Part shown: one piece after another, positions 1 through 45,417 of the stretch
How the letters are laid out: each line of letters starts with the position of its first letter
How positions within the stretch are numbered: the first letter of the stretch is position 1
Assembly: GCA_026984835.1 (NCBI GenBank)
Contig: JALSRI010000158.1
Coordinates: forward strand, 1-45,417
Source: Thiohalobacter sp.
GTDB lineage: Bacteria; Pseudomonadota; Gammaproteobacteria; DSM-19610
DNA length: 45,417 bases
Reading direction: 5' to 3'
The notes under the pieces: model-generated
The model's input: the letters and a program-made list of their open reading frames with translations, nothing else
What the model was told of the DNA's origin: nothing
Database searches by the model: none
Position numbers and translations under genes: made by a program

Positions 1-97
1 TCTTTCTCGCGGTCCTCTGTAGTTTTTTTGTTTCTGTGTTATTGCGATGTATCTTATCTAGTATTGATAGATACTCTTGTTCTGTTGCGTTGTACAT
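1..97 (-). CDS. Third cassette gene, 5' part only (unknown)
   Basis: On the minus strand an open frame begins with ATG at 97-95, 26 bases inside the cassette boundary, and stays open for 32 codons to the window edge. The peptide begins MYNATEQEYLSILDKIHRNN and is polar and lysine/arginine-rich with no signal peptide. Its position relative to the attC site at 118-193 is that of a cassette gene start. The family cannot be named from this fragment. Confidence 0.5.
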   Translation of the reverse strand, partial: MYNATEQEYLSILDKIHRNNTETKKLQRTARK

Positions 98-117
98 TCA
101 GAATCTAATCCTATTGC

Positions 118-193
118 GTATAACGTTTCGCCTCAGCAGCCGCCGAAGGAGCGCCAGCGACGAAGGCGGTCGGCTGGAGGCGTTTGTTAGGGC
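118..193 (-). other. attC recombination site closing cassette 2
   Basis: On the plus strand the site runs from GTATAAC (118-124) to GTTAGGGC (186-193), about 76 bp. Between these cores the arms are imperfectly complementary: CGCCTC near the left core pairs with GAGGCG near the right core, and the inner GCCGCC pairs with GGCGGT/CGGC. Unpaired bases break the pairing, as expected of attC. GTTAGGGC is the complement of the GCCCTAAC at 790-797 that starts the same cassette. The TAA stop of the cassette 2 gene (187-189) lies inside the core. Confidence 0.85.
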
Positions 194-786
194 TCATTTT
201 CAAAGAATTTCTTGCCCCGCTCAAAAACAGATCGGGCCAACTGTTCATTACCAGCCATATCAGCGATAGCAATGGTCGTAAGTATTCCAAATGAATTAGC
301 AGTATCTAGCGCGTCTTTTTTCTCTTCATCCGTATGATTCGGGGTGATTGAATCTGCAGTATTCTGTCGCACCGCCTGATAAAACCCACTGTGTGTAAAG
401 CTATTCATTGTTTTCCACGAAGTTTCTTTCACGTGGGACAAGGTACCACCATTAAAAGCTTCATGTGTTTCAAGATCCGCAATCAGCTCTCCAATCGTTT
501 TTATCTTATCGCTCTTGAACTGTTCGACTTCTTTATCCGAAGCCGAATACATTAACCATACGCCGCGCACATAGGCTTCGAACAGCAATCTAACTAAAGC
601 GGCAGCAGAGCCGGATAGAGACTTGGCTGTAAGGAGCACTATCGCCTTTTGATGTTCCAGCGCAGTCGCGAGGCAACCTGCAGCCAGCCTAATTCGATCC
701 TTCGACGGTACCTCTAGCCCATCAATAGACGAATCAATCCATTGGATTAGCTGCTCTGATTGCTGTATTTCTTGTGCGATATTCAT
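187..786 (-). CDS. Integron cassette 2 protein, DUF6988-like, unknown function
   Basis: A 199-residue soluble protein, largely alpha-helical by composition, with no signal peptide or membrane segment. It starts at ATG 786, only three bases after the cassette core GTTAGGGC, and its TAA stop is inside the attC site, so gene and cassette are coextensive. The middle has a conserved-looking stretch with AALVRLLFEAYVRGVW (about residues 62-77), and the C-terminal half carries a HSGFYQAV segment. It resembles the DUF6988/DUF5677-like helical proteins often found in integron cassettes and near phage or defence genes. That assignment is from memory of the pattern, and no activity can be inferred. Expression probably depends on an upstream cassette promoter, because there is almost no 5' leader. 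Confidence 0.72.
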   Translation of the reverse strand: MNIAQEIQQSEQLIQWIDSSIDGLEVPSKDRIRLAAGCLATALEHQKAIVLLTAKSLSGSAAALVRLLFEAYVRGVWLMYSASDKEVEQFKSDKIKTIGELIADLETHEAFNGGTLSHVKETSWKTMNSFTHSGFYQAVRQNTADSITPNHTDEEKKDALDTANSFGILTTIAIADMAGNEQLARSVFERGKKFFENEP

Positions 787-789
787 TGA

Positions 790-862
790 GCCCTAACGAC
801 CAAGCTGTGCGGCGCAAACGAAGCGCAGCGTAGTTTGCGTCCGAACGAGCGCCTTGTTATGC
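790..862 (-). other. attC recombination site closing cassette 1
   Basis: About 73 bp from GCCCTAAC (790-797) to GTTATGC (856-862). The inner arms CGCAAAC (813-819) and GTTTGCG (833-839) are perfectly complementary. Outward, GGCGCAAAC pairs with the complement of GTTTGCGTCC with one unpaired base, and GCT...GG pairs further out. This is the folded-hairpin, extrahelical-base layout of attC. The TAA stop of the cassette 1 gene (857-859) is inside GTTATGC. Confidence 0.88.
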
Positions 863-1300
863 GATACCAGACTTGGAAATAAGAACACTAAGCACACCAT
901 TCAAATAATAAAATAGCGCAATATATGAAACGACAAGAAAAATGCCAGGCTTAGATATCACAAGCTCTCTAAGTATACGCATTCTATGTTCCTGTGATTT
1001 ATTCCGAAGAAACTCGATTGTTGACATGTAGTCTACTTTAGGCCAAATAGCGGCTCCTGCCGGAAACACGATAGCTTGTAACCCGTAGAAAAATGATTGC
1101 ACGAGTAAAATAATGAACAAGAGAACAAACGGAATCCCATGTATCCACCCTGATTGAGCGCTTGCGTACTTTGCTAATCCCATCGCTAATGTCGCAGCTC
1201 CTAAATATGACAGCAGTTTGAAATTCGCCTCTATAATTTCCTTGGAAATCAGAAGTATTATTAATCGATTGATGGCTTCCATAGTTTCAACTAATTTCAC
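857..1300 (-). CDS. Integron cassette 1 membrane protein, unknown function
   Basis: A 147-residue protein with about three hydrophobic segments (roughly residues 28-48, 55-78 and 115-140), probably an inner-membrane protein. The only start that follows the cassette core directly is GTG at 1300, one base after the 1301-1307 GTTATGC. An in-frame ATG six codons later (1282) is the alternative, and an ATG inside GTTATGC is out of frame. The stop codon is in the attC core. Being nearest to attI, it would be the best-expressed cassette gene and possibly the most recently gained. The family is not recognised. Confidence 0.7.
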   Translation of the reverse strand: MKLVETMEAINRLIILLISKEIIEANFKLLSYLGAATLAMGLAKYASAQSGWIHGIPFVLLFIILLVQSFFYGLQAIVFPAGAAIWPKVDYMSTIEFLRNKSQEHRMRILRELVISKPGIFLVVSYIALFYYLNGVLSVLISKSGIA

Positions 1301-1410
1301 GCATAACTACTGATTATCAAGCACGCGCCGCATAACACGAAACACCTGGCACATGCGGGTTAGTACGCCGAATCGGGCGATAGTGCGGCGGCTGCGGGTT
1401 ATCATGCCTG
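1301..1410 (-). other. attI region with cassette insertion point
   Basis: Read on the minus strand from the integrase side, this contains two copies of GTTATGC (1336-1330 and 1307-1301). Either could be the attI/cassette 1 junction, because both are complementary to the core of the cassette 1 attC. Farther toward intI are two direct copies of TAACCCGCA (complement of 1354-1362 and 1393-1401), 39 bp apart. These are plausible accessory integrase-binding repeats, as known in attI1. No attC-like fold is seen here, which fits attI. Confidence 0.6.
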
Positions 1411-1453
1411 TTCCTCTTTGGTCATCCGTTTGGCAGGCGGCTGTTTCCTCAAC

Positions 1454-1482
1454 CGTTTAGCGGTTTTTACCCATCTTGTCAA
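1454..1482 (-). promoter_or_regulatory. Candidate cassette promoter Pc
   Basis: On the minus strand a perfect -35 TTGACA (1482-1477) is followed 17 bases later by TAAACG (1459-1454), a weak -10. It lies between intI and attI and fires toward the cassettes, the usual place for Pc. The -10 overlaps a small hairpin (AACCG/CGGTT, 1451-1465). The -35 is convincing; the -10 is not. Confidence 0.4.
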
Positions 1483-1675
1483 TATTGAACGGCGCCTGCG
1501 CGGATATTGGCGATTTTCCGGCTTGACTGGCGGGTGCGGTTTAACACGCCGGTTTGCGTTGTAAGACGGGCGCTACAAGATATTGATTGAACTGGGTGAA
1601 TCGGATATTGCGTGGATATATTTTCACTTATACAAGCAGGATTCTTGACTCTGGATTCTGGTTGGATTTCAATAC

Positions 1676-1695
1676 TACTGTCTATAAACACAGTA
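1676..1695 (+). promoter_or_regulatory. LexA (SOS) box upstream of intI
   Basis: TACTGTCTATAAACACAGTA is a perfect match to the LexA operator form TACTGT-N8-ACAGTA. It ends two bases before the GGAGGA ribosome site and 14 bases before the intI start codon, and it covers a possible -10 TATAAA (1683-1688, with TTGGAT at 1662-1667 as -35). LexA repression of intI, tying cassette shuffling to DNA damage, is established for other integrons, and the position here fits it exactly. Confidence 0.85.
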
Positions 1696-1709
1696 TGGAG
1701 GATTTCGCC

Positions 1710-2672
1710 ATGGCGGGCAAGCGCCTGATGGACCAGGTGCGCGACAGGATTCGCACCCTGCATTACAGCCGGAAGACGGAACATTCCTATAGCTACTGGA
1801 TTCGCTCCTTCATCCGCTTTCATGGATACGCTCACCCTTCCAGCCTGGGAGCCCGGGATGTCGCCCGGTTTCTGACCTGGCTGGCCGTCGAACGGCGCGT
1901 CTCTGCGGCGACGCAGAATCAGGCGTTCAATGCCATCCTTTTCCTTTACAAGCGCGTCCTGGACCTGCCCCTGGGGAAGATCGAGGGTGTGGAGCGGGCG
2001 AAGCGGGGCCGGCGGCTGCCGGTGGTTTTCGAGCGGCGCGAGATGGCTGCCGTGCTGGGTGGCATGAAGCTGCCTTATCTGTTGATGGCTTCGCTGATGT
2101 ACGGGAGCGGGCTGCGGACGATGGAGACGTTGCGGTTGCGCCTGAAGGATATCGACTTCGACCGGCGTTGCATCATGGTGCGGGCAGGCAAGGGAGACAA
2201 GGATCGGGTCACGGTGCTGCCCGACACGCTGATCCCGGATATCGAGCGGGCCATGGAGCGGGTGCGGATTCTGCACGAGGAGGATCTGGCCGCGGGCTTT
2301 GGTGAGGTATCGTTGCCCTATGCCCTTGCGCGCAAGTACCCGGGCGAGTCCAGAAGTCTGCACTGGCAGTTTCTGTTCGCCGCCGACCGGCGCTCCGTCG
2401 ATCCGCGCTCCGGGCGGGAGAAGCGCCATCATGTTTTCGAGAGCACCCTGCAGCGGGCGGTGAAGCAGGCGGTCCGGGCGGCGGGCATCCGCAAGATGGC
2501 GTCATGCCATACCTTCCGGCATTCCTTTGCGACGCATCTGCTGGAGGACGGGTACGACATCCGTACCGTTCAGGAGTTGCTGGGGCACAAGGATGTGAAG
2601 ACGACGCAGATTTACACCCATGTGCTGAACAGGGGCGGGGGTGCGGTGAGGAGTCCGCTGGGTGGGTTGTAG
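1710..2672 (+). CDS. intI: Integron integrase IntI (tyrosine recombinase)
   Basis: A 320-residue site-specific recombinase that joins attI and attC sites and so inserts, excises and reorders cassettes. The N-terminal SAM-like DNA-binding domain (about residues 5-90) carries the [13 protein letters not shown] signature. The catalytic domain shows [13 protein letters not shown] (catalytic Arg136), [28 protein letters not shown] and the nucleophile Tyr302. Between them is the extra IntI-specific segment ([17 protein letters not shown], then [11 protein letters not shown]) that separates integron integrases from XerC/D. The frame stays open further upstream, but ATG 1710 is chosen because GGAGGA (1697-1702) lies seven bases before it and the LexA box lies just upstream. 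It reads away from the cassettes. The gene looks intact and is probably functional. Confidence 0.95.
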
Positions 2673-2704
2673 GGGGGGCGCCTGGGGTTCGTCGCGGGCG
2701 GCGT

Positions 2705-2773
2705 TCAGCCGGCGAGGATCACCGAGAAGAAGCTGGCCCAGGCCATGGCGACCAGGACGACGACGATGAACAT
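2705..2773 (-). CDS. Possible 22-residue membrane peptide after ccoS
   Basis: An ATG at 2773 opens a frame for a single hydrophobic helix beginning MFIVVVLVAMAWASFFSVIL and ending Ala-Gly-stop. It lies 68 bases downstream of ccoS on the same strand, between the oxidase operon and intI. An in-frame GTG 24 bases upstream would lengthen it to 30 residues. No good ribosome site is seen. Tiny single-helix proteins are common partners of oxidases, but this could equally be a chance frame. Confidence 0.25.
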   Translation of the reverse strand: MFIVVVLVAMAWASFFSVILAG

Positions 2774-2841
2774 GGGAAAGCCTTGAAATGTGAACACTTT
2801 TCTTTACCGTCCAGCGTGTTGAATATTAGCGGTATCTTATC

Positions 2842-3027
2842 CTATTCGTCTTCGTCCTTCAATTCCGGCTTGCGCGGAATGCGCGGGTCGTCGTCGTCCA
2901 TGAGGATGCGGTGGGCGGGGCCTTCCAGGTCTTCGTACTGGCCGCTGCGGATGGCCCACAGGAAGACGGCGATGGCGATGCCCATGACGAGCAGGCTGAT
3001 GGGGATGAGAAGGTAGAGAATGCTCAT
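2842..3027 (-). CDS. ccoS: cbb3 oxidase maturation protein CcoS
   Basis: A 61-residue protein with one N-terminal membrane helix (about residues 3-27) and an acidic cytoplasmic tail with the family pattern WAIRSGQYEDLEGPAHRIL. CcoS is needed for cofactor insertion into the cbb3 subunit CcoN. ATG 3027 is chosen because it gives the standard length; longer upstream frames run into a repeat region. It is the last gene of the ccoNOQPGHIS operon but is separated from ccoI by 217 bases of inverted repeats, so it may have its own promoter or be transcribed by read-through. Confidence 0.9.
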   Translation of the reverse strand: MSILYLLIPISLLVMGIAIAVFLWAIRSGQYEDLEGPAHRILMDDDDPRIPRKPELKDEDE

Positions 3028-3060
3028 GGCTGGGCCCTGGGGTGGTTGGGGGTATTTTAG

Positions 3061-3234
3061 ACCACAAAGGCGCGCAAAGGCGCTCGAAGGAAAAAAACCG
3101 CGAGGTGAAAAGACGGCAACCGCGAGGGACGCGAAGGGAAAACAGTCATACCATTCATTCCTTCGCGTCCTTCGCGTCCTTCGCGGTTCTATTTTTCCGC
3201 TCTTCCTTCGTGCGCCTTCGTGCGCCTTTGTGGT
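3061..3234. repeat. Nested inverted repeats of GGCGCACGAAGG/ACGCGAAGG type
   Basis: The outer arms 3061-3090 and 3205-3234 are inverted copies (27 of 30 match). The inner arms 3119-3137 and 3169-3187 are a second inverted pair (18 of 19 match). Each arm is itself a short tandem of CGAAGG-type units. This intergenic repeat style recurs in many proteobacterial and environmental genomes. RNA across it would fold into a long two-level stem. It sits between ccoI and ccoS and might act on transcript stability or termination. Confidence 0.75.
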
Positions 3235-3244
3235 TCTCCCCACC

Positions 3245-5665
3245 TCACCCCCGCCGCAGCCGCAACGCGTTGAGCACCACGACCAGGGAGCTGGTGGACA
3301 TGCCGAGGGCGGCCATCCAGGGGGCGACCCAGCCGGCGGCGGCCAGGGGCACGGCGACGGCGTTGTAGACCACGGCCCAGGCCAGGTTCTGGCGGATGAT
3401 TCCGAGGCTGCGGCGCGCCATGCGCACGGCGTCGGCCAGGTGCGGCAGCCGTTCCGAGAGCAGGATCATGTCGGCGCTGGCGTGGGCGAGCTGGGTGCCG
3501 CCGCCCATGGCCAGGGAGACCTGGGCGCCGGCCAGCACCGGGGCGTCGTTGACGCCGTCGCCGACCATGGCGACCACGGCGCCACCCTGCTGCAGTTCGC
3601 GGATGCGGGCCAGCTTGTCGTCGGGGGTGCAGCGCGAGCGACTGTGCTCGATACCCAGTTGGCGCGCCACCCCGGCCACCGCCGCGTCGCCGTCGCCGGA
3701 CAGCAGTTCCACTTCCAGGCCCTGAGCGCGCAGGACGGCGATGGCGTCCGCCGCACCGTCGCGGATGCGGTCGGCGAACGACAGCGCCGCCAGCCAGCCG
3801 TTCTCGTCGCCGAGCCAGACGCGGGTGTGGCCCGGTTCGTCGGCCAGCGCCGGCAGCGCCTGGCCATGCGCTTCGGCGACGTACGACGCCGTGCCGATGC
3901 GGTAGCGGCGGCCCTCGATGCGGCCTTCCAGCCCCTGCCCCGCCACCGCCGTCACGCCCGCCGCGCGCGGCGCGTCCGGGCAGGCACAAGCCAGGGCGCG
4001 GGCGACGGGGTGTTCGGAGGACCGTTCCAGGGAGGCCGCCAGGCAGCGCACCCGCGCTTCCGGCTGGTCGCCCAGCAGCGTCACGGCCTCCAGCCGCAGG
4101 CGTCCCTCGGTGAGGGTGCCGGTCTTGTCGAAGATCATGTGGGTGGCGCGCGCCAGGGTCTCCAGGGCGTGGCCGCGGGTGGTGAGCACGCCCAGCCGGG
4201 TGAGCGCGCCGGTGGCGGCGGTGAGCGCCGCGGGCGTGGCCAGCGACAGGGCGCAGGGGCAGGTCACCACCAGCACCGACAGGGTGATGGCGAAGGCGTG
4301 CGCGGGGTCGGCCTGCCACCAGTACAGGGCCACGCCGGCGGCCAGCGCCAGCAGCGCCAGCACGAACCCGCCGGCCACGCGGTCGGCCAGCTTCGCCACC
4401 GAGGGTTTCTCGGTCTGGGCGCGGTCGAGCAGGCGCAGGATGGACGACAGCACGGTCTCCTCGCCGACCTTCTCCACCTGCATGACCAGCGGGCTGTCGG
4501 TGTTGACCGTGCCGCCCACCAGCGCCGCGCCGGGGCCGCGCGGCAGCGGCAGGCTCTCGCCGGTGAGCAGCGACTCGTCGACCGCGCTTTCGCCTTCCAG
4601 CACCCGGCCGTCCGCCGGGATGCTCTCGCCGGGACGCACCAGCACGCGGTCGCCGGGGCCGAGCTCGGCCACCGGCACGCGTTCCTCGCCGGCGTCGGTG
4701 AACCGCGTGGCGGTGGCCGGCAGCAGCCGCACCAGTTCCTCGGCGGCCTGGCCGGCGCGGTGGCGGGCGCCCATTTCCAGGAAGCGGCCGGTCAGCAGGA
4801 AGAAGGTGAACATGGTCACCGAGTCGAAGTAGATCTCGCCCTCGCCCGTGATCGTATGCCAGGCGCTGGCGGCGAAGGCGGCGCCGATGGCCAGCGCCAC
4901 CGGCACGTCCATGCCGGCCTGGCGGCGCTTGAGGTCGCGCCAGGCGCTCACGAAGAAGGGCTGCGCCGAATAGACCACCACGGGCGCGGCGATGAGCAGG
5001 CTGACCCAGCGCAGGAAGTTGCGCAGGCCGGCGTCCATGCCTTCGTAGGCGCCGCCGTACAGCGCCACCGCCAGCATCATGACCTGCGCCATGCCCAGCG
5101 CGGCCACCGCCAGGCGGCGCAGGGCGCGGCGGCGCTCTTCCTTGTAGAGCTGTTCCTGGCGGCCGGGGTCGAAGGGGTGGGCGTGGTAGCCGATGGCGCG
5201 GATGGCTTCCAGGATGTCGCTGAGCTTGATGCGGCTGTTGTCCCACACCAGGCGCGCGCGGTGGGTGGCGTAGTTGACCTGGAACTCCAGTACGCCGGGC
5301 AGGCTCTTAACGTGGCGTTCGTTCAACCATACGCAGGCGGCGCACTGGATGCCTTCCAGGATCAGGGCCGCCTCGCGCCTGTCGCCCGCTTCCACGCGCA
5401 CGAAGCTGGCCTGCAAATCGTCGCGGTCGTAGAGGCGCATGTCGGCCAGTTCTTCCGGCACCAGTTCCTCGCCGCGCGACGCGGGCGCGGTGCGGTGGCG
5501 GTAGAAGTCGGCAAGGCCGCCCTCGACGATGGCGCGCGCCACCGCCTGGCAGCCGCGGCAGCACATGGGGCGCTTCTCGCCGTCGATGTCGACGTCGAGC
5601 TCGACGCCGGGCGGCACGGGCAGGCCGCAGTGGAAGCAGGGGGTGTTGTCGTCTCGTGTCGTCAA
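3245..5665 (-). CDS. ccoI: Copper-exporting P1B-type ATPase CcoI (FixI)
   Basis: An 806-residue inner-membrane ATPase that supplies copper for the CuB centre of cbb3 oxidase. The N-terminus has a cysteine-rich segment (Cys10, Cys13, Cys35-Cys36, Cys39) typical of FixI/CcoI. A heavy-metal-associated domain follows with CAAC at 108-111. The core has the CPC metal site ([15 protein letters not shown]), the phosphorylation motif DKTGTLTEG and the hinge [14 protein letters not shown]. The start is TTG 5665, overlapping the TGA stop of ccoH by four bases; no in-frame ATG precedes the first cysteine motif. Length and domain order are normal for the family. The downstream ccoS is 217 bases away. Confidence 0.93.
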
Positions 5666-6477
5666 GGCGCAGGGGCGATGGACGTGCGGGCATGGACTTC
5701 GTGGAGCTGGTCGCCGCGGCGGATCTGCAGCACCAGCACCCAGACGCCGGGTTCGGGCAATACGATACCGGCCTCGTAGACGCCGGGTTCCGTCTCGTCC
5801 AGCCGGAAGGGCCGGTCGAGGCGGCTGTCGGCGGGCCGCTCGAACACGCCGCCCACCTCGGCGAAGCGCACCGGCGCGCCGTCGCGCTCCAGCACCCGGA
5901 CCCGGAACCGTGAGGGCTGGCCGGCGTGCGCCTCGCCCACCCAGCCCTTGGCCACCTGCCAGCCGCGTTCCCGCTGGCGCTCCACCTGTTCCAGGTAGCG
6001 GTTGTAGAGGGCCTCCTTCTTCTGGTATTCGCGGCTCACCACGCCGGGGAACACCGACTTCACCGGGTGCGTATCGGTGGCATCGGGCAGCAGCAGGTCG
6101 GCCACCGGCCTGGGCAGGCCCTTCTGCGACACCACCACGAACACGCCGTCGAAGGCGAACAGGAAGACGAAGAAGATGACGATGGCGGCCGGCCCCCAGT
6201 GGAACCAGCGCCGTTCGCCGTCGGCGCGGCGCTGCTCGCGGGCGCTGCTGACGATACCCAGCAGGTAGGCGGTCACCGACAGCACCGCCACGTACATGGC
6301 CAGCACGTCGGCGCCCGGCCACTGCAGGAGGCTGTAGGCCAGCACCCCGCCCAGCGCCAGCAGCGCCACCACCACCGCCGCCTGCTTGCCGTTCATCGGC
6401 GTCAGGCGGTACAGCAGCAGGAACACCAGCACTTCGAGGCCGGCGCCCAGCGGCAGGGCGAGCAGGGACTGCAGCAT
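5662..6477 (-). CDS. ccoH: Cbb3 assembly protein CcoH (FixH), long form with extra membrane helices
   Basis: The C-terminal 170 residues form the FixH module: a membrane helix ([15 protein letters not shown], about 95-115), a periplasmic domain with [27 protein letters not shown] and a beta-rich end. CcoH interacts with cbb3 subunits during assembly and keeps the complex stable. At 271 residues it is about 100 longer than common CcoH proteins. The extra N-terminal part holds about three hydrophobic helices (roughly 5-20, 30-50 and 55-80). The ATG overlaps the ccoG stop by one base (CcoG stops at 6477), and the gene overlaps ccoI by four. The frame is continuous, so the extension is part of the gene rather than a start error. 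Confidence 0.87.
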
Positions 6478-7904
6478 CAGTGTTCCGCGCCGGGCAGGTA
6501 GAAGGTGGCCGGGGCGCTGACCATGCCGATCTCCGGCTTCTCCTGCGGAATGGCGTCGAACAGGAAGGCGCGCGAGCCCTTGTGGCGGTGGTGCGGCTTT
6601 ACGCGCACCCGCGCCAGCACCTTGAGGCTGCGCTGCGGCGGCAGCCGCACCGAGTCGAACTTGCCGAGGTCGAGTTCGCCGCCCGCCAGGCCGTGCATCA
6701 TGATGGCGACCTGGAGCGGCTCATTGGTCTTGTTGGCCAGGTGCAGCTCGTAGCTGTTCTGGATGCGGCCATCGGACAGGCGCACGAACAGCGGCTGGCG
6801 CACCTGGATGACGGCCAGCTCCAGCGGCGCCTGGTGGCCGACGCTCCAGGCCAGGGCGGCGATGGCGGCCAGCAGCACCAGGCCGTAGCCCAGGGTGCGC
6901 GGCTTGAAGACGCGGCTCTTCTTGCCGGCCAGCTCGTTCTGCGAGGTGTAGCGGATCAGGCCGCGCTCCCAGCCCAGCGAATCCATGATGGTGTCGCAGG
7001 CATCGATGCACAGCGCGCAGGTGATGCACTGCACCTGCAGCCCGTTGCGGATGTCGATGCCGGTCGGACACACCTGCACGCAGTAGCCGCAGTCGATGCA
7101 GTCGCCGACGCCGGCCGCGCGGCGCTGCTCGCGGGTCTTGAGCTCGCGGGTGATCTTGTGGCGGCCGCGCCCGCCCTCGCCGCGTTTCTCATCGTAGGCG
7201 ACGATGCGAGTGTCGGCGTCGAACATGACCGACTGAAAGCGCGCGTAGGGGCACATGTAGGTGCACACCTGTTCGCGCGCCAGGCCCGCCATGACATAGG
7301 TGGTCGCGGTCAGGAACAGGGCGGTGGCATAGGCCGGGAACGGCGCCTTGCCGGTGAAGAAGGCCGCCACCAGGTCCGGGGCGTTGCCCCAGTAGAGGAC
7401 GAAGGTCAGCCCGGTCCAGAATGCCACCAGCAGCCACAGCAGGTGGGTGGCGGTCTTGCGCAGGATCTTGCCGGCGCTCCAGGGCGCGCGGTCCAGGCGC
7501 ATGCGCGCCACCCGGTCGCCCTGCACCAGGCGCTCGATGAGCAGGTAGACGTCGGTCCACAGGGTCTGGAAACAGAAATAGCCGCAGAACACGCGCCCGG
7601 CGATGGTGGTGACGAAGAACAGCAGCAGGGCGCCGACCATGAGCAGGCCGGCCAGCCAGAACAGGTCCTGGGCGTGCACCACCAGGTCGAAGAGATAGAA
7701 GCGGCGGCCGGGCAGGTCGAACAGGATGGCCTGGTCGGGGCCGACGCCGCGCTCCCAGCGCAGCCAGGGCAGCAGAAAGTAGACGCCGTAGGCCAGCGTC
7801 AGGATGCCCCACTTGAGGGCGCGGAAGCGGCCCTTGACCGAGCGCGGGTAGATCGGGATCCGGGCCTGGTACAGGACCTCGGCTCCGGAGTCGGACGCGT
7901 TCAC
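6477..7904 (-). CDS. ccoG: Cytochrome c oxidase accessory protein CcoG (FixG)
   Basis: A 475-residue membrane iron-sulfur protein. CcoG reduces Cu(II) to Cu(I) during cbb3 biogenesis in studied bacteria. About five membrane helices are seen, with [19 protein letters not shown] and [19 protein letters not shown] between them. Two ferredoxin-type clusters follow ([19 protein letters not shown] and [12 protein letters not shown]), then a last helix and a periplasmic FixG C-terminal beta domain. Start ATG 7904 gives the standard N-terminus ([17 protein letters not shown]). It lies 44 bases after ccoP. Confidence 0.95.
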
Positions 7905-7948
7905 GGTCTACGTCCTGCGGCGCTGGAGGGCGTGCGGCGCAGGGGCGG

Positions 7949-8878
7949 CTACTGCCCGCCCCCGAGTTCGTGCACGTACACGGTGAGCAGCTTGATCTGG
8001 GCCGGGTCCAGGCGGTCGGACCAGGCCGGCATGCGGCGCTGCACGCCCTTCTCGATCACCCGGCGCACGGCGGCGTGCCTGGCCTCGGCGGTCCGGGCGC
8101 CGGGCACGTCGGCGATGGTCCAGATCCGGTCGGTGAGGTTGGCCGAGCCCTGCGACTTGAGGCCGGTGGCGGCGTGGGTGTGGCAGTAGTAGCAGCCGCC
8201 CACCTCGGTCTGGAACACCTGCTGGCCGCGCGCCGCGGCGGCGCCGTCCACGTCGTGGCCGGACAGGCTCAGCACGTAGTCGGCGACGTCGTCGATCTGC
8301 TGGTCCGACAGCGCCTCGCCGAAGGCCGGCATGAAGCCGTAACGGCCGTGGGTGATGGTCTGGTGGATGTCCTGCGGGGTGCCGCCCCACAGCCAGTCGT
8401 CGTCGGCCAGGTTGGGGAACAGGCCGATGACGCCGGTGCCGCCGGCGCCGTGGCAGGGTGCGCAGTTGTCGCCGAACACGCCCTTGGCGTAGGAGCGCGT
8501 GAAGGCCATGAGCTCGGCATCGCCGAGGATCTCGGCGAATCCGGCCTTGTCGATGCGGTCGAGGTATTTACGCGTCAGCTGCGCCTCCTCGCCTTCCTGC
8601 ATTTCCTTGAGCAGCAGCGCGCGGGTGTTCCAGTGCGTGGTCATCTTCTTGCCGTCGCTGTCGACGAAGGTGACGTCGTTCATGACGCCGGTGGTATAAC
8701 CGGTGCCCACCGGCCAGGCCGGGTAGAAGATCCAGTACACGACGGCGAACAGCACCGTGCCGTAGAAGGCCCACAGCCACCAGGCCGGCAGGGGGTTGTT
8801 GAACTCCTGCAGGTCGCCGTCCCAGGCGTGGCCCGTCGTCTGCACCGCGCCCTGCGTCTTAGCTTTTTCTTCGCTCAT
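7949..8878 (-). CDS. ccoP: cbb3 oxidase diheme subunit CcoP
   Basis: A 309-residue membrane-anchored diheme cytochrome c that passes electrons from soluble cytochromes to CcoO/CcoN. Conserved N-terminal HAWDGDLQEFNNPLPAWW precedes one membrane helix (about 35-52). Heme sites are CAPCH at 139-143 and CYYCH at 229-233; Met ligands are likely in GRYGFMPAFG and RRMPAW. It overlaps ccoQ by 20 bases, which is ordinary coupling in this operon. The length is normal. Confidence 0.95.
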   Translation of the reverse strand: MSEEKAKTQGAVQTTGHAWDGDLQEFNNPLPAWWLWAFYGTVLFAVVYWIFYPAWPVGTGYTTGVMNDVTFVDSDGKKMTTHWNTRALLLKEMQEGEEAQLTRKYLDRIDKAGFAEILGDAELMAFTRSYAKGVFGDNCAPCHGAGGTGVIGLFPNLADDDWLWGGTPQDIHQTITHGRYGFMPAFGEALSDQQIDDVADYVLSLSGHDVDGAAAARGQQVFQTEVGGCYYCHTHAATGLKSQGSANLTDRIWTIADVPGARTAEARHAAVRRVIEKGVQRRMPAWSDRLDPAQIKLLTVYVHELGGGQ

Positions 8879-9077
8879 CTTCCTCTACCTCGCCGTCTCG
8901 TCCGGCGTCCGAATCTTCGTCGTCGAAGGGCATGTACTTGTAGGACTCCAGCCGCTGTCCCCGCGCCTTGCCCGTGTAGACATAAATCAATATTCCGCAG
9001 AAGGCTACGAAGAACAGCAGCAGCGCCACGATCTTGCTGTTCTCGAAACGGGTAAACCAGAGAAACCACTCAGGCAT
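8859..9077 (-). CDS. ccoQ: cbb3 oxidase small subunit CcoQ
   Basis: A 72-residue single-helix protein (helix about residues 16-36) with a charged, acidic cytoplasmic tail. The position between ccoO and ccoP and the YTGKARGQRLESYKYMPFDDED segment identify CcoQ/FixQ, which stabilises the cbb3 complex. The 3' end overlaps the start of ccoP by 20 bases. Confidence 0.9.
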   Translation of the reverse strand: MPEWFLWFTRFENSKIVALLLFFVAFCGILIYVYTGKARGQRLESYKYMPFDDEDSDAGRDGEVEEDERRKS

Positions 9078-9112
9078 ACCGGCGCCCTCCCCGTCCCGCC
9101 GCGCGGCGGCCG

Positions 9113-9850
9113 CTAGCGGAACTCAGTGAAATAGCCTTCGTTGTACTTGCTGAAATCGACCATGGTGCCGAGCACCTGCAGATAGGCCACCAGCGCGTCC
9201 ATCTCGGTGACGCGCGAACGCTGGCCGTCGTAGTCGTTGTCCAGCGCCTGCTTCATCAGGTTCTCTTCGGCGTTGAGGATATCCAGCTTGTCGGCCACCT
9301 CGGCGCCGAACTCGGCGACGTTGCGGTCATACTCTTCCTGGGTCTCCGAGTAGGGCACGCCGGTCTTTTTGAGCGCGCGCATGCGCTCGGCGATGTCGGA
9401 ATAGTCCAGGTCCGTCTCAAGCAGCCAGGGGTAGTTCGGCATGATGGACTGCGGCACCACGCTGCGCGGGTTCAGCAGGTGGGCGACGTGCCACTCGTTG
9501 GAGTACTTGCCGCCGACGCGCGCCAGGTCGGGGCCGGTGCGCTTGGAGCCCCACTGGAAGGGATGGTCGTACTTGGACTCGGCCGCCAGCGAGTAGTGGC
9601 CGTAGCGCAGCCACTCGTCGCGGAACGGCCGGATCATCTGCGAGTGGCACAGGTAGCAGCCCTCGCGCTGGTAGATGTCGCGGCCGCGCAGCTCCAGCGG
9701 CGAGTAGGGGCGCACGCCCTCGACCTTCTCCACCGTGGTGTTGATGTAGAACAGCGGTACGATCTCCACCAGTCCGCCGATGCTGATGACGATCATGGTC
9801 AGGATGATCAGCAGACCGGCATTGGTCTCTATGCTTTCGTGTTTGATCAC
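9113..9850 (-). CDS. ccoO: cbb3 oxidase monoheme subunit CcoO
   Basis: A 245-residue membrane-anchored monoheme cytochrome c (FixO). One N-terminal helix (about 10-32) is followed by [20 protein letters not shown] with the CXXCH heme site. The family segments [16 protein letters not shown] and [10 protein letters not shown] follow, the latter giving the likely Met ligand. It starts 27 bases after ccoN. Confidence 0.96.
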
Positions 9851-9877
9851 GTCGAATTCTCCGCCCTTTTGTTCAGA

Positions 9878-11332
<1,455 letters not shown>

Positions 11333-11365
11333 TGTCTCCAGCCTCGTAGTCCGCGATTGGGTCCC

Positions 11366-11409
11366 GGCCCCGGCGTTGCGGGGCCGAAAAATCACAACAT
11401 TCTAATATA
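11366..11409 (-). promoter_or_regulatory. ccoN leader: possible -10 and hairpin
   Basis: On the minus strand TATATT (11409-11404) could be a -10 element about 72 bases upstream of ccoN, with no convincing -35. The leader then carries a 7-bp GC-rich hairpin (GGCCCCG/CGGGGCC, 11366-11372 and 11379-11385). I find no good FNR/Anr box (TTGAT-N4-ATCAA), which would be expected for oxygen-responsive control. Confidence 0.3.
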
Positions 11410-11584
11410 CAGATGTACGCCGCGTAAAGCCCATGCCCGGAGCAGGGGCATAGGGCGACGCGCGGGTGGCGATTGTAATCCACCCGGGGGGTGGCTTCCA
11501 TGGCCGGCGGCGCCAAGGCATCATTCCGCGATTGCGTGGAACGCGGACGGATTCGACGGCCGCCCTTCCAGACAGGGAATCCCG

Positions 11585-12505
11585 ATGAGCGACGACAGCC
11601 CCTTCGACCTGGACAAGCCCGCCGCCTACGCCGCCTGGCGGGAGCGCAAGCTGGCCCGGTACCCGACGGACCGGGCCGACCTGGTGGTGGAAGTCCGCGA
11701 CCCGCGGCGGCTCAGCCGCGGCGAGCGCGAGGCCATCGCCGGCTTGTGCCGCCGCGCCAACATGGCGGTGTATGCAGGGCGCACCGGCAGCGTCGCCGAC
11801 AGGGCGATCCCGGCCGCCCTGGCCGCCGAGTTCGGGCTGCGGCGGCTGGACCGCAACCCGGGCGCCGACGACGACGGCATCACCGCCCTGCGGGTGGTGG
11901 AGGAACAGTGGCGCAATCGCTACATCCCCTACAGCGACCGCCCCATCCACTGGCACACCGACGGCTACTACAACGAAGCCGGCCGCCAGATCCACGGCCT
12001 GCTGCTGCACTGCGTGCAGCGCGCCGCCGAGGGCGGCGAGAACGCCCTGCTCGACCACGAGATCGCCTACATCCGCCTGCGCGACCAGGACCCGGCGTTC
12101 ATCGCCGCGCTGATGGCGCCCGACGCCATGACCATCCCGGCCAACTTCGTCAACGGCACCCGGCTGCGCCCGGCCCGCAGCGGCCCGGTGTTCTCGGTGG
12201 CCCCGGACGGCCACCTGCACATGCGCTACACGGCGCGCCGCCACAGCATCGAATGGCGCGACGACCCGGTGACGCGGGCGGCGGTACGGGCGCTGGAGGC
12301 CCTGCTGGCGTCGGACGATCCGTGCATCCACCGGCTGAGGCTGGAGCCGGGTTGGGGCCTGATCAGCAACAACGTGCTGCACGACCGCAGCGGCTTCCGT
12401 GACCAGGGCGAGCGCACGCGGCTGCTGTACCGGGCGCGGTACTACGACAGGGTGGACGCTCTCGTCCGGGACGTATCGGGCAGTTCCGTTTCGGTCGAGA
12501 TGTGA
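11585..12505 (+). CDS. TauD/TfdA-family Fe(II)/2-oxoglutarate dioxygenase
   Basis: A 306-residue cytoplasmic protein with the double-stranded beta-helix iron site of this family: the HxD pair in IHWHTDGYYNE (about residues 122-125) and the distal His in SNNVLHDRSGF (about 266), followed by RTRLLYRARYYDRV with the Arg that binds 2-oxoglutarate. The substrate is unknown; relatives hydroxylate taurine, carnitine precursors, chlorinated aromatics or amino acids. ATG 11585 follows AGGGA at a suitable distance. It is divergent from ccoN and convergent with the GMC gene, so it is probably a single-gene unit. It is unlikely to be part of oxidase assembly. Confidence 0.85.
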   Translation: MSDDSPFDLDKPAAYAAWRERKLARYPTDRADLVVEVRDPRRLSRGEREAIAGLCRRANMAVYAGRTGSVADRAIPAALAAEFGLRRLDRNPGADDDGITALRVVEEQWRNRYIPYSDRPIHWHTDGYYNEAGRQIHGLLLHCVQRAAEGGENALLDHEIAYIRLRDQDPAFIAALMAPDAMTIPANFVNGTRLRPARSGPVFSVAPDGHLHMRYTARRHSIEWRDDPVTRAAVRALEALLASDDPCIHRLRLEPGWGLISNNVLHDRSGFRDQGERTRLLYRARYYDRVDALVRDVSGSSVSVEM

Positions 12506-12560
12506 GCGCCGAACGGGCATGGTGGCTGCGACGACCGCCGGCGGCCCCGCACCCCACCGA

Positions 12561-14252
12561 TCACGGTGTCGGGCCACCGAGCTGGTCGATGATCCGGTCG
12601 GCGACGCGGAAGGCGTTGGCGTAGATGGTCCAGGTGTAGGGGACGCTGCCGCCGGTGGGCATGAAGCTGCCGTCGGTGACGAACAGGTTGTCGGCTTCGT
12701 GGGCGCGGCAGTCGCGGTCCAGGACCGAGGTCGCCGGATCGTCGCCGAAGCGGCAGCCGCCGGCCACCAGGTTGGGCGGCGGCCAGGCGCTGGCGCTGCC
12801 CTCCACGTCGAGCGCCCCCATGCGCGCCAGCACCTGCTTGGCGCGCGCCACCAGGTAGTGGCCGACTTTCAGGTCGTGCGGGTGATAGCCGATACGCACC
12901 CGCGCCACCGGCGTGCCCCACTTGTCCTTTTCGTGCGGATCGAGGCCGACGAAGCAGTCGTCGGTCGGCAGCCAGTCGCAGAATGCTTCGAAGCGCAGGT
13001 ATCTCGCTTCGGTGAAGAAGGTCTCCAGTTTCTTCTTCAGCGGCAGCCCCCACAGCAGGCCGTCCTCGCCCCACTTCTGCGCATCGGCGCGTGCAATGGC
13101 GTTGGGGTGGCGGAACAGGAATTCGACGGTGCCGCCCTTGGCCCGGCCGCCGAGCTGCGGGTCGTCGATCACGTACCAGTCCTGCAGCGCGCGGTTGACG
13201 AACGGGCCGCGCGCCTTCAGCGCCTCGGCGGCGGGCGCGTCGAGCCGGTCGTAGCGGAACACGCCGCTGCCCGAGCCGCCGGCGGAGAACACCAGGTTGC
13301 GGCCCACCTGGCCGGAGCCGTTGGCCAGGCCGTGCGGGTGGCGCGGGCCGGTGGAGCACAGCAGCAACCGCGCCGTCTCGATGGCCTGGCAGGCGACCAC
13401 GTAGAGCCGCGCCCGGGCCCGCCGCACCTGCCCGCCGGCATCGAAATAGGCCGCCGCCGTCACCCGGCCGCGGCGGTCGCTGTCCAGCCGGTAGACCTTG
13501 GCGCGAGGAATCAGGGTGCAGCGCCCGGTGGCCAGCGCGGCGTCGATGAGCGCCGCCCGGGCGCTGCCCTTGGCGCCGCTGGAACAGCCGTAGCTGCCGC
13601 AATAGCCCGAGTATTCACAGCCGCGGCGCCGGCCCACCGGTCGCGGCAGGATGGCGCGCGGCACCGGAATGGGGTGCAGCCCGAGCTCGCGACAGGCTGC
13701 GTCGATCCAGCCGGCGATGGCGTGCTCGCGGGTGGGCGGGTAAGGAAAATCCTTCGAGGAACGCGGCTCCTGCTGCGGGTGCGGCACCACCCGGCCGGAC
13801 ACGCCGACCACCTTCTCCACCTTGTCGTACCAGGGTTCCAGCTCGTCGTAGCCGATGGGCCAATCGACGACGTTGGCGCCCGCGATGGGACCGTAGACGG
13901 AATGCAGGCGGAAGTCGTCGGGCTTGAGGCGGTGGAAGAAGCCGCTCATGAAGTTGCTGGAGCCGCCCACGCAGTTGCCGTTCCACCAGTCCCAGCCCGA
14001 CTCGCGGGTGGACTCGCCGACCCACCGGCCGTCGTCGTCGAGGTCCTCGATGACATGGCATTCGTCGCGCAACGCCGGGGTATAGGTGCTGCGCCGGCAG
14101 CAGGCGATCTCGTCCTTGTAGAAATCCTGCTCCGTGAACCAGGGCCCCTTCTCCAGCACCAGCACCGAGTAGCCCGCCTGCGCCAGGCTCAGGATGACGG
14201 GGCCGGCCCCGGCGCCGCTGCCGATCACGCAGACGTCGTGGTCGCCGTTCAC
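12561..14252 (-). CDS. GMC-family FAD oxidoreductase (dehydrogenase large subunit)
   Basis: A 563-residue flavoprotein. The FAD Rossmann motif is at the N-terminus (VCVIGSGAGAGPV), with an FAD-binding GGSSNFMSG segment further in and a GMC C-terminal domain (NLFVTDGSFMPTGGS). The pair with a gluconate-2-dehydrogenase-subunit-3-like protein points to a membrane or periplasmic alcohol or sugar dehydrogenase feeding the respiratory chain. It starts with GTG 14252, overlapping the upstream stop by four bases (GTGA). In the C-terminal motif the usual NPTLTI is replaced by VPYTWTI, so the usual catalytic Asn is not in its common place. No heme subunit lies beside it. Substrate unknown. Confidence 0.85.
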   Translation of the reverse strand: MNGDHDVCVIGSGAGAGPVILSLAQAGYSVLVLEKGPWFTEQDFYKDEIACCRRSTYTPALRDECHVIEDLDDDGRWVGESTRESGWDWWNGNCVGGSSNFMSGFFHRLKPDDFRLHSVYGPIAGANVVDWPIGYDELEPWYDKVEKVVGVSGRVVPHPQQEPRSSKDFPYPPTREHAIAGWIDAACRELGLHPIPVPRAILPRPVGRRRGCEYSGYCGSYGCSSGAKGSARAALIDAALATGRCTLIPRAKVYRLDSDRRGRVTAAAYFDAGGQVRRARARLYVVACQAIETARLLLCSTGPRHPHGLANGSGQVGRNLVFSAGGSGSGVFRYDRLDAPAAEALKARGPFVNRALQDWYVIDDPQLGGRAKGGTVEFLFRHPNAIARADAQKWGEDGLLWGLPLKKKLETFFTEARYLRFEAFCDWLPTDDCFVGLDPHEKDKWGTPVARVRIGYHPHDLKVGHYLVARAKQVLARMGALDVEGSASAWPPPNLVAGGCRFGDDPATSVLDRDCRAHEADNLFVTDGSFMPTGGSVPYTWTIYANAFRVADRIIDQLGGPTP

Positions 14253-14866
14253 AGCCGACCGTAGATCTTGTCGGCCGGCGGCCGCGGGAAGCCGGGCTGG
14301 TGCTGCAGCCAGGCCCAGCCGACGCCGTCCGGGTTGCCGCCGTAGACGGGATCGCAGAGCAGGGCCTCGAAGATATACAGCAACAGGTTGGCCAGCCAGG
14401 TCTGGCCGGCGGAAGAGCGCGCCACGCGGCGCAGGACGTCTTCCCGTTGCGCTGCGTCCAGCGCCCCGAAGCCGGCGCCGGTCTGCTCGCGGCTGATGTC
14501 CTCCAGCCAGCCGACGCCGTCGACCAGGAAGGCCTTTTCGTCGTCGTCCAGCGCCGGGCCGTCCAGCACGCCGCGCAGGTAGTCCAGGGCGTTGATGTCG
14601 GCGGCGCCGGGCGATCCCGGGGTGGCGGGAAACAGGTGCGCCTGCACCGCAGCCAGGGTGCGCCACCGGGCGGAGTCCAGGCGCGCGGGCGTGGCGACGG
14701 CCGCCTTGTCGGCCGCGGCGGGGAACGGGAACAGGGCGGCGGCCGAGGCGGCGGCCTGGACCAGGAAGGCGCGGCGGCTGACCAGCTCGCGGCGCCAGGC
14801 GGCGACGAAGGCGGCGAAACCGCCTTCGCTGCAGCGCCTTTCACCCGGTCTGCCGGTTCTGCGCAT
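14249..14866 (-). CDS. Gluconate 2-dehydrogenase subunit 3-like protein, Tat-exported
   Basis: A 205-residue small subunit. It has a twin-arginine signal (VSRRAFLVQAAASAAALF, about residues 28-45), so the folded complex, probably carrying the FAD subunit along, would be exported to the periplasm. The remainder contains the family-like stretches LAAVQAHLFPATPGSPGA and a C-terminal WAWLQHQPGFPRPP. ATG 14866 is preferred to an earlier ATG (14938) because GGGAGC precedes it by five bases. It is translationally coupled to the GMC gene. Confidence 0.8.
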   Translation of the reverse strand: MRRTGRPGERRCSEGGFAAFVAAWRRELVSRRAFLVQAAASAAALFPFPAAADKAAVATPARLDSARWRTLAAVQAHLFPATPGSPGAADINALDYLRGVLDGPALDDDEKAFLVDGVGWLEDISREQTGAGFGALDAAQREDVLRRVARSSAGQTWLANLLLYIFEALLCDPVYGGNPDGVGWAWLQHQPGFPRPPADKIYGRL

Positions 14867-14986
14867 CGCTGCTCCCGTGTGTACCGCATCGTGACGCGCA
14901 TTGGACCACCGCCGGACGGCGGGGTTCGCTGCGCTCACCCCGCCCTGCGACGGATCGCGGTGTACGAACGAACGTTGGCGCTTCGA

Positions 14987-15895
14987 TCAGGCGCCCACGA
15001 GGGGCGGGGTGCGCTCCAGGACTTCGAAGGCGTCGTGACGGACGTGGTTCTGCGCCATCTGCTCGCGGATCATGTCCTCGGTGACGATACCCTGATCCAG
15101 GCACTCCCTCAACAGGCCGAAGAAGAACTGTTCCTGCCTGATGTCCGGGTGCGGCTTGTAGTGGCCCATCAGGCCGTATTCGCCGAACAGGGCGCGGCGG
15201 GCGCGCTGCAGCCAGCCGCGTGGCGGCAACCAGCTGAAGGTCTCGGGCGGCCGGAAGTCCACCGGCAGGCCGGCCTTCCAGGGCTGGGTCTTGCGCTTGG
15301 TGTTGTGCAGCATCCTGGTTCCGGCCTCCAGGCGGTCGAAGCTGTTCCACTCGTGGCCGAGCAGCCCGATGGTGTCGCGCGGCTCGGTCTTCAGGCAGAT
15401 CCAGCGCTTGTAGTCGCGCCGGAACTCGAACATTTCGTTGAACTGATCCTCGAAACGCCAGTGCTTGAGTTTCTCGCAGTCCTGCAGCATGACGCTGGTC
15501 GCCAGGCAGCCGCCGGTCTCGCCCGGCTTGCTGGAGCGGGTGCGGCACAGGATGGCCTTGCCCTGCATATCGCGGGACAGCAGCTCCCAGACGTCGCCGA
15601 CGGCGAACACGTCGGGGTCGACCATGACGGCGCGGCCCTGGTAGCCCATCAGTTCCGGCGCGGTGAAACGCAGGGGCGTGAAGGACTGCAGGTCGTTGTT
15701 CAGCCAGCGCCGCCTGGCGCCGTCGCGCAGGTACAACTGGCCTTCCCGCGCATGCATGAAGGGGTAGTCCTTGAGCTGCACGATGCGCACGTCGAACTTG
15801 TCGGCGTGGGCGGAATTGCGGCGCATGGAATAGGCCGACACCAGCGCGCCGACGATCTGCTTGTGGTTGGTGTGGATGAATACGCAGTGGTCCAT
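14987..15895 (-). CDS. Glycosyltransferase-like protein (GT-A/GT8-like), function unknown
   Basis: A 302-residue cytoplasmic protein with no signal or membrane helix. The N-terminus (HCVFIHTNHKQIVGALVSAY) and the acidic VMVDPDVFAV segment (about residues 89-98) resemble a nucleotide-sugar-binding GT-A fold with a DxD-type metal site. HNTKRKTQPWK further on resembles the C-terminal metal-binding His region of GT8-type enzymes. Start ATG 15895 follows AGGAGG. It lies 122 bases downstream of ctaB on the same strand. Donor and acceptor are unknown. I infer glycosyl transfer from the motif pattern only. Confidence 0.6.
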   Translation of the reverse strand: MDHCVFIHTNHKQIVGALVSAYSMRRNSAHADKFDVRIVQLKDYPFMHAREGQLYLRDGARRRWLNNDLQSFTPLRFTAPELMGYQGRAVMVDPDVFAVGDVWELLSRDMQGKAILCRTRSSKPGETGGCLATSVMLQDCEKLKHWRFEDQFNEMFEFRRDYKRWICLKTEPRDTIGLLGHEWNSFDRLEAGTRMLHNTKRKTQPWKAGLPVDFRPPETFSWLPPRGWLQRARRALFGEYGLMGHYKPHPDIRQEQFFFGLLRECLDQGIVTEDMIREQMAQNHVRHDAFEVLERTPPLVGA

Positions 15896-15971
15896 GGGGT
15901 GTGGTTCCTCCTTGGGCAGGCCGCAGCCGGCCGCCGCAGGCTATGACAGCACAGGAGAATATCAATCGACG

Positions 15972-15990
15972 GGGTGGAAGAAATCCACCC
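15972..15990 (-). terminator. Hairpin after ctaB (weak terminator candidate)
   Basis: GGGTGGA (15972-15978) and TCCACCC (15984-15990) form a 7-bp stem with a five-base loop downstream of ctaB. There is no clear U-tract, so it may only slow or partly stop transcription before the glycosyltransferase-like gene. Confidence 0.3.
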
Positions 15991-16017
15991 GCCCGGTTGA
16001 CGGCGCGGCCGCCGTAT

Positions 16018-16956
16018 TCAGGCGAAACGGGCGATCAGCAGCGGCACGTAGTGGTCCACCAGCAGGAAGGCGAACAGCGCCATCAGGTAGACGATGGAAT
16101 AGCCGAAGGTCCTCATGGCCTGGCGGCCGCTGTCATCGCGCATCAGCGCCCAGGCGTGGTAGAGGAAGCCCGCACCCAGTCCCAGCGCACCGGCCAGGTA
16201 CAGCAGCCCGCTCATGTGGGTCAGGTAGGGCAGCACCGTCACCACCACCAGCAGGATGGTGTAGAGCAGCACCTGCAGGCGGGTGAACTCGACGCCGTGG
16301 GTGACCGGCAGCATGGGGATGTCGACCTTGGCGTACTCGCTGCGGCGATGGATGGCCAGCGCCCAGAAGTGCGGCGGCGTCCACACGAAGATGATGAGAA
16401 ACAGCAGCAGGGCGTGCGGGTCCACGCTGCCGGTGACGGCGGTCCAGCCCAGCACCGGCGGCGCGGCGCCGGCGGCGCCGCCGATGACGATGTTCTGGGG
16501 CGTGGCGCGCTTGAGGTACAGGGTGTAGATCACGGCATAGCCGATCAGCGAGGCGAAGGTCAGCAGCGCGGTCAGGACGTTGACGAAGCCGGCCAGGATG
16601 AGCATGGACAGGCCGCCCAGCACGAAGGCGAACGCCAGGCAGTTGCGGCCGGTGAGCTGGCCGCTGGCCACCGGCCGCCGACGGGTGCGCTCCATGCGCG
16701 CGTCGACGCGCTGGTCGAGCACGTGGTTGATGGCGGCCGCCGAGGCCGCCGCCATGCCGATGCCCAGGGTGCCGAACAGCAGCGGCTGCAGGGGCACCAG
16801 GCCGGGCGTGGCGAGAAACATGCCGACCATCGCGGTGAACACGATCAGGGCGACCACCTTGAGCTTGCATACGCCTGCGTAGTCACGCCAGTGGCCGGCC
16901 GCGCCGACCGTCATCGATAATGCCATCTTCTCTTCCCCCAACCCCTGCCGTGCCAT
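16018..16956 (-). CDS. ctaB: Heme O synthase (protoheme IX farnesyltransferase)
   Basis: A 312-residue UbiA-family membrane enzyme that adds a farnesyl group to heme B to make heme O, the precursor of heme A used by the caa3 oxidase in this window. About nine membrane helices are seen. The prenyl-diphosphate site is [19 protein letters not shown], and the second acidic loop region is [14 protein letters not shown] 16956 follows the upstream stop by one base; a second ATG at 16926 with GGGAAGAGAAG in front would give 302 residues and may be the true start. It is the last gene of surf1-SCO-like-ctaB. Confidence 0.95.
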
Positions 16957-16957
16957 T

Positions 16958-17584
16958 CTACCCCAGACCCGAGTATTTTAAGAGCCTGTGCAGGTCCTTG
17001 ATGATGCCGCGCGGGTCGGCGTCGGCCGCGTAGCTCATCATCAGGTTGCCCAGGGGGTCGACCAGGTAGATGCGCCGCGCCTGCAGCGGCGGCCGGGCGT
17101 CGATGCGGAAGGCGTCGATCAGGGCGGTGGCGCCCCCGTCCAGCAGCGCCACCACCTGGCCGGGGAAATGGGCGGCCAGGTCGCGGCGTGCGCCGGCGTC
17201 CTGGCCGGCCGCGTCCCACAGCATGAGCCGCTGCAGGCGGTCGATGTCCTTGCCCTGGCTGAGCCGCACCTGGCGGATCTTGTACAGGACCTGCACGCAG
17301 GCCTCGTCGCAAGGGCCCTGCGCCAGGTAGACGAAGGTCCATTTGCCGCGCAGGAAACTGCGGTCGAGCGGGTCGCCGTCCAGGGTGCCGAGGCGGAATT
17401 CCGGCAACGGCCGGGCCGGGGTCACCAGCTCGCCGTGGTTGGAAGTACCGCTGGGACGCCAGTCCGGAAACACGTAGAACACCAGCCAGGCCACCACCAC
17501 CGGGGCGGCGAACAGGGCGAACAGGACCAGCAGGGACAGGCGGGTGCGCCTGACGGCGGCGGGATTGTCGGCGGTGTGTGTCAT
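16958..17584 (-). CDS. SCO-like oxidase assembly protein
   Basis: A 208-residue protein with one N-terminal membrane helix (about 17-38) and a periplasmic thioredoxin-like domain. [16 protein letters not shown] contains the CxxxC pair found in SCO copper chaperones for the CuA centre. The third SCO ligand, a His before the last strand, is not evident: the equivalent stretch reads [17 protein letters not shown]. It may act as a thiol reductase or a divergent chaperone for CoxB. ATG 17584 overlaps the surf1 stop (ATGA). Confidence 0.75.
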
Positions 17585-18309
17585 TGTTCGTTGTCGATCC
17601 GGTGGGTGTTGACGACCAGGTAGATGACCAGCAGCGCGGCCGCCAGGCCGAACCATTGTACCGCATAGCCGATGTTGCGCTCGGGCCCGAAATGCAGCGG
17701 CCGCCAGTCGCGCACGTAGCCGTCCGGGGCTTGCGGCTCCAGCAACAGGATCACCGGCAGCAGGGGGTAGCCCAGTTCCTTCTCCAGTGCCGGGACGGCC
17801 ACGTGCTGGATGCGGTAGGGCCAGCGCCTGCGCGGCTCCTCCTCCCCCAGCATGAAGACCCGCTTCGGCGGCAGGCGCAGCAGGCCCCGCACCTCACGCG
17901 GCGCCTCCCCCACCGCGACGTCCGGCAGCCTGTCCCGGCTGGCGCCGACCGGCACCCAGCCACGGTCCACCAGCACCGCCTGACTGGAACCGTCCAGCAC
18001 CAGGGGCGTGAGCACATGGTAGCCGGCCAGACCCTCGTGGGTGCGGTTGTCGAGCAGAAACTGGTGGGCGCTGTCGTAGCGGCCGGCGGCTTCGGCGCGC
18101 TGGTAGGCCAGGCCCTCGAAGCTGGACAGCCCCGGTCTCAACCGCAGTGCCGCCTGGCTGCCGCCGGACGCGTAGCGGGCCAGCAGGGCGCGTTTCTGCT
18201 GGGCCCGGTCGAGCTGCCAGAAGCCCAGCGACAGCAGAACCCCCAGCAGGCACAGGGTAATGACCGTAGGCCAGATCGAGGGGCTGAATTCCAGGCTGCC
18301 TACGCGCAT
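17581..18309 (-). CDS. SURF1-family oxidase assembly protein
   Basis: A 242-residue protein with a membrane helix at each end (about 13-31 and 212-230) and a periplasmic domain between, the SURF1/Shy1 layout. It assists insertion of heme A into subunit I. Family-like stretches include LGFWQLDRAQQKRALL, YHVLTPLVLDG and VDRGWVP. It is the first gene of a three-gene run with the SCO-like gene and ctaB, overlapping the next gene by four bases. DUF2909 is divergent from it, 99 bases away. Confidence 0.9.
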   Translation of the reverse strand: MRVGSLEFSPSIWPTVITLCLLGVLLSLGFWQLDRAQQKRALLARYASGGSQAALRLRPGLSSFEGLAYQRAEAAGRYDSAHQFLLDNRTHEGLAGYHVLTPLVLDGSSQAVLVDRGWVPVGASRDRLPDVAVGEAPREVRGLLRLPPKRVFMLGEEEPRRRWPYRIQHVAVPALEKELGYPLLPVILLLEPQAPDGYVRDWRPLHFGPERNIGYAVQWFGLAAALLVIYLVVNTHRIDNEQ

Positions 18310-18361
18310 CCGGGCAGGGTACCCAGCACCCCTCGCGGTCGCAAGCCTGCTGCGCCTGCCC

Positions 18362-18367
18362 TATACT
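18362..18367 (+). promoter_or_regulatory. Possible -10 box for DUF2909 gene
   Basis: TATACT lies 41 bases before the ATG of the DUF2909 gene, in the 99-base divergent gap with surf1. No good -35 is seen 16-18 bases upstream. Confidence 0.3.
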
Positions 18368-18408
18368 GGACACCTCTGGCGTCCTGCCTTCGATCTGCCG
18401 GGAACCCC

Positions 18409-18654
18409 ATGCTCATCAAGACCCTCATCGTCGCCACCCTCGTCGCCATCGTCATCAGCCTCGCCGTCGGCATGCTGTTTCTCATCAAGGACAAGGGGCA
18501 TACCGAACGCACCGCCCGGGCCCTGACCTGGCGTATCAGCCTGTCGGTGTCGCTGTTCGTGCTCATCATGCTGGGCGTGGCGACCGGTTACATCAAGCCG
18601 CACGGCCTGTACGCCCCCGGTCACCCGGTCGCCGGGGGACAGCAACACCCCTGA
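18409..18654 (+). CDS. DUF2909 twin-transmembrane protein
   Basis: An 81-residue protein with two membrane helices (about 5-26 and 42-62) joined by a short charged loop (FLIKDKGHTERTARALTWRIS). Proteins of this type are regularly placed beside surf1/coxC in gammaproteobacteria, so a role in aa3 oxidase assembly is likely but not shown. ATG 18409 is the only in-frame start that gives the family length. It is divergent from surf1 and convergent with the coxC operon. Confidence 0.8.
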   Translation: MLIKTLIVATLVAIVISLAVGMLFLIKDKGHTERTARALTWRISLSVSLFVLIMLGVATGYIKPHGLYAPGHPVAGGQQHP

Positions 18655-18682
18655 CGACCGCCGCCCCCTTTACCACTACCCC

Positions 18683-18792
18683 TGTAGGAGCGGGCTTGCC
18701 CGCGATCCCGGTGGCGACGTTTTTCGACCCGGCTCCATGGTCACGGCCTTCGGCCCGGCTCAACCGGGATCGCGGGCAAGCCCGCTCCTACA
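18683..18792. repeat. REPIN-like perfect inverted pair
   Basis: Two 29-bp arms (18683-18711 and 18764-18792) are perfect reverse complements, separated by 52 bp. Each arm starts with the TGTAGGAGCGGGCTTGCCCG palindromic core, familiar from extragenic palindromes in Pseudomonas and other gammaproteobacteria. It lies in the convergent gap between DUF2909 and coxC, the usual place for such elements, and may help end or stabilise transcripts. Confidence 0.88.
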
Positions 18793-18811
18793 AGGGAGGT
18801 GGAACGGGCAG

Positions 18812-18841
18812 AAAAAAGCGCCGCTGTCGCGGCGCTTTTTT
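18812..18841. terminator. Bidirectional rho-independent terminator
   Basis: A 7-bp stem GCGCCGC/GCGGCGC (18818-18824 and 18829-18835) with loop TGTC, flanked by AAAAAA on the left and TTTTTT on the right. It can end the coxC operon on the minus strand and the DUF2909 transcript on the plus strand. Confidence 0.92.
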
Positions 18842-18858
18842 GTTTCCCCGGTTCGGGT

Positions 18859-19719
18859 CTACAGCACGTAGACGAAGATGAACAGACCCAGCCACACCAC
18901 GTCGACGAAGTGCCAGTACCAGGCCACCGCCTCGAAGGCGAAATGCCGGTCCGGGGTGAAGTGCCCCTTCATGGCGCGCAGGGTGATGATGGTCAGCATG
19001 ATGGCGCCGATGGTCACGTGCATGCCGTGGAAACCGGTCAGCATGAAGAAGGTCGAACCATAGATGCCGGATCCCAGCGTCAGGTTCAGTTCGTGGTAGG
19101 CGTGGATGTACTCCTTGGCCTGCAGGCCCAGGAAGGTGGCGCCCAGCGCCACCGTCGCGATCAGCCACAGCACCAGCGCGCCACGGTTGTTCTTCTTCAG
19201 CGCCCAGTGAGCGAAGGTGACGGTCACGCCGGAAGACAGCAGCAGCAGGGTGTTGATGGCCGGAATGCCCCAGGCCGGTATGGTCTCGAACTCGCCACCG
19301 ATGTCGGCCGGCCCGTTGGTCGGCCAGGCGGCCTGCCAGCCGTTCCACAGCATCTGGTTGGTCACCTCGTCCCCGCCACCCAGCCACGGCACCGCCAATA
19401 CGCGGGCGTAATAGAGCGCGCCGAAGAAGGCGGCAAAGAACATGACCTCGGAAAAGATGAACCAGGCCATGCCCCAGCGGAACGACTTGTCCACCTGCGC
19501 GTTGTACATGCCGCCCTCGCTCTCGCGGATCACGGTACCGAACCAGCCGAACAGCATGAGCAGCATGATCGCCACGCCGGCGAACATCATGGCGCTGCCG
19601 ACGCTGGCGCCATTGAGCAGGCTGGCGGCGCCGGCCAGCAGCGTGGTCAGGCCGATGGAACCGATGATGGGCCAGGTCGTGCCGTGGGGTATGTAGTAAC
19701 CACCATGTGCTTCACTCAT
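18859..19719 (-). CDS. coxC: Cytochrome c oxidase subunit III
   Basis: A 286-residue membrane subunit with seven predicted helices. Diagnostic stretches are FIFSEVMFFAAFFGALYY, GVTVTFAHWALKKNNR, LTGFHGMHVTIGAIML and the C-terminal AVAWYWHFVDVVWLGLF. Subunit III supports stability and oxygen or proton supply to subunit I. ATG 19719 is preceded by GAGAGGAATGCGGA. The frame is open upstream, but that part encodes no membrane-like sequence. It is the last gene of the operon, with a terminator 18 bases after the stop. Confidence 0.96.
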   Translation of the reverse strand: MSEAHGGYYIPHGTTWPIIGSIGLTTLLAGAASLLNGASVGSAMMFAGVAIMLLMLFGWFGTVIRESEGGMYNAQVDKSFRWGMAWFIFSEVMFFAAFFGALYYARVLAVPWLGGGDEVTNQMLWNGWQAAWPTNGPADIGGEFETIPAWGIPAINTLLLLSSGVTVTFAHWALKKNNRGALVLWLIATVALGATFLGLQAKEYIHAYHELNLTLGSGIYGSTFFMLTGFHGMHVTIGAIMLTIITLRAMKGHFTPDRHFAFEAVAWYWHFVDVVWLGLFIFVYVL

Positions 19720-19742
19720 TCCGCATTCCTCTCTTGGTGTCT

Positions 19743-20294
19743 TTATCTGTTCAGTCTTGTCAGTTTCTGCTTGTCGAAAAAGGTGTAGGACAGGGCCAGC
19801 TCGTGCACATCCTCGGGCAACGCCGGATCGACCATGAAGACCAGCGGCATGTCGCGACCCTCGCCGCCCTCGAACCTCTGCTCCGTGAAGCAGAAGCACT
19901 CGGTCTTCTTGAAGTAGGCGGCGGCCTGTCCGGGCGTCACGCTCGGGATGGCCTGACCGACCATGGCCCGGTCCGTGAGATTCCGCGCGTAGAAGTTGAC
20001 CCGGTACGTCTTGCCGGGATGCACTTCGATACGACTGACCTTCGGCCGGAACTCCCAGGGCATGGACTCGTTGACACTGGCGATGAACTCCACCACCACG
20101 GTGCGCGACAGGTCGGGTTGCACATTGGCCACCCGGGCCGCCTCGTTGCTGGTCTTGCCGTTCAGCCCGGTGATGTCGCAGAACACGTTGTACAACGGCA
20201 CCAGCGCATAGACGAACCCGAACATGCCGACGATGACGAAGCCCAGTCGCTTGAGCAGGCGCCGGTTGGCCGCCTTCAGGTCCGCCTGCGTCAC
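19743..20294 (-). CDS. ctaG: Cytochrome oxidase copper chaperone Cox11 (CtaG)
   Basis: A 183-residue protein with one N-terminal helix (about 16-38) and an immunoglobulin-like periplasmic domain. The copper motif CFCF is in KKTECFCFTEQ, and LVPLYNVFCDITGLNGKT supplies the conserved near-membrane cysteine. It delivers copper to CuB of subunit I. The start is GTG 20294, overlapping the TGA stop of the small upstream gene (GTGA). Confidence 0.95.
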   Translation of the reverse strand: MTQADLKAANRRLLKRLGFVIVGMFGFVYALVPLYNVFCDITGLNGKTSNEAARVANVQPDLSRTVVVEFIASVNESMPWEFRPKVSRIEVHPGKTYRVNFYARNLTDRAMVGQAIPSVTPGQAAAYFKKTECFCFTEQRFEGGEGRDMPLVFMVDPALPEDVHELALSYTFFDKQKLTRLNR

Positions 20295-20413
20295 AGCATG
20301 CCCTTGGCCGTCATCCAGATGAACCCGGCGTAGACCGCTATCGCCACCAGGGCCAGCAACACCGCCATCCAGCGGGCCTGTCTCTTCCTGTCGTCCTGTC
20401 CGGTCGTCATCAT
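20291..20413 (-). CDS. Small oxidase assembly membrane protein
   Basis: A 40-residue peptide with a basic N-terminus (DDRKRQARW) and a single helix (about 15-35) ending WMTAKGML. It sits between coxA and cox11, the usual slot for the very small cytochrome oxidase assembly proteins. Two adjacent ATGs (20413 and 20410) or an ATG at 20437 (48 residues) could start it. It is coupled to cox11 by a four-base overlap. Confidence 0.72.
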   Translation of the reverse strand: MMTTGQDDRKRQARWMAVLLALVAIAVYAGFIWMTAKGML

Positions 20414-20459
20414 CTCAACGAGACGGGGCGCCGCCATCACGGCGCCCTGTCCACTCCTC

Positions 20460-22034
20460 CTACTTGATTTCAGGCGCCGTCTGGAAGCTGTGATACGGCG
20501 GCGGCGACGGCAGCGTCCATTCCAGCCCGTGAGCACCCTCCCATACCCGGTCGGTCGCCCTGGCGCCGCCACGGATGGTCTTGATGACGATGTAGACGAA
20601 CAGCAGCTGGGTCAGGCCGAAGGCGAAACCGCCGATACTGGAGATCTGGTTGAACTCCGTGAACTGAATGGAGTAGTCCGGGATACGCCGCGGCATGCCG
20701 GCCAGCCCAAGGAAGTGCTGCGGGAAGAACAGGATGTTGACGAAAATGGCCGACAACCAGAAATGCAGCTTGCCGAGCCTTTCGTCATACATGTGCCCGG
20801 TCCATTTCGGCAACCAGTAATAGGTCGCCCCCATGATCGCGAACACGGCACCCGTGACCAGCACGTAGTGGAAATGTGCGACCACGAAATAGGTGTCGTG
20901 GTACTGGAAGTCCACCGGCGCGATGGCCAGCATGAGCCCCGAGAAGCCGCCGATGGTGAACATGACCACGAAGCCGACCGCGAACAGCATCGGCGTCTCG
21001 AAGGTCATGGCTCCCTTCCACATGGTGGACACCCAGTTGAACACCTTCACGCCGGTCGGCACGGCGATCAGCATGGTGGCATACATGAAGAACAGCTCAC
21101 CGGCCAGCGGCATGCCTACCGTGAACATGTGGTGCGCCCACACGATGAAAGACAGGAAGGCGATGGACGCGGTGGCGTACACCATGGAGCTGTAGCCGAA
21201 CAGCGGCTTGCGCGCGAAGGTCGGGATGATCTGCGACACGATGCCGAAGGCCGGCAGGATGAGGATGTAGACCTCGGGGTGGCCGAAGAACCAGAAGATG
21301 TGCTGGAACATGACCGGGTCGCCGCCGCCGGCGGCATTGAAGAAGGAGGTATCGAAGAAACGGTCGGTCAGCAGCATGGTCACCGCGCCCGCCAGCACCG
21401 GCATGACGGCGATCAGCAGGTAGGCGGTGATGAGCCAGGTCCAGACGAACAGCGGCATCTTCATCAGCGTCATGCCGGGCGCGCGCATGTTGACGATGGT
21501 AACGATGACGTTGATGGCGCCCATGATGGACGAGATGCCCATCAGGTGGATGGAGAAGATCACGAACGGAAAGGCGTTGCCCGTCTGCAGCACCAGCGGC
21601 GGGTACAGCGTCCAGCCGCCAGCCGGGCCGCCGCCTTCCATGAACAGGGTGGAAAGCAGCATGGTGAAGGCGAAGGGCAGGATCCAGAAACTCCAGTTGT
21701 TCATGCGCGGCAGCGCCATGTCGGGCGCGCCGATCATCATCGGGATCAGCCAGTTGGCCAGGCCGACGAAGGCCGGCATGACCGCGCCGAAGATCATCAC
21801 CAGCGCGTGCATGGTGGTCATGGAATTGAAGAACTGGGGATCGACGAACTGCAGCCCCGGCTGGAACAGCTCGGCGCGGATGATCATCGCCATGGCGCCG
21901 CCGACGATGAACATGAGCAGCGCGAACAGCAGGTACAGTGTGCCGATGTCCTTGTGGTTGGTGGTGAAGACCCAGCGCAGCAGCCCGCCCTGGTGTTCCT
22001 CGTGATGTGCGTCGTGTGTCGTTGCAGTGTTCAT
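20460..22034 (-). CDS. coxA: Cytochrome c oxidase subunit I
   Basis: A 524-residue catalytic subunit with 12 helices, holding heme a and the heme a3-CuB site. WFFGHPEVYILILPAFGIVS carries the CuB His cross-linked to Tyr, followed by the HH pair in VWAHHMF. HDTYFVVAHFHYVL holds the heme a3 and heme a histidines, and TMHALVMIFGAVMPAF the other heme a ligand. The glutamate of the D channel is supported by the GHPEVY form (A-type oxidase). ATG 22034 is chosen because GGAGGAAGAAG lies just upstream. coxB is 20 bases upstream. Confidence 0.97.
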   Translation of the reverse strand: MNTATTHDAHHEEHQGGLLRWVFTTNHKDIGTLYLLFALLMFIVGGAMAMIIRAELFQPGLQFVDPQFFNSMTTMHALVMIFGAVMPAFVGLANWLIPMMIGAPDMALPRMNNWSFWILPFAFTMLLSTLFMEGGGPAGGWTLYPPLVLQTGNAFPFVIFSIHLMGISSIMGAINVIVTIVNMRAPGMTLMKMPLFVWTWLITAYLLIAVMPVLAGAVTMLLTDRFFDTSFFNAAGGGDPVMFQHIFWFFGHPEVYILILPAFGIVSQIIPTFARKPLFGYSSMVYATASIAFLSFIVWAHHMFTVGMPLAGELFFMYATMLIAVPTGVKVFNWVSTMWKGAMTFETPMLFAVGFVVMFTIGGFSGLMLAIAPVDFQYHDTYFVVAHFHYVLVTGAVFAIMGATYYWLPKWTGHMYDERLGKLHFWLSAIFVNILFFPQHFLGLAGMPRRIPDYSIQFTEFNQISSIGGFAFGLTQLLFVYIVIKTIRGGARATDRVWEGAHGLEWTLPSPPPYHSFQTAPEIK

Positions 22035-22054
22035 TACTTCTTCCTCCACGACCC

Positions 22055-23182
22055 TTAGCGGGCGGCTTTGACTTCAGAAGGTTGGACCATGTCGCCGGTG
22101 TCGTTGCCCCAGGCGTTGCGCTCGTAGGTGACGACCGCTGCGATCTCGATGTCGTTGAGCTGGCCGCCGAAGGCCGCCATGGCCGTGCCCGGCCGGCCGT
22201 TCATGACGAGCTTGAGGTGATCCGCTTTCGGCCCGGTGGCGACGGCGCTGCCCTTGAGGGCCGGGAAGGCGCCCGGCACGCCGGTGCCGCCGGCCTGGTG
22301 ACAGGCCGCGCAGTTGGCCTTGTAGACCTTCTCGCCGCGCGCCATCAACTCGGCCTTCGACCAGTCGCGGCCCGCCGCCGCGGCATCCGCGTCACTGGCC
22401 GCTTTCTGGGCAGCCAGCCACTGGTTGTAGTCCTGTTCGTTCTTCGCGACCACCACGATGGGCATGAAGCCATGGTCCTTGCCGCACAGCTCGGCGCACT
22501 GGCCGCGGTAGGTGCCCTCGGTATCGATGCGGAACCACATCTCGTTGACGAAGCCGGGAATGGCGTCCTTCTTCATGCCCAGTTGCGGCACCCACCAGGC
22601 GTGGATGACGTCGTTGGACGTGATCAGCAGACGCACCTTCTTGTTGACCGGCACCACCAGGGGCTTGTCGACCTCCAGCAGGTAGTGCTCTCCCTTTTCC
22701 GCCGTGTTCTCGATCTGGTCACGCGGCGTCGCCAGGCTGCTGATGAAGCTGACGCCCGAGTCGATATAGTCGTAACCCCACTTCCACTGGTAGCCCGTCA
22801 CCTTGATGCTGAGATCGGAGTTGCGGGTGTCCTCCATGGCCACCAGCGCCTTGGTGGCGGGAATCGCCATGCCGACCAGGATCAGGAAGGGAATGGTGGT
22901 CCAGATGATCTCCACCGTCGTGCTCTCGTGGAACTGCGCCGGCTGATGGCCCCTGGACTTGCGGTGCCTGATGATGGAAATGAACATGGCGCCGAACACC
23001 ACGACGCCGATGGCGACACACACCCAGAAGATGAGCATGTGGAGGTCATAGGCCTCATGGCTGATGGGTGTGACCCCGCGGTGGAGATTCAGACCGTATT
23101 CCGCCGACGCCGTCGTCCCACCCAGCATCGATGCGGCGCCCGCGAGTGCTGTCAGCACCCGTTTTGCTTTTTCTACCCACAT
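22055..23182 (-). CDS. coxB: Cytochrome c oxidase subunit II with fused cytochrome c domain (caa3-type)
   Basis: A 375-residue exported subunit with a signal sequence (cleavage near ASA-EYG, residue 27) and two membrane helices. A periplasmic cupredoxin domain has the CuA site CAELCGKDHGFMPIVV. After it comes a class I cytochrome c domain with the heme site NCAACHQAGGTGVPGAFP (about residue 288) and a late Met in NGRPGTAMAAFGG. The fusion marks a caa3-type oxidase taking electrons from soluble cytochrome c or directly from a quinol-cytochrome c chain. ATG 23182 follows GGAGAG; the upstream open frame is polar and not signal-like. Confidence 0.95.
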   Translation of the reverse strand: MWVEKAKRVLTALAGAASMLGGTTASAEYGLNLHRGVTPISHEAYDLHMLIFWVCVAIGVVVFGAMFISIIRHRKSRGHQPAQFHESTTVEIIWTTIPFLILVGMAIPATKALVAMEDTRNSDLSIKVTGYQWKWGYDYIDSGVSFISSLATPRDQIENTAEKGEHYLLEVDKPLVVPVNKKVRLLITSNDVIHAWWVPQLGMKKDAIPGFVNEMWFRIDTEGTYRGQCAELCGKDHGFMPIVVVAKNEQDYNQWLAAQKAASDADAAAAGRDWSKAELMARGEKVYKANCAACHQAGGTGVPGAFPALKGSAVATGPKADHLKLVMNGRPGTAMAAFGGQLNDIEIAAVVTYERNAWGNDTGDMVQPSEVKAAR

Positions 23183-23279
23183 GCCAACGTCTCTCCTTCC
23201 CGGTTCTGTTTGTCGTAGCCGTTCTGTCCGCGGGCGCATCGGTAGCAGCAGCGCCCGCAGCAGGATTCTTGTGTAAATG

Positions 23280-23756
23280 TCAGGCCGCTTCGACGGCCAG
23301 GCGCAGTTGCCGCGCCAGGTAGTGCTTTTCTTCTTCGTTCAGGCAGTCGCCGATTTCCACCGCACGCCCGTGGGAGCGTATCAGCAGCCGCGCCGGGTAG
23401 CCCCTGATGGCCGGCGGCACCAGTTCCACCCGCGCCCAGGCGCGGCTGAAGCGGTGGCGACCGGCGGCCGCATCGGCCTCGGTGACTTCCACGGCGTCCT
23501 CGCACACCGACACCAGTTGCCAGCGCGCGCAACGCCTGCCCACGCTGTACAGCGCCGCGCCCAGCACCAGCATCTCCAGACCCGCAAAGGGCAGCACCAG
23601 CCAGGCGCCCTGCCATGCAAAGCCGGCCGCGATGCCGAACGACACGGTGATCATGCCGAGGTAGAAACGCAGGGCGTTGCGCCAGGAAAGGGAACAGTTG
23701 GGCCGGACCATGAACCGGCGACAGGCTGCGGAACTGTCAAACTGTGTTGCGACCAC
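23280..23756 (-). CDS. DUF2244 membrane protein
   Basis: A 158-residue protein with two adjacent helices (about 30-50 and 53-72) and a cytoplasmic C-terminal part containing WARVELVPPAIRGYPARLLIRSHGRAVEIG. DUF2244 proteins are routinely encoded next to cox operons; the role is unknown. It is the first gene of DUF2244-coxB-coxA-small-cox11-coxC, 97 bases from coxB. Confidence 0.85.
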   Translation of the reverse strand: MVATQFDSSAACRRFMVRPNCSLSWRNALRFYLGMITVSFGIAAGFAWQGAWLVLPFAGLEMLVLGAALYSVGRRCARWQLVSVCEDAVEVTEADAAAGRHRFSRAWARVELVPPAIRGYPARLLIRSHGRAVEIGDCLNEEEKHYLARQLRLAVEAA

Positions 23757-23930
23757 CGTGTTACCTCTGACGAACCTTGCGACGAGAAAAACCTGCGGTC
23801 TCGCGTGCTTGCCGAATGCTACCGCAGCGCGTGAAAGGGACGCAATAAAAATTTGAAATTTGTGCGTATAAAAAGGCGCTATATCAGTGACTTATAAAAC
23901 ACTATATTTGAATTTAATAAACAGCTTATG
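23757..23930 (-). promoter_or_regulatory. AT-rich region likely holding the cox operon promoter
   Basis: This stretch is strongly AT-rich against its GC-rich surroundings (23840-23925 especially). On the minus strand it contains TATA-like elements (TTTATACGC near 23865, GATATAGCG near 23881) upstream of DUF2244. No single -35/-10 pair stands out, so only the region is marked. Confidence 0.3.
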
Positions 23931-24585
23931 CACTGGGCCACACCGTCCTTCCAACTGCAGGCGCGCGACGCCGCGGCCCCGCGCAGCGTGCGATGGCAAT
24001 GCCCCCCGCACCGGGTGCGTCATCTTGCCGGTGCTGTCCAGCAGGCCGGTGAGAGTGAAATTGCCCGACGCATCCGTCTGGCCGCACTGCAGGCGCAGGC
24101 TGCACGACGTGTGGAAGGTCGCGCCGGAACCGGCCTGGACGCTGACGACGGTATCGGGATGACCGATATCCGACCCGAACAACTCGATGATCTCCTGGTT
24201 GGGCCGGCCCATGTGATAGGTCACCTCGAAGGGGGACAGGCAGCTGCGCTTGTGGGGACCGTGGCCCAGACTGCTGACATCGCTGGCCGCTGAACTGCCG
24301 TCGCTCCTCAGCTTGGGACACTCCGGCCCCGGGTTGCGCTTGAACCTGATGTGCCTGACCTTGGTGTTGCCCTTCACCACCGTCAGCGGCACCCTGCCCT
24401 GGCCCCCGACGTCACCGCCAGGTTGGCGGCGCCGGCCAGCATGCTGACGCCGGTCTTGTTGATGCCGTGGCCGGCGAAGTTCTTGGCCGGCAGCGCAAAC
24501 GGACCGTGTAGCAGCCGGTCGTCGCCCGAACCGCCGAAACCGCCCGTGCCGGCCACGTCGCCGGGGGCGTTGGCGCGGCATCATT
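23892..24585 (-). pseudogene. Decayed gene of unknown (probably exported) protein
   Basis: One minus-strand frame (about 24410-23892) reads like real protein: LTVVKGNTKVRHIRFKRN, then EVTYHMGRPNQEIIELFG, GSGATFHTSCSLRLQCG and GNFTLTGLLDSTGKM, with several cysteines. Upstream of about 24420 that frame becomes arginine-rich nonsense. A neighbouring frame reads AGTGGFGGSGDDRLLHGP, then FALPAKNFAGHGINKTG and VSMLAGAANLAV before stopping. The simplest reading is one gene split by a frameshift near 24405-24430, with no good start at its 5' end. The glycine-rich start and the cysteine-containing, Ser/Thr-rich beta-like repeats suggest a secreted or surface protein. Alternatively two chance frames abut. 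Confidence 0.45.
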
Positions 24586-24900
24586 CACGAATCAGCCACT
24601 TGCCCTGAGGCCGATCCTGCTCCACGCGCCGTTGCCCCCGTACGACAGGTGCACATCCCGGCATCAATGCAATAATCAAGCTTTACTCTGTTATTAACAT
24701 TCTTTCAGGGACCTGGACTCTGCCGCCGGTTTGCGGCTGCCTCGCCAGTCAGAACAGCCGACCACCGTAGCCGCCTTCACCCGGTCAGCGCGCATATCAC
24801 CTTGTTTCATAAAAGTTTATCCCGGACTATCCATGATGCGGCCAGGTTGTCGGACAAACCGACGGGGGCGCAGCGGGAATCCGTCCCGGCCAACTTTTCA

Positions 24901-24921
24901 GGCATTTTGTCAAGAAATGCC
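24901..24921. promoter_or_regulatory. Palindrome upstream of the Sel1-repeat gene
   Basis: GGCATTT (24901-24907) and AAATGCC (24915-24921) form a perfect 7-bp inverted repeat, 61 bases before the next start codon. It could be an operator or a leader hairpin. Nothing else with a clear role is seen in 24586-24982. Confidence 0.3.
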
Positions 24922-24982
24922 GCCAATCAACCGATATCGGGACAAATAGCGTCCAGATACGCAAGCCGAAAGGGGCACTGAC

Positions 24983-25459
24983 ATGATTCGATCCATTCTG
25001 GCCGTGCTGGCGTTGATGACCCTGGCATTGTCAGCCATCGCCGACGAGAGCGCGGTATTCGAACGCAAGCTGGCGGCCGCCCGCCAGGGCAACCCGGAAG
25101 CGCAGTACGCCGTCGCCTACCGCTTCGAGAAGGGCCGCGGCGTCGATGAGGACGAGGAGGCCGCGCTGGCCTGGTACCGCAAGGCCGCCGACCAGGGTCT
25201 GGCCAAGGCTCAGTACAAGCTGGGCATGTGCTACCTGAAGGGCAGGGGCACGGACCCGGATCGCCAGCAGGCGCGGCAGTGGCTGCGCAAGGCGGCCGAG
25301 CAGGGCTATCCGCCGGCCCAGTACCACCTCGGCAAGCTCTACGCCAGCCGGCCGGGGCGCGACTACCGCATGGCGCTGGAATGGCTGGGAAAGGCCCAGG
25401 ACGCCGGCTACGAGCCCGCCACCCATGAAATCAACAAGGTGCGGCGCAAGCTCAACTGA
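24983..25459 (+). CDS. Exported Sel1-repeat (TPR-like) protein
   Basis: A 158-residue protein with a signal peptide (cleavage near AIA-DES, residue 21) and three to four Sel1 repeats: PEAQYAVAYRFEKGRGV, AKAQYKLGMCYLKGRGT and PPAQYHLGKLYASRPGR. Each has the A..WYRKAA or A..WLRKAA second helix. Such periplasmic solenoids bind partner proteins; the partner is unknown. The start ATG 24983 follows AAAGGGG. Its last eight bases overlap the end of bioD on the other strand. Confidence 0.85.
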   Translation: MIRSILAVLALMTLALSAIADESAVFERKLAAARQGNPEAQYAVAYRFEKGRGVDEDEEAALAWYRKAADQGLAKAQYKLGMCYLKGRGTDPDRQQARQWLRKAAEQGYPPAQYHLGKLYASRPGRDYRMALEWLGKAQDAGYEPATHEINKVRRKLN

Positions 25460-26135
25460 GCATCGTCGGCACCGCCTCCAGGCAGGCCGCCGCCGCGTCC
25501 GGCGACGCCGACTCCAGCCAGGGGATGTCACCCAGCAGCGGCGCCCCCAGCCGTTCGCCGATGGCGGCCACGTTTTCGTCCGGCCGCTCGCAGGCCGGGT
25601 CCACCCGGCAGGCCACCCACCCCGCCAGCGCAAGCCCCGCGGCGCGCACCGCCTGCGCCGTCAGCAACGCATGATTGATGCAGCCCAGGCGGATGCCGAC
25701 GACCAGCATCACCGGCAGGTCCAGCAGCCGCGCCACGTCCGCCATGGTCGCTGAATCGCCGATCGGCACCTGCCAGCCCCCCACGCCTTCCACCACCACC
25801 GCATCGGCCCGTTCCGACAACACCCGGAAAGCCGCCAGGATGCGCGCCGGGTCGATGACCACGCCGGCCTCTCGCGCCGCCAGGTGGGGCGCGATGGCGG
25901 GCTCGAAGGCGTAGGGGTTGATACAGTCGTAGTCGACGGCCAGGTTGGACGCGGCGGCCAGCGCCAGGGCGTCGGCGTTGCGCAGCCCGGCCCGGGTCCG
26001 CTCGCAGCCGCTGGCCACCGGTTTCATGGCCGCCACGCGCCGACCGGCGCCGGCCAGCCGTCGCACCAGGGCCGTACCGACCAGGGTCTTGCCCACCCCG
26101 GTATCGATCCCGGTCACGAACACACCGGCCGTCAT
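25452..26135 (-). CDS. bioD: Dethiobiotin synthetase
   Basis: A 227-residue cytoplasmic P-loop enzyme that carboxylates and closes 7,8-diaminopelargonate to dethiobiotin with ATP. The N-terminal FVTGIDTGVGKTLVGTALV is the family P-loop, AMKPVASGCERT binds substrate, and VVVEGVGGWQVPI is the second conserved loop. ATG 26135 overlaps the bioC stop (ATGA). It is the last gene of the biotin operon. Confidence 0.95.
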   Translation of the reverse strand: MTAGVFVTGIDTGVGKTLVGTALVRRLAGAGRRVAAMKPVASGCERTRAGLRNADALALAAASNLAVDYDCINPYAFEPAIAPHLAAREAGVVIDPARILAAFRVLSERADAVVVEGVGGWQVPIGDSATMADVARLLDLPVMLVVGIRLGCINHALLTAQAVRAAGLALAGWVACRVDPACERPDENVAAIGERLGAPLLGDIPWLESASPDAAAACLEAVPTMLS

Positions 26136-26974
26136 GGACTCACCGGCAGCGGTATGCTCACCGAGGCCTGCGGCGACCAGGCATGGCCGTGCACGATCTC
26201 GTAGCTGGCCGGCAGCACGCCGCCGCGCCGGTGGCGTTCGTAGGCCTCGACCATGGCCTGCAGGCGCCGCCGCCCGGTCAGGCCGCGGGCCCGCCCCGCC
26301 GTCACGTTGTGGGCGCCGATCTGCTTGAGGTCGCGCATCAGGTCGCGCACTTCGGCGTAGGTCACGGTCAGGCGCTCGACGTCCATGACCGGCCCGGCAA
26401 AACCGGCGCGCAGCAGCGCATCGCCGATGTCGTGCATGTCGAGGAAGGCATTGACGTGGGTATGTCCGTCGACCTGCGACCAGGCCCCGCGCAGTTCGTG
26501 CAGGGTGTCGGGGCCGAAGGTCGTGAACAACAACAGGCCGCCGGGCGCCAGCACGCGCCGCAGTTCCGCGAAGGCTGCGTCCAGGTCCGTGCACCATTGC
26601 AGCATGAGGTTGGAATACACCAGGTCGAAGGCGCCGGCGTCGAACGGCAGGCGTTCGGCATCGCCGCAGGCGCACAGCGGCCGCCGCAGCCAGCGGCCAC
26701 GGCGGCGCGTATGCTCCAGCATGCGCAGCGCGATATCGAGTGCGACCACCTGGGCGCCGCGGTAACGCTGCAACAGGGCGTGGCTGCCGCGGCCGGTCCC
26801 GGCGCCGAGATCGAGAATGCGCCGCGGTTCGAGGCGCACCAGGTCGAGACGCTCCAGCAGCCGCGTCTCCACCTCCTGCTGCAGCGCCGCGGCCTGGTCG
26901 TAGCGGTCGGCCGCACGCTCGAATGCGCTGCGCGCCAGCCGCTTGTCGATGCGGAATTCGGCGCCTTCAGCCAT
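26132..26974 (-). CDS. bioC: Malonyl-ACP O-methyltransferase BioC
   Basis: A 280-residue SAM-dependent methyltransferase that caps malonyl-ACP (or -CoA) so that pimelate can be built by fatty acid synthase. The SAM motif is ILDLGAGTGRGSHALL, followed by ALDIALRML and the BioC-like FDLVYSNLMLQWCTDLDAAF and LLFTTFGPDTLHELR. ATG 26974 gives the standard N-terminus (IDKRLARSAFERAADRYD) and overlaps bioH by eight bases. Confidence 0.95.
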   Translation of the reverse strand: MAEGAEFRIDKRLARSAFERAADRYDQAAALQQEVETRLLERLDLVRLEPRRILDLGAGTGRGSHALLQRYRGAQVVALDIALRMLEHTRRRGRWLRRPLCACGDAERLPFDAGAFDLVYSNLMLQWCTDLDAAFAELRRVLAPGGLLLFTTFGPDTLHELRGAWSQVDGHTHVNAFLDMHDIGDALLRAGFAGPVMDVERLTVTYAEVRDLMRDLKQIGAHNVTAGRARGLTGRRRLQAMVEAYERHRRGGVLPASYEIVHGHAWSPQASVSIPLPVSP

Positions 26975-27743
26975 GTGCCTGTTCCCCTGCGCCGGGCTGC
27001 AGCCAGTGCCACAACTGCGCCGCGCAGGCCTCGGGGTGGGAGACGAAGGGCGCATGTCCGGCGCCGGCGATGCAGTGCGCGGGGAAGCGCTGCAGGCGGC
27101 CGGCCAGCGCCGCCGGCACCAGGGTGTCGCGCTCGCCCAGAAGCAGGCGCAGCGGCGGCTCGAAGGCGGCGAGTCGTGCACGAAAGTCCGACTCGCGCAG
27201 CATGCCGAGCCCGGCCCGCAGGGCCGCTGCCGACGGCCGGCCCGTCGACAGCCGCCTGCGCAGCCGGCGCAGGGTCTGCGCCAGGTGCTCGCTGCCCCGC
27301 ACCTGCAGGGACAGGAAGCGCTGCAGCGTCTTTTCGTGATCCTTGTCGAGCTGTGCCGCGAACAGGTCCAGCACCCCGGCGTCGACGCCGCAGGGCCAGT
27401 CGGCGGCGCGCACGAAACGCGGCGTGGAGGCCAGCAGCACCAGCGACCTCATGTGACCGGGCGCCCGCAGCCCCGCCTGCAGGGCCACCAGCCCGCCCAG
27501 CGACCAGCCCGCCCAGGCGGCGCCGGCGGGCACGGCCTCGAGCACCGCGCCGGCCCAGGCATCGATGTCGCCGCCGCCATCGCAGCGGCTGGCGCCGTGG
27601 CCCGGCAGGTCGACCAGGTGCAGGGTGAAGCGGTCCTCGAGCTGCGCGGCGAGCTCGTCCCAAACGCCGCTGTGCATGCCCCAGCCGTGCACCAGCACCA
27701 GGTCGGGCCCCTGCCCGCGCTGCTCAACGGCCAGCCGGCTCAT
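26967..27743 (-). CDS. bioH: Pimeloyl-ACP methyl ester esterase BioH
   Basis: A 258-residue alpha/beta hydrolase that removes the methyl cap from pimeloyl-ACP methyl ester. The oxyanion region is LVLVHGWGMHSGVWDEL, the nucleophile is in WAGWSLGGLVALQ, and the catalytic His is in AGAGHAPFVSHPEA. The Asp is probably in GERDTLVP. ATG 27743 overlaps the end of bioF by 20 bases. It pairs functionally with bioC. Confidence 0.94.
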   Translation of the reverse strand: MSRLAVEQRGQGPDLVLVHGWGMHSGVWDELAAQLEDRFTLHLVDLPGHGASRCDGGGDIDAWAGAVLEAVPAGAAWAGWSLGGLVALQAGLRAPGHMRSLVLLASTPRFVRAADWPCGVDAGVLDLFAAQLDKDHEKTLQRFLSLQVRGSEHLAQTLRRLRRRLSTGRPSAAALRAGLGMLRESDFRARLAAFEPPLRLLLGERDTLVPAALAGRLQRFPAHCIAGAGHAPFVSHPEACAAQLWHWLQPGAGEQAHG

Positions 27744-28902
27744 CGCTCTCTCCCAGGACGTCGCGCAGCGCGTCCAGCAGGCGGTCGACATGGTCGGCGT
27801 CGTGCTGCGCCGAGAAGGTGATGCGCAGGCGGGCGCTGCCTTCCGGCACGGTCGGCGGCCGGATGGCCGTCACCAGCAGGCCGCGCTCGCGCAGCGCCTG
27901 CGAACAGGCCAGCGCGCGGGCCGCCGAACCCGTCACCAGTGGCTGGATGGGAGTCGACGACTCCATCAGCGGCAGGCCCAGCTGCGCCGCGCCGGCCCGG
28001 AACCGCTCCACCCGCTCGGCCAGCACGGCGCGGTGTTCGTCGGCGGCCGCCAGCAGCCGCAACGCGCTGCGCGTCGCCCAGGCCAGGGCCGGCGGCGGCG
28101 CCGTCGTATAGATATAGGTACGCGCCTTCTGGATCAGGGTCTCGACCAGCGCTTCGCCGCCGGCCACGAAGGCGCCGAAGGTGCCACAGGCCTTGCCCAG
28201 GGTCGCCATCAGGATGGCGTCATCCCCGGCGTCGCCGAGCTGCGCGACGAAGGCGCCGCGCCCGCCCTCGCCCAGGACGCCGAAACCGTGCGCATCGTCC
28301 ACCAGCAGCCAGGCCTCGTGGCGTCGCGCCAGGCGGTGCAGGGCCGCCAGATCGGCGCAGTCACCGTCCATGCTGAACACGGCATCGGTGGCGATGACCC
28401 GATCGCCGCCGCTGCCGGCGGACGCGAGCTTCGCCTGCAGCGCGGCCGCGTCCCGGTGCCGGTAGCGCACCAGGCGCGCACCGGCCAGCCGCGCGCCATC
28501 GAGCAGCGAGGCGTGGTTGAGCCGGTCCTGGAAGACCCTGTCGCCGGGTCCCGCCAGCGCCGCAAGCACGCCGAGGTTGGCCTGGTAGCCGGTCGAGAAC
28601 AACAGCGCGCGCGGCCGGCCGGTGAAGGCGGCCAGGTCTTCCTCCAGCGCCTCGTGGGCGTAGCTGTGGCCGGTGATGAGGTGTGCCGCGCCGCTGCCGG
28701 TGCCGAAGCGTTCCAGTCCTTCGTGGAAGGCGCGCAGCACCTCCGGGTGACTGGCCAGACCCAGGTAGTCGTTGCTGCAGAAGGAGACGCAGTCCTGCCC
28801 GTCGATGCGCAGCTGCACGCCCTGTGGCGTCTCCACCGTCTGGCGGCGGCGATACAGGTGCTGCGCCCTGCGCTGTTGCAGCGCTGCGGACAGGTTGCGC
28901 AT
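27724..28902 (-). CDS. bioF: 8-amino-7-oxononanoate synthase
   Basis: A 392-residue PLP enzyme of the alpha-oxoamine synthase family, joining pimeloyl-ACP and alanine. Visible motifs are CSNDYLGLASHP, GTGSGAAHLITGHSYAH, LLVDDAHGFGVLGEGGRG and the PLP-lysine segment MATLGKACGTFGAFV. It starts 3 bases after bioB ends and overlaps bioH. The length is normal. Confidence 0.96.
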   Translation of the reverse strand: MRNLSAALQQRRAQHLYRRRQTVETPQGVQLRIDGQDCVSFCSNDYLGLASHPEVLRAFHEGLERFGTGSGAAHLITGHSYAHEALEEDLAAFTGRPRALLFSTGYQANLGVLAALAGPGDRVFQDRLNHASLLDGARLAGARLVRYRHRDAAALQAKLASAGSGGDRVIATDAVFSMDGDCADLAALHRLARRHEAWLLVDDAHGFGVLGEGGRGAFVAQLGDAGDDAILMATLGKACGTFGAFVAGGEALVETLIQKARTYIYTTAPPPALAWATRSALRLLAAADEHRAVLAERVERFRAGAAQLGLPLMESSTPIQPLVTGSAARALACSQALRERGLLVTAIRPPTVPEGSARLRITFSAQHDADHVDRLLDALRDVLGESDEPAGR

Positions 28903-28905
28903 CGG

Positions 28906-29877
28906 TCAGGCGGGATGCAGGCCCAGGCGTTCGAACAGCCGGCGGTCGTGGTCGGTGTCCGGGTTGTCGGTGGTCAGCAGCCGCTCGCCGTAGAAGATCG
29001 AATTGGCGCCGGCCAGGAAGCACAGCGCCTGCAACTCGTCGTTCATCTGCTCGCGGCCGGCCGACAGGCGCACGTGCGAGGCCGGCATGAGCAGGCGCGC
29101 CACGGCGATTGTGCGCACGAACTCGAAGGGATCCAGGTCCTGCGCCCCGGCCAGCGGCGTGCCCTCGACGCGCACCAGCTGGTTGATGGGCACGCTCTCC
29201 GGATGCGGGTCCTGGTTGGCCAGCTCACGCAGGAAGGATGCGCGGTCGGCGCGCGACTCGCCCATGCCGACGATGCCGCCGCAGCAGACGTTGATGCCGG
29301 CCTGGCGCACGTGCGCCAGGGTGTCGAGCCGCTCCTGGTAGGTGCGGGTGGAAATGATCTCGCCGTAGAACTCGGGCGAGGTATCCAGGTTGTGGTTGTA
29401 ATAGTCCAGCCCGGCCTGCTTCAGCCGTTGCGCCTGTTCCGCCTCCAGCATGCCGAGCGTCATGCAGGTCTCCAGGCCCTCGCCGCGCACCCGCTCCACC
29501 ATCTCCAGCACGCGCTCGAAATTGCGCCCGCGCGGGTTGCGCCAGGCCGCGCCCATGCAGAAACGCGAGGCGCCGCCCTGTTTGGCGCGGCGCGCCGCCG
29601 CCACCACCGCCTCGACGTCCAGCAGTGCTTCCGGCTCGACCGGCGCGTCGTGGTGGACGCTCTGCGGGCAGTAGCCGCAGTCCTCCGGACAGCCGCCGGT
29701 CTTGATGCTGAGCAGGGTGCTGACCTGCACGGCGTTGGGATCGAAGTGGCGGCGATGCACCTGCTGGGCCTCGAACAGCAGGTCGTTGAAGGGACGCGCG
29801 AACAGCGCCTCGATCTCGTCGCGACGCCAGTCGTGGCGCAGGCCTTGCGGTCGCTGGTCAGTGGCTGCTGTGAACAT
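28906..29877 (-). CDS. bioB: Biotin synthase
   Basis: A 323-residue radical-SAM enzyme that inserts sulfur into dethiobiotin. The radical-SAM cluster motif is [13 protein letters not shown]. Further conserved parts are [29 protein letters not shown] and [13 protein letters not shown]. Its first 20 bases overlap the preceding membrane-protein gene. No bioA is present in the window. Confidence 0.97.
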
Positions 29878-30268
29878 GTGGCGTCTCCGTGATGTCGATA
29901 TCTTCCCAGTCGTCGCGGCCGATCTTCACCAGGTCCAGGATGGACCAGGGAATGAGGATCAGGGCGGCCAGCCCCCAGGCCACCAGGTAGTAGTCCCAAC
30001 CGCCGCCGGGGATGAAGGTGGCGGCGGCGACGAAAAAGCCCGTGATGCCATAGAAGCGGTAGGCCGCCTGCTGGGTGTAGTGACCGACCTTCTCGTTGGG
30101 GTGATGGCGGTTCATGGCATAGACCAGCATGGAGGCCCCCAGCCACAGCATGCCGAGCGGGATGGGCACCATGACGGCGACGATATTGCCGATATTGAAC
30201 AGCACCGCGGCGGTGCGGGCGCGGCGGCCGGATACCCGGGTGACCCGGGGAGAAGTGGATTCGGACAT
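29858..30268 (-). CDS. Unknown membrane protein leading the biotin operon
   Basis: A 136-residue protein with about three to four hydrophobic helices (roughly 20-50, 73-90 and 92-112) and a polar, His-rich C-terminus ([10 protein letters not shown]). ATG 30268 gives the whole protein; no strong ribosome site is seen. It overlaps bioB by 20 bases, so it is translationally coupled to biotin synthesis, but I recognise no family. A transport or membrane role tied to biotin is only a guess from position. Confidence 0.75.
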
Positions 30269-30348
30269 CGGGCGCTTCGGGGGTAGACTTGGGAACGCTG
30301 CGGACTATGCGTGCCGACGGCATATCTGTCAACCGGGAAAGGATGCCC
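30269..30348. promoter_or_regulatory. Divergent comF/biotin promoter gap
   Basis: This 80-base gap must drive both comF and the biotin operon. On the plus strand TAGACT and TATGCG sit 16 bases apart (about 30284-30311) as a weak promoter candidate. No BirA/BioR-type palindrome such as TTGTAAACC-N-GGTTTACAA is seen. Confidence 0.3.
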
Positions 30349-31053
30349 ATGGTTAACAGTTGGCTGGAATCTGTACACGACCGCCTGTTCCCCGCGGCCT
30401 GCCGCCTGTGCCGCGCACCGGCCCGTGACGGGCTGGACCTGTGCCGGGACTGCCTCGACGACCTGCCCTGGCTGCCGCCCGGCTGCCCGCGCTGCGCCCA
30501 GCCGCTCGACGCCGGGCCGGGCACGCCCTGCGGCGCCTGCAGCACCCGGCCGCCCGCCTATGATGGCTGTATTGCCTTGTTTTCCTATGAGTTTCCGGTT
30601 GACCACCTGGTTCACCGGGTAAAATTCGGCGGCGACCTGGCGCTGGCCCGCAGCCTGGGGATGCTGCTGCGCCGACGCCTGCGGGAACGCGGTTCGCCCG
30701 CCCCCGACCGGGTGGTGCCGGTCCCCCTGCACCCGTCGCGCCTGTCCGAGCGGGGGTTCAACCAGGCCCGCGAGCTGGCCCGGCCGCTGCGCGCGGCGGG
30801 GCTGCGCCTCGACGACCGGCTGTGCCGCCGCATCCGCCGCACGCCGCCCCAGGCCGGCCTGTCGGCAGACCGGCGCCGGCGCAACCTGCGCGGCAGCTTC
30901 GAGGTGAGAAGGCCCGTCGCGGGCGGACACGTGCTGCTGGTCGACGATGTCATGACCACCGGCGCGACACTGGATGAACTCGCCCGCACCCTGAAACGGG
31001 CGGGCGCCGCACGGGTGGAGGCGCTGGTGATCGCGCGGACGCTGAGACCCTGA
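30349..31053 (+). CDS. comF: ComF family phosphoribosyltransferase-like protein
   Basis: A 234-residue cytoplasmic protein. The N-terminal double zinc ribbon has cysteine pairs CRLC, CRDC, CPRC and CGAC, and the C-terminal type I PRTase fold has VVPVPLHPSRLSERGFNQA and the PRPP loop VLLVDDVMTTGAT. ComF is required for natural transformation in several bacteria. The divergent comF-bioB arrangement is common in gammaproteobacteria. ATG 30349 is preferred to one six bases earlier because GGGAAAGG sits at a better distance. Confidence 0.92.
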   Translation: MVNSWLESVHDRLFPAACRLCRAPARDGLDLCRDCLDDLPWLPPGCPRCAQPLDAGPGTPCGACSTRPPAYDGCIALFSYEFPVDHLVHRVKFGGDLALARSLGMLLRRRLRERGSPAPDRVVPVPLHPSRLSERGFNQARELARPLRAAGLRLDDRLCRRIRRTPPQAGLSADRRRRNLRGSFEVRRPVAGGHVLLVDDVMTTGATLDELARTLKRAGAARVEALVIARTLRP

Positions 31054-31146
31054 CCCGCGGTCGCAGCGGTCGGCGAAAAGACGGGGAGCGGAGTGGCGGA
31101 CGCCGCCGGCCGCCCCGCAGGACGACGGGGCTGCACCGGGTCGCGC

Positions 31147-32709
31147 TCAGGCGATGGTGTCGAAGGCCTTGAGGCTGTCGATCAGCGCCGCGCTGGGGGG
31201 GTTGCCGAGACCGTTGAACAGGCTGGTGAAATTGGCGATGTCGCCGTTCAGCGCCATGTAGTTCAGGATCACCGTCTCCACCAGCAGGTTGACGTTGTTG
31301 GCGGCCGGGCTGGAGGCCGTCTCCACCGAGCCGTCGCCGCGGAACCAGCCGATCTGCTGACGGATGGCCGGCGTGCGGCCGTTGGGGCTGTAGACCAGGA
31401 AGAAGGAGGCCGCCGTCGACGAGTTGTCGCCGGTCCAGACTCCCTTGCCGCGGCCGTCGGTGCTGTTGTCGACGGTACCGTTGCTGGCCAGCGAACCGTC
31501 GCTGAACACGTACAGCATCAGCGGCACGCCGCGGCGGGCGGCGTACTCCAGGCAGGCGCCCATGCAGCGGCCCGCGCGCAGGTCGCGGATCTCGCCGGTG
31601 CTGCGATCGCCGGTGTGGTAGTCGTAGCCGCCCATGGCGATGGTGCCGGCGCCGGCGTAGCCGTCGATGACCATTTTCATCACCGAGGCGGTCTTGCGGA
31701 ATTCGCGGTCGCCGTCGAACTCGGTCTGGCTGAAGATGCCGGCCGGCCCGACGATGTCGGTGTCCTGGGCCGGGTCGATGTTGACGCCGGCGAAGCGGTC
31801 GGCCAGGTCGGCGGCCTTGAGGTAGCCGCAGCGCACCAGGTCCTTGACCACGGCGTCGGCGGTCAGCTTGGTGCTGACGCGGTTGAGCTTCTTGTCGCTC
31901 AGGCGGGCGATCGACTCCATCACCGGCACCACGTCGTCGGGGCCGAGAATGCCCGTGAGGTTGCCGGTGTCGACCATGCCGGTGACGTCGCTGGGGCGAT
32001 CGACCTTGGTCGGTCGCACCTCGGGGTCCATCATCATGGCCGGGGCCATGGAGTTGCCGCCCGAATCCGAGTTGCGCGAACCGATCAGGGTCACCACGCT
32101 GCCGTCGCCGCCGGCCCGGGCGATGCCGTACATCGGGTTGTGCGGATTGTTGCCGGTGTCGTTGTCGGAGCGTGCCGGTATCACCGCGCCGTTGACGTTG
32201 GGCCCGCGGGCGGCGGCCTTTTCCAGCATGCCGCGCAGGAAGGCACTGTCGGAATGGAACGGCAGGCCGAAGGTGGTGTCGGTGAAATCGCCGTTGCTGG
32301 TGGGAGTGGGCGTGGTCTCGGTCAGCCCCGGGATCATGTCGCCCGGCAGGCCCAGCTTGCTGTAGCCGGCGGTGGTCAGCACGTCCAGCGGCGTGCTGCG
32401 CCCGACCAGGACATTGGAACCGGCGATGTTGGCGCCGCCGGCCAGGTCGAAGCAGATGAAGGGGATCTTGCCGCCGCCCGCGCCGCCCAGCGTACAGCCG
32501 ATGCTGCTGGCCAGCGCCTGCAGGTCGGAAGACAGGGCCGCCTGCGCCGCGCGCGGGTTGGCGAACAGGCTGAACAGGGAGCCACCGAGCACCACGCCGG
32601 TACCGGATATGAAGCCCTGCCGCAGGAAGTCCCGGCGGGTGACGGGGCGACCGTGACCCAGGTTCGTCAGCGGCGCATCAGGATGCAGAGCTTGGTTGCG
32701 TTTGGCCAT
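31147..32709 (-). CDS. Tat-exported DUF1501-like protein, unknown function
   Basis: A 520-residue protein with a twin-arginine signal (PVTRRDFLRQGFISGTGVVL, about residues 23-42), so it is exported folded. The rest resembles the alkaline-phosphatase-fold DUF1501 group: FICFDLAGGANIAGS near the start, MKMVIDGYAGAGTIAMGGYDYH and GRCMGACLEYAARRGVPLML later. Related proteins are sometimes labelled general secretion pathway proteins without support. Catalytic residues cannot be assigned. It is the last gene of a three-gene operon with two c-type heme proteins, 27 bases after the LamG gene, and is probably periplasmic or surface-located. Confidence 0.8.
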   Translation of the reverse strand: MAKRNQALHPDAPLTNLGHGRPVTRRDFLRQGFISGTGVVLGGSLFSLFANPRAAQAALSSDLQALASSIGCTLGGAGGGKIPFICFDLAGGANIAGSNVLVGRSTPLDVLTTAGYSKLGLPGDMIPGLTETTPTPTSNGDFTDTTFGLPFHSDSAFLRGMLEKAAARGPNVNGAVIPARSDNDTGNNPHNPMYGIARAGGDGSVVTLIGSRNSDSGGNSMAPAMMMDPEVRPTKVDRPSDVTGMVDTGNLTGILGPDDVVPVMESIARLSDKKLNRVSTKLTADAVVKDLVRCGYLKAADLADRFAGVNIDPAQDTDIVGPAGIFSQTEFDGDREFRKTASVMKMVIDGYAGAGTIAMGGYDYHTGDRSTGEIRDLRAGRCMGACLEYAARRGVPLMLYVFSDGSLASNGTVDNSTDGRGKGVWTGDNSSTAASFFLVYSPNGRTPAIRQQIGWFRGDGSVETASSPAANNVNLLVETVILNYMALNGDIANFTSLFNGLGNPPSAALIDSLKAFDTIA

Positions 32710-32736
32710 GGTTTTTTCCTCGATGATGTCCTTGAG

Positions 32737-35310
32737 CTATTGCAGCAGCATCGCTGCGCTGCCCAGCGTTGCGCCACACATCGCCTTGACGATGGCCTGG
32801 GTGCGGCCCGCCTGGCAGGCGGGATCGGAGGGGCCACTGCAGCCCCCCGCCAGCCGGTCGAACAGGTTGCCGGCGTTGACCAGTACGCCACCGGCGTCGT
32901 AGCCGGTGAGTTCGGCCTTGACCTCCGCCCGCGTCGGCGCATTGGTCAGCGCCGCGGACGAACCGGGTATGCCGACCATGCGGTTGTAGAGGGCGTCGAC
33001 GATCTGGTTCTTCTCGGCGGAGTCGCCGGCCGCCGTGTTGAAGGCGGTCACCACGTCCGAGCCGAAGGGGAAGGCGCCGAACAGGCTGCTGCGCAGCGCC
33101 GTATCGTCGACCAGCGCGGAACAGTACTCGATGGCCAGCTGGGCGATCGCCATCTGGTGTGCAGACAGGAAACCCTCGATGACCTCCACCGCCGGCAGTT
33201 GCTGCATGATGACGTCGTAGCTCGACTTCACCACCACCGGGTCGACACCGGTCAGGGCGGCCATGGAGGCATTGATCTCGTCGAAGGTGCGCAGCCCGAT
33301 GTCCGACACCGGCGGCAGCGGCGGCGGTGTCGGCAGCGGCGGCGGCGCCGGTTCGGTCACCACGTTGACGTTGCTGCCCAGCACTTCGAAGCTGAGGAAG
33401 AACTCGTCCGAGGACGGGCCGTTCTCCAGCGCGATGATGGTGCCGAGATTCGACAACACCTGGCCGGTCGAGGGCGTGTACTGGCTGGAATCCAGCGTCA
33501 CGTCGAGGTTGCGGTAGGCCTGTCCGACCACGGCCTCCCTGCCGTTGATGCCGATGCGCATGCCCTTGAGCGGAATGGCGCTCGGCACTGCATTGGGATC
33601 GAGGCTGATGAAGGTCGGCTTGTTGAACAGGTAGCTGTAGGTGTCGTACTGGCTGACCTCGAACATGATGAAGCTCTGCGGCACCGGGATCAGGTCGCTG
33701 ACACTGAACAGCAGGAAGAATTTCTCGCCCACGCCGACGTCGAAATTCTGCTGGATCTGGGCCTGGGTCAGCGCCCGGTTGTGGATGGCGACCATGCGGA
33801 TGGTGCCCATCCAGGGACGGTCGTTGGATACTTCGTTGCCGAGCACGAAGGCGAAGCTGTCGTCCCAGTCGGCCAGGCTGCCGCCGGCCACCGGGTCCAT
33901 GTCGCCCGTGAACACGCCGTTGACATAGATGCGGCGGCCGTTGACCGGGTCGTAGGTGACCACCACGTGCTGCAGGGTCGCCTGCAGGTCCTCGTCGGCG
34001 TCGGCGGTCGACAGCGCCGGCTCTCCGTTGGCGTCGGTGGTGCTGCTGCGGTGCAGGAAGTCATAGTTGTACTGGGTCTGGCCCAGGGTGAAGTTGCGCG
34101 CCTGGGTGCCGGCCGAGTAGCTGACGATGCGTGCCGGACCTTCCTGGGTCACGTTGGCGGGCGCCACCCAGGCCTCGATGGAATACTCGCCCGTCGAGGT
34201 GATCAGGTCGTGCAGCTTCTTGCTGGCCGTGGTCGAACCCTGGGCCTTGCCGTTGGCGCCGATCTGGATGCCCCAGCCGCCGACCCAGCTCACGTCACCG
34301 CTGAAGTTCAGGTGCAGCGCCGGCTCCACGCCGCTGGTGTCGAAGGCGGTGGTGCCGCTGCCGGTCTTGAACTCCCACAAGGCGATGACGTTGGCCTCGT
34401 AGCGGCTGCCGCCGCTGGCCACCACGCCGTCGGTGATGTTCAACGCCTTGCTGATGACCAGGCTGGGATCGACCGTGGTCGGCGTGATGGTGCCGGCGAA
34501 GGCGGCGATCTGCGCCTCCATGTCGTTCGAGTCACTGGCGCAGTCGGACCAGCAGTTGTGGAACTCGTTGCGCAGCCGCACCACCAGGCGCGAGTTGGCC
34601 GGGTTGTTGAGGTCCATCTTGGACTTGGCCGCCTCGTAGGCCGCATCGACTTCACTGCCGGCGAAGAACGGCGCCTGCGGCGTGGCCGAGGTGTCGGTGT
34701 GACAGCCGGCGCAGTTGGTGGTCAGCAGCGGCCACACGGTGGTGGCGAAAGCGGTGGAATCGGCCGGAAAATTGAGCGTGGCGCCCGGATCCTTGATGGG
34801 CGGCGGCGTCAGCTGGATCTGCCGCGAGGCACCGGCGGCGGTGTTGCCGGCCCAGGCCTCGATGTAGGCCGTGATCACGGCGGCGCAGGCCGAGGGCGCG
34901 GACAGCCAGCAATTGTGGCCGCCCGCCACCTTGGTGACCATGCGTGAATTGGCCGGCTGGTTCAGGTCGACGATGGTGTTGGCGGCGGCATAGGCCTGGT
35001 TGATGTCGTCCTGGCGCACGAACTCCGGCGCCTGGATGCCGGGCACGTGGCAGGCGCCGCAGCGGTTGTCGGCCTTGAGGTTCTCCCACACGTTGATGCG
35101 GAAGGCCTGCACGTCCGAGGTGGCGGGCGGCGGGCCGGAGTAACTGGACGGCGATACGCCGCCGGTGACCGGGTTCTCGGTGGTCTGGGCGCCGCCGCCG
35201 CAACCGGTCAGCATCACCACCAGCAGCAGGAACAACACGAAATGAACGGCGCCGCCCACCAGCATGCCGGTGTCGATCGAAAACAGCCTGTCGTTGTTTG
35301 AAGTCGTCAT
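32737..35310 (-). CDS. Large diheme lipoprotein with LamG-like domain
   Basis: An 857-residue lipoprotein (VVMLTGCGGG lipobox, Cys near residue 37). The N-terminal part has two tandem modules, each with a heme c site (CGACH at 84-88 and CAGCH at 200-204), then a similar ANSR-V segment and an HNCW motif, so it looks internally duplicated. A LamG/concanavalin-like beta-sandwich follows (about residues 300-540: LWEFKTGSG, YSIEAWVAP, HVVVTYDPVNGRRIYVNG). The distal part has a proline-rich linker (PAPPPLPTPPPLPP) and a helical C-terminal region. ATG 35310 follows GGATAGGG; an upstream ATG (35349) gives 13 more residues. It is probably an outer-membrane or surface redox protein; substrate unknown. 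Confidence 0.8.
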   Translation of the reverse strand: MTTSNNDRLFSIDTGMLVGGAVHFVLFLLLVVMLTGCGGGAQTTENPVTGGVSPSSYSGPPPATSDVQAFRINVWENLKADNRCGACHVPGIQAPEFVRQDDINQAYAAANTIVDLNQPANSRMVTKVAGGHNCWLSAPSACAAVITAYIEAWAGNTAAGASRQIQLTPPPIKDPGATLNFPADSTAFATTVWPLLTTNCAGCHTDTSATPQAPFFAGSEVDAAYEAAKSKMDLNNPANSRLVVRLRNEFHNCWSDCASDSNDMEAQIAAFAGTITPTTVDPSLVISKALNITDGVVASGGSRYEANVIALWEFKTGSGTTAFDTSGVEPALHLNFSGDVSWVGGWGIQIGANGKAQGSTTASKKLHDLITSTGEYSIEAWVAPANVTQEGPARIVSYSAGTQARNFTLGQTQYNYDFLHRSSTTDANGEPALSTADADEDLQATLQHVVVTYDPVNGRRIYVNGVFTGDMDPVAGGSLADWDDSFAFVLGNEVSNDRPWMGTIRMVAIHNRALTQAQIQQNFDVGVGEKFFLLFSVSDLIPVPQSFIMFEVSQYDTYSYLFNKPTFISLDPNAVPSAIPLKGMRIGINGREAVVGQAYRNLDVTLDSSQYTPSTGQVLSNLGTIIALENGPSSDEFFLSFEVLGSNVNVVTEPAPPPLPTPPPLPPVSDIGLRTFDEINASMAALTGVDPVVVKSSYDVIMQQLPAVEVIEGFLSAHQMAIAQLAIEYCSALVDDTALRSSLFGAFPFGSDVVTAFNTAAGDSAEKNQIVDALYNRMVGIPGSSAALTNAPTRAEVKAELTGYDAGGVLVNAGNLFDRLAGGCSGPSDPACQAGRTQAIVKAMCGATLGSAAMLLQ

Positions 35311-35351
35311 GGCCCTATCCCCGGATCCCGCCCTGATTCTGTTCATCATGA

Positions 35352-36611
35352 TCAGTCACCCATGCAGTAGACGGCTGCGTCGGCGAACACCTGCTTCATG
35401 CTGTAGTTGCTGGCGATGAAGGAGGAGACCATGCTGCTCACCTGCGCCTGGTCGGCGGCGTCGGACGGATCGCGCAGGCAGACCGTGCGAAACACCTTCT
35501 TCACCTGGCAGCCGGCGAATGCCTGGCTGCCGGCCAGTTCGGCTCCCAGCGACTTGGCGCCGGCGCCGCTGCCGGGCAGGCTGGCGCTCCAGCCCAGGTT
35601 GGCATTCGGACCCGCACGCCAGTAGTTGTCCCAGTTGTCGTTGGGCGTGACGTAGCCGTACTTGAAATTGTCCGCGTTGATCAGGTACTTGGGCTGCACC
35701 TGGCCGGGGGTGTAGACCAGCCGGCCCTGCGCCTCGTCGTAGTTGTAGTAGGCGAAGGCCTGCACCATCGGATCCATGCCGGCATGGCACCCCACGCAGG
35801 AGTTCATGAAGATGCGGCTGTCACCACCGGGACTGCGCGACACGTCCTGCCGGACCCGGTCCGGGGGACGCGAGTTGTCCTTGAGCGGTTCGAGGTCGGT
35901 ACACAGGTGATTGATCATGGTGAAGCGGAACATGGCCCGGTTGGTGCCGGCGACGAAGAAGGCTTCGGCCGCGGCGCGGGTGGTGAGCACCCCCGCCGTG
36001 GCGGTGGCGGGCAGTCCGGTCACCTGGGACTGGGGGCGCTGCACCAGCACCTGCTGGAGATCGGCATCCATGTCATCGAGCGCCTGGTAATGGTTGTTGT
36101 CGGTGTTGGAATAGGGGGGCAGGCCGGGCACCTGGGCGCTGTCGCCGATATAGATGATATCGCCCGACAGCACCTGGTCGAAGGGCACGTCGTCGCGGAT
36201 CATGCCGATGACAGTGGCCGTGTAGTCGTTGAGCGGCACGAACACGCTCTGGGCCTCGTTGGTCCAGGGCGCGGCGAAGTTCTTCAGGGTGACATTGTAG
36301 AAAGCGCGGTTGTTCATGGCGCGCCGGGCGGCGGCCTGCGGGTCGCCGGCCACGATGTCCTGCTCCATGAGGTCGAGTACCGTCTCGCTGGGCGGCACGC
36401 CGGCGATGCGATCGTGGATGCGCTTGGCCTGGCGCCGTTCCAGTGCGCCGGCATCGGCGCCCTGCGGCAACGCCATGGCCAGCAACGGGCCCAGCAGGGC
36501 GGCGGCCAGCAGTCGGCGCGCGGCCCGGGACCGGGCCTGCAACTTGAGCTTGTCTCTGTTCACGTCTGTCCCCCCGTCTCGGGATGTCTGACCGGTTTCC
36601 GGTTCCATCAT
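35352..36611 (-). CDS. Exported monoheme c-type protein, unknown function
   Basis: A 419-residue protein with a signal sequence (LLAAALLGPLLAMALPQGADA) and a heme c site CVGCH at residues 272-276 followed by AGMDPMVQAF. Additional cysteines lie near the C-terminus (FAGCQVKKVFRTVC, VYCMGD). It loosely resembles the DUF1585/DUF1588-type proteins that accompany DUF1501 proteins in other bacteria. ATG 36611 has AGGTGA upstream. A GTG at 36563 preceded by GGGGG would give a more usual signal peptide, so the start is open. It is the first gene of the leftward operon, behind a sigma-54 promoter. Confidence 0.75.
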   Translation of the reverse strand: MMEPETGQTSRDGGTDVNRDKLKLQARSRAARRLLAAALLGPLLAMALPQGADAGALERRQAKRIHDRIAGVPPSETVLDLMEQDIVAGDPQAAARRAMNNRAFYNVTLKNFAAPWTNEAQSVFVPLNDYTATVIGMIRDDVPFDQVLSGDIIYIGDSAQVPGLPPYSNTDNNHYQALDDMDADLQQVLVQRPQSQVTGLPATATAGVLTTRAAAEAFFVAGTNRAMFRFTMINHLCTDLEPLKDNSRPPDRVRQDVSRSPGGDSRIFMNSCVGCHAGMDPMVQAFAYYNYDEAQGRLVYTPGQVQPKYLINADNFKYGYVTPNDNWDNYWRAGPNANLGWSASLPGSGAGAKSLGAELAGSQAFAGCQVKKVFRTVCLRDPSDAADQAQVSSMVSSFIASNYSMKQVFADAAVYCMGD

Positions 36612-36656
36612 GGCGTGTCACCTGGCGCGTTCTTGTCGTCGACCAGCCGGACTTAA

Positions 36657-36671
36657 GCAAAAAGCACTCCA
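36657..36671 (-). promoter_or_regulatory. Sigma-54 (-24/-12) promoter of the leftward heme-protein operon
   Basis: On the minus strand TGGAGTGCTTTTTGCTT has GG (36670-36669) and GC (36658-36657) separated by exactly ten bases, matching TGGCACG-N4-TTGCW with a full TTGCT. The predicted start site is near 36645, about 35 bases before the gene. Confidence 0.72.
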
Positions 36672-36724
36672 GCCGAACCCTTGTTCATGGTTGTCGACCT
36701 TAGGGGTTGAGACCGGCGAATTCT

Positions 36725-36738
36725 GTGACCCGGTCCAC
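36725..36738. promoter_or_regulatory. 14-bp palindromic operator, GTGRACCGGGTCAC type
   Basis: GTGACCCGGTCCAC; its reverse complement GTGGACCGGGTCAC differs at one base from the 44404-44417 site. It lies about 80-95 bases upstream of the leftward sigma-54 start site, the usual distance for an activator (enhancer) site, and about 330 bases upstream of the rightward one. Protein unknown. Confidence 0.6.
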
Positions 36739-37039
36739 AAGTTAGCGACCCACCCGCGCGAGGGCTGAACGCGGTTGGCTCTTTACTCCGGATTTCATGG
36801 GCTTGCGGCAGACGCGCGGCAATGTTGAAGGCCATCCGGAAGAACTGTGATGCAGGTCTCGGATCGGCCGGCGGTCACCGGGCTAGAGTGCCGTAAACCG
36901 CCCCGGACCGGCGCCGGATGCTGTCGTGGAAAGGCGACGCTGTCCGGTATTCACGACAGAACGCCGCCGCCCCGGACCGCTGGCGGAAGCAGCGTGGCCG
37001 CGCCTGTTTTCACCAGGACGGGATTGTTCAGGGACTTTC

Positions 37040-37053
37040 GGTACAGGACTTGC
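37040..37053 (+). promoter_or_regulatory. Sigma-54 (-24/-12) promoter of the rightward operon
   Basis: CGGTACAGGACTTGCA has GG (37040-37041) and GC (37052-37053) ten bases apart with a TTGCA -12 element. The start site would be near 37065, 34 bases before the first gene. The remaining 36739-37039 shows no gene, only an open frame that this promoter cuts through. Confidence 0.65.
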
Positions 37054-37098
37054 ATGAGACCCGGAGCCGAACGCCCCCGCATTGATGACGGAAATAAA

Positions 37099-39762
37099 AT
37101 GATGAAACGAACGACGGGAACCAACCGAACGACCGTGGCCAAACGGCTGCTGGGTCTCGCCCTGTCGGCCGCCGCCATGCTGATACTGGGCGCCTGCGGG
37201 GGCGGCGCCGGCGCCGGGGGCAGCGCCACCACCCAGGGCGTCGACCCGCTGGTGCAGGACTACGGCATCGCCTACGTGCGCCGTCCGGTTCCCGCCATGG
37301 ACACGGCGGATGCGCGCGAAGCGACCACTTTCATCCCCGGCGGCGATCTCTACTACCGCGATCTCGCCTCCCCCAGCGCGGCCGAACGCAACATCACCTT
37401 CCCGATCACCGGGGGCATGGGCGATGTCAAGGACGTGGAGCCTTCCTTCGACGGCAGCAAGCTGGTGTTCGCGCTGCGCCTGCCCGACATCCAGGGCGCC
37501 AACCCCGAGGACCAGCCGACCTGGAACATCTGGGAATACGACATCCCCAACGACCGGCTGCGCCGCATCATCACCTCGGACATCACCGCGGAAGCCGGCC
37601 AGGACGTGGCGCCGCACTACCTGCCGGACGGCCGCATCATCTTTTCCTCCAGCCGCCAGCGCAAGTCCAAGGCGATCCTGCTCGACGAGGGCAAGCCGCA
37701 GTACGCCGCCCAGGACGAGGACCGCAACGAACCCGCGCTGGTGCTGCACGTCATGAACGCGGACGGCTCCAACATCACCCAGGTCTCCTTCAACCAGAGC
37801 CACGACCTGGACCCGACGGTGCTGCAGAGCGGTGAGGTCGTATTCAGCCGCTGGGACAACATGAATCCCAGCGACGCCATCAGCCTGTACAAGATGAACC
37901 CGGACGGCACCAACCTGCAACTGCTCTATGGCGCCAACAGCCACACCACCGGCACCAACGGTTCGACGGTGCAGTTCCTGCAGCCGCGCGAAATGCCGGA
38001 CGGCCGCATCATGGTGCTGCTCAAACCCTATACCGGCACCCGCCAGGGCGGCGACATCGTCACCATCGATGTGAACAATTACGTCGACAACACCCAGCCC
38101 ACGGCGGTCAACCAGGGCGCCCTCAGCGGCCCCGCCCAGGCTTCGGCCTCGGTCAACGTCATCAGCACCGAGGCGGCGCCTTCCCCCGGCGGCCGCTTCA
38201 TCTCGGTCTTTCCGCTGTGGGACGGCACCAACCGGGCGCTGATAAGCTGGAGCCAGTGCCGCCTGCTGGAGAACGGCAACATCGTGCCCTGCAGCGCCGA
38301 CCGGCTGGCCGACCCCAATGTGCAGGAGGCGCCGCCGCTGTACAGCCTGTTCCTGTACGACATGGACACCAACACCCAACTGCCGATTTTCACACCGCAG
38401 GAAGGCTTCATGTACACGGACGTGGTGGCGGCCCAACCCCGGCGCCTCCCCAACATCATTCCGGACAAGCAGCCGGGCGTCGAGCTCAGCCAGTCGCTGG
38501 CGGACGAGAACGCCGGCGTACTGGACATCCGCAGCGTGTATGATTTCGACGGCGTCTACAACGCCCTGGGCGGCGGCGCACCCGACATCGCCGCGCTGGC
38601 CGACCCGGCCCGGACCACCAGCGCCGACCAGCGGCCGGCGCGTTTCCTGCGCATCGTCAAGGCGGTCGCGATTCCCGACCGCAACACCAAGCAGCTCAAC
38701 GGCTCGGCCTTCGGCCGCAGCGCCGGCCAGTTGATGCGAGAGATCATCGGCTACACCCCCATCGAGCCGGACGGTTCGGTGCGGGTCAAGGTGCCCGCCA
38801 ACGTGCCGCTGGCCATCAGCCTGGTGGACCGCAACGGCCGCCGCATCGGCAGCCGCCACAACAACTGGCTGCAGGTGCGGCCCGGCGAGACCGTCACCTG
38901 CAACGGCTGCCACAGCCCGGCGGCCGGCACCTCGCACGGCCGCGCCGACGCCTTCCTGCCGCTGCACGCGGGCGCCCCGGCCAGTGGCTATGTCTACCCC
39001 AACACGGTCAGTTCCATTTTCGCCGACTTCGGCGAGACCATGGCCCAGGCCCGCACCCGCCTGGACGCCAGCGCCCTGACGCCGAGCGTGGATATCCTCT
39101 ACACCGACGTGTGGACCGATCCGGTCGCCGCCGGCCGCGCGGCCGATGCCCCGCTGAGCTATGCCTACGGCGACCTCGACCCGGCCATTCCAGCGCCGGT
39201 GTCCTCGCCCGCCTGCCTGACGACCTGGACCAGCACCTGCCGCGTCGTCATCGACTACGAGCGCAACATCCACCCGCTGTGGGCCCGCGACCGCGGCGCC
39301 AACACCTGCACCGGCTGCCATGCGCCGACCGACGCCGCGGGCAATCCGAAAGTGCCGGACGCGCAGCTCGACCTGACCGACGGCGCATCGGACCAGAATC
39401 CCGATCATTTCAAGGCCTACCGCGAACTGCTGTTCACCGACAACGCCCAGGAACTGAGCGGCGGCGTGCTGGTGGACACCCTGGTGCAGGACACCGACGC
39501 CAACGGCAATCCGCTGTTCCTGACCGACGCCAACGGCGACCCGGTACTGGACAGCAACGGCAACATGATTCCCGTCATGGTCAACGTCACCGTGGCGCCG
39601 GCCATGTCCGTCAACGGCGCCGCCGCCAGCCCGCGGTTCTTCTCGCTGTTCGACGCCGGCGGCACGCACGCCGGCCGCCTCGACCCGATCGAGCTCAAGT
39701 TGATCGCGGAATGGCTCGATATCGGTGGACAGTACTACAACAACCCCTTCGATGCGCCCTGA
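37099..39762 (+). CDS. Diheme lipoprotein with TolB-like (PD40) repeats, HzsA-related
   Basis: An 887-residue lipoprotein (ILGACGGG lipobox near residue 34). The first part carries TolB/WD40-like beta-propeller repeats: VEPSFDGSKLVFALRLPD, PHYLPDGRIIFSSS, VMNADGSNITQVSFN and YKMNPDGTNLQ. The C-terminal part has two heme c sites, CNGCH at 601-605 and CTGCH at 737-741, around a DUF-like beta domain. This matches the pattern of proteins annotated as related to hydrazine synthase subunit alpha, but nothing here suggests anammox. The frame is open to 36847, yet ATG 37099 is chosen because the sigma-54 promoter lies inside the extension and the lipobox fits this start. It is probably a periplasmic or surface electron-transfer protein. 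Confidence 0.82.
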   Translation: MMKRTTGTNRTTVAKRLLGLALSAAAMLILGACGGGAGAGGSATTQGVDPLVQDYGIAYVRRPVPAMDTADAREATTFIPGGDLYYRDLASPSAAERNITFPITGGMGDVKDVEPSFDGSKLVFALRLPDIQGANPEDQPTWNIWEYDIPNDRLRRIITSDITAEAGQDVAPHYLPDGRIIFSSSRQRKSKAILLDEGKPQYAAQDEDRNEPALVLHVMNADGSNITQVSFNQSHDLDPTVLQSGEVVFSRWDNMNPSDAISLYKMNPDGTNLQLLYGANSHTTGTNGSTVQFLQPREMPDGRIMVLLKPYTGTRQGGDIVTIDVNNYVDNTQPTAVNQGALSGPAQASASVNVISTEAAPSPGGRFISVFPLWDGTNRALISWSQCRLLENGNIVPCSADRLADPNVQEAPPLYSLFLYDMDTNTQLPIFTPQEGFMYTDVVAAQPRRLPNIIPDKQPGVELSQSLADENAGVLDIRSVYDFDGVYNALGGGAPDIAALADPARTTSADQRPARFLRIVKAVAIPDRNTKQLNGSAFGRSAGQLMREIIGYTPIEPDGSVRVKVPANVPLAISLVDRNGRRIGSRHNNWLQVRPGETVTCNGCHSPAAGTSHGRADAFLPLHAGAPASGYVYPNTVSSIFADFGETMAQARTRLDASALTPSVDILYTDVWTDPVAAGRAADAPLSYAYGDLDPAIPAPVSSPACLTTWTSTCRVVIDYERNIHPLWARDRGANTCTGCHAPTDAAGNPKVPDAQLDLTDGASDQNPDHFKAYRELLFTDNAQELSGGVLVDTLVQDTDANGNPLFLTDANGDPVLDSNGNMIPVMVNVTVAPAMSVNGAAASPRFFSLFDAGGTHAGRLDPIELKLIAEWLDIGGQYYNNPFDAP

Positions 39763-39829
39763 GCGGCGCGGCGAGGGAAAAGCAGGGCAGGATGCATCGA
39801 CCCACTAGCCGGCAAGGAAAGAAAAGGAC

Positions 39830-40603
39830 TTGGCACTGAAGCACTCATACTCGGGCGATACACCGGGCTGGCTGTTCGCCGCTCTCCTGCTGCTCGCACA
39901 ACTGTCTGCGCTGCCGGTGGAGGCGGGCGAAGCGCCCCTGAGCGTCCAGGTGGCCGACCCCTATATCGAACTGCATACCGGGCCCGGCCGCGGCTACCCG
40001 GTCTTCCACGTGGAAGAACGGGGCGCACGCATCGACGTCCTCAAGCGCAAGACCGACTGGTTCAAGGTCCGGACCGGGCGCGGCAAGGAGGGCTGGGTAC
40101 AGCGCTCGCAGATGGAGCGCACCTTGTCGCTCTCCGGCGAGCCGACCCGCTTCAAGGATGCGACCATCGCCGAATTCGCCCGTCACCGCTGGGAGCTGGG
40201 GGCGCTGGGCGGCGATTTCGAAGGCGCCAACGTCATTTCCCTGCTGGGCGGCTTCGCCCTGACGCCCCACCTGTACGTGGAGATGGAGCTGTCCAAGGTG
40301 CTGGCCGATTTCTCCGATTCCAATGTCGCCACCCTGGGGCTGGTGTCACTGCCGTTCCCGGGCTGGCGCTTCTCACCCTTCTTCACCGTCGGCACCGGCG
40401 TCGTCCAGACCGACCCCAAGGCCACGCTGGTGCAGGCGCGCGACCAGACCGACCAGACCGGCTATGTCGGCGCCGGTCTGCGCGTCTACCTGACGCGGCG
40501 CTTCGTGTTTCGCGCCCAGTACCGCAACTATGTCATCTTCCAGAGCAAGGACGACAACCAGGAGATCAACGAATGGAAAGCAGGATTCGCCGTATTTTTC
40601 TGA
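39830..40603 (+). CDS. SH3-domain plus outer-membrane beta-barrel protein
   Basis: A 257-residue exported protein with a signal segment (WLFAALLLLAQLSALPVEAG). A bacterial SH3 domain (YIELHTGPGRGYPVFHV, WFKVRTGRGKEGWV, about residues 45-95) comes next. The C-terminal part has alternating beta strands ending VFRAQYRNYVIFQ and a terminal Phe-Phe, typical of outer-membrane barrels. The start is TTG 39830 behind AAGGAAAGAAAAGG; no ATG is available in frame before the signal. SH3 domains of this kind often bind peptidoglycan. It overlaps the next gene by 31 bases. It resembles the barrel family seen near myxobacterial envelope clusters. Confidence 0.75.
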   Translation: MALKHSYSGDTPGWLFAALLLLAQLSALPVEAGEAPLSVQVADPYIELHTGPGRGYPVFHVEERGARIDVLKRKTDWFKVRTGRGKEGWVQRSQMERTLSLSGEPTRFKDATIAEFARHRWELGALGGDFEGANVISLLGGFALTPHLYVEMELSKVLADFSDSNVATLGLVSLPFPGWRFSPFFTVGTGVVQTDPKATLVQARDQTDQTGYVGAGLRVYLTRRFVFRAQYRNYVIFQSKDDNQEINEWKAGFAVFF

Positions 40604-41214
40604 GCCTGGTGCTCGGCGCCGTGGCGGCGACGGCGGCCCGGGCTGCCGAGCAGCCGGCCGGACAGGTCATCGAGCCCGAGATCGAGCGGCGCGAGATCAC
40701 CGAAGCCGCCATCGACACCGAAGATTTCGAGATCGGTGCCTACGCGGGCCTGCTGGCCACCGAGGATTTCGGTACCAACCCGGTCTATGGCGCGCGCTTC
40801 GGCTACCACGTCACCGAGGATGTGTTCGTCGAGGCCGCCTACGCACGCAGCAACACGGACGAGACCAGCTTCGAGCGCCTGAGCGGCAACATCCAGCTCA
40901 TCAGCGACGACGACCGCCTGCTGAGCTACTGGAACCTGTCGTTCGGTTTCAACCTGCTGCCGGGCGAAGGCTTCGTCGCCGACCGCTGGGCCTTCACCAC
41001 GGCGTTCTACCTGATCGGCGGCGTCGGCAGCACCAGCTTCGCCGGCGACGACCTGTTCACCTGGAACGTCGGCGCCGGCTACCGGCTGCTCGCCAACGAC
41101 TGGCTGTCGCTGCGCATCGAGGCCCGGGACCACGTCTTCGACCTGGACCTGCTGGGCGACAAGCGCACCTACCACAACCTGGAATACAGCCTCGGCCTGT
41201 CGGTCTTCTTCTGA
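40573..41214 (+). CDS. Outer-membrane beta-barrel protein
   Basis: A 213-residue protein with a signal peptide (cleavage near ARA-AEQ, residue 24) and a C-terminal set of about eight amphipathic strands ending YSLGLSVFF. FGTNPVYGARFGYHVTEDVFVEAAYARS resembles the OmpA/OMP_myx-type barrel proteins. It overlaps the SH3-barrel gene at its start and probably has the same fold, as the two could form a paired outer-membrane complex. Confidence 0.75.
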   Translation: MESRIRRIFLSLVLGAVAATAARAAEQPAGQVIEPEIERREITEAAIDTEDFEIGAYAGLLATEDFGTNPVYGARFGYHVTEDVFVEAAYARSNTDETSFERLSGNIQLISDDDRLLSYWNLSFGFNLLPGEGFVADRWAFTTAFYLIGGVGSTSFAGDDLFTWNVGAGYRLLANDWLSLRIEARDHVFDLDLLGDKRTYHNLEYSLGLSVFF

Positions 41215-41226
41215 GGACGGAAAACT

Positions 41227-41240
41227 GTGGACCGGTTCTC
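41227..41240. promoter_or_regulatory. Weak copy of the 14-bp operator
   Basis: GTGGACCGGTTCTC matches 12 of 14 bases of GTGGACCGGGTCAC. It lies between the second barrel gene and the TlpA gene (124-base gap), with no clear promoter after it. Confidence 0.3.
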
Positions 41241-41338
41241 GATTTTCCACCGCAAGCCCGGCGCCCGCCGCCGATACAGGGTAGACGAGCACGGCTCGGA
41301 CCGACCCGATGAACACGACCCCATGGAGTACAACTGAC

Positions 41339-41851
41339 ATGCACATCCCGACCAGCACCTTTCTGCGCCGCCTGGGCGCCGCCCTGGCCGCCTGCCTGCT
41401 GACGGTTTCCCTCGCCCGGGCCGAAGCGCCGCCGACCCCGGCGCCGGACTTCACCCTCAAGAGCCGCTCCGGCGAGAACCTGCGCCTGAGCGACTATCGG
41501 GGCGAGGTGGTGATGATCAACTTCTGGGCCTCCTGGTGCGGCCCCTGCCGCCAGGAGATGCCGCTGCTGGAGCAGCTCTACAGCGAGTACAATCCGCTCG
41601 GCTTCACCATTCTCGGCGTCAATGTCGAAGAGGATTCGGGCAAGGCGCTGGCCATGCTGAACGAGATCCCGGTCAGCTTCCCGGTGCTGTTCGACACCAG
41701 CAGCAAGGTGAGCAAGCTGTACAACGTGGTGGCCATGCCCAGCACCGTGCTGATCGACCGCGACGGCCGGGTCCGTTTCCTGCACCGCGGCTACAAGCCC
41801 GGCTATGAACAGACCTACCAGGACCAGGTCCGGGCCCTGATCCGGGAATAA
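41339..41851 (+). CDS. TlpA-family periplasmic thioredoxin
   Basis: A 170-residue exported protein (signal near residues 8-28, cleavage ARA/AEA). The thioredoxin fold has the redox motif WCGPC (Cys67, Cys70) in NFWASWCGPCRQEMP and the cis-proline loop VVAMPSTVLIDRDG. TlpA proteins reduce disulfides in the periplasm, for example for cytochrome c or CuA biogenesis. Here it lies beside heme proteins and a cysteine-ended lipoprotein, and either could be a substrate. ATG 41339 follows GGAG. Confidence 0.9.
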   Translation: MHIPTSTFLRRLGAALAACLLTVSLARAEAPPTPAPDFTLKSRSGENLRLSDYRGEVVMINFWASWCGPCRQEMPLLEQLYSEYNPLGFTILGVNVEEDSGKALAMLNEIPVSFPVLFDTSSKVSKLYNVVAMPSTVLIDRDGRVRFLHRGYKPGYEQTYQDQVRALIRE

Positions 41852-41853
41852 CC

Positions 41854-42075
41854 GTGAAACGACTCGCCAGCCTGCTGAGCCTTACCCTGCTGCTGGGCGC
41901 CTGCAGCAGCGTGGAACCCTGGGTGAAACCCTACGAGCGCACCCACCTGGCCGATCCCATCATGAGCTTCTCGCGCGACCCGGTCTCGTCGGCCTACGAC
42001 AGCCACATCTACCAGGTGCGCGAGGGCGCCCGAGGCGCCGAGGGCGGAGAGGGGGGCGGCTGTGGCTGCAACTAG
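41854..42075 (+). CDS. DUF4266 lipoprotein with C-terminal GGGCGCN
   Basis: A 73-residue lipoprotein: lipobox LLLGACSS (Cys17), then a mature part of 57 residues with YERTHLADPIMSF and YQVREGARGAEG, ending Gly-Gly-Gly-Cys-Gly-Cys-Asn (Cys70, Cys72). Such ends are typical of DUF4266 and could bind metal, form a disulfide with TlpA, or be modified. GTG/ATG choice is not an issue: it starts GTG 41854, two bases after the TlpA stop. The last bases overlap the DUF3570 gene by 14. The charged C-terminal region is glycine-rich and probably flexible. Confidence 0.82.
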   Translation: MKRLASLLSLTLLLGACSSVEPWVKPYERTHLADPIMSFSRDPVSSAYDSHIYQVREGARGAEGGEGGGCGCN

Positions 42076-43189
42076 ACGGCGGGCCGCCTGGCTGACGCTG
42101 CTGCTGGCGTCCCTGTCGGCGCGGGCCGCCGTCCTGCCGGAAGACCGCGCCGATGCCCTGTACCATTCCTACGACGGCGGCGGCGTCGAGGTCACGGGGC
42201 CCTCCATCCTGGTGCGCAAGGGCGACAACAGGAACTTCTCGGTGTCCGCCAACTATTACGTGGACAGCATCTCCAGCGCCTCCATCGACGTGGTCACCCA
42301 GGGCAGCCCCTACTCCGAACAGCGCGAGCAGAAATCGCTGGGCGTGGACTACCTGCACGGCGACACCATCATGTCCCTCAACTATACGCGCAGCGAGGAG
42401 AGCGACTACAAGGCCGATACCGCCAGCTTCAGCATCAGCCAGAGCATGTTCGGCGATCTCACCACCGTCACGCTGGGCTACGGCCGCGGCAAGGACGATG
42501 TGCTGCAGAACGGCAATCCCGACTTCAGCGAGCCCGTCGACCGCCAGCAGTACCGCGTCGGGCTGTCGCAGATCCTGACCAAGAACCTGATCCTGGGCCT
42601 CAACTTCGAGAATGTCACCGAGGAAGGCTTCCTCAGCAACCCCTACCGCTCGGACCGCTACCTGGACGGCGCCACCTTCGTGTATGAACCGGAGAACTAC
42701 CCGCGCACCCGCACCAGCAACGCTGTGGCGCTGAACATGAAGTACTACCTGCCCTACCGGGCCGCCCTGGGGTTGGGCTACCGCTACTACGCGGACGACT
42801 GGGACATCGAGTCGCACACCGCCCAGGTCGACTATACCCAGCCGTTCGGCAAGCGCTGGATCCTGGATGTCGTCGCCCGCTACTACACCCAGTCGGCGGC
42901 CGATTTCTACAGCGACCTGTTCCCGCGCCAGGACGCCCAGAACTTCCGCGCCCGCGACAAGGAGCTGAGCCGCTTCAGCGATGTGTCGCTCGGCGCCGGC
43001 GTCAGCTATGCCCTGCTCAGTCACGCCTGGGGCTATATCGATCGCGCCGAGATCAGTTTCAAGTACCGCCGCTTCTGGTTCAGCTATGACAACTTCAGCG
43101 ACCTGAGCCGGAACGGCCCGGTGGGTGACGAACCGGCCTATGCATTCACGGCCGACGTCATCCAGCTCTACCTGTCGGCCTGGTACTGA
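42062..43189 (+). CDS. DUF3570 outer-membrane beta-barrel protein
   Basis: A 375-residue exported protein (signal with LTLLLASLSARA). The body is a run of alternating strands with many aromatic residues, such as NFSVSANYYVDSIS and AALGLGYRYYADDWDI, and ends in VIQLYLSAWY, a terminal aromatic typical of barrels. DUF3570 with DUF4266, TlpA and ApbE is a recurring neighbourhood. The start is GTG 42062 inside the 3' end of the DUF4266 gene. Function unknown. Confidence 0.83.
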   Translation: MAATRRRAAWLTLLLASLSARAAVLPEDRADALYHSYDGGGVEVTGPSILVRKGDNRNFSVSANYYVDSISSASIDVVTQGSPYSEQREQKSLGVDYLHGDTIMSLNYTRSEESDYKADTASFSISQSMFGDLTTVTLGYGRGKDDVLQNGNPDFSEPVDRQQYRVGLSQILTKNLILGLNFENVTEEGFLSNPYRSDRYLDGATFVYEPENYPRTRTSNAVALNMKYYLPYRAALGLGYRYYADDWDIESHTAQVDYTQPFGKRWILDVVARYYTQSAADFYSDLFPRQDAQNFRARDKELSRFSDVSLGAGVSYALLSHAWGYIDRAEISFKYRRFWFSYDNFSDLSRNGPVGDEPAYAFTADVIQLYLSAWY

Positions 43190-43193
43190 GGCG

Positions 43194-44189
43194 GTGCGCG
43201 AGGTGACCACCCTGCCCGGCCGCGCGCTGCTGCTGATCTGCCTGTCGCTGCTCGCATGGCCGGCGGGCGCCGGCTGGCTGCGTGAACAGCAGGACATCAT
43301 GGGCACCCGCATCACGGTGGAGGTGTTCCACGCCGACGACGACGTGGCGCGGCGCGGTGTCGATGCCGTCATGGCGGAGATGCGCCGTCTCGACGCCGCC
43401 ATGAGCCCGTTCCGGGAAGACAGCGAACTGTCCCGCGTCAACCGCGAAGCCGCCGCCGGTCCGGTGCCCATCAGCCGCGAACTCTTCGACCTGCTGCAGC
43501 GGTCCCGGCAGGTCTCGGATCTCACCGACGGCGCCTTCGACATCACCTTCGCCAGCGCCGGCTTCCTGTACGACTACCGGCGCCACGTCCATCCGGACGC
43601 CCGGACGCTGAAGCAGGCGGCGGCGCGCATCGACTACCACAACCTGGCGCTGGACCCCGCCACCCACAGCGTGCGCTTCAGTCTGCCCGGCGTGAAGATC
43701 GACCTGGGCGGCATCGCCAAGGGCCACGCCGTGGACCGTTCCATCGCCCTGCTGCGTGCCATGGGCATTCACGATGCCCTGGTGACCGCCGGCGGCGACA
43801 GCCGCGTCATCGGCCGGCGCTGGGGGCGGCCCTGGCGCATCGGCGTGCGTGACCCGCGGCGGCCGGACGCGCTGGTGGCCGTAATCCCGCTGGAAGACGT
43901 GGCCGTGTCCACCTCGGGCGACTACGAACGCTTCTTCGAGGAAGACGGCGTGCGCTACCACCACATCATCGACCCGACCAGCGGCGATTCGGCCCGCGGG
44001 CTGCGCAGCGTCACCATCATCGGCCCGGACGCCACCACTACCGACGCGCTGTCCACCAGCGTGTTCGTGCTGGGCAGGGAACGCGGCCTGGCCCTGGTGG
44101 ACCGGCTGACGGGCATCGATGCCATCCTGGTCGATGGCCAGGGCCGGCTGCACTATTCCAGCGGCCTCGAACAGCTCCAGCCGCACTGA
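43194..44189 (+). CDS. apbE: ApbE-family FAD:protein FMN transferase
   Basis: A 331-residue exported enzyme that links FMN covalently to Thr/Ser of target proteins. The signal lies in LLICLSLLAWPAGAGW. ApbE motifs are MGTRITVEVF, KIDLGGIAKGHAVD and DALSTSVFVLG, where the Asp and Thr/Ser residues bind Mg2+ and FAD. Start is GTG 43194, or GTG 43203 nine bases later, five or fourteen bases from the DUF3570 stop; an earlier ATG lies inside DUF3570. The modified target is unknown, as no obvious DUF2271 or FMN_bind protein is in the window. It is the last gene of the rightward operon before a 359-base gap. Confidence 0.9.
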   Translation: MREVTTLPGRALLLICLSLLAWPAGAGWLREQQDIMGTRITVEVFHADDDVARRGVDAVMAEMRRLDAAMSPFREDSELSRVNREAAAGPVPISRELFDLLQRSRQVSDLTDGAFDITFASAGFLYDYRRHVHPDARTLKQAAARIDYHNLALDPATHSVRFSLPGVKIDLGGIAKGHAVDRSIALLRAMGIHDALVTAGGDSRVIGRRWGRPWRIGVRDPRRPDALVAVIPLEDVAVSTSGDYERFFEEDGVRYHHIIDPTSGDSARGLRSVTIIGPDATTTDALSTSVFVLGRERGLALVDRLTGIDAILVDGQGRLHYSSGLEQLQPH

Positions 44190-44323
44190 CTGTCGCCGTG
44201 CGCAGACAGCTTGCCGGGCCGCCGCCCGGACCGGGAAGGACCGACCGGGACCGTCGCCGCAAAACGACAGTTGCGGATGCCGCGGCGCCGGCCGCCCGCG
44301 TCATAACGCAGCCATCCCGTCAC

Positions 44324-44340
44324 TGGCATGCACATTGCTT
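44324..44340 (+). promoter_or_regulatory. Sigma-54 (-24/-12) promoter upstream of the coiled-coil/TPR genes
   Basis: TGGCATGCACATTGCTT matches TGGCACG-N4-TTGCW with one change; GG (44325-44326) and GC (44337-44338) are exactly ten bases apart. The start site would be near 44350, giving a leader of about 200 bases. Confidence 0.75.
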
Positions 44341-44380
44341 TATCCCTGCGGATACCGGCGCCGGTGCCGCCGCCCGCTTC

Positions 44381-44417
44381 GTGACCGGCGTCACGAACCC
44401 CCCGTGAACCGGGTCAC
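44381..44417. promoter_or_regulatory. Two palindromic operators, GTGRACCGGGTCAC type
   Basis: GTGACCGGCGTCAC (44381-44394) and GTGAACCGGGTCAC (44404-44417) are self-complementary or nearly so. Their centres are 23 bases apart, about two helical turns, suggesting cooperative binding. They lie downstream of the sigma-54 promoter here, so they act either as a repressor/attenuator site or as enhancer sites for a promoter I cannot see. The remainder of 44190-44548 has no gene. Confidence 0.6.
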
Positions 44418-44551
44418 GGACGGAGGGTACAGGCAGGCGGCACACTGCCGAAACAACAGGAACAACCCGGAACGATTCGGCCGCCGGCCCGCCCGAAGGA
44501 TGCGCGCCAGCGGCCTGCCGTGTCCAAGTCGACAACGGCCAGGAGGCCATG

Positions 44552-45073
44552 ATGAAACCGTTTTTCAACTACTTGCGCATACTCCTGCTGCTGGTGCCGG
44601 CGCTGGTGCTGGCCGGGCAGGACAAGTCGTTCACCAGCCTGGACGACGACGTGCAGACGCTCAAGAAAAAGACCCTGGAGCTGAACCGCGACCTGTTCCT
44701 GCTGGAAGAAGAGCTGCTGTTCCCCTCCAACACCCAGGTGTCGGTATTCGTCTCCATGGATGTCGGCAAGTTCTTCACCCTGGACTCGGTGAAACTCAAG
44801 ATCGACGACAAGGAAGTGGCCGACTACCTGTATACCCGGCGCGAGGCCGAAGCCCTCGTCCGCGGCGGCGTGCAGCGACTGCACGTCGGCAATCTGCGCA
44901 CCGGGGAGCACGAGATCACCGCCATCTTCACCGGCAAGGGGCCGCACGGGCGTGACTACAAGCGCGGCGCCACGGCAAAGATCACCAAGGGCCTGGGACC
45001 CCGCTACGTCGAACTGCAGATCGTCGACCGCACCGGCAACCAGCAACCGGAATTCGAAGTCAGGGAGTGGTGA
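44552..45073 (+). CDS. Exported coiled-coil protein, unknown function
   Basis: A 173-residue periplasmic protein with a signal peptide (cleavage near VLA-GQ, residue 21). A short coiled-coil (DDDVQTLKKKTLELNRDLFLL, about residues 31-50) precedes a beta-rich domain (DSVKLKIDDKEVADYLY, EHEITAIFTGKGPHGR, PRYVELQIVDR). ATG 44552 is preferred to 44549 because AGGAGG (44541-44546) is five bases before it. The stop overlaps the next start (TGATG). Some relatives are mislabelled as AraC regulators; there is no DNA-binding motif here. Confidence 0.7.
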   Translation: MKPFFNYLRILLLLVPALVLAGQDKSFTSLDDDVQTLKKKTLELNRDLFLLEEELLFPSNTQVSVFVSMDVGKFFTLDSVKLKIDDKEVADYLYTRREAEALVRGGVQRLHVGNLRTGEHEITAIFTGKGPHGRDYKRGATAKITKGLGPRYVELQIVDRTGNQQPEFEVREW

Positions 45074-45417
45074 TGCGCCGCGCCGTATCCCGGCTGCTGC
45101 TGGTGACGCTGCTGGCGGTGGCCGGCAGCCCTCTCCAGGCGTCCGGGAAGAAGCTGCAGCAAGTGCAGGATCTGCACTACGGCGAGGTGCTGTTCCATTT
45201 CTACAGCGAAGACTACTTCACCGCCATCACCCACCTGATGGCGGCCCGCGAACGGGGGCTGCTGCCCCACCACGCCGACGAGGCCGAACTGCTGCTGGGC
45301 GGACTGCAGCTCTCCTACGGCATGCACCGGGAGGCCGAGAAGCAGTTCCAGGGCATCCTCGACACCCGGGCCGACCGCGCTACACGCAACCGCGTGTGGT
45401 ACTACCTGACCAAGATC
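45073..45417 (+). CDS. Exported TPR-repeat protein, 5' part (runs off the window)
   Basis: ATG 45073 (TGATG overlap) opens a frame of 115 codons to the window end. A signal sequence (RLLLVTLLAVAGSPLQA) precedes TPR-like helices (GEVLFHFYSEDYFTAITHLM, then DEAELLLGGLQLSYGMHREA and KQFQGILD). It is translationally coupled to the coiled-coil gene. The likely role is assembly or scaffolding of the same envelope system; the rest is outside the window. Confidence 0.75.
   Translation, partial: MRRAVSRLLLVTLLAVAGSPLQASGKKLQQVQDLHYGEVLFHFYSEDYFTAITHLMAARERGLLPHHADEAELLLGGLQLSYGMHREAEKQFQGILDTRADRATRNRVWYYLTKI

Follow-up and report, generated by a model that had tools for sequence, protein, structure and literature searches.

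A cassette array beside an integron integrase gene in Thiohalobacter sp. carries a candidate phage-defence gene of the DUF6988 family

Introduction

In class 1 integrons, attI1 contains the small open reading frames ORF-11 and ORF-17, which have Shine-Dalgarno sequences and whose translation can be coupled to that of the first cassette (PMC8876359). ORF-11 spans attI1 and its stop codon is supplied by the incoming cassette (PMC8876359). Integron cassettes are also a source of antiphage genes: at least 16 of 179 cassettes in V. cholerae (88 expressed) and 9 of the 57 tested in V. parahaemolyticus are antiphage, according to the available passages of one review (PMC12409362). DefensePredictor (Science 2026, PMC13092281) newly implicated five Pfam DUFs, including DUF6988, in defence via 42 validated units. 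The available passages of that article (PMC13092281) make this implication at the level of the family; they do not name the DUF6988 unit, nor do they say whether the domain alone is needed. That integrons store defence genes, and that DUF6988 is linked to defence, has already been published. Our literature search returned no report of DUF6988 as an integron cassette and nothing on the related model PDC-S52.

Here we describe a stretch of DNA from Thiohalobacter sp. (the window; 45,417 nucleotides), which is an entire contig (C158, JALSRI010000158.1) of assembly GCA_026984835.1 (2.87 Mb, 259 contigs). An earlier sequence-only reading had proposed that its first 1,300 bases hold two integron cassettes, with a third at the edge.

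Results

The left end of the contig is an integron cassette array

An integron is located at the left end of the contig, with its cassettes on the minus strand and intI on the plus strand. Its parts are as follows.

1710 to 2672, plus strand: intI, the integron integrase gene (TIGR02249, 458.6 bits; probable start at 1710)
1301 to 1307, minus strand: attI core GTTATGC, with the crossover between 1307 and 1306
797 to 1306, minus strand: cassette 1, 510 bases, bounded by crossover points
791 to 862, minus strand: attC1, the site of cassette 1, placed by its cores, the fold filter and near-identical attC sites on plasmid pTBH13 and in genome G313
124 to 796, minus strand: cassette 2, 673 bases, bounded by crossover points
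118 to 192, minus strand: attC2, the site of cassette 2, placed by its cores, the fold filter and model R2 (35.2 bits; this site is in the R2 training set)
1 to 123, minus strand: third cassette, ended by the contig edge, with core GTTATAC at 124-118 and an ATG at 97

The attC model R2 has a hand-written structure and was trained on both attC sites of the window and on sites from loci L032, L036, L045, L048, L052, L058, L060, L069 and L070; the sites of contig C128 and of loci L062 and L096 were excluded from training. Model R1 contained no base pairs and was set aside.

The TIGR02249 score, compared with a cut-off of 265, identifies the intI product as an integron-type tyrosine integrase, and it is the only one of the five genome-wide matches above the cut-off. 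The ATG at 1710 is the likely start because the match begins at position 1725. The left core of attC1, GCATAAC, is complementary to the start of cassette 1 (GTTATGC), and the left core of attC2, CCCTAAC, is complementary to GTTAGGG at 797-791. In the third cassette, the open reading frame from the ATG at 97 has 32 codons and is open through base 1; the partial protein resembles the start of colicin/pyocin immunity proteins at a sub-threshold level (Pfam Colicin_Pyocin, E 0.0026, 18.2 bits, cut-off 21.2). When the window end was compared with the other contigs, the matches were 17 bases or shorter and the third cassette gained no extension.

In the 45 kb window, the fold-based attC filter marked two places only, attC1 and attC2 (attC2 in the opposite orientation only), and it gave 0 matches in 58,735 bases of shuffled sequence. 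Both sites form unbranched hairpins, which are not clearly stronger than those of dinucleotide shuffles (single-strand folding on the two strands, z -1.10 and +0.42 for attC1, and -1.25 and -1.70 for attC2). Because the plain folding of these sites is not clearly better than that of shuffles, the case for an integron rests on the cores, the spacing and the gene-length cassettes. A differently scored attC filter was noisier and missed attC2, and was dropped. The lengths of the open reading frames in cassette 1 (147 codons) and cassette 2 (199 codons) were reached in 1 and 0 of 5000 shuffles, respectively. The GC content is 35-47% in the cassettes, 63% in intI and 68% in the remaining contig; the cassette values lie below that of the contig, as for imported genes. 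A type II toxin-antitoxin pair was sought within cassettes 1 and 2 and was absent: each contains a single gene. The region corresponds to the part of an integron cassette array that lies nearest attI, and the proposal of two cassettes with a third at the edge was borne out by the cores, the attC sites, the open reading frames and the integrase. Elsewhere in the window, positions 3060-3240 are a dispersed repeat, which is found on both strands and in many contigs; most of the 71 genome matches fall there.

A leader open reading frame ends at the attI crossover

Between intI and cassette 1, the following features were found.

1678 to 1693: LexA-type box CTG-N10-CAG ahead of intI, from the sequence motif
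1477 to 1482, minus strand: candidate -35 element TTGACA of the cassette promoter Pc, a perfect hexamer
1402 to 1425, minus strand: mini-ORF of 7 codons upstream of the leader ORF, which it overlaps via ATGA
1307 to 1405, minus strand: attI leader ORF of 32 codons, with Shine-Dalgarno-like GAGGA before its ATG and stop codon TAG

Because a LexA-type box precedes intI, expression of the integrase is probably SOS-controlled. At the Pc candidate, the hexamer 17 bases beyond the -35 element is a poor match to the -10 consensus, and a consensus promoter scan did not report this candidate. The final base of the leader stop codon is the G of the attI core, and the ORF therefore ends exactly at the crossover. 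The GTG start of the cassette 1 gene lies 6 bases past this end and is not preceded by a Shine-Dalgarno sequence. Because the leader ORF has its own Shine-Dalgarno sequence and ends 6 bases before a gene that has none, a hand-over of ribosomes is likely. From this anatomy, the leader ORF probably hands ribosomes to the first inserted gene, and a candidate built-in translation dock is thus now described in an attI other than attI1. In a family relative (G001, locus L036), the region between intI and the first cassette has, as judged by eye, a small ORF that runs through the attI core and whose ATG is preceded by GGAG. From this locus, attI leader ORFs may be common here.

Two further attI-type sites in the genome

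Contig C91 contains a copy of the attI leader (L009 3136-3522; 87% identity over 387 bases) and has no intI. Next to the core, 248 of 260 bases are identical (95%), and the leader ORF is intact with two amino-acid changes. The contig stops at the attI core GTTAGGC, at the same crossover point as in the attI of the window. A search of the genome with the attC pattern TAAC...GTTAGGC found the C91 site only (control matches, 7). The attI-like site that heads the array on contig C128 is built differently: it shares 47 of 62 bases with the intI-linked attI of the family relative G002, a value reached by 0 of 20,000 shuffles, but only 33 of 62 with the attI of G001 and 15 of 62 with that of the window. 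One integrase might serve all three sites, with SOS-induced loading and expression of defence cassettes. We regard this proposal as unlikely, and the main caution for the reading of three attI sites is the assembly contamination of 4.33%. If it is true, the self-terminating leader ORF would be a ready translation dock for incoming cassettes at several chromosomal addresses.

Cassette 2 encodes a DUF6988 protein

The gene of cassette 2 was identified by profile matches.

187 to 786, minus strand: cassette 2 gene, encoding a 199 aa DUF6988 / PDC-S52 protein, a candidate phage-defence protein

The protein matched DUF6988 (PF22491) with 107.8 bits (cut-off 27, E 6.9e-31). It also matched PDC-S52 of PADLOC (E 4.1e-32, model positions 1-200 of 211), a library that gives no cut-off and a model that has no description. 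Both matches extend along nearly the whole length. We take PDC to mean "phage defence candidate". A weaker match was to DUF5677 (E 2.6e-8). The sequence-only reading had described a helical soluble protein, and the structure model agrees on the helices: it is all-helical, with a pLDDT of 69.6 that falls below 50 at residues 93-148, including H132. The same reading had stated that neither cassette protein has a known activity and that such cassettes may be defence genes. The former statement still describes cassette 1 and is outdated for cassette 2, because of the DUF6988 / PDC-S52 match and because DUF6988 has been implicated in defence; the latter is supported for cassette 2 at the level of the family.

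A scan with exact peptide patterns gave four close relatives (45-64% identity) from metagenome-assembled genomes titled Planctomycetota, Nitrospinota, Caenispirillum and Muproteobacteria. Stop codons in the frames of close relatives had been named beforehand as an argument against functional cassettes; the frames are intact in all four relatives of cassette 2. The pN values against these relatives are 0.22-0.38 and the pS values 0.73-0.86, the latter near or at saturation. Because pN is below pS, the protein is under constraint. The close clade of five (44-64% identity to cassette 2) spans several phyla. The family as a whole is diverse, with 19-34% identity between cassette 2 and 11 of the 15 members aligned. 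More distant members are sparse: matches to the protein are present in 8 of 369 genomes of the class and matches to the DUF6988 Pfam model in 13 of 398 genomes of the phylum (own genome included in both counts), and DUF6988 occurs in 30 of the 72,556 records of the plasmid collection.

In an alignment of 16 members, R66, W77, A82, H132 and G134 are invariant, all of them present in cassette 2, and H45, L52, S60, E70 and R74 are nearly invariant. From this conservation, an active or binding site would most plausibly involve H45, R66/E70 and H132-x-G134. A fold search of PDB and BFVD with the model gave no match at E <= 0.001, and a profile search of PDB sequences gave 0 matches at E <= 10. The list of structural matches is led by rhodopsins and designed bundles. 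Against PHROGs, only single weak matches were obtained; phage records contained no match for cassette 2, and viral contigs none for the protein of either cassette.

Two further arrangements were observed at DUF6988 loci. In a Planctomycetota genome (L023 5001-6314), DUF6988 is joined in one protein to a C-terminal region for which four transmembrane segments are predicted. In the Nitrospinota and Muproteobacteria genomes (L024 4335-4990 and L026 1-470), long palindrome-rich repeats that end near GTTAGG lie directly before the DUF6988 genes.

DUF6988 genes occur as cassette cargo elsewhere

We compared 29 other DUF6988 loci: 17 from the genome search (duplicates merged, own locus excluded), 4 from the contig scan and 8 of the 30 plasmid records. 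By model R2, attC sites lie beside or around the DUF6988 gene in three of the 29 (G576, G725 and G463). The DUF6988 gene of G725 (L070/L092) is flanked by attC sites at 2144-2069 and 1477-1415, and L070 contains six attC sites. In G576 (L062), the gene lies between sites at 2203-2123 (E 6.4e-4) and 1484-1422 (E 3.6e-4), and the left core of the right site is complementary to the cassette start. In G463 (L069), the DUF6988 stop codon is followed by an attC, and the adjacent stretch, in which two small membrane proteins are encoded, ends in another attC; the left boundary is unclear. The other 26 loci gave no attC at E <= 0.1, or one weak distant match (L023, E 0.23), and several DUF6988 loci adjoin ordinary genes. 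The flanks of most genome-search loci are about 1.5 kb, and the fold filter recovered attC in only 13 of 30 intI loci (with 4 matches in shuffled intI loci). Because the flanks are short and the sensitivity of the attC searches is low, a locus where no attC was found carries little weight. Run on 34 DUF6988 locus files, the fold filter produced 12 matches, of which 3 are the attC sites of L069 and L070; the other 9 lie inside genes and were dismissed as attC. Among the eight plasmid records viewed, one has the DUF6988 gene near a Phd/VapC pair, and in another (X. citri) the gene overlaps one that is HEPN/Toprim-associated.

Because attC sites lie beside DUF6988 in three of the 29 other loci, DUF6988 is a recurrent cassette cargo. 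Its recurrence in four genomes (our own and three others) would offer a one-gene unit whose function is easy to test.

The protein of cassette 1 is an orphan

The gene of cassette 1 is as follows.

857 to 1300, minus strand: cassette 1 gene, encoding a 147 aa membrane protein, with a GTG start (alternative ATG at 1282)

The sequence-only reading had proposed three membrane helices. Two transmembrane segments, from residues 56 and 119, are clear, and a third, in the helix at 20-47, is only probable from a weak single-sequence model (pLDDT 65.6). The protein had no match at E <= 1 in Pfam, PADLOC or NCBIfam and none in the plasmid collection, and exact peptide patterns gave no match in viral and genome contigs. 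At E <= 0.001, only its own copy was found, both among 186 genomes and among 398 genomes. Weak matches (E <= 1) occur in 45 of 397 other genomes. The best of these (L077, E 0.00179) has two stop codons inside the matched stretch, and L078 (E 0.00517, an ORF of 127 aa) was judged unrelated by eye. The protein is an orphan, without a significant relative in the searches made. The search of other arrays that had been suggested for both proteins was productive for the cassette 2 family, at the three loci described above, and returned no significant relative for cassette 1. Our best guess is that cassette 1 is a second small defence or stress cassette.

The attC sites point to a shared cassette pool

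Three attC sites of the Thiolapillus brandeum plasmid pTBH13 (NZ_AP012275.1) share 97-98% identity with attC1 (97% over 68 bases), and the first attC of G313 shares 97% with it over 73 bases. In the G313 integron (L032), the attC sites at 3042-3114 and 3525-3592 are 97% and 88% identical to attC1, and the protein of the third cassette has a beginning that, by eye, resembles that of a DUF262 (GmrSD-type) protein. On pTBH13, the sites with 97-98% identity come after a RelE/HigA pair, an FRG-domain gene and a gene of the C-GCAxxG-C-C family. The plasmid array also contains HicA/HicB and TIR and caspase genes, with more divergent attC sites: identity to attC1 is 76% for the site that follows the TIR and caspase genes, and the site behind HicA/HicB matches part of attC2 at 79% identity.

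Beyond the window, model R2 found at least three attC sites in the same genome, all on contig C128 (150 of 3715 first-look candidates scored), with genome-wide E values of 4.6e-5, 0.017 and 0.22 and contig E values from 3.6e-7 to 0.0017. This array (L106 9900-12755), which has no intI, encodes a 232 aa protein, a 281 aa protein, a ClpX-type zinc-finger protein and a HigB-like/HTH pair. The 281 aa protein has an RHSVAH stretch, HEPN-like by eye, and no Pfam match. The HigB-like toxin scores 22.2 bits, below the cut-off of 27, and has an HTH partner. PADLOC reported nothing on the C128 array besides HTH-type matches. A weak attC1-like match on contig C1 was discarded, as R2 finds no site on that contig. 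Because toxin-antitoxin and defence-like genes are present on pTBH13 and C128, the cassette pool includes such genes, and this lineage is tied to that shared pool.

Discussion

We consider it reasonably probable that, in this integron, the leader couples translation to the first inserted gene and cassette 2 is a one-gene antiphage DUF6988 cassette; cassette 1 encodes an orphan membrane protein. According to this reading, IntI would take up promoterless cassettes at attI, and Pc in the attI leader region would drive transcription through cassette 1 and then cassette 2. The 32-codon leader, from its position, would pass ribosomes to the first-inserted gene. As judged from its family, the DUF6988 protein would most likely be inactive until phage infection and would then block the growth of the phage, probably through an arrest of the infected cell. 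Cassette 2 is thus a candidate phage-defence gene, supported by sequence at the level of the family. Because of the link through DUF6988, it stands above the Vibrio base rate for antiphage cassettes.

Another explanation is that cassette 2 encodes a HEPN-type ribonuclease or toxin, DUF6988 being a divergent HEPN fold that cuts RNA upon phage infection. The DUF5677 match is consistent with this idea (E 2.6e-8 in cassette 2, and 11 of 16 members at E <= 1), as are a weak HEPN_AbiV match in 2 of 16 DUF6988 members (best 0.072) and the overlap with a HEPN/Toprim-associated gene in X. citri. In comparisons with the cassette 2 model, AbiV 9bj5 and 4nqf are among the Foldseek matches, and chains 4nqf and 8xeh, both titled HEPN, and 1ufb, which we take to be HEPN, gave Z scores of 6.2-6.9. 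However, these Z scores fall in what the tool states to be helical-bundle noise, the profile search of PDB gave 0 matches, and the model has a pLDDT below 50 in the region of H132 (93-148). Moreover, the RX4-6H motif is not conserved in the 16-member alignment, where the invariant R66 and H132 lie on different helices. Because the motif is not conserved, we rejected membership of cassette 2 in the HEPN superfamily, and a HEPN-type activity is a tentative and somewhat doubtful proposal. We judge it far less probable that the two cassettes form one defence system, with DUF6988 as its sensor or cytosolic component and the membrane protein as its effector. This arrangement is suggested by the Planctomycetota fusion protein, by a gene with three transmembrane segments 18 bases after DUF6988 in L025, by a following gene with two such segments in L016 and by the two small membrane proteins of the next cassette in L069. 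However, the four neighbouring transmembrane proteins scanned have no Pfam match in common, most of 23 DUF6988 loci have no transmembrane neighbour, and in the window each gene has a cassette of its own, with attC sites that differ from each other. A membrane partner as a general rule for DUF6988 was not supported by the 23 loci.

The defence link of the family might also fail here, and cassettes 1 and 2 would then be unrelated non-defence cargo, for stress or metabolism, or unexpressed passengers. The orphan status of cassette 1 and the diversity of the family (19-34% identity to 11 of 15 members) are in keeping with this, and most of the tested Vibrio cassettes were not antiphage in the available passages (PMC12409362). 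In contrast, DUF6988 is named among the newly implicated defence domains in the passages on DefensePredictor (PMC13092281), and many toxin-antitoxin and defence-like genes are found in the plasmid array whose sites include near-copies of attC1. Non-defence cargo seems to us on the unlikely side, and an antiphage role for cassette 2 in a leader-coupled integron is the reading that we prefer.

The array resembles the antiphage cassettes of chromosomal and mobile integrons (Darracq 2025, Kieffer 2025, Getz; PMC12409362), which, in the passages available, likewise form attI-attC arrays in which small cassettes hold a single gene of unknown function and in some cases act against phages. In contrast to those cassettes, the cassettes of the window are known from sequence alone, and the same passages mention no DUF6988 cassette (PMC12409362). 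Three attC sites of pTBH13 are near-identical (97-98%) to attC1, whereas the genes of the cassettes differ and the remaining pTBH13 sites are less alike. At the attI, the leader resembles ORF-11 and ORF-17 of class 1 integrons, as these are described in the available passages, in being a small ORF preceded by a Shine-Dalgarno sequence (PMC8876359). In contrast to ORF-11, which has 11 codons in that description (PMC8876359), the leader of the window has 32 codons, and its stop codon lies wholly within attI, so that none is needed from the cassette.

Follow-up and report, generated by a model that had tools for sequence, protein, structure and literature searches.

A DUF4266 lipoprotein with a nearly invariant Cys-Gly-Cys tail as a candidate dithiol partner of the DUF3570 outer-membrane barrel

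Analysis of a stretch of 45,417 nucleotides from Thiohalobacter sp., the whole of which we refer to as the window, identifies the DUF3570 outer-membrane barrel, and not the adjoining TlpA-like thioredoxin, as the constant partner of the small lipoprotein family DUF4266. Based on this partnership and the conservation of a paired-cysteine tail, we lean towards the proposal that DUF4266 is a dedicated dithiol partner of the barrel, exchanging electrons with a barrel-borne FMN by means of a disordered arm that ends in Cys-Gly-Cys. The core pairing was published in 2021, and the DUF4266 protein of the window is a member of that described system; the present additions are the exact co-occurrence of DUF4266 and DUF3570, the type A supercluster and a relaxed flavinylation motif, which together make a role for DUF4266 testable. 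A domain of unknown function thereby acquires a concrete hypothesis, namely that it is the obligate thiol partner of a barrel with a flavinylated family member.

Meheust et al. (eLife 2021, PMC8238504) described gene clusters that combine ApbE, DUF3570, a thioredoxin-like protein and DUF4266, some with DsbD and others lacking it; that paper reports 316 clusters without DsbD, flavinylation of the Chlorobium luteolum DUF3570 protein by ApbE at two [S/T]GA[S/T] sites, and a conserved C-terminal CXC in DUF4266 for which redox cycling was suggested. It was the only paper naming DUF4266 or DUF3570 that our literature search recovered. The sequence-only reading that preceded this work held that DUF4266 had no established role; this is correct as far as demonstrated roles go, but redox cycling of the CXC had already been proposed in that paper.

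The DUF4266 lipoprotein and its C-terminal tail

The open reading frame at 41854-42075 on the forward strand starts with GTG and encodes a protein of 73 residues (MKRLASLLSLTLLLGACSSVEPWVKPYERTHLADPIMSFSRDPVSSAYDSHIYQVREGARGAEGGEGGGCGCN) that matches the DUF4266 model PF14086 at 84.8 bits (cut-off 27; E 8e-24) over profile positions 1-50 of 50; as the match extends across the entire model, this is not a chance reading frame. Its lipobox, LGAC, places the lipidated residue at Cys17 (41902-41904), with which the 57-residue mature chain begins, and with Ser at the +2 position the usual Lol rule would anchor the protein at the outer membrane. The chain terminates in Cys-Gly-Cys-Asn (TGT GGC TGC AAC, 42061-42072, forward strand), directly followed by the stop codon. 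The earlier description of a DUF4266 lipoprotein ending in GGGCGCN is thus borne out, as are the neighbors it had named, each recovered by profile matches on the same strand: upstream a TlpA/ResA-like periplasmic thioredoxin with a WCGPC motif (41309-41851; PF00578 and PF08534, AhpC-TSA/Redoxin/thioredoxin), and downstream the DUF3570 barrel (42062-43189; PF12094, E 4e-40), the gene for which overlaps the 3' end of DUF4266 by 14 nt, and then the FAD:protein FMN transferase ApbE (43194-44189, presumed start; PF02424, 283 bits, E 2e-84). An AlphaFold2 model of mature DUF4266 averages a pLDDT of 59.8 and falls below 50 over the final eight residues, which suggests that the protein is probably mostly disordered, with a flexible tail as its least ordered part.

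Searches with PF14086 covered 398 genomes of the phylum and 39 close relatives, and recovered DUF4266 in 30 of the former (29 above the cut-off) and 19 of the latter. Of the 48 family-model matches with tabulated ends, 47 terminate in CGCN and a single one (L048) in WGCK, and a further match outside these 48 (L029) ends in CGCY. The WGCK member still scores 67.8 bits with the family model, indicating that loss of a cysteine does not conceal members from the profile search. An alignment of 54 sequences (A3) shows the lipobox Cys, M21, E41, G45, G52, G53, G55 and C56 to be invariant and C54 and N57 to be present in 53 of 54, with H35 and a few other positions also nearly invariant; in nearly all members the second Cys sits exactly one residue before the chain end. 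The tail that had been called invariant-looking from a single sequence therefore deserves that description, since the alignment of C-termini that had been suggested as a check shows the terminal cysteines to be conserved almost without exception instead of varying freely. Additional loci came from a contig scan with the peptide pattern [GAE]GGGCGCN; as this pattern itself demands the tail, those loci are unusable for judging its conservation, for which the HMM-found set was used.

Two candidates were set aside in the course of these searches: a match in G018 (22.9 bits, below the cut-off), which arose by chance in an alternative frame of a longer open reading frame, and selenocysteine in place of a tail cysteine, there being no in-frame stop in any family-model match from the 398 genomes and 39 relatives. 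The WGCK exception (L048/L090, G410) lies in an otherwise intact type A cluster (see below) and represents either a real loss or a sequence error, while the CGCY exception (L029/L075, G102) lies beside a DUF3570 protein of 912 residues. The DUF4266 proteins of L072 (G252) and L025 (G098) have no recognized lipobox and a longer N-terminal region, that of L072 having 167 residues and an apparently ordinary signal peptide; the two may possibly constitute a soluble secreted form.

The sequence-only reading had taken so small a protein for a possible carrier or modified peptide, and its paired thiols beside TlpA as a sign of metal binding, disulfide exchange or chemical modification. With conserved cysteines in a small, predicted-disordered lipoprotein beside a thioredoxin, paired-thiol redox activity is the most economical reading, and this part of the suggestion is supported. 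The idea of a modified peptide is not: the small size and the ApbE gene nearby would suit a DUF4266 protein that is itself flavinylated or subject to ribosomal-peptide-like processing, but the family has no invariant Ser/Thr (best column 48%), the window protein has no DxxS/TGAS/T motif, which ApbE requires, and [S/T]GA[S/T] or GA[S/T] occurs in only 6 of the 54 aligned members. Furthermore, the adjacent DUF3570 belongs to the family with a proven ApbE substrate (that of Chlorobium), and the N-terminus of DUF4266 is an ordinary lipoprotein signal. We accordingly regard modification of DUF4266 itself as very improbable.

Cluster types and the constant partner of DUF4266

DUF4266 is encoded in two types of cluster. 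Type B corresponds to the published one, with thioredoxin, DUF4266, DUF3570 and ApbE, whereas type A, to which the window belongs, has the order hydrazine-synthase-alpha-like (HZS-alpha-like) diheme lipoprotein, SH3-barrel protein, TIGR04565 barrel, TlpA, DUF4266, DUF3570, sometimes ApbE, and a 174-residue protein. Type A was encountered at about 95 loci, mostly gammaproteobacterial, and is over-represented because the contig scan was seeded with an alignment headed by a type A sequence. The window shares with the published cluster (PMC8238504) the same four families side by side and the DUF4266 protein with a C-terminal CXC adjoining DUF3570. It differs in having no DsbD in the cluster (the one DsbD_TM match of the genome is on another contig), a thioredoxin of the AhpC-TSA/Redoxin type and a DUF3570 without [S/T]GA[S/T], and in adding the HZS-alpha-like lipoprotein, two further barrels and, divergently transcribed, a heme operon; the text of that paper mentions none of these additions.

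Above their respective cut-offs, DUF3570 and DUF4266 are present in exactly the same 29 of the 398 genomes, and DUF3570 in no other (log10 p about -44 if the genomes are taken as independent); G246, G267 and G340 even contain two DUF4266 and two DUF3570 genes each. All 29 DUF4266 genomes encode ApbE, compared with 261 of the 369 other genomes (p 7e-5), and at least two ApbE genes are found in 25 of these 29 as against 50 of the 369 (p 2e-16); none of these p-values takes shared ancestry into account. The ApbE of the window is the second of two in its genome. By comparison, a TlpA gene was recognized at 98 of the 115 loci whose DUF3570 was aligned, the other 17 having no detected thioredoxin, and we reject it as the defining partner on this count. 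The emphasis that the sequence-only reading placed on TlpA thus holds for the window, where it adjoins DUF4266, but does not extend to the family as a constant association. The CxxC cysteines of TlpA are themselves 100% conserved in 102 homologues. One orphan DUF4266 gene with an intact CGCN (L089:6205-6501, G422, a relative outside the 398-genome sample) has neither DUF3570 nor a thioredoxin nor ApbE in the surrounding 6 kb or so; the contig has Cas1/Cas2-like genes and repeat-like stretches nearby.

The obligate co-occurrence, together with the small size and predicted disorder of DUF4266, could also be read as the mark of an assembly or plug lipoprotein for DUF3570, comparable to LptE for LptD, with the thiols serving in folding or in the maturation of the heme proteins, and the HZS-like partner does have conserved disulfide-like Cys pairs alongside its heme CXXCH motifs. 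However, DUF3570 has no conserved Cys to fold, DUF4266 is just as conserved in clusters without the HZS-like protein, and an invariant CGC would be unnecessary in a plug; we hold this to be unlikely, placing it after a metal-binding role for the tail. The latter is the main rival, albeit still an improbable one. The CGC with its two amides would then form a planar N2S2 site for Ni(II), Cu(II) or Co, or else bind Cu(I) or iron, and DUF4266 would serve the barrel by carrying or sensing metal. There is a precedent in acetyl-CoA synthase, where a CGC holds the distal nickel as N2S2 (PMC8910529); mature DUF4266 further conserves Met21 (54/54) and His35 (52/54), and PMC8238504 records the VIT1 iron transporter in 25 DUF3570 clusters. 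Against this, the strict partner of DUF4266 belongs to a family in which flavinylation has been proven for one member, the enzyme in genomic excess is ApbE, and no metal transporter was recognized in the window cluster.

DUF3570 and the proposed dithiol-flavin exchange

ApbE attaches FMN to the Ser/Thr of DxxS/TGAS/T motifs (PMC12052999). The DUF3570 protein of the window (FLAVINYLATED), the presumed FMN carrier, contains no [S/T]GA[S/T]; the same alignment columns are occupied by DSISSAS (site 1, 42263-42283, forward strand), a drifted ApbE motif with the presumed acceptor Ser at 42281-42283, and by TQGS (site 2, 42296-42307, forward strand), which supplies a second possible acceptor Ser at 42305-42307. 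For want of the canonical motif, the window cluster is to be regarded as a variant and not as a canonical flavinylation cluster. Across the type A DUF3570 proteins the Asp, Ala and final Ser of site 1 are each present in 92 of 92, while the Gly position is Ser in 64, Gly in 23, Asn in 3 and Ala in 2, and in an alignment of 60 DUF3570 proteins (A2) D44, A49, S50 and S58 of the mature numbering are at least 90% conserved, Ser58 being nearly invariant. Replacement of this Gly by Ala in a known ApbE substrate lowered flavinylation but did not abolish it (reviewed in PMC12052999).

Of the 115 loci whose DUF3570 was aligned, 40 have ApbE inside the examined stretch, as do 20 of the 92 type A loci, most of which have none within about 6 kb; adjacency alone is hence unusable as proof of type A flavinylation, and genome-wide counts were used in its stead. 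In four genomes (G267, G015, G007 and G340) an ApbE gene precedes DUF4266 by 11-17 kb in the same orientation. In the genome G366 the single ApbE is directly upstream of the type A cluster, the DUF3570 of which has DAVSNAS, and neither an FMN_bind nor a DUF2271 protein was found; with one ApbE and neither of these, DUF3570 is the sole candidate target among the known families. For the window protein this argument by elimination offers a strong hint, not proof. We presume that the window DUF3570 is flavinylated, even though its motif Gly is replaced and ApbE is not within about 6 kb at most type A loci, and the drift to DxxS[S/N/G]AS suggests a broader target motif for ApbE than the published DxxS/TGAS/T. 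The motif Gly is lost at 19 of the 20 type A loci with an adjacent ApbE as against 50 of the 72 without (p 0.02), a suggestive link that is confounded by ancestry.

The AlphaFold2 model of DUF3570 is a 16-strand barrel (pLDDT 94.8), and both Ser50 and Ser58 fall in its strand 3-4 loop, one of the long loops. The N- and C-termini of outer-membrane barrels are usually periplasmic; this topology, combined with the loop lengths, would put the flavin loop on the cell-surface side. Of the 24 positions that are at least 90% conserved, the model places 20 in the odd-numbered (long) loops or in the third of the strands next to them. Fold searches recovered only generic outer-membrane barrels, with BamA, PelB and PgaA as the best matches, CymA as another, and MtrB (6r2q_B) among the general ones; the absence of MtrB from the VIA-align matches listed for DUF3570 excludes nothing. 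No conserved Cys was found in homologue alignments of DUF3570 or of the other cluster barrels.

Ordinary flavin-disulfide enzymes carry their own flavin-proximal dithiol; as DUF3570 has no conserved cysteine, we propose that DUF4266 supplies this dithiol in trans, either acting directly or as the missing disulfide. Specifically, DUF4266 would be held by its lipid anchor at the outer membrane, from which a disordered arm of about 55 residues would extend to the terminal Gly-Gly-Gly-Cys-Gly-Cys-Asn, with the CGC pair alternating between the dithiol and disulfide states. A thioredoxin of the periplasm, TlpA at loci that have it and another elsewhere, would swap electrons with DUF4266, which would in turn donate electrons to, or accept them from, the FMN put on DUF3570 by ApbE. 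The reaction between CGC and flavin, the direction of electron flow and the reach of the arm to the flavin loop are all conjectural parts of this scheme. At type A loci the diheme HZS-alpha-like lipoprotein is likely to be the next electron partner. Several points count against the arm model: given the usual barrel topology, a periplasmic arm would have to cross the barrel lumen, or else the lipoprotein would have to be surface-exposed; direct dithiol-FMN chemistry would be unusual in a flavoprotein without a flavin-proximal disulfide; and one must reckon with both the loci lacking an adjacent thioredoxin (17/115) and the L089 orphan without a nearby DUF3570. If the proposal is true, electrons from periplasmic thiols would reach an outer-membrane flavin without cytochromes, providing a route of extracellular electron transfer distinct from MtrCAB.

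A functional parallel is that of Mia40 and Erv1, in which the dithiol of a CXC-type motif (CPC) gives electrons to an FAD-containing flavoprotein able to reduce cytochrome c (PMC4019985); there is, however, no homology, and Erv1 brings shuttle and active-site disulfides of its own, whereas DUF3570 has no conserved Cys. MtrCAB resembles the proposed system in combining an outer-membrane barrel that carries a redox cofactor (presumed in the case of DUF3570) with a heme lipoprotein partner, but has a decaheme chain in the barrel where flavin and thiol would serve here, and the fold match between DUF3570 and MtrB is generic.

The heme-rich surroundings of the type A cluster

Upstream of TlpA on the forward strand the window encodes the HZS-alpha-like lipoprotein (37099-39762, the start being a predicted one within a frame open from 36847), with two CXXCH motifs (38899-38913 and 39307-39321), then a protein with an SH3 domain and a barrel (39830-40603; PF08239 above cut-off, with a weaker TIGR04565 match) and a TIGR04565 OMP_myx_plus outer-membrane beta-barrel (40573-41214; NCBIfam 159.7 bits, cut-off 60), in an order kept in nearly all type A loci. 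The likeness of the first of these to hydrazine synthase alpha resides in the middle domain, in the region of its first heme motif (PF18582, 63 bits; 5c2v_A, E 7.6e-5). We reject its identification as a hydrazine synthase, as the NCBIfam score is 44 bits against a cut-off of 800 and there is no sign of hydrazine chemistry. Beta or gamma genes of that enzyme were not recognized among the annotated neighbors. Its heme cysteines are 99-100% conserved in 87 homologues. Further conserved Cys pairs occur at 471/482 (100%) and 790/798 (94%), numbered from 36847, which might possibly form structural disulfides and make the protein a client of TlpA.

On the reverse strand a divergent operon (31147-36611) adjoins the type A cluster in the window and in the two relatives examined, in which ApbE follows it. 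It encodes a one-heme protein of 419 residues with CVGCH (35352-36611; its homologue L180:6152 is weakly DUF1585-like), an 870-residue LamG-domain lipoprotein with a lipobox, CGACH and CAGCH (32737-35349; PF13385, 81 bits), and a 520-residue protein with the twin-arginine Tat signal VTRRDFLRQG (31147-32709), which has no family match and is kept in the same order in L180 and L182. The region 31147-41214 thus forms a heme-rich supercluster, kept with DUF4266/DUF3570 at many gammaproteobacterial loci. Our literature search found no paper on such an HZS-like gammaproteobacterial cluster, and hydrazine, gliding, TolQ, ExbD and SH3 go unmentioned in the text of PMC8238504.

Downstream, the window encodes an exported protein of 174 residues (44549-45073, forward strand), detected at 46 of the 92 type A loci, which in relatives opens a run of genes resembling the Agl-Glt core complex, a gammaproteobacterial system of unknown function (Luciano et al. 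2011, PMC3169522). In relatives the run shares with that complex TolQ/ExbD-type genes, TPR proteins and the AgmX/PglI C-terminal domain, and the 174-residue linker gene leads into it; the window stops before these genes. TPR proteins and TolQ/ExbD-type genes extend the type A run in G399 and G267, and G399 adds a protein with the AgmX/PglI C-terminal domain; past the point corresponding to the end of the window, L171 has a MotA_ExbB match of 105 bits, two ExbD and an NF033768 match (74 bits against 40), and L173 the TolQ/ExbD part. Through these genes the type A variant would tie flavin, thiol and heme components to a trans-envelope machine, the gammaproteobacterial function of which has been open since 2011. 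It is tempting to imagine a split flavin-disulfide oxidoreductase spanning the outer membrane, formed by a surface flavin on DUF3570 (at the relaxed DxxS[S/N]AS) and the DUF4266 dithiol arm, which in gammaproteobacteria would feed the HZS-alpha-like diheme surface lipoprotein and be built into an Agl-Glt-type proton-driven envelope machine; as a complete picture this is speculative, and we judge it unlikely.

The extended runs at L171:9030-17736 and L173:8595-18952 comprise TPR proteins, TolQ/ExbB, two ExbD and a TonB-like or AgmX/PglI-type protein. At the TlpA-less type A loci L135:7474-9773 and L152:4792-7079, for example in Woeseiaceae, genes for a LemA-like protein and a membrane protein with a Gly-rich tail are found directly 3' of DUF3570.
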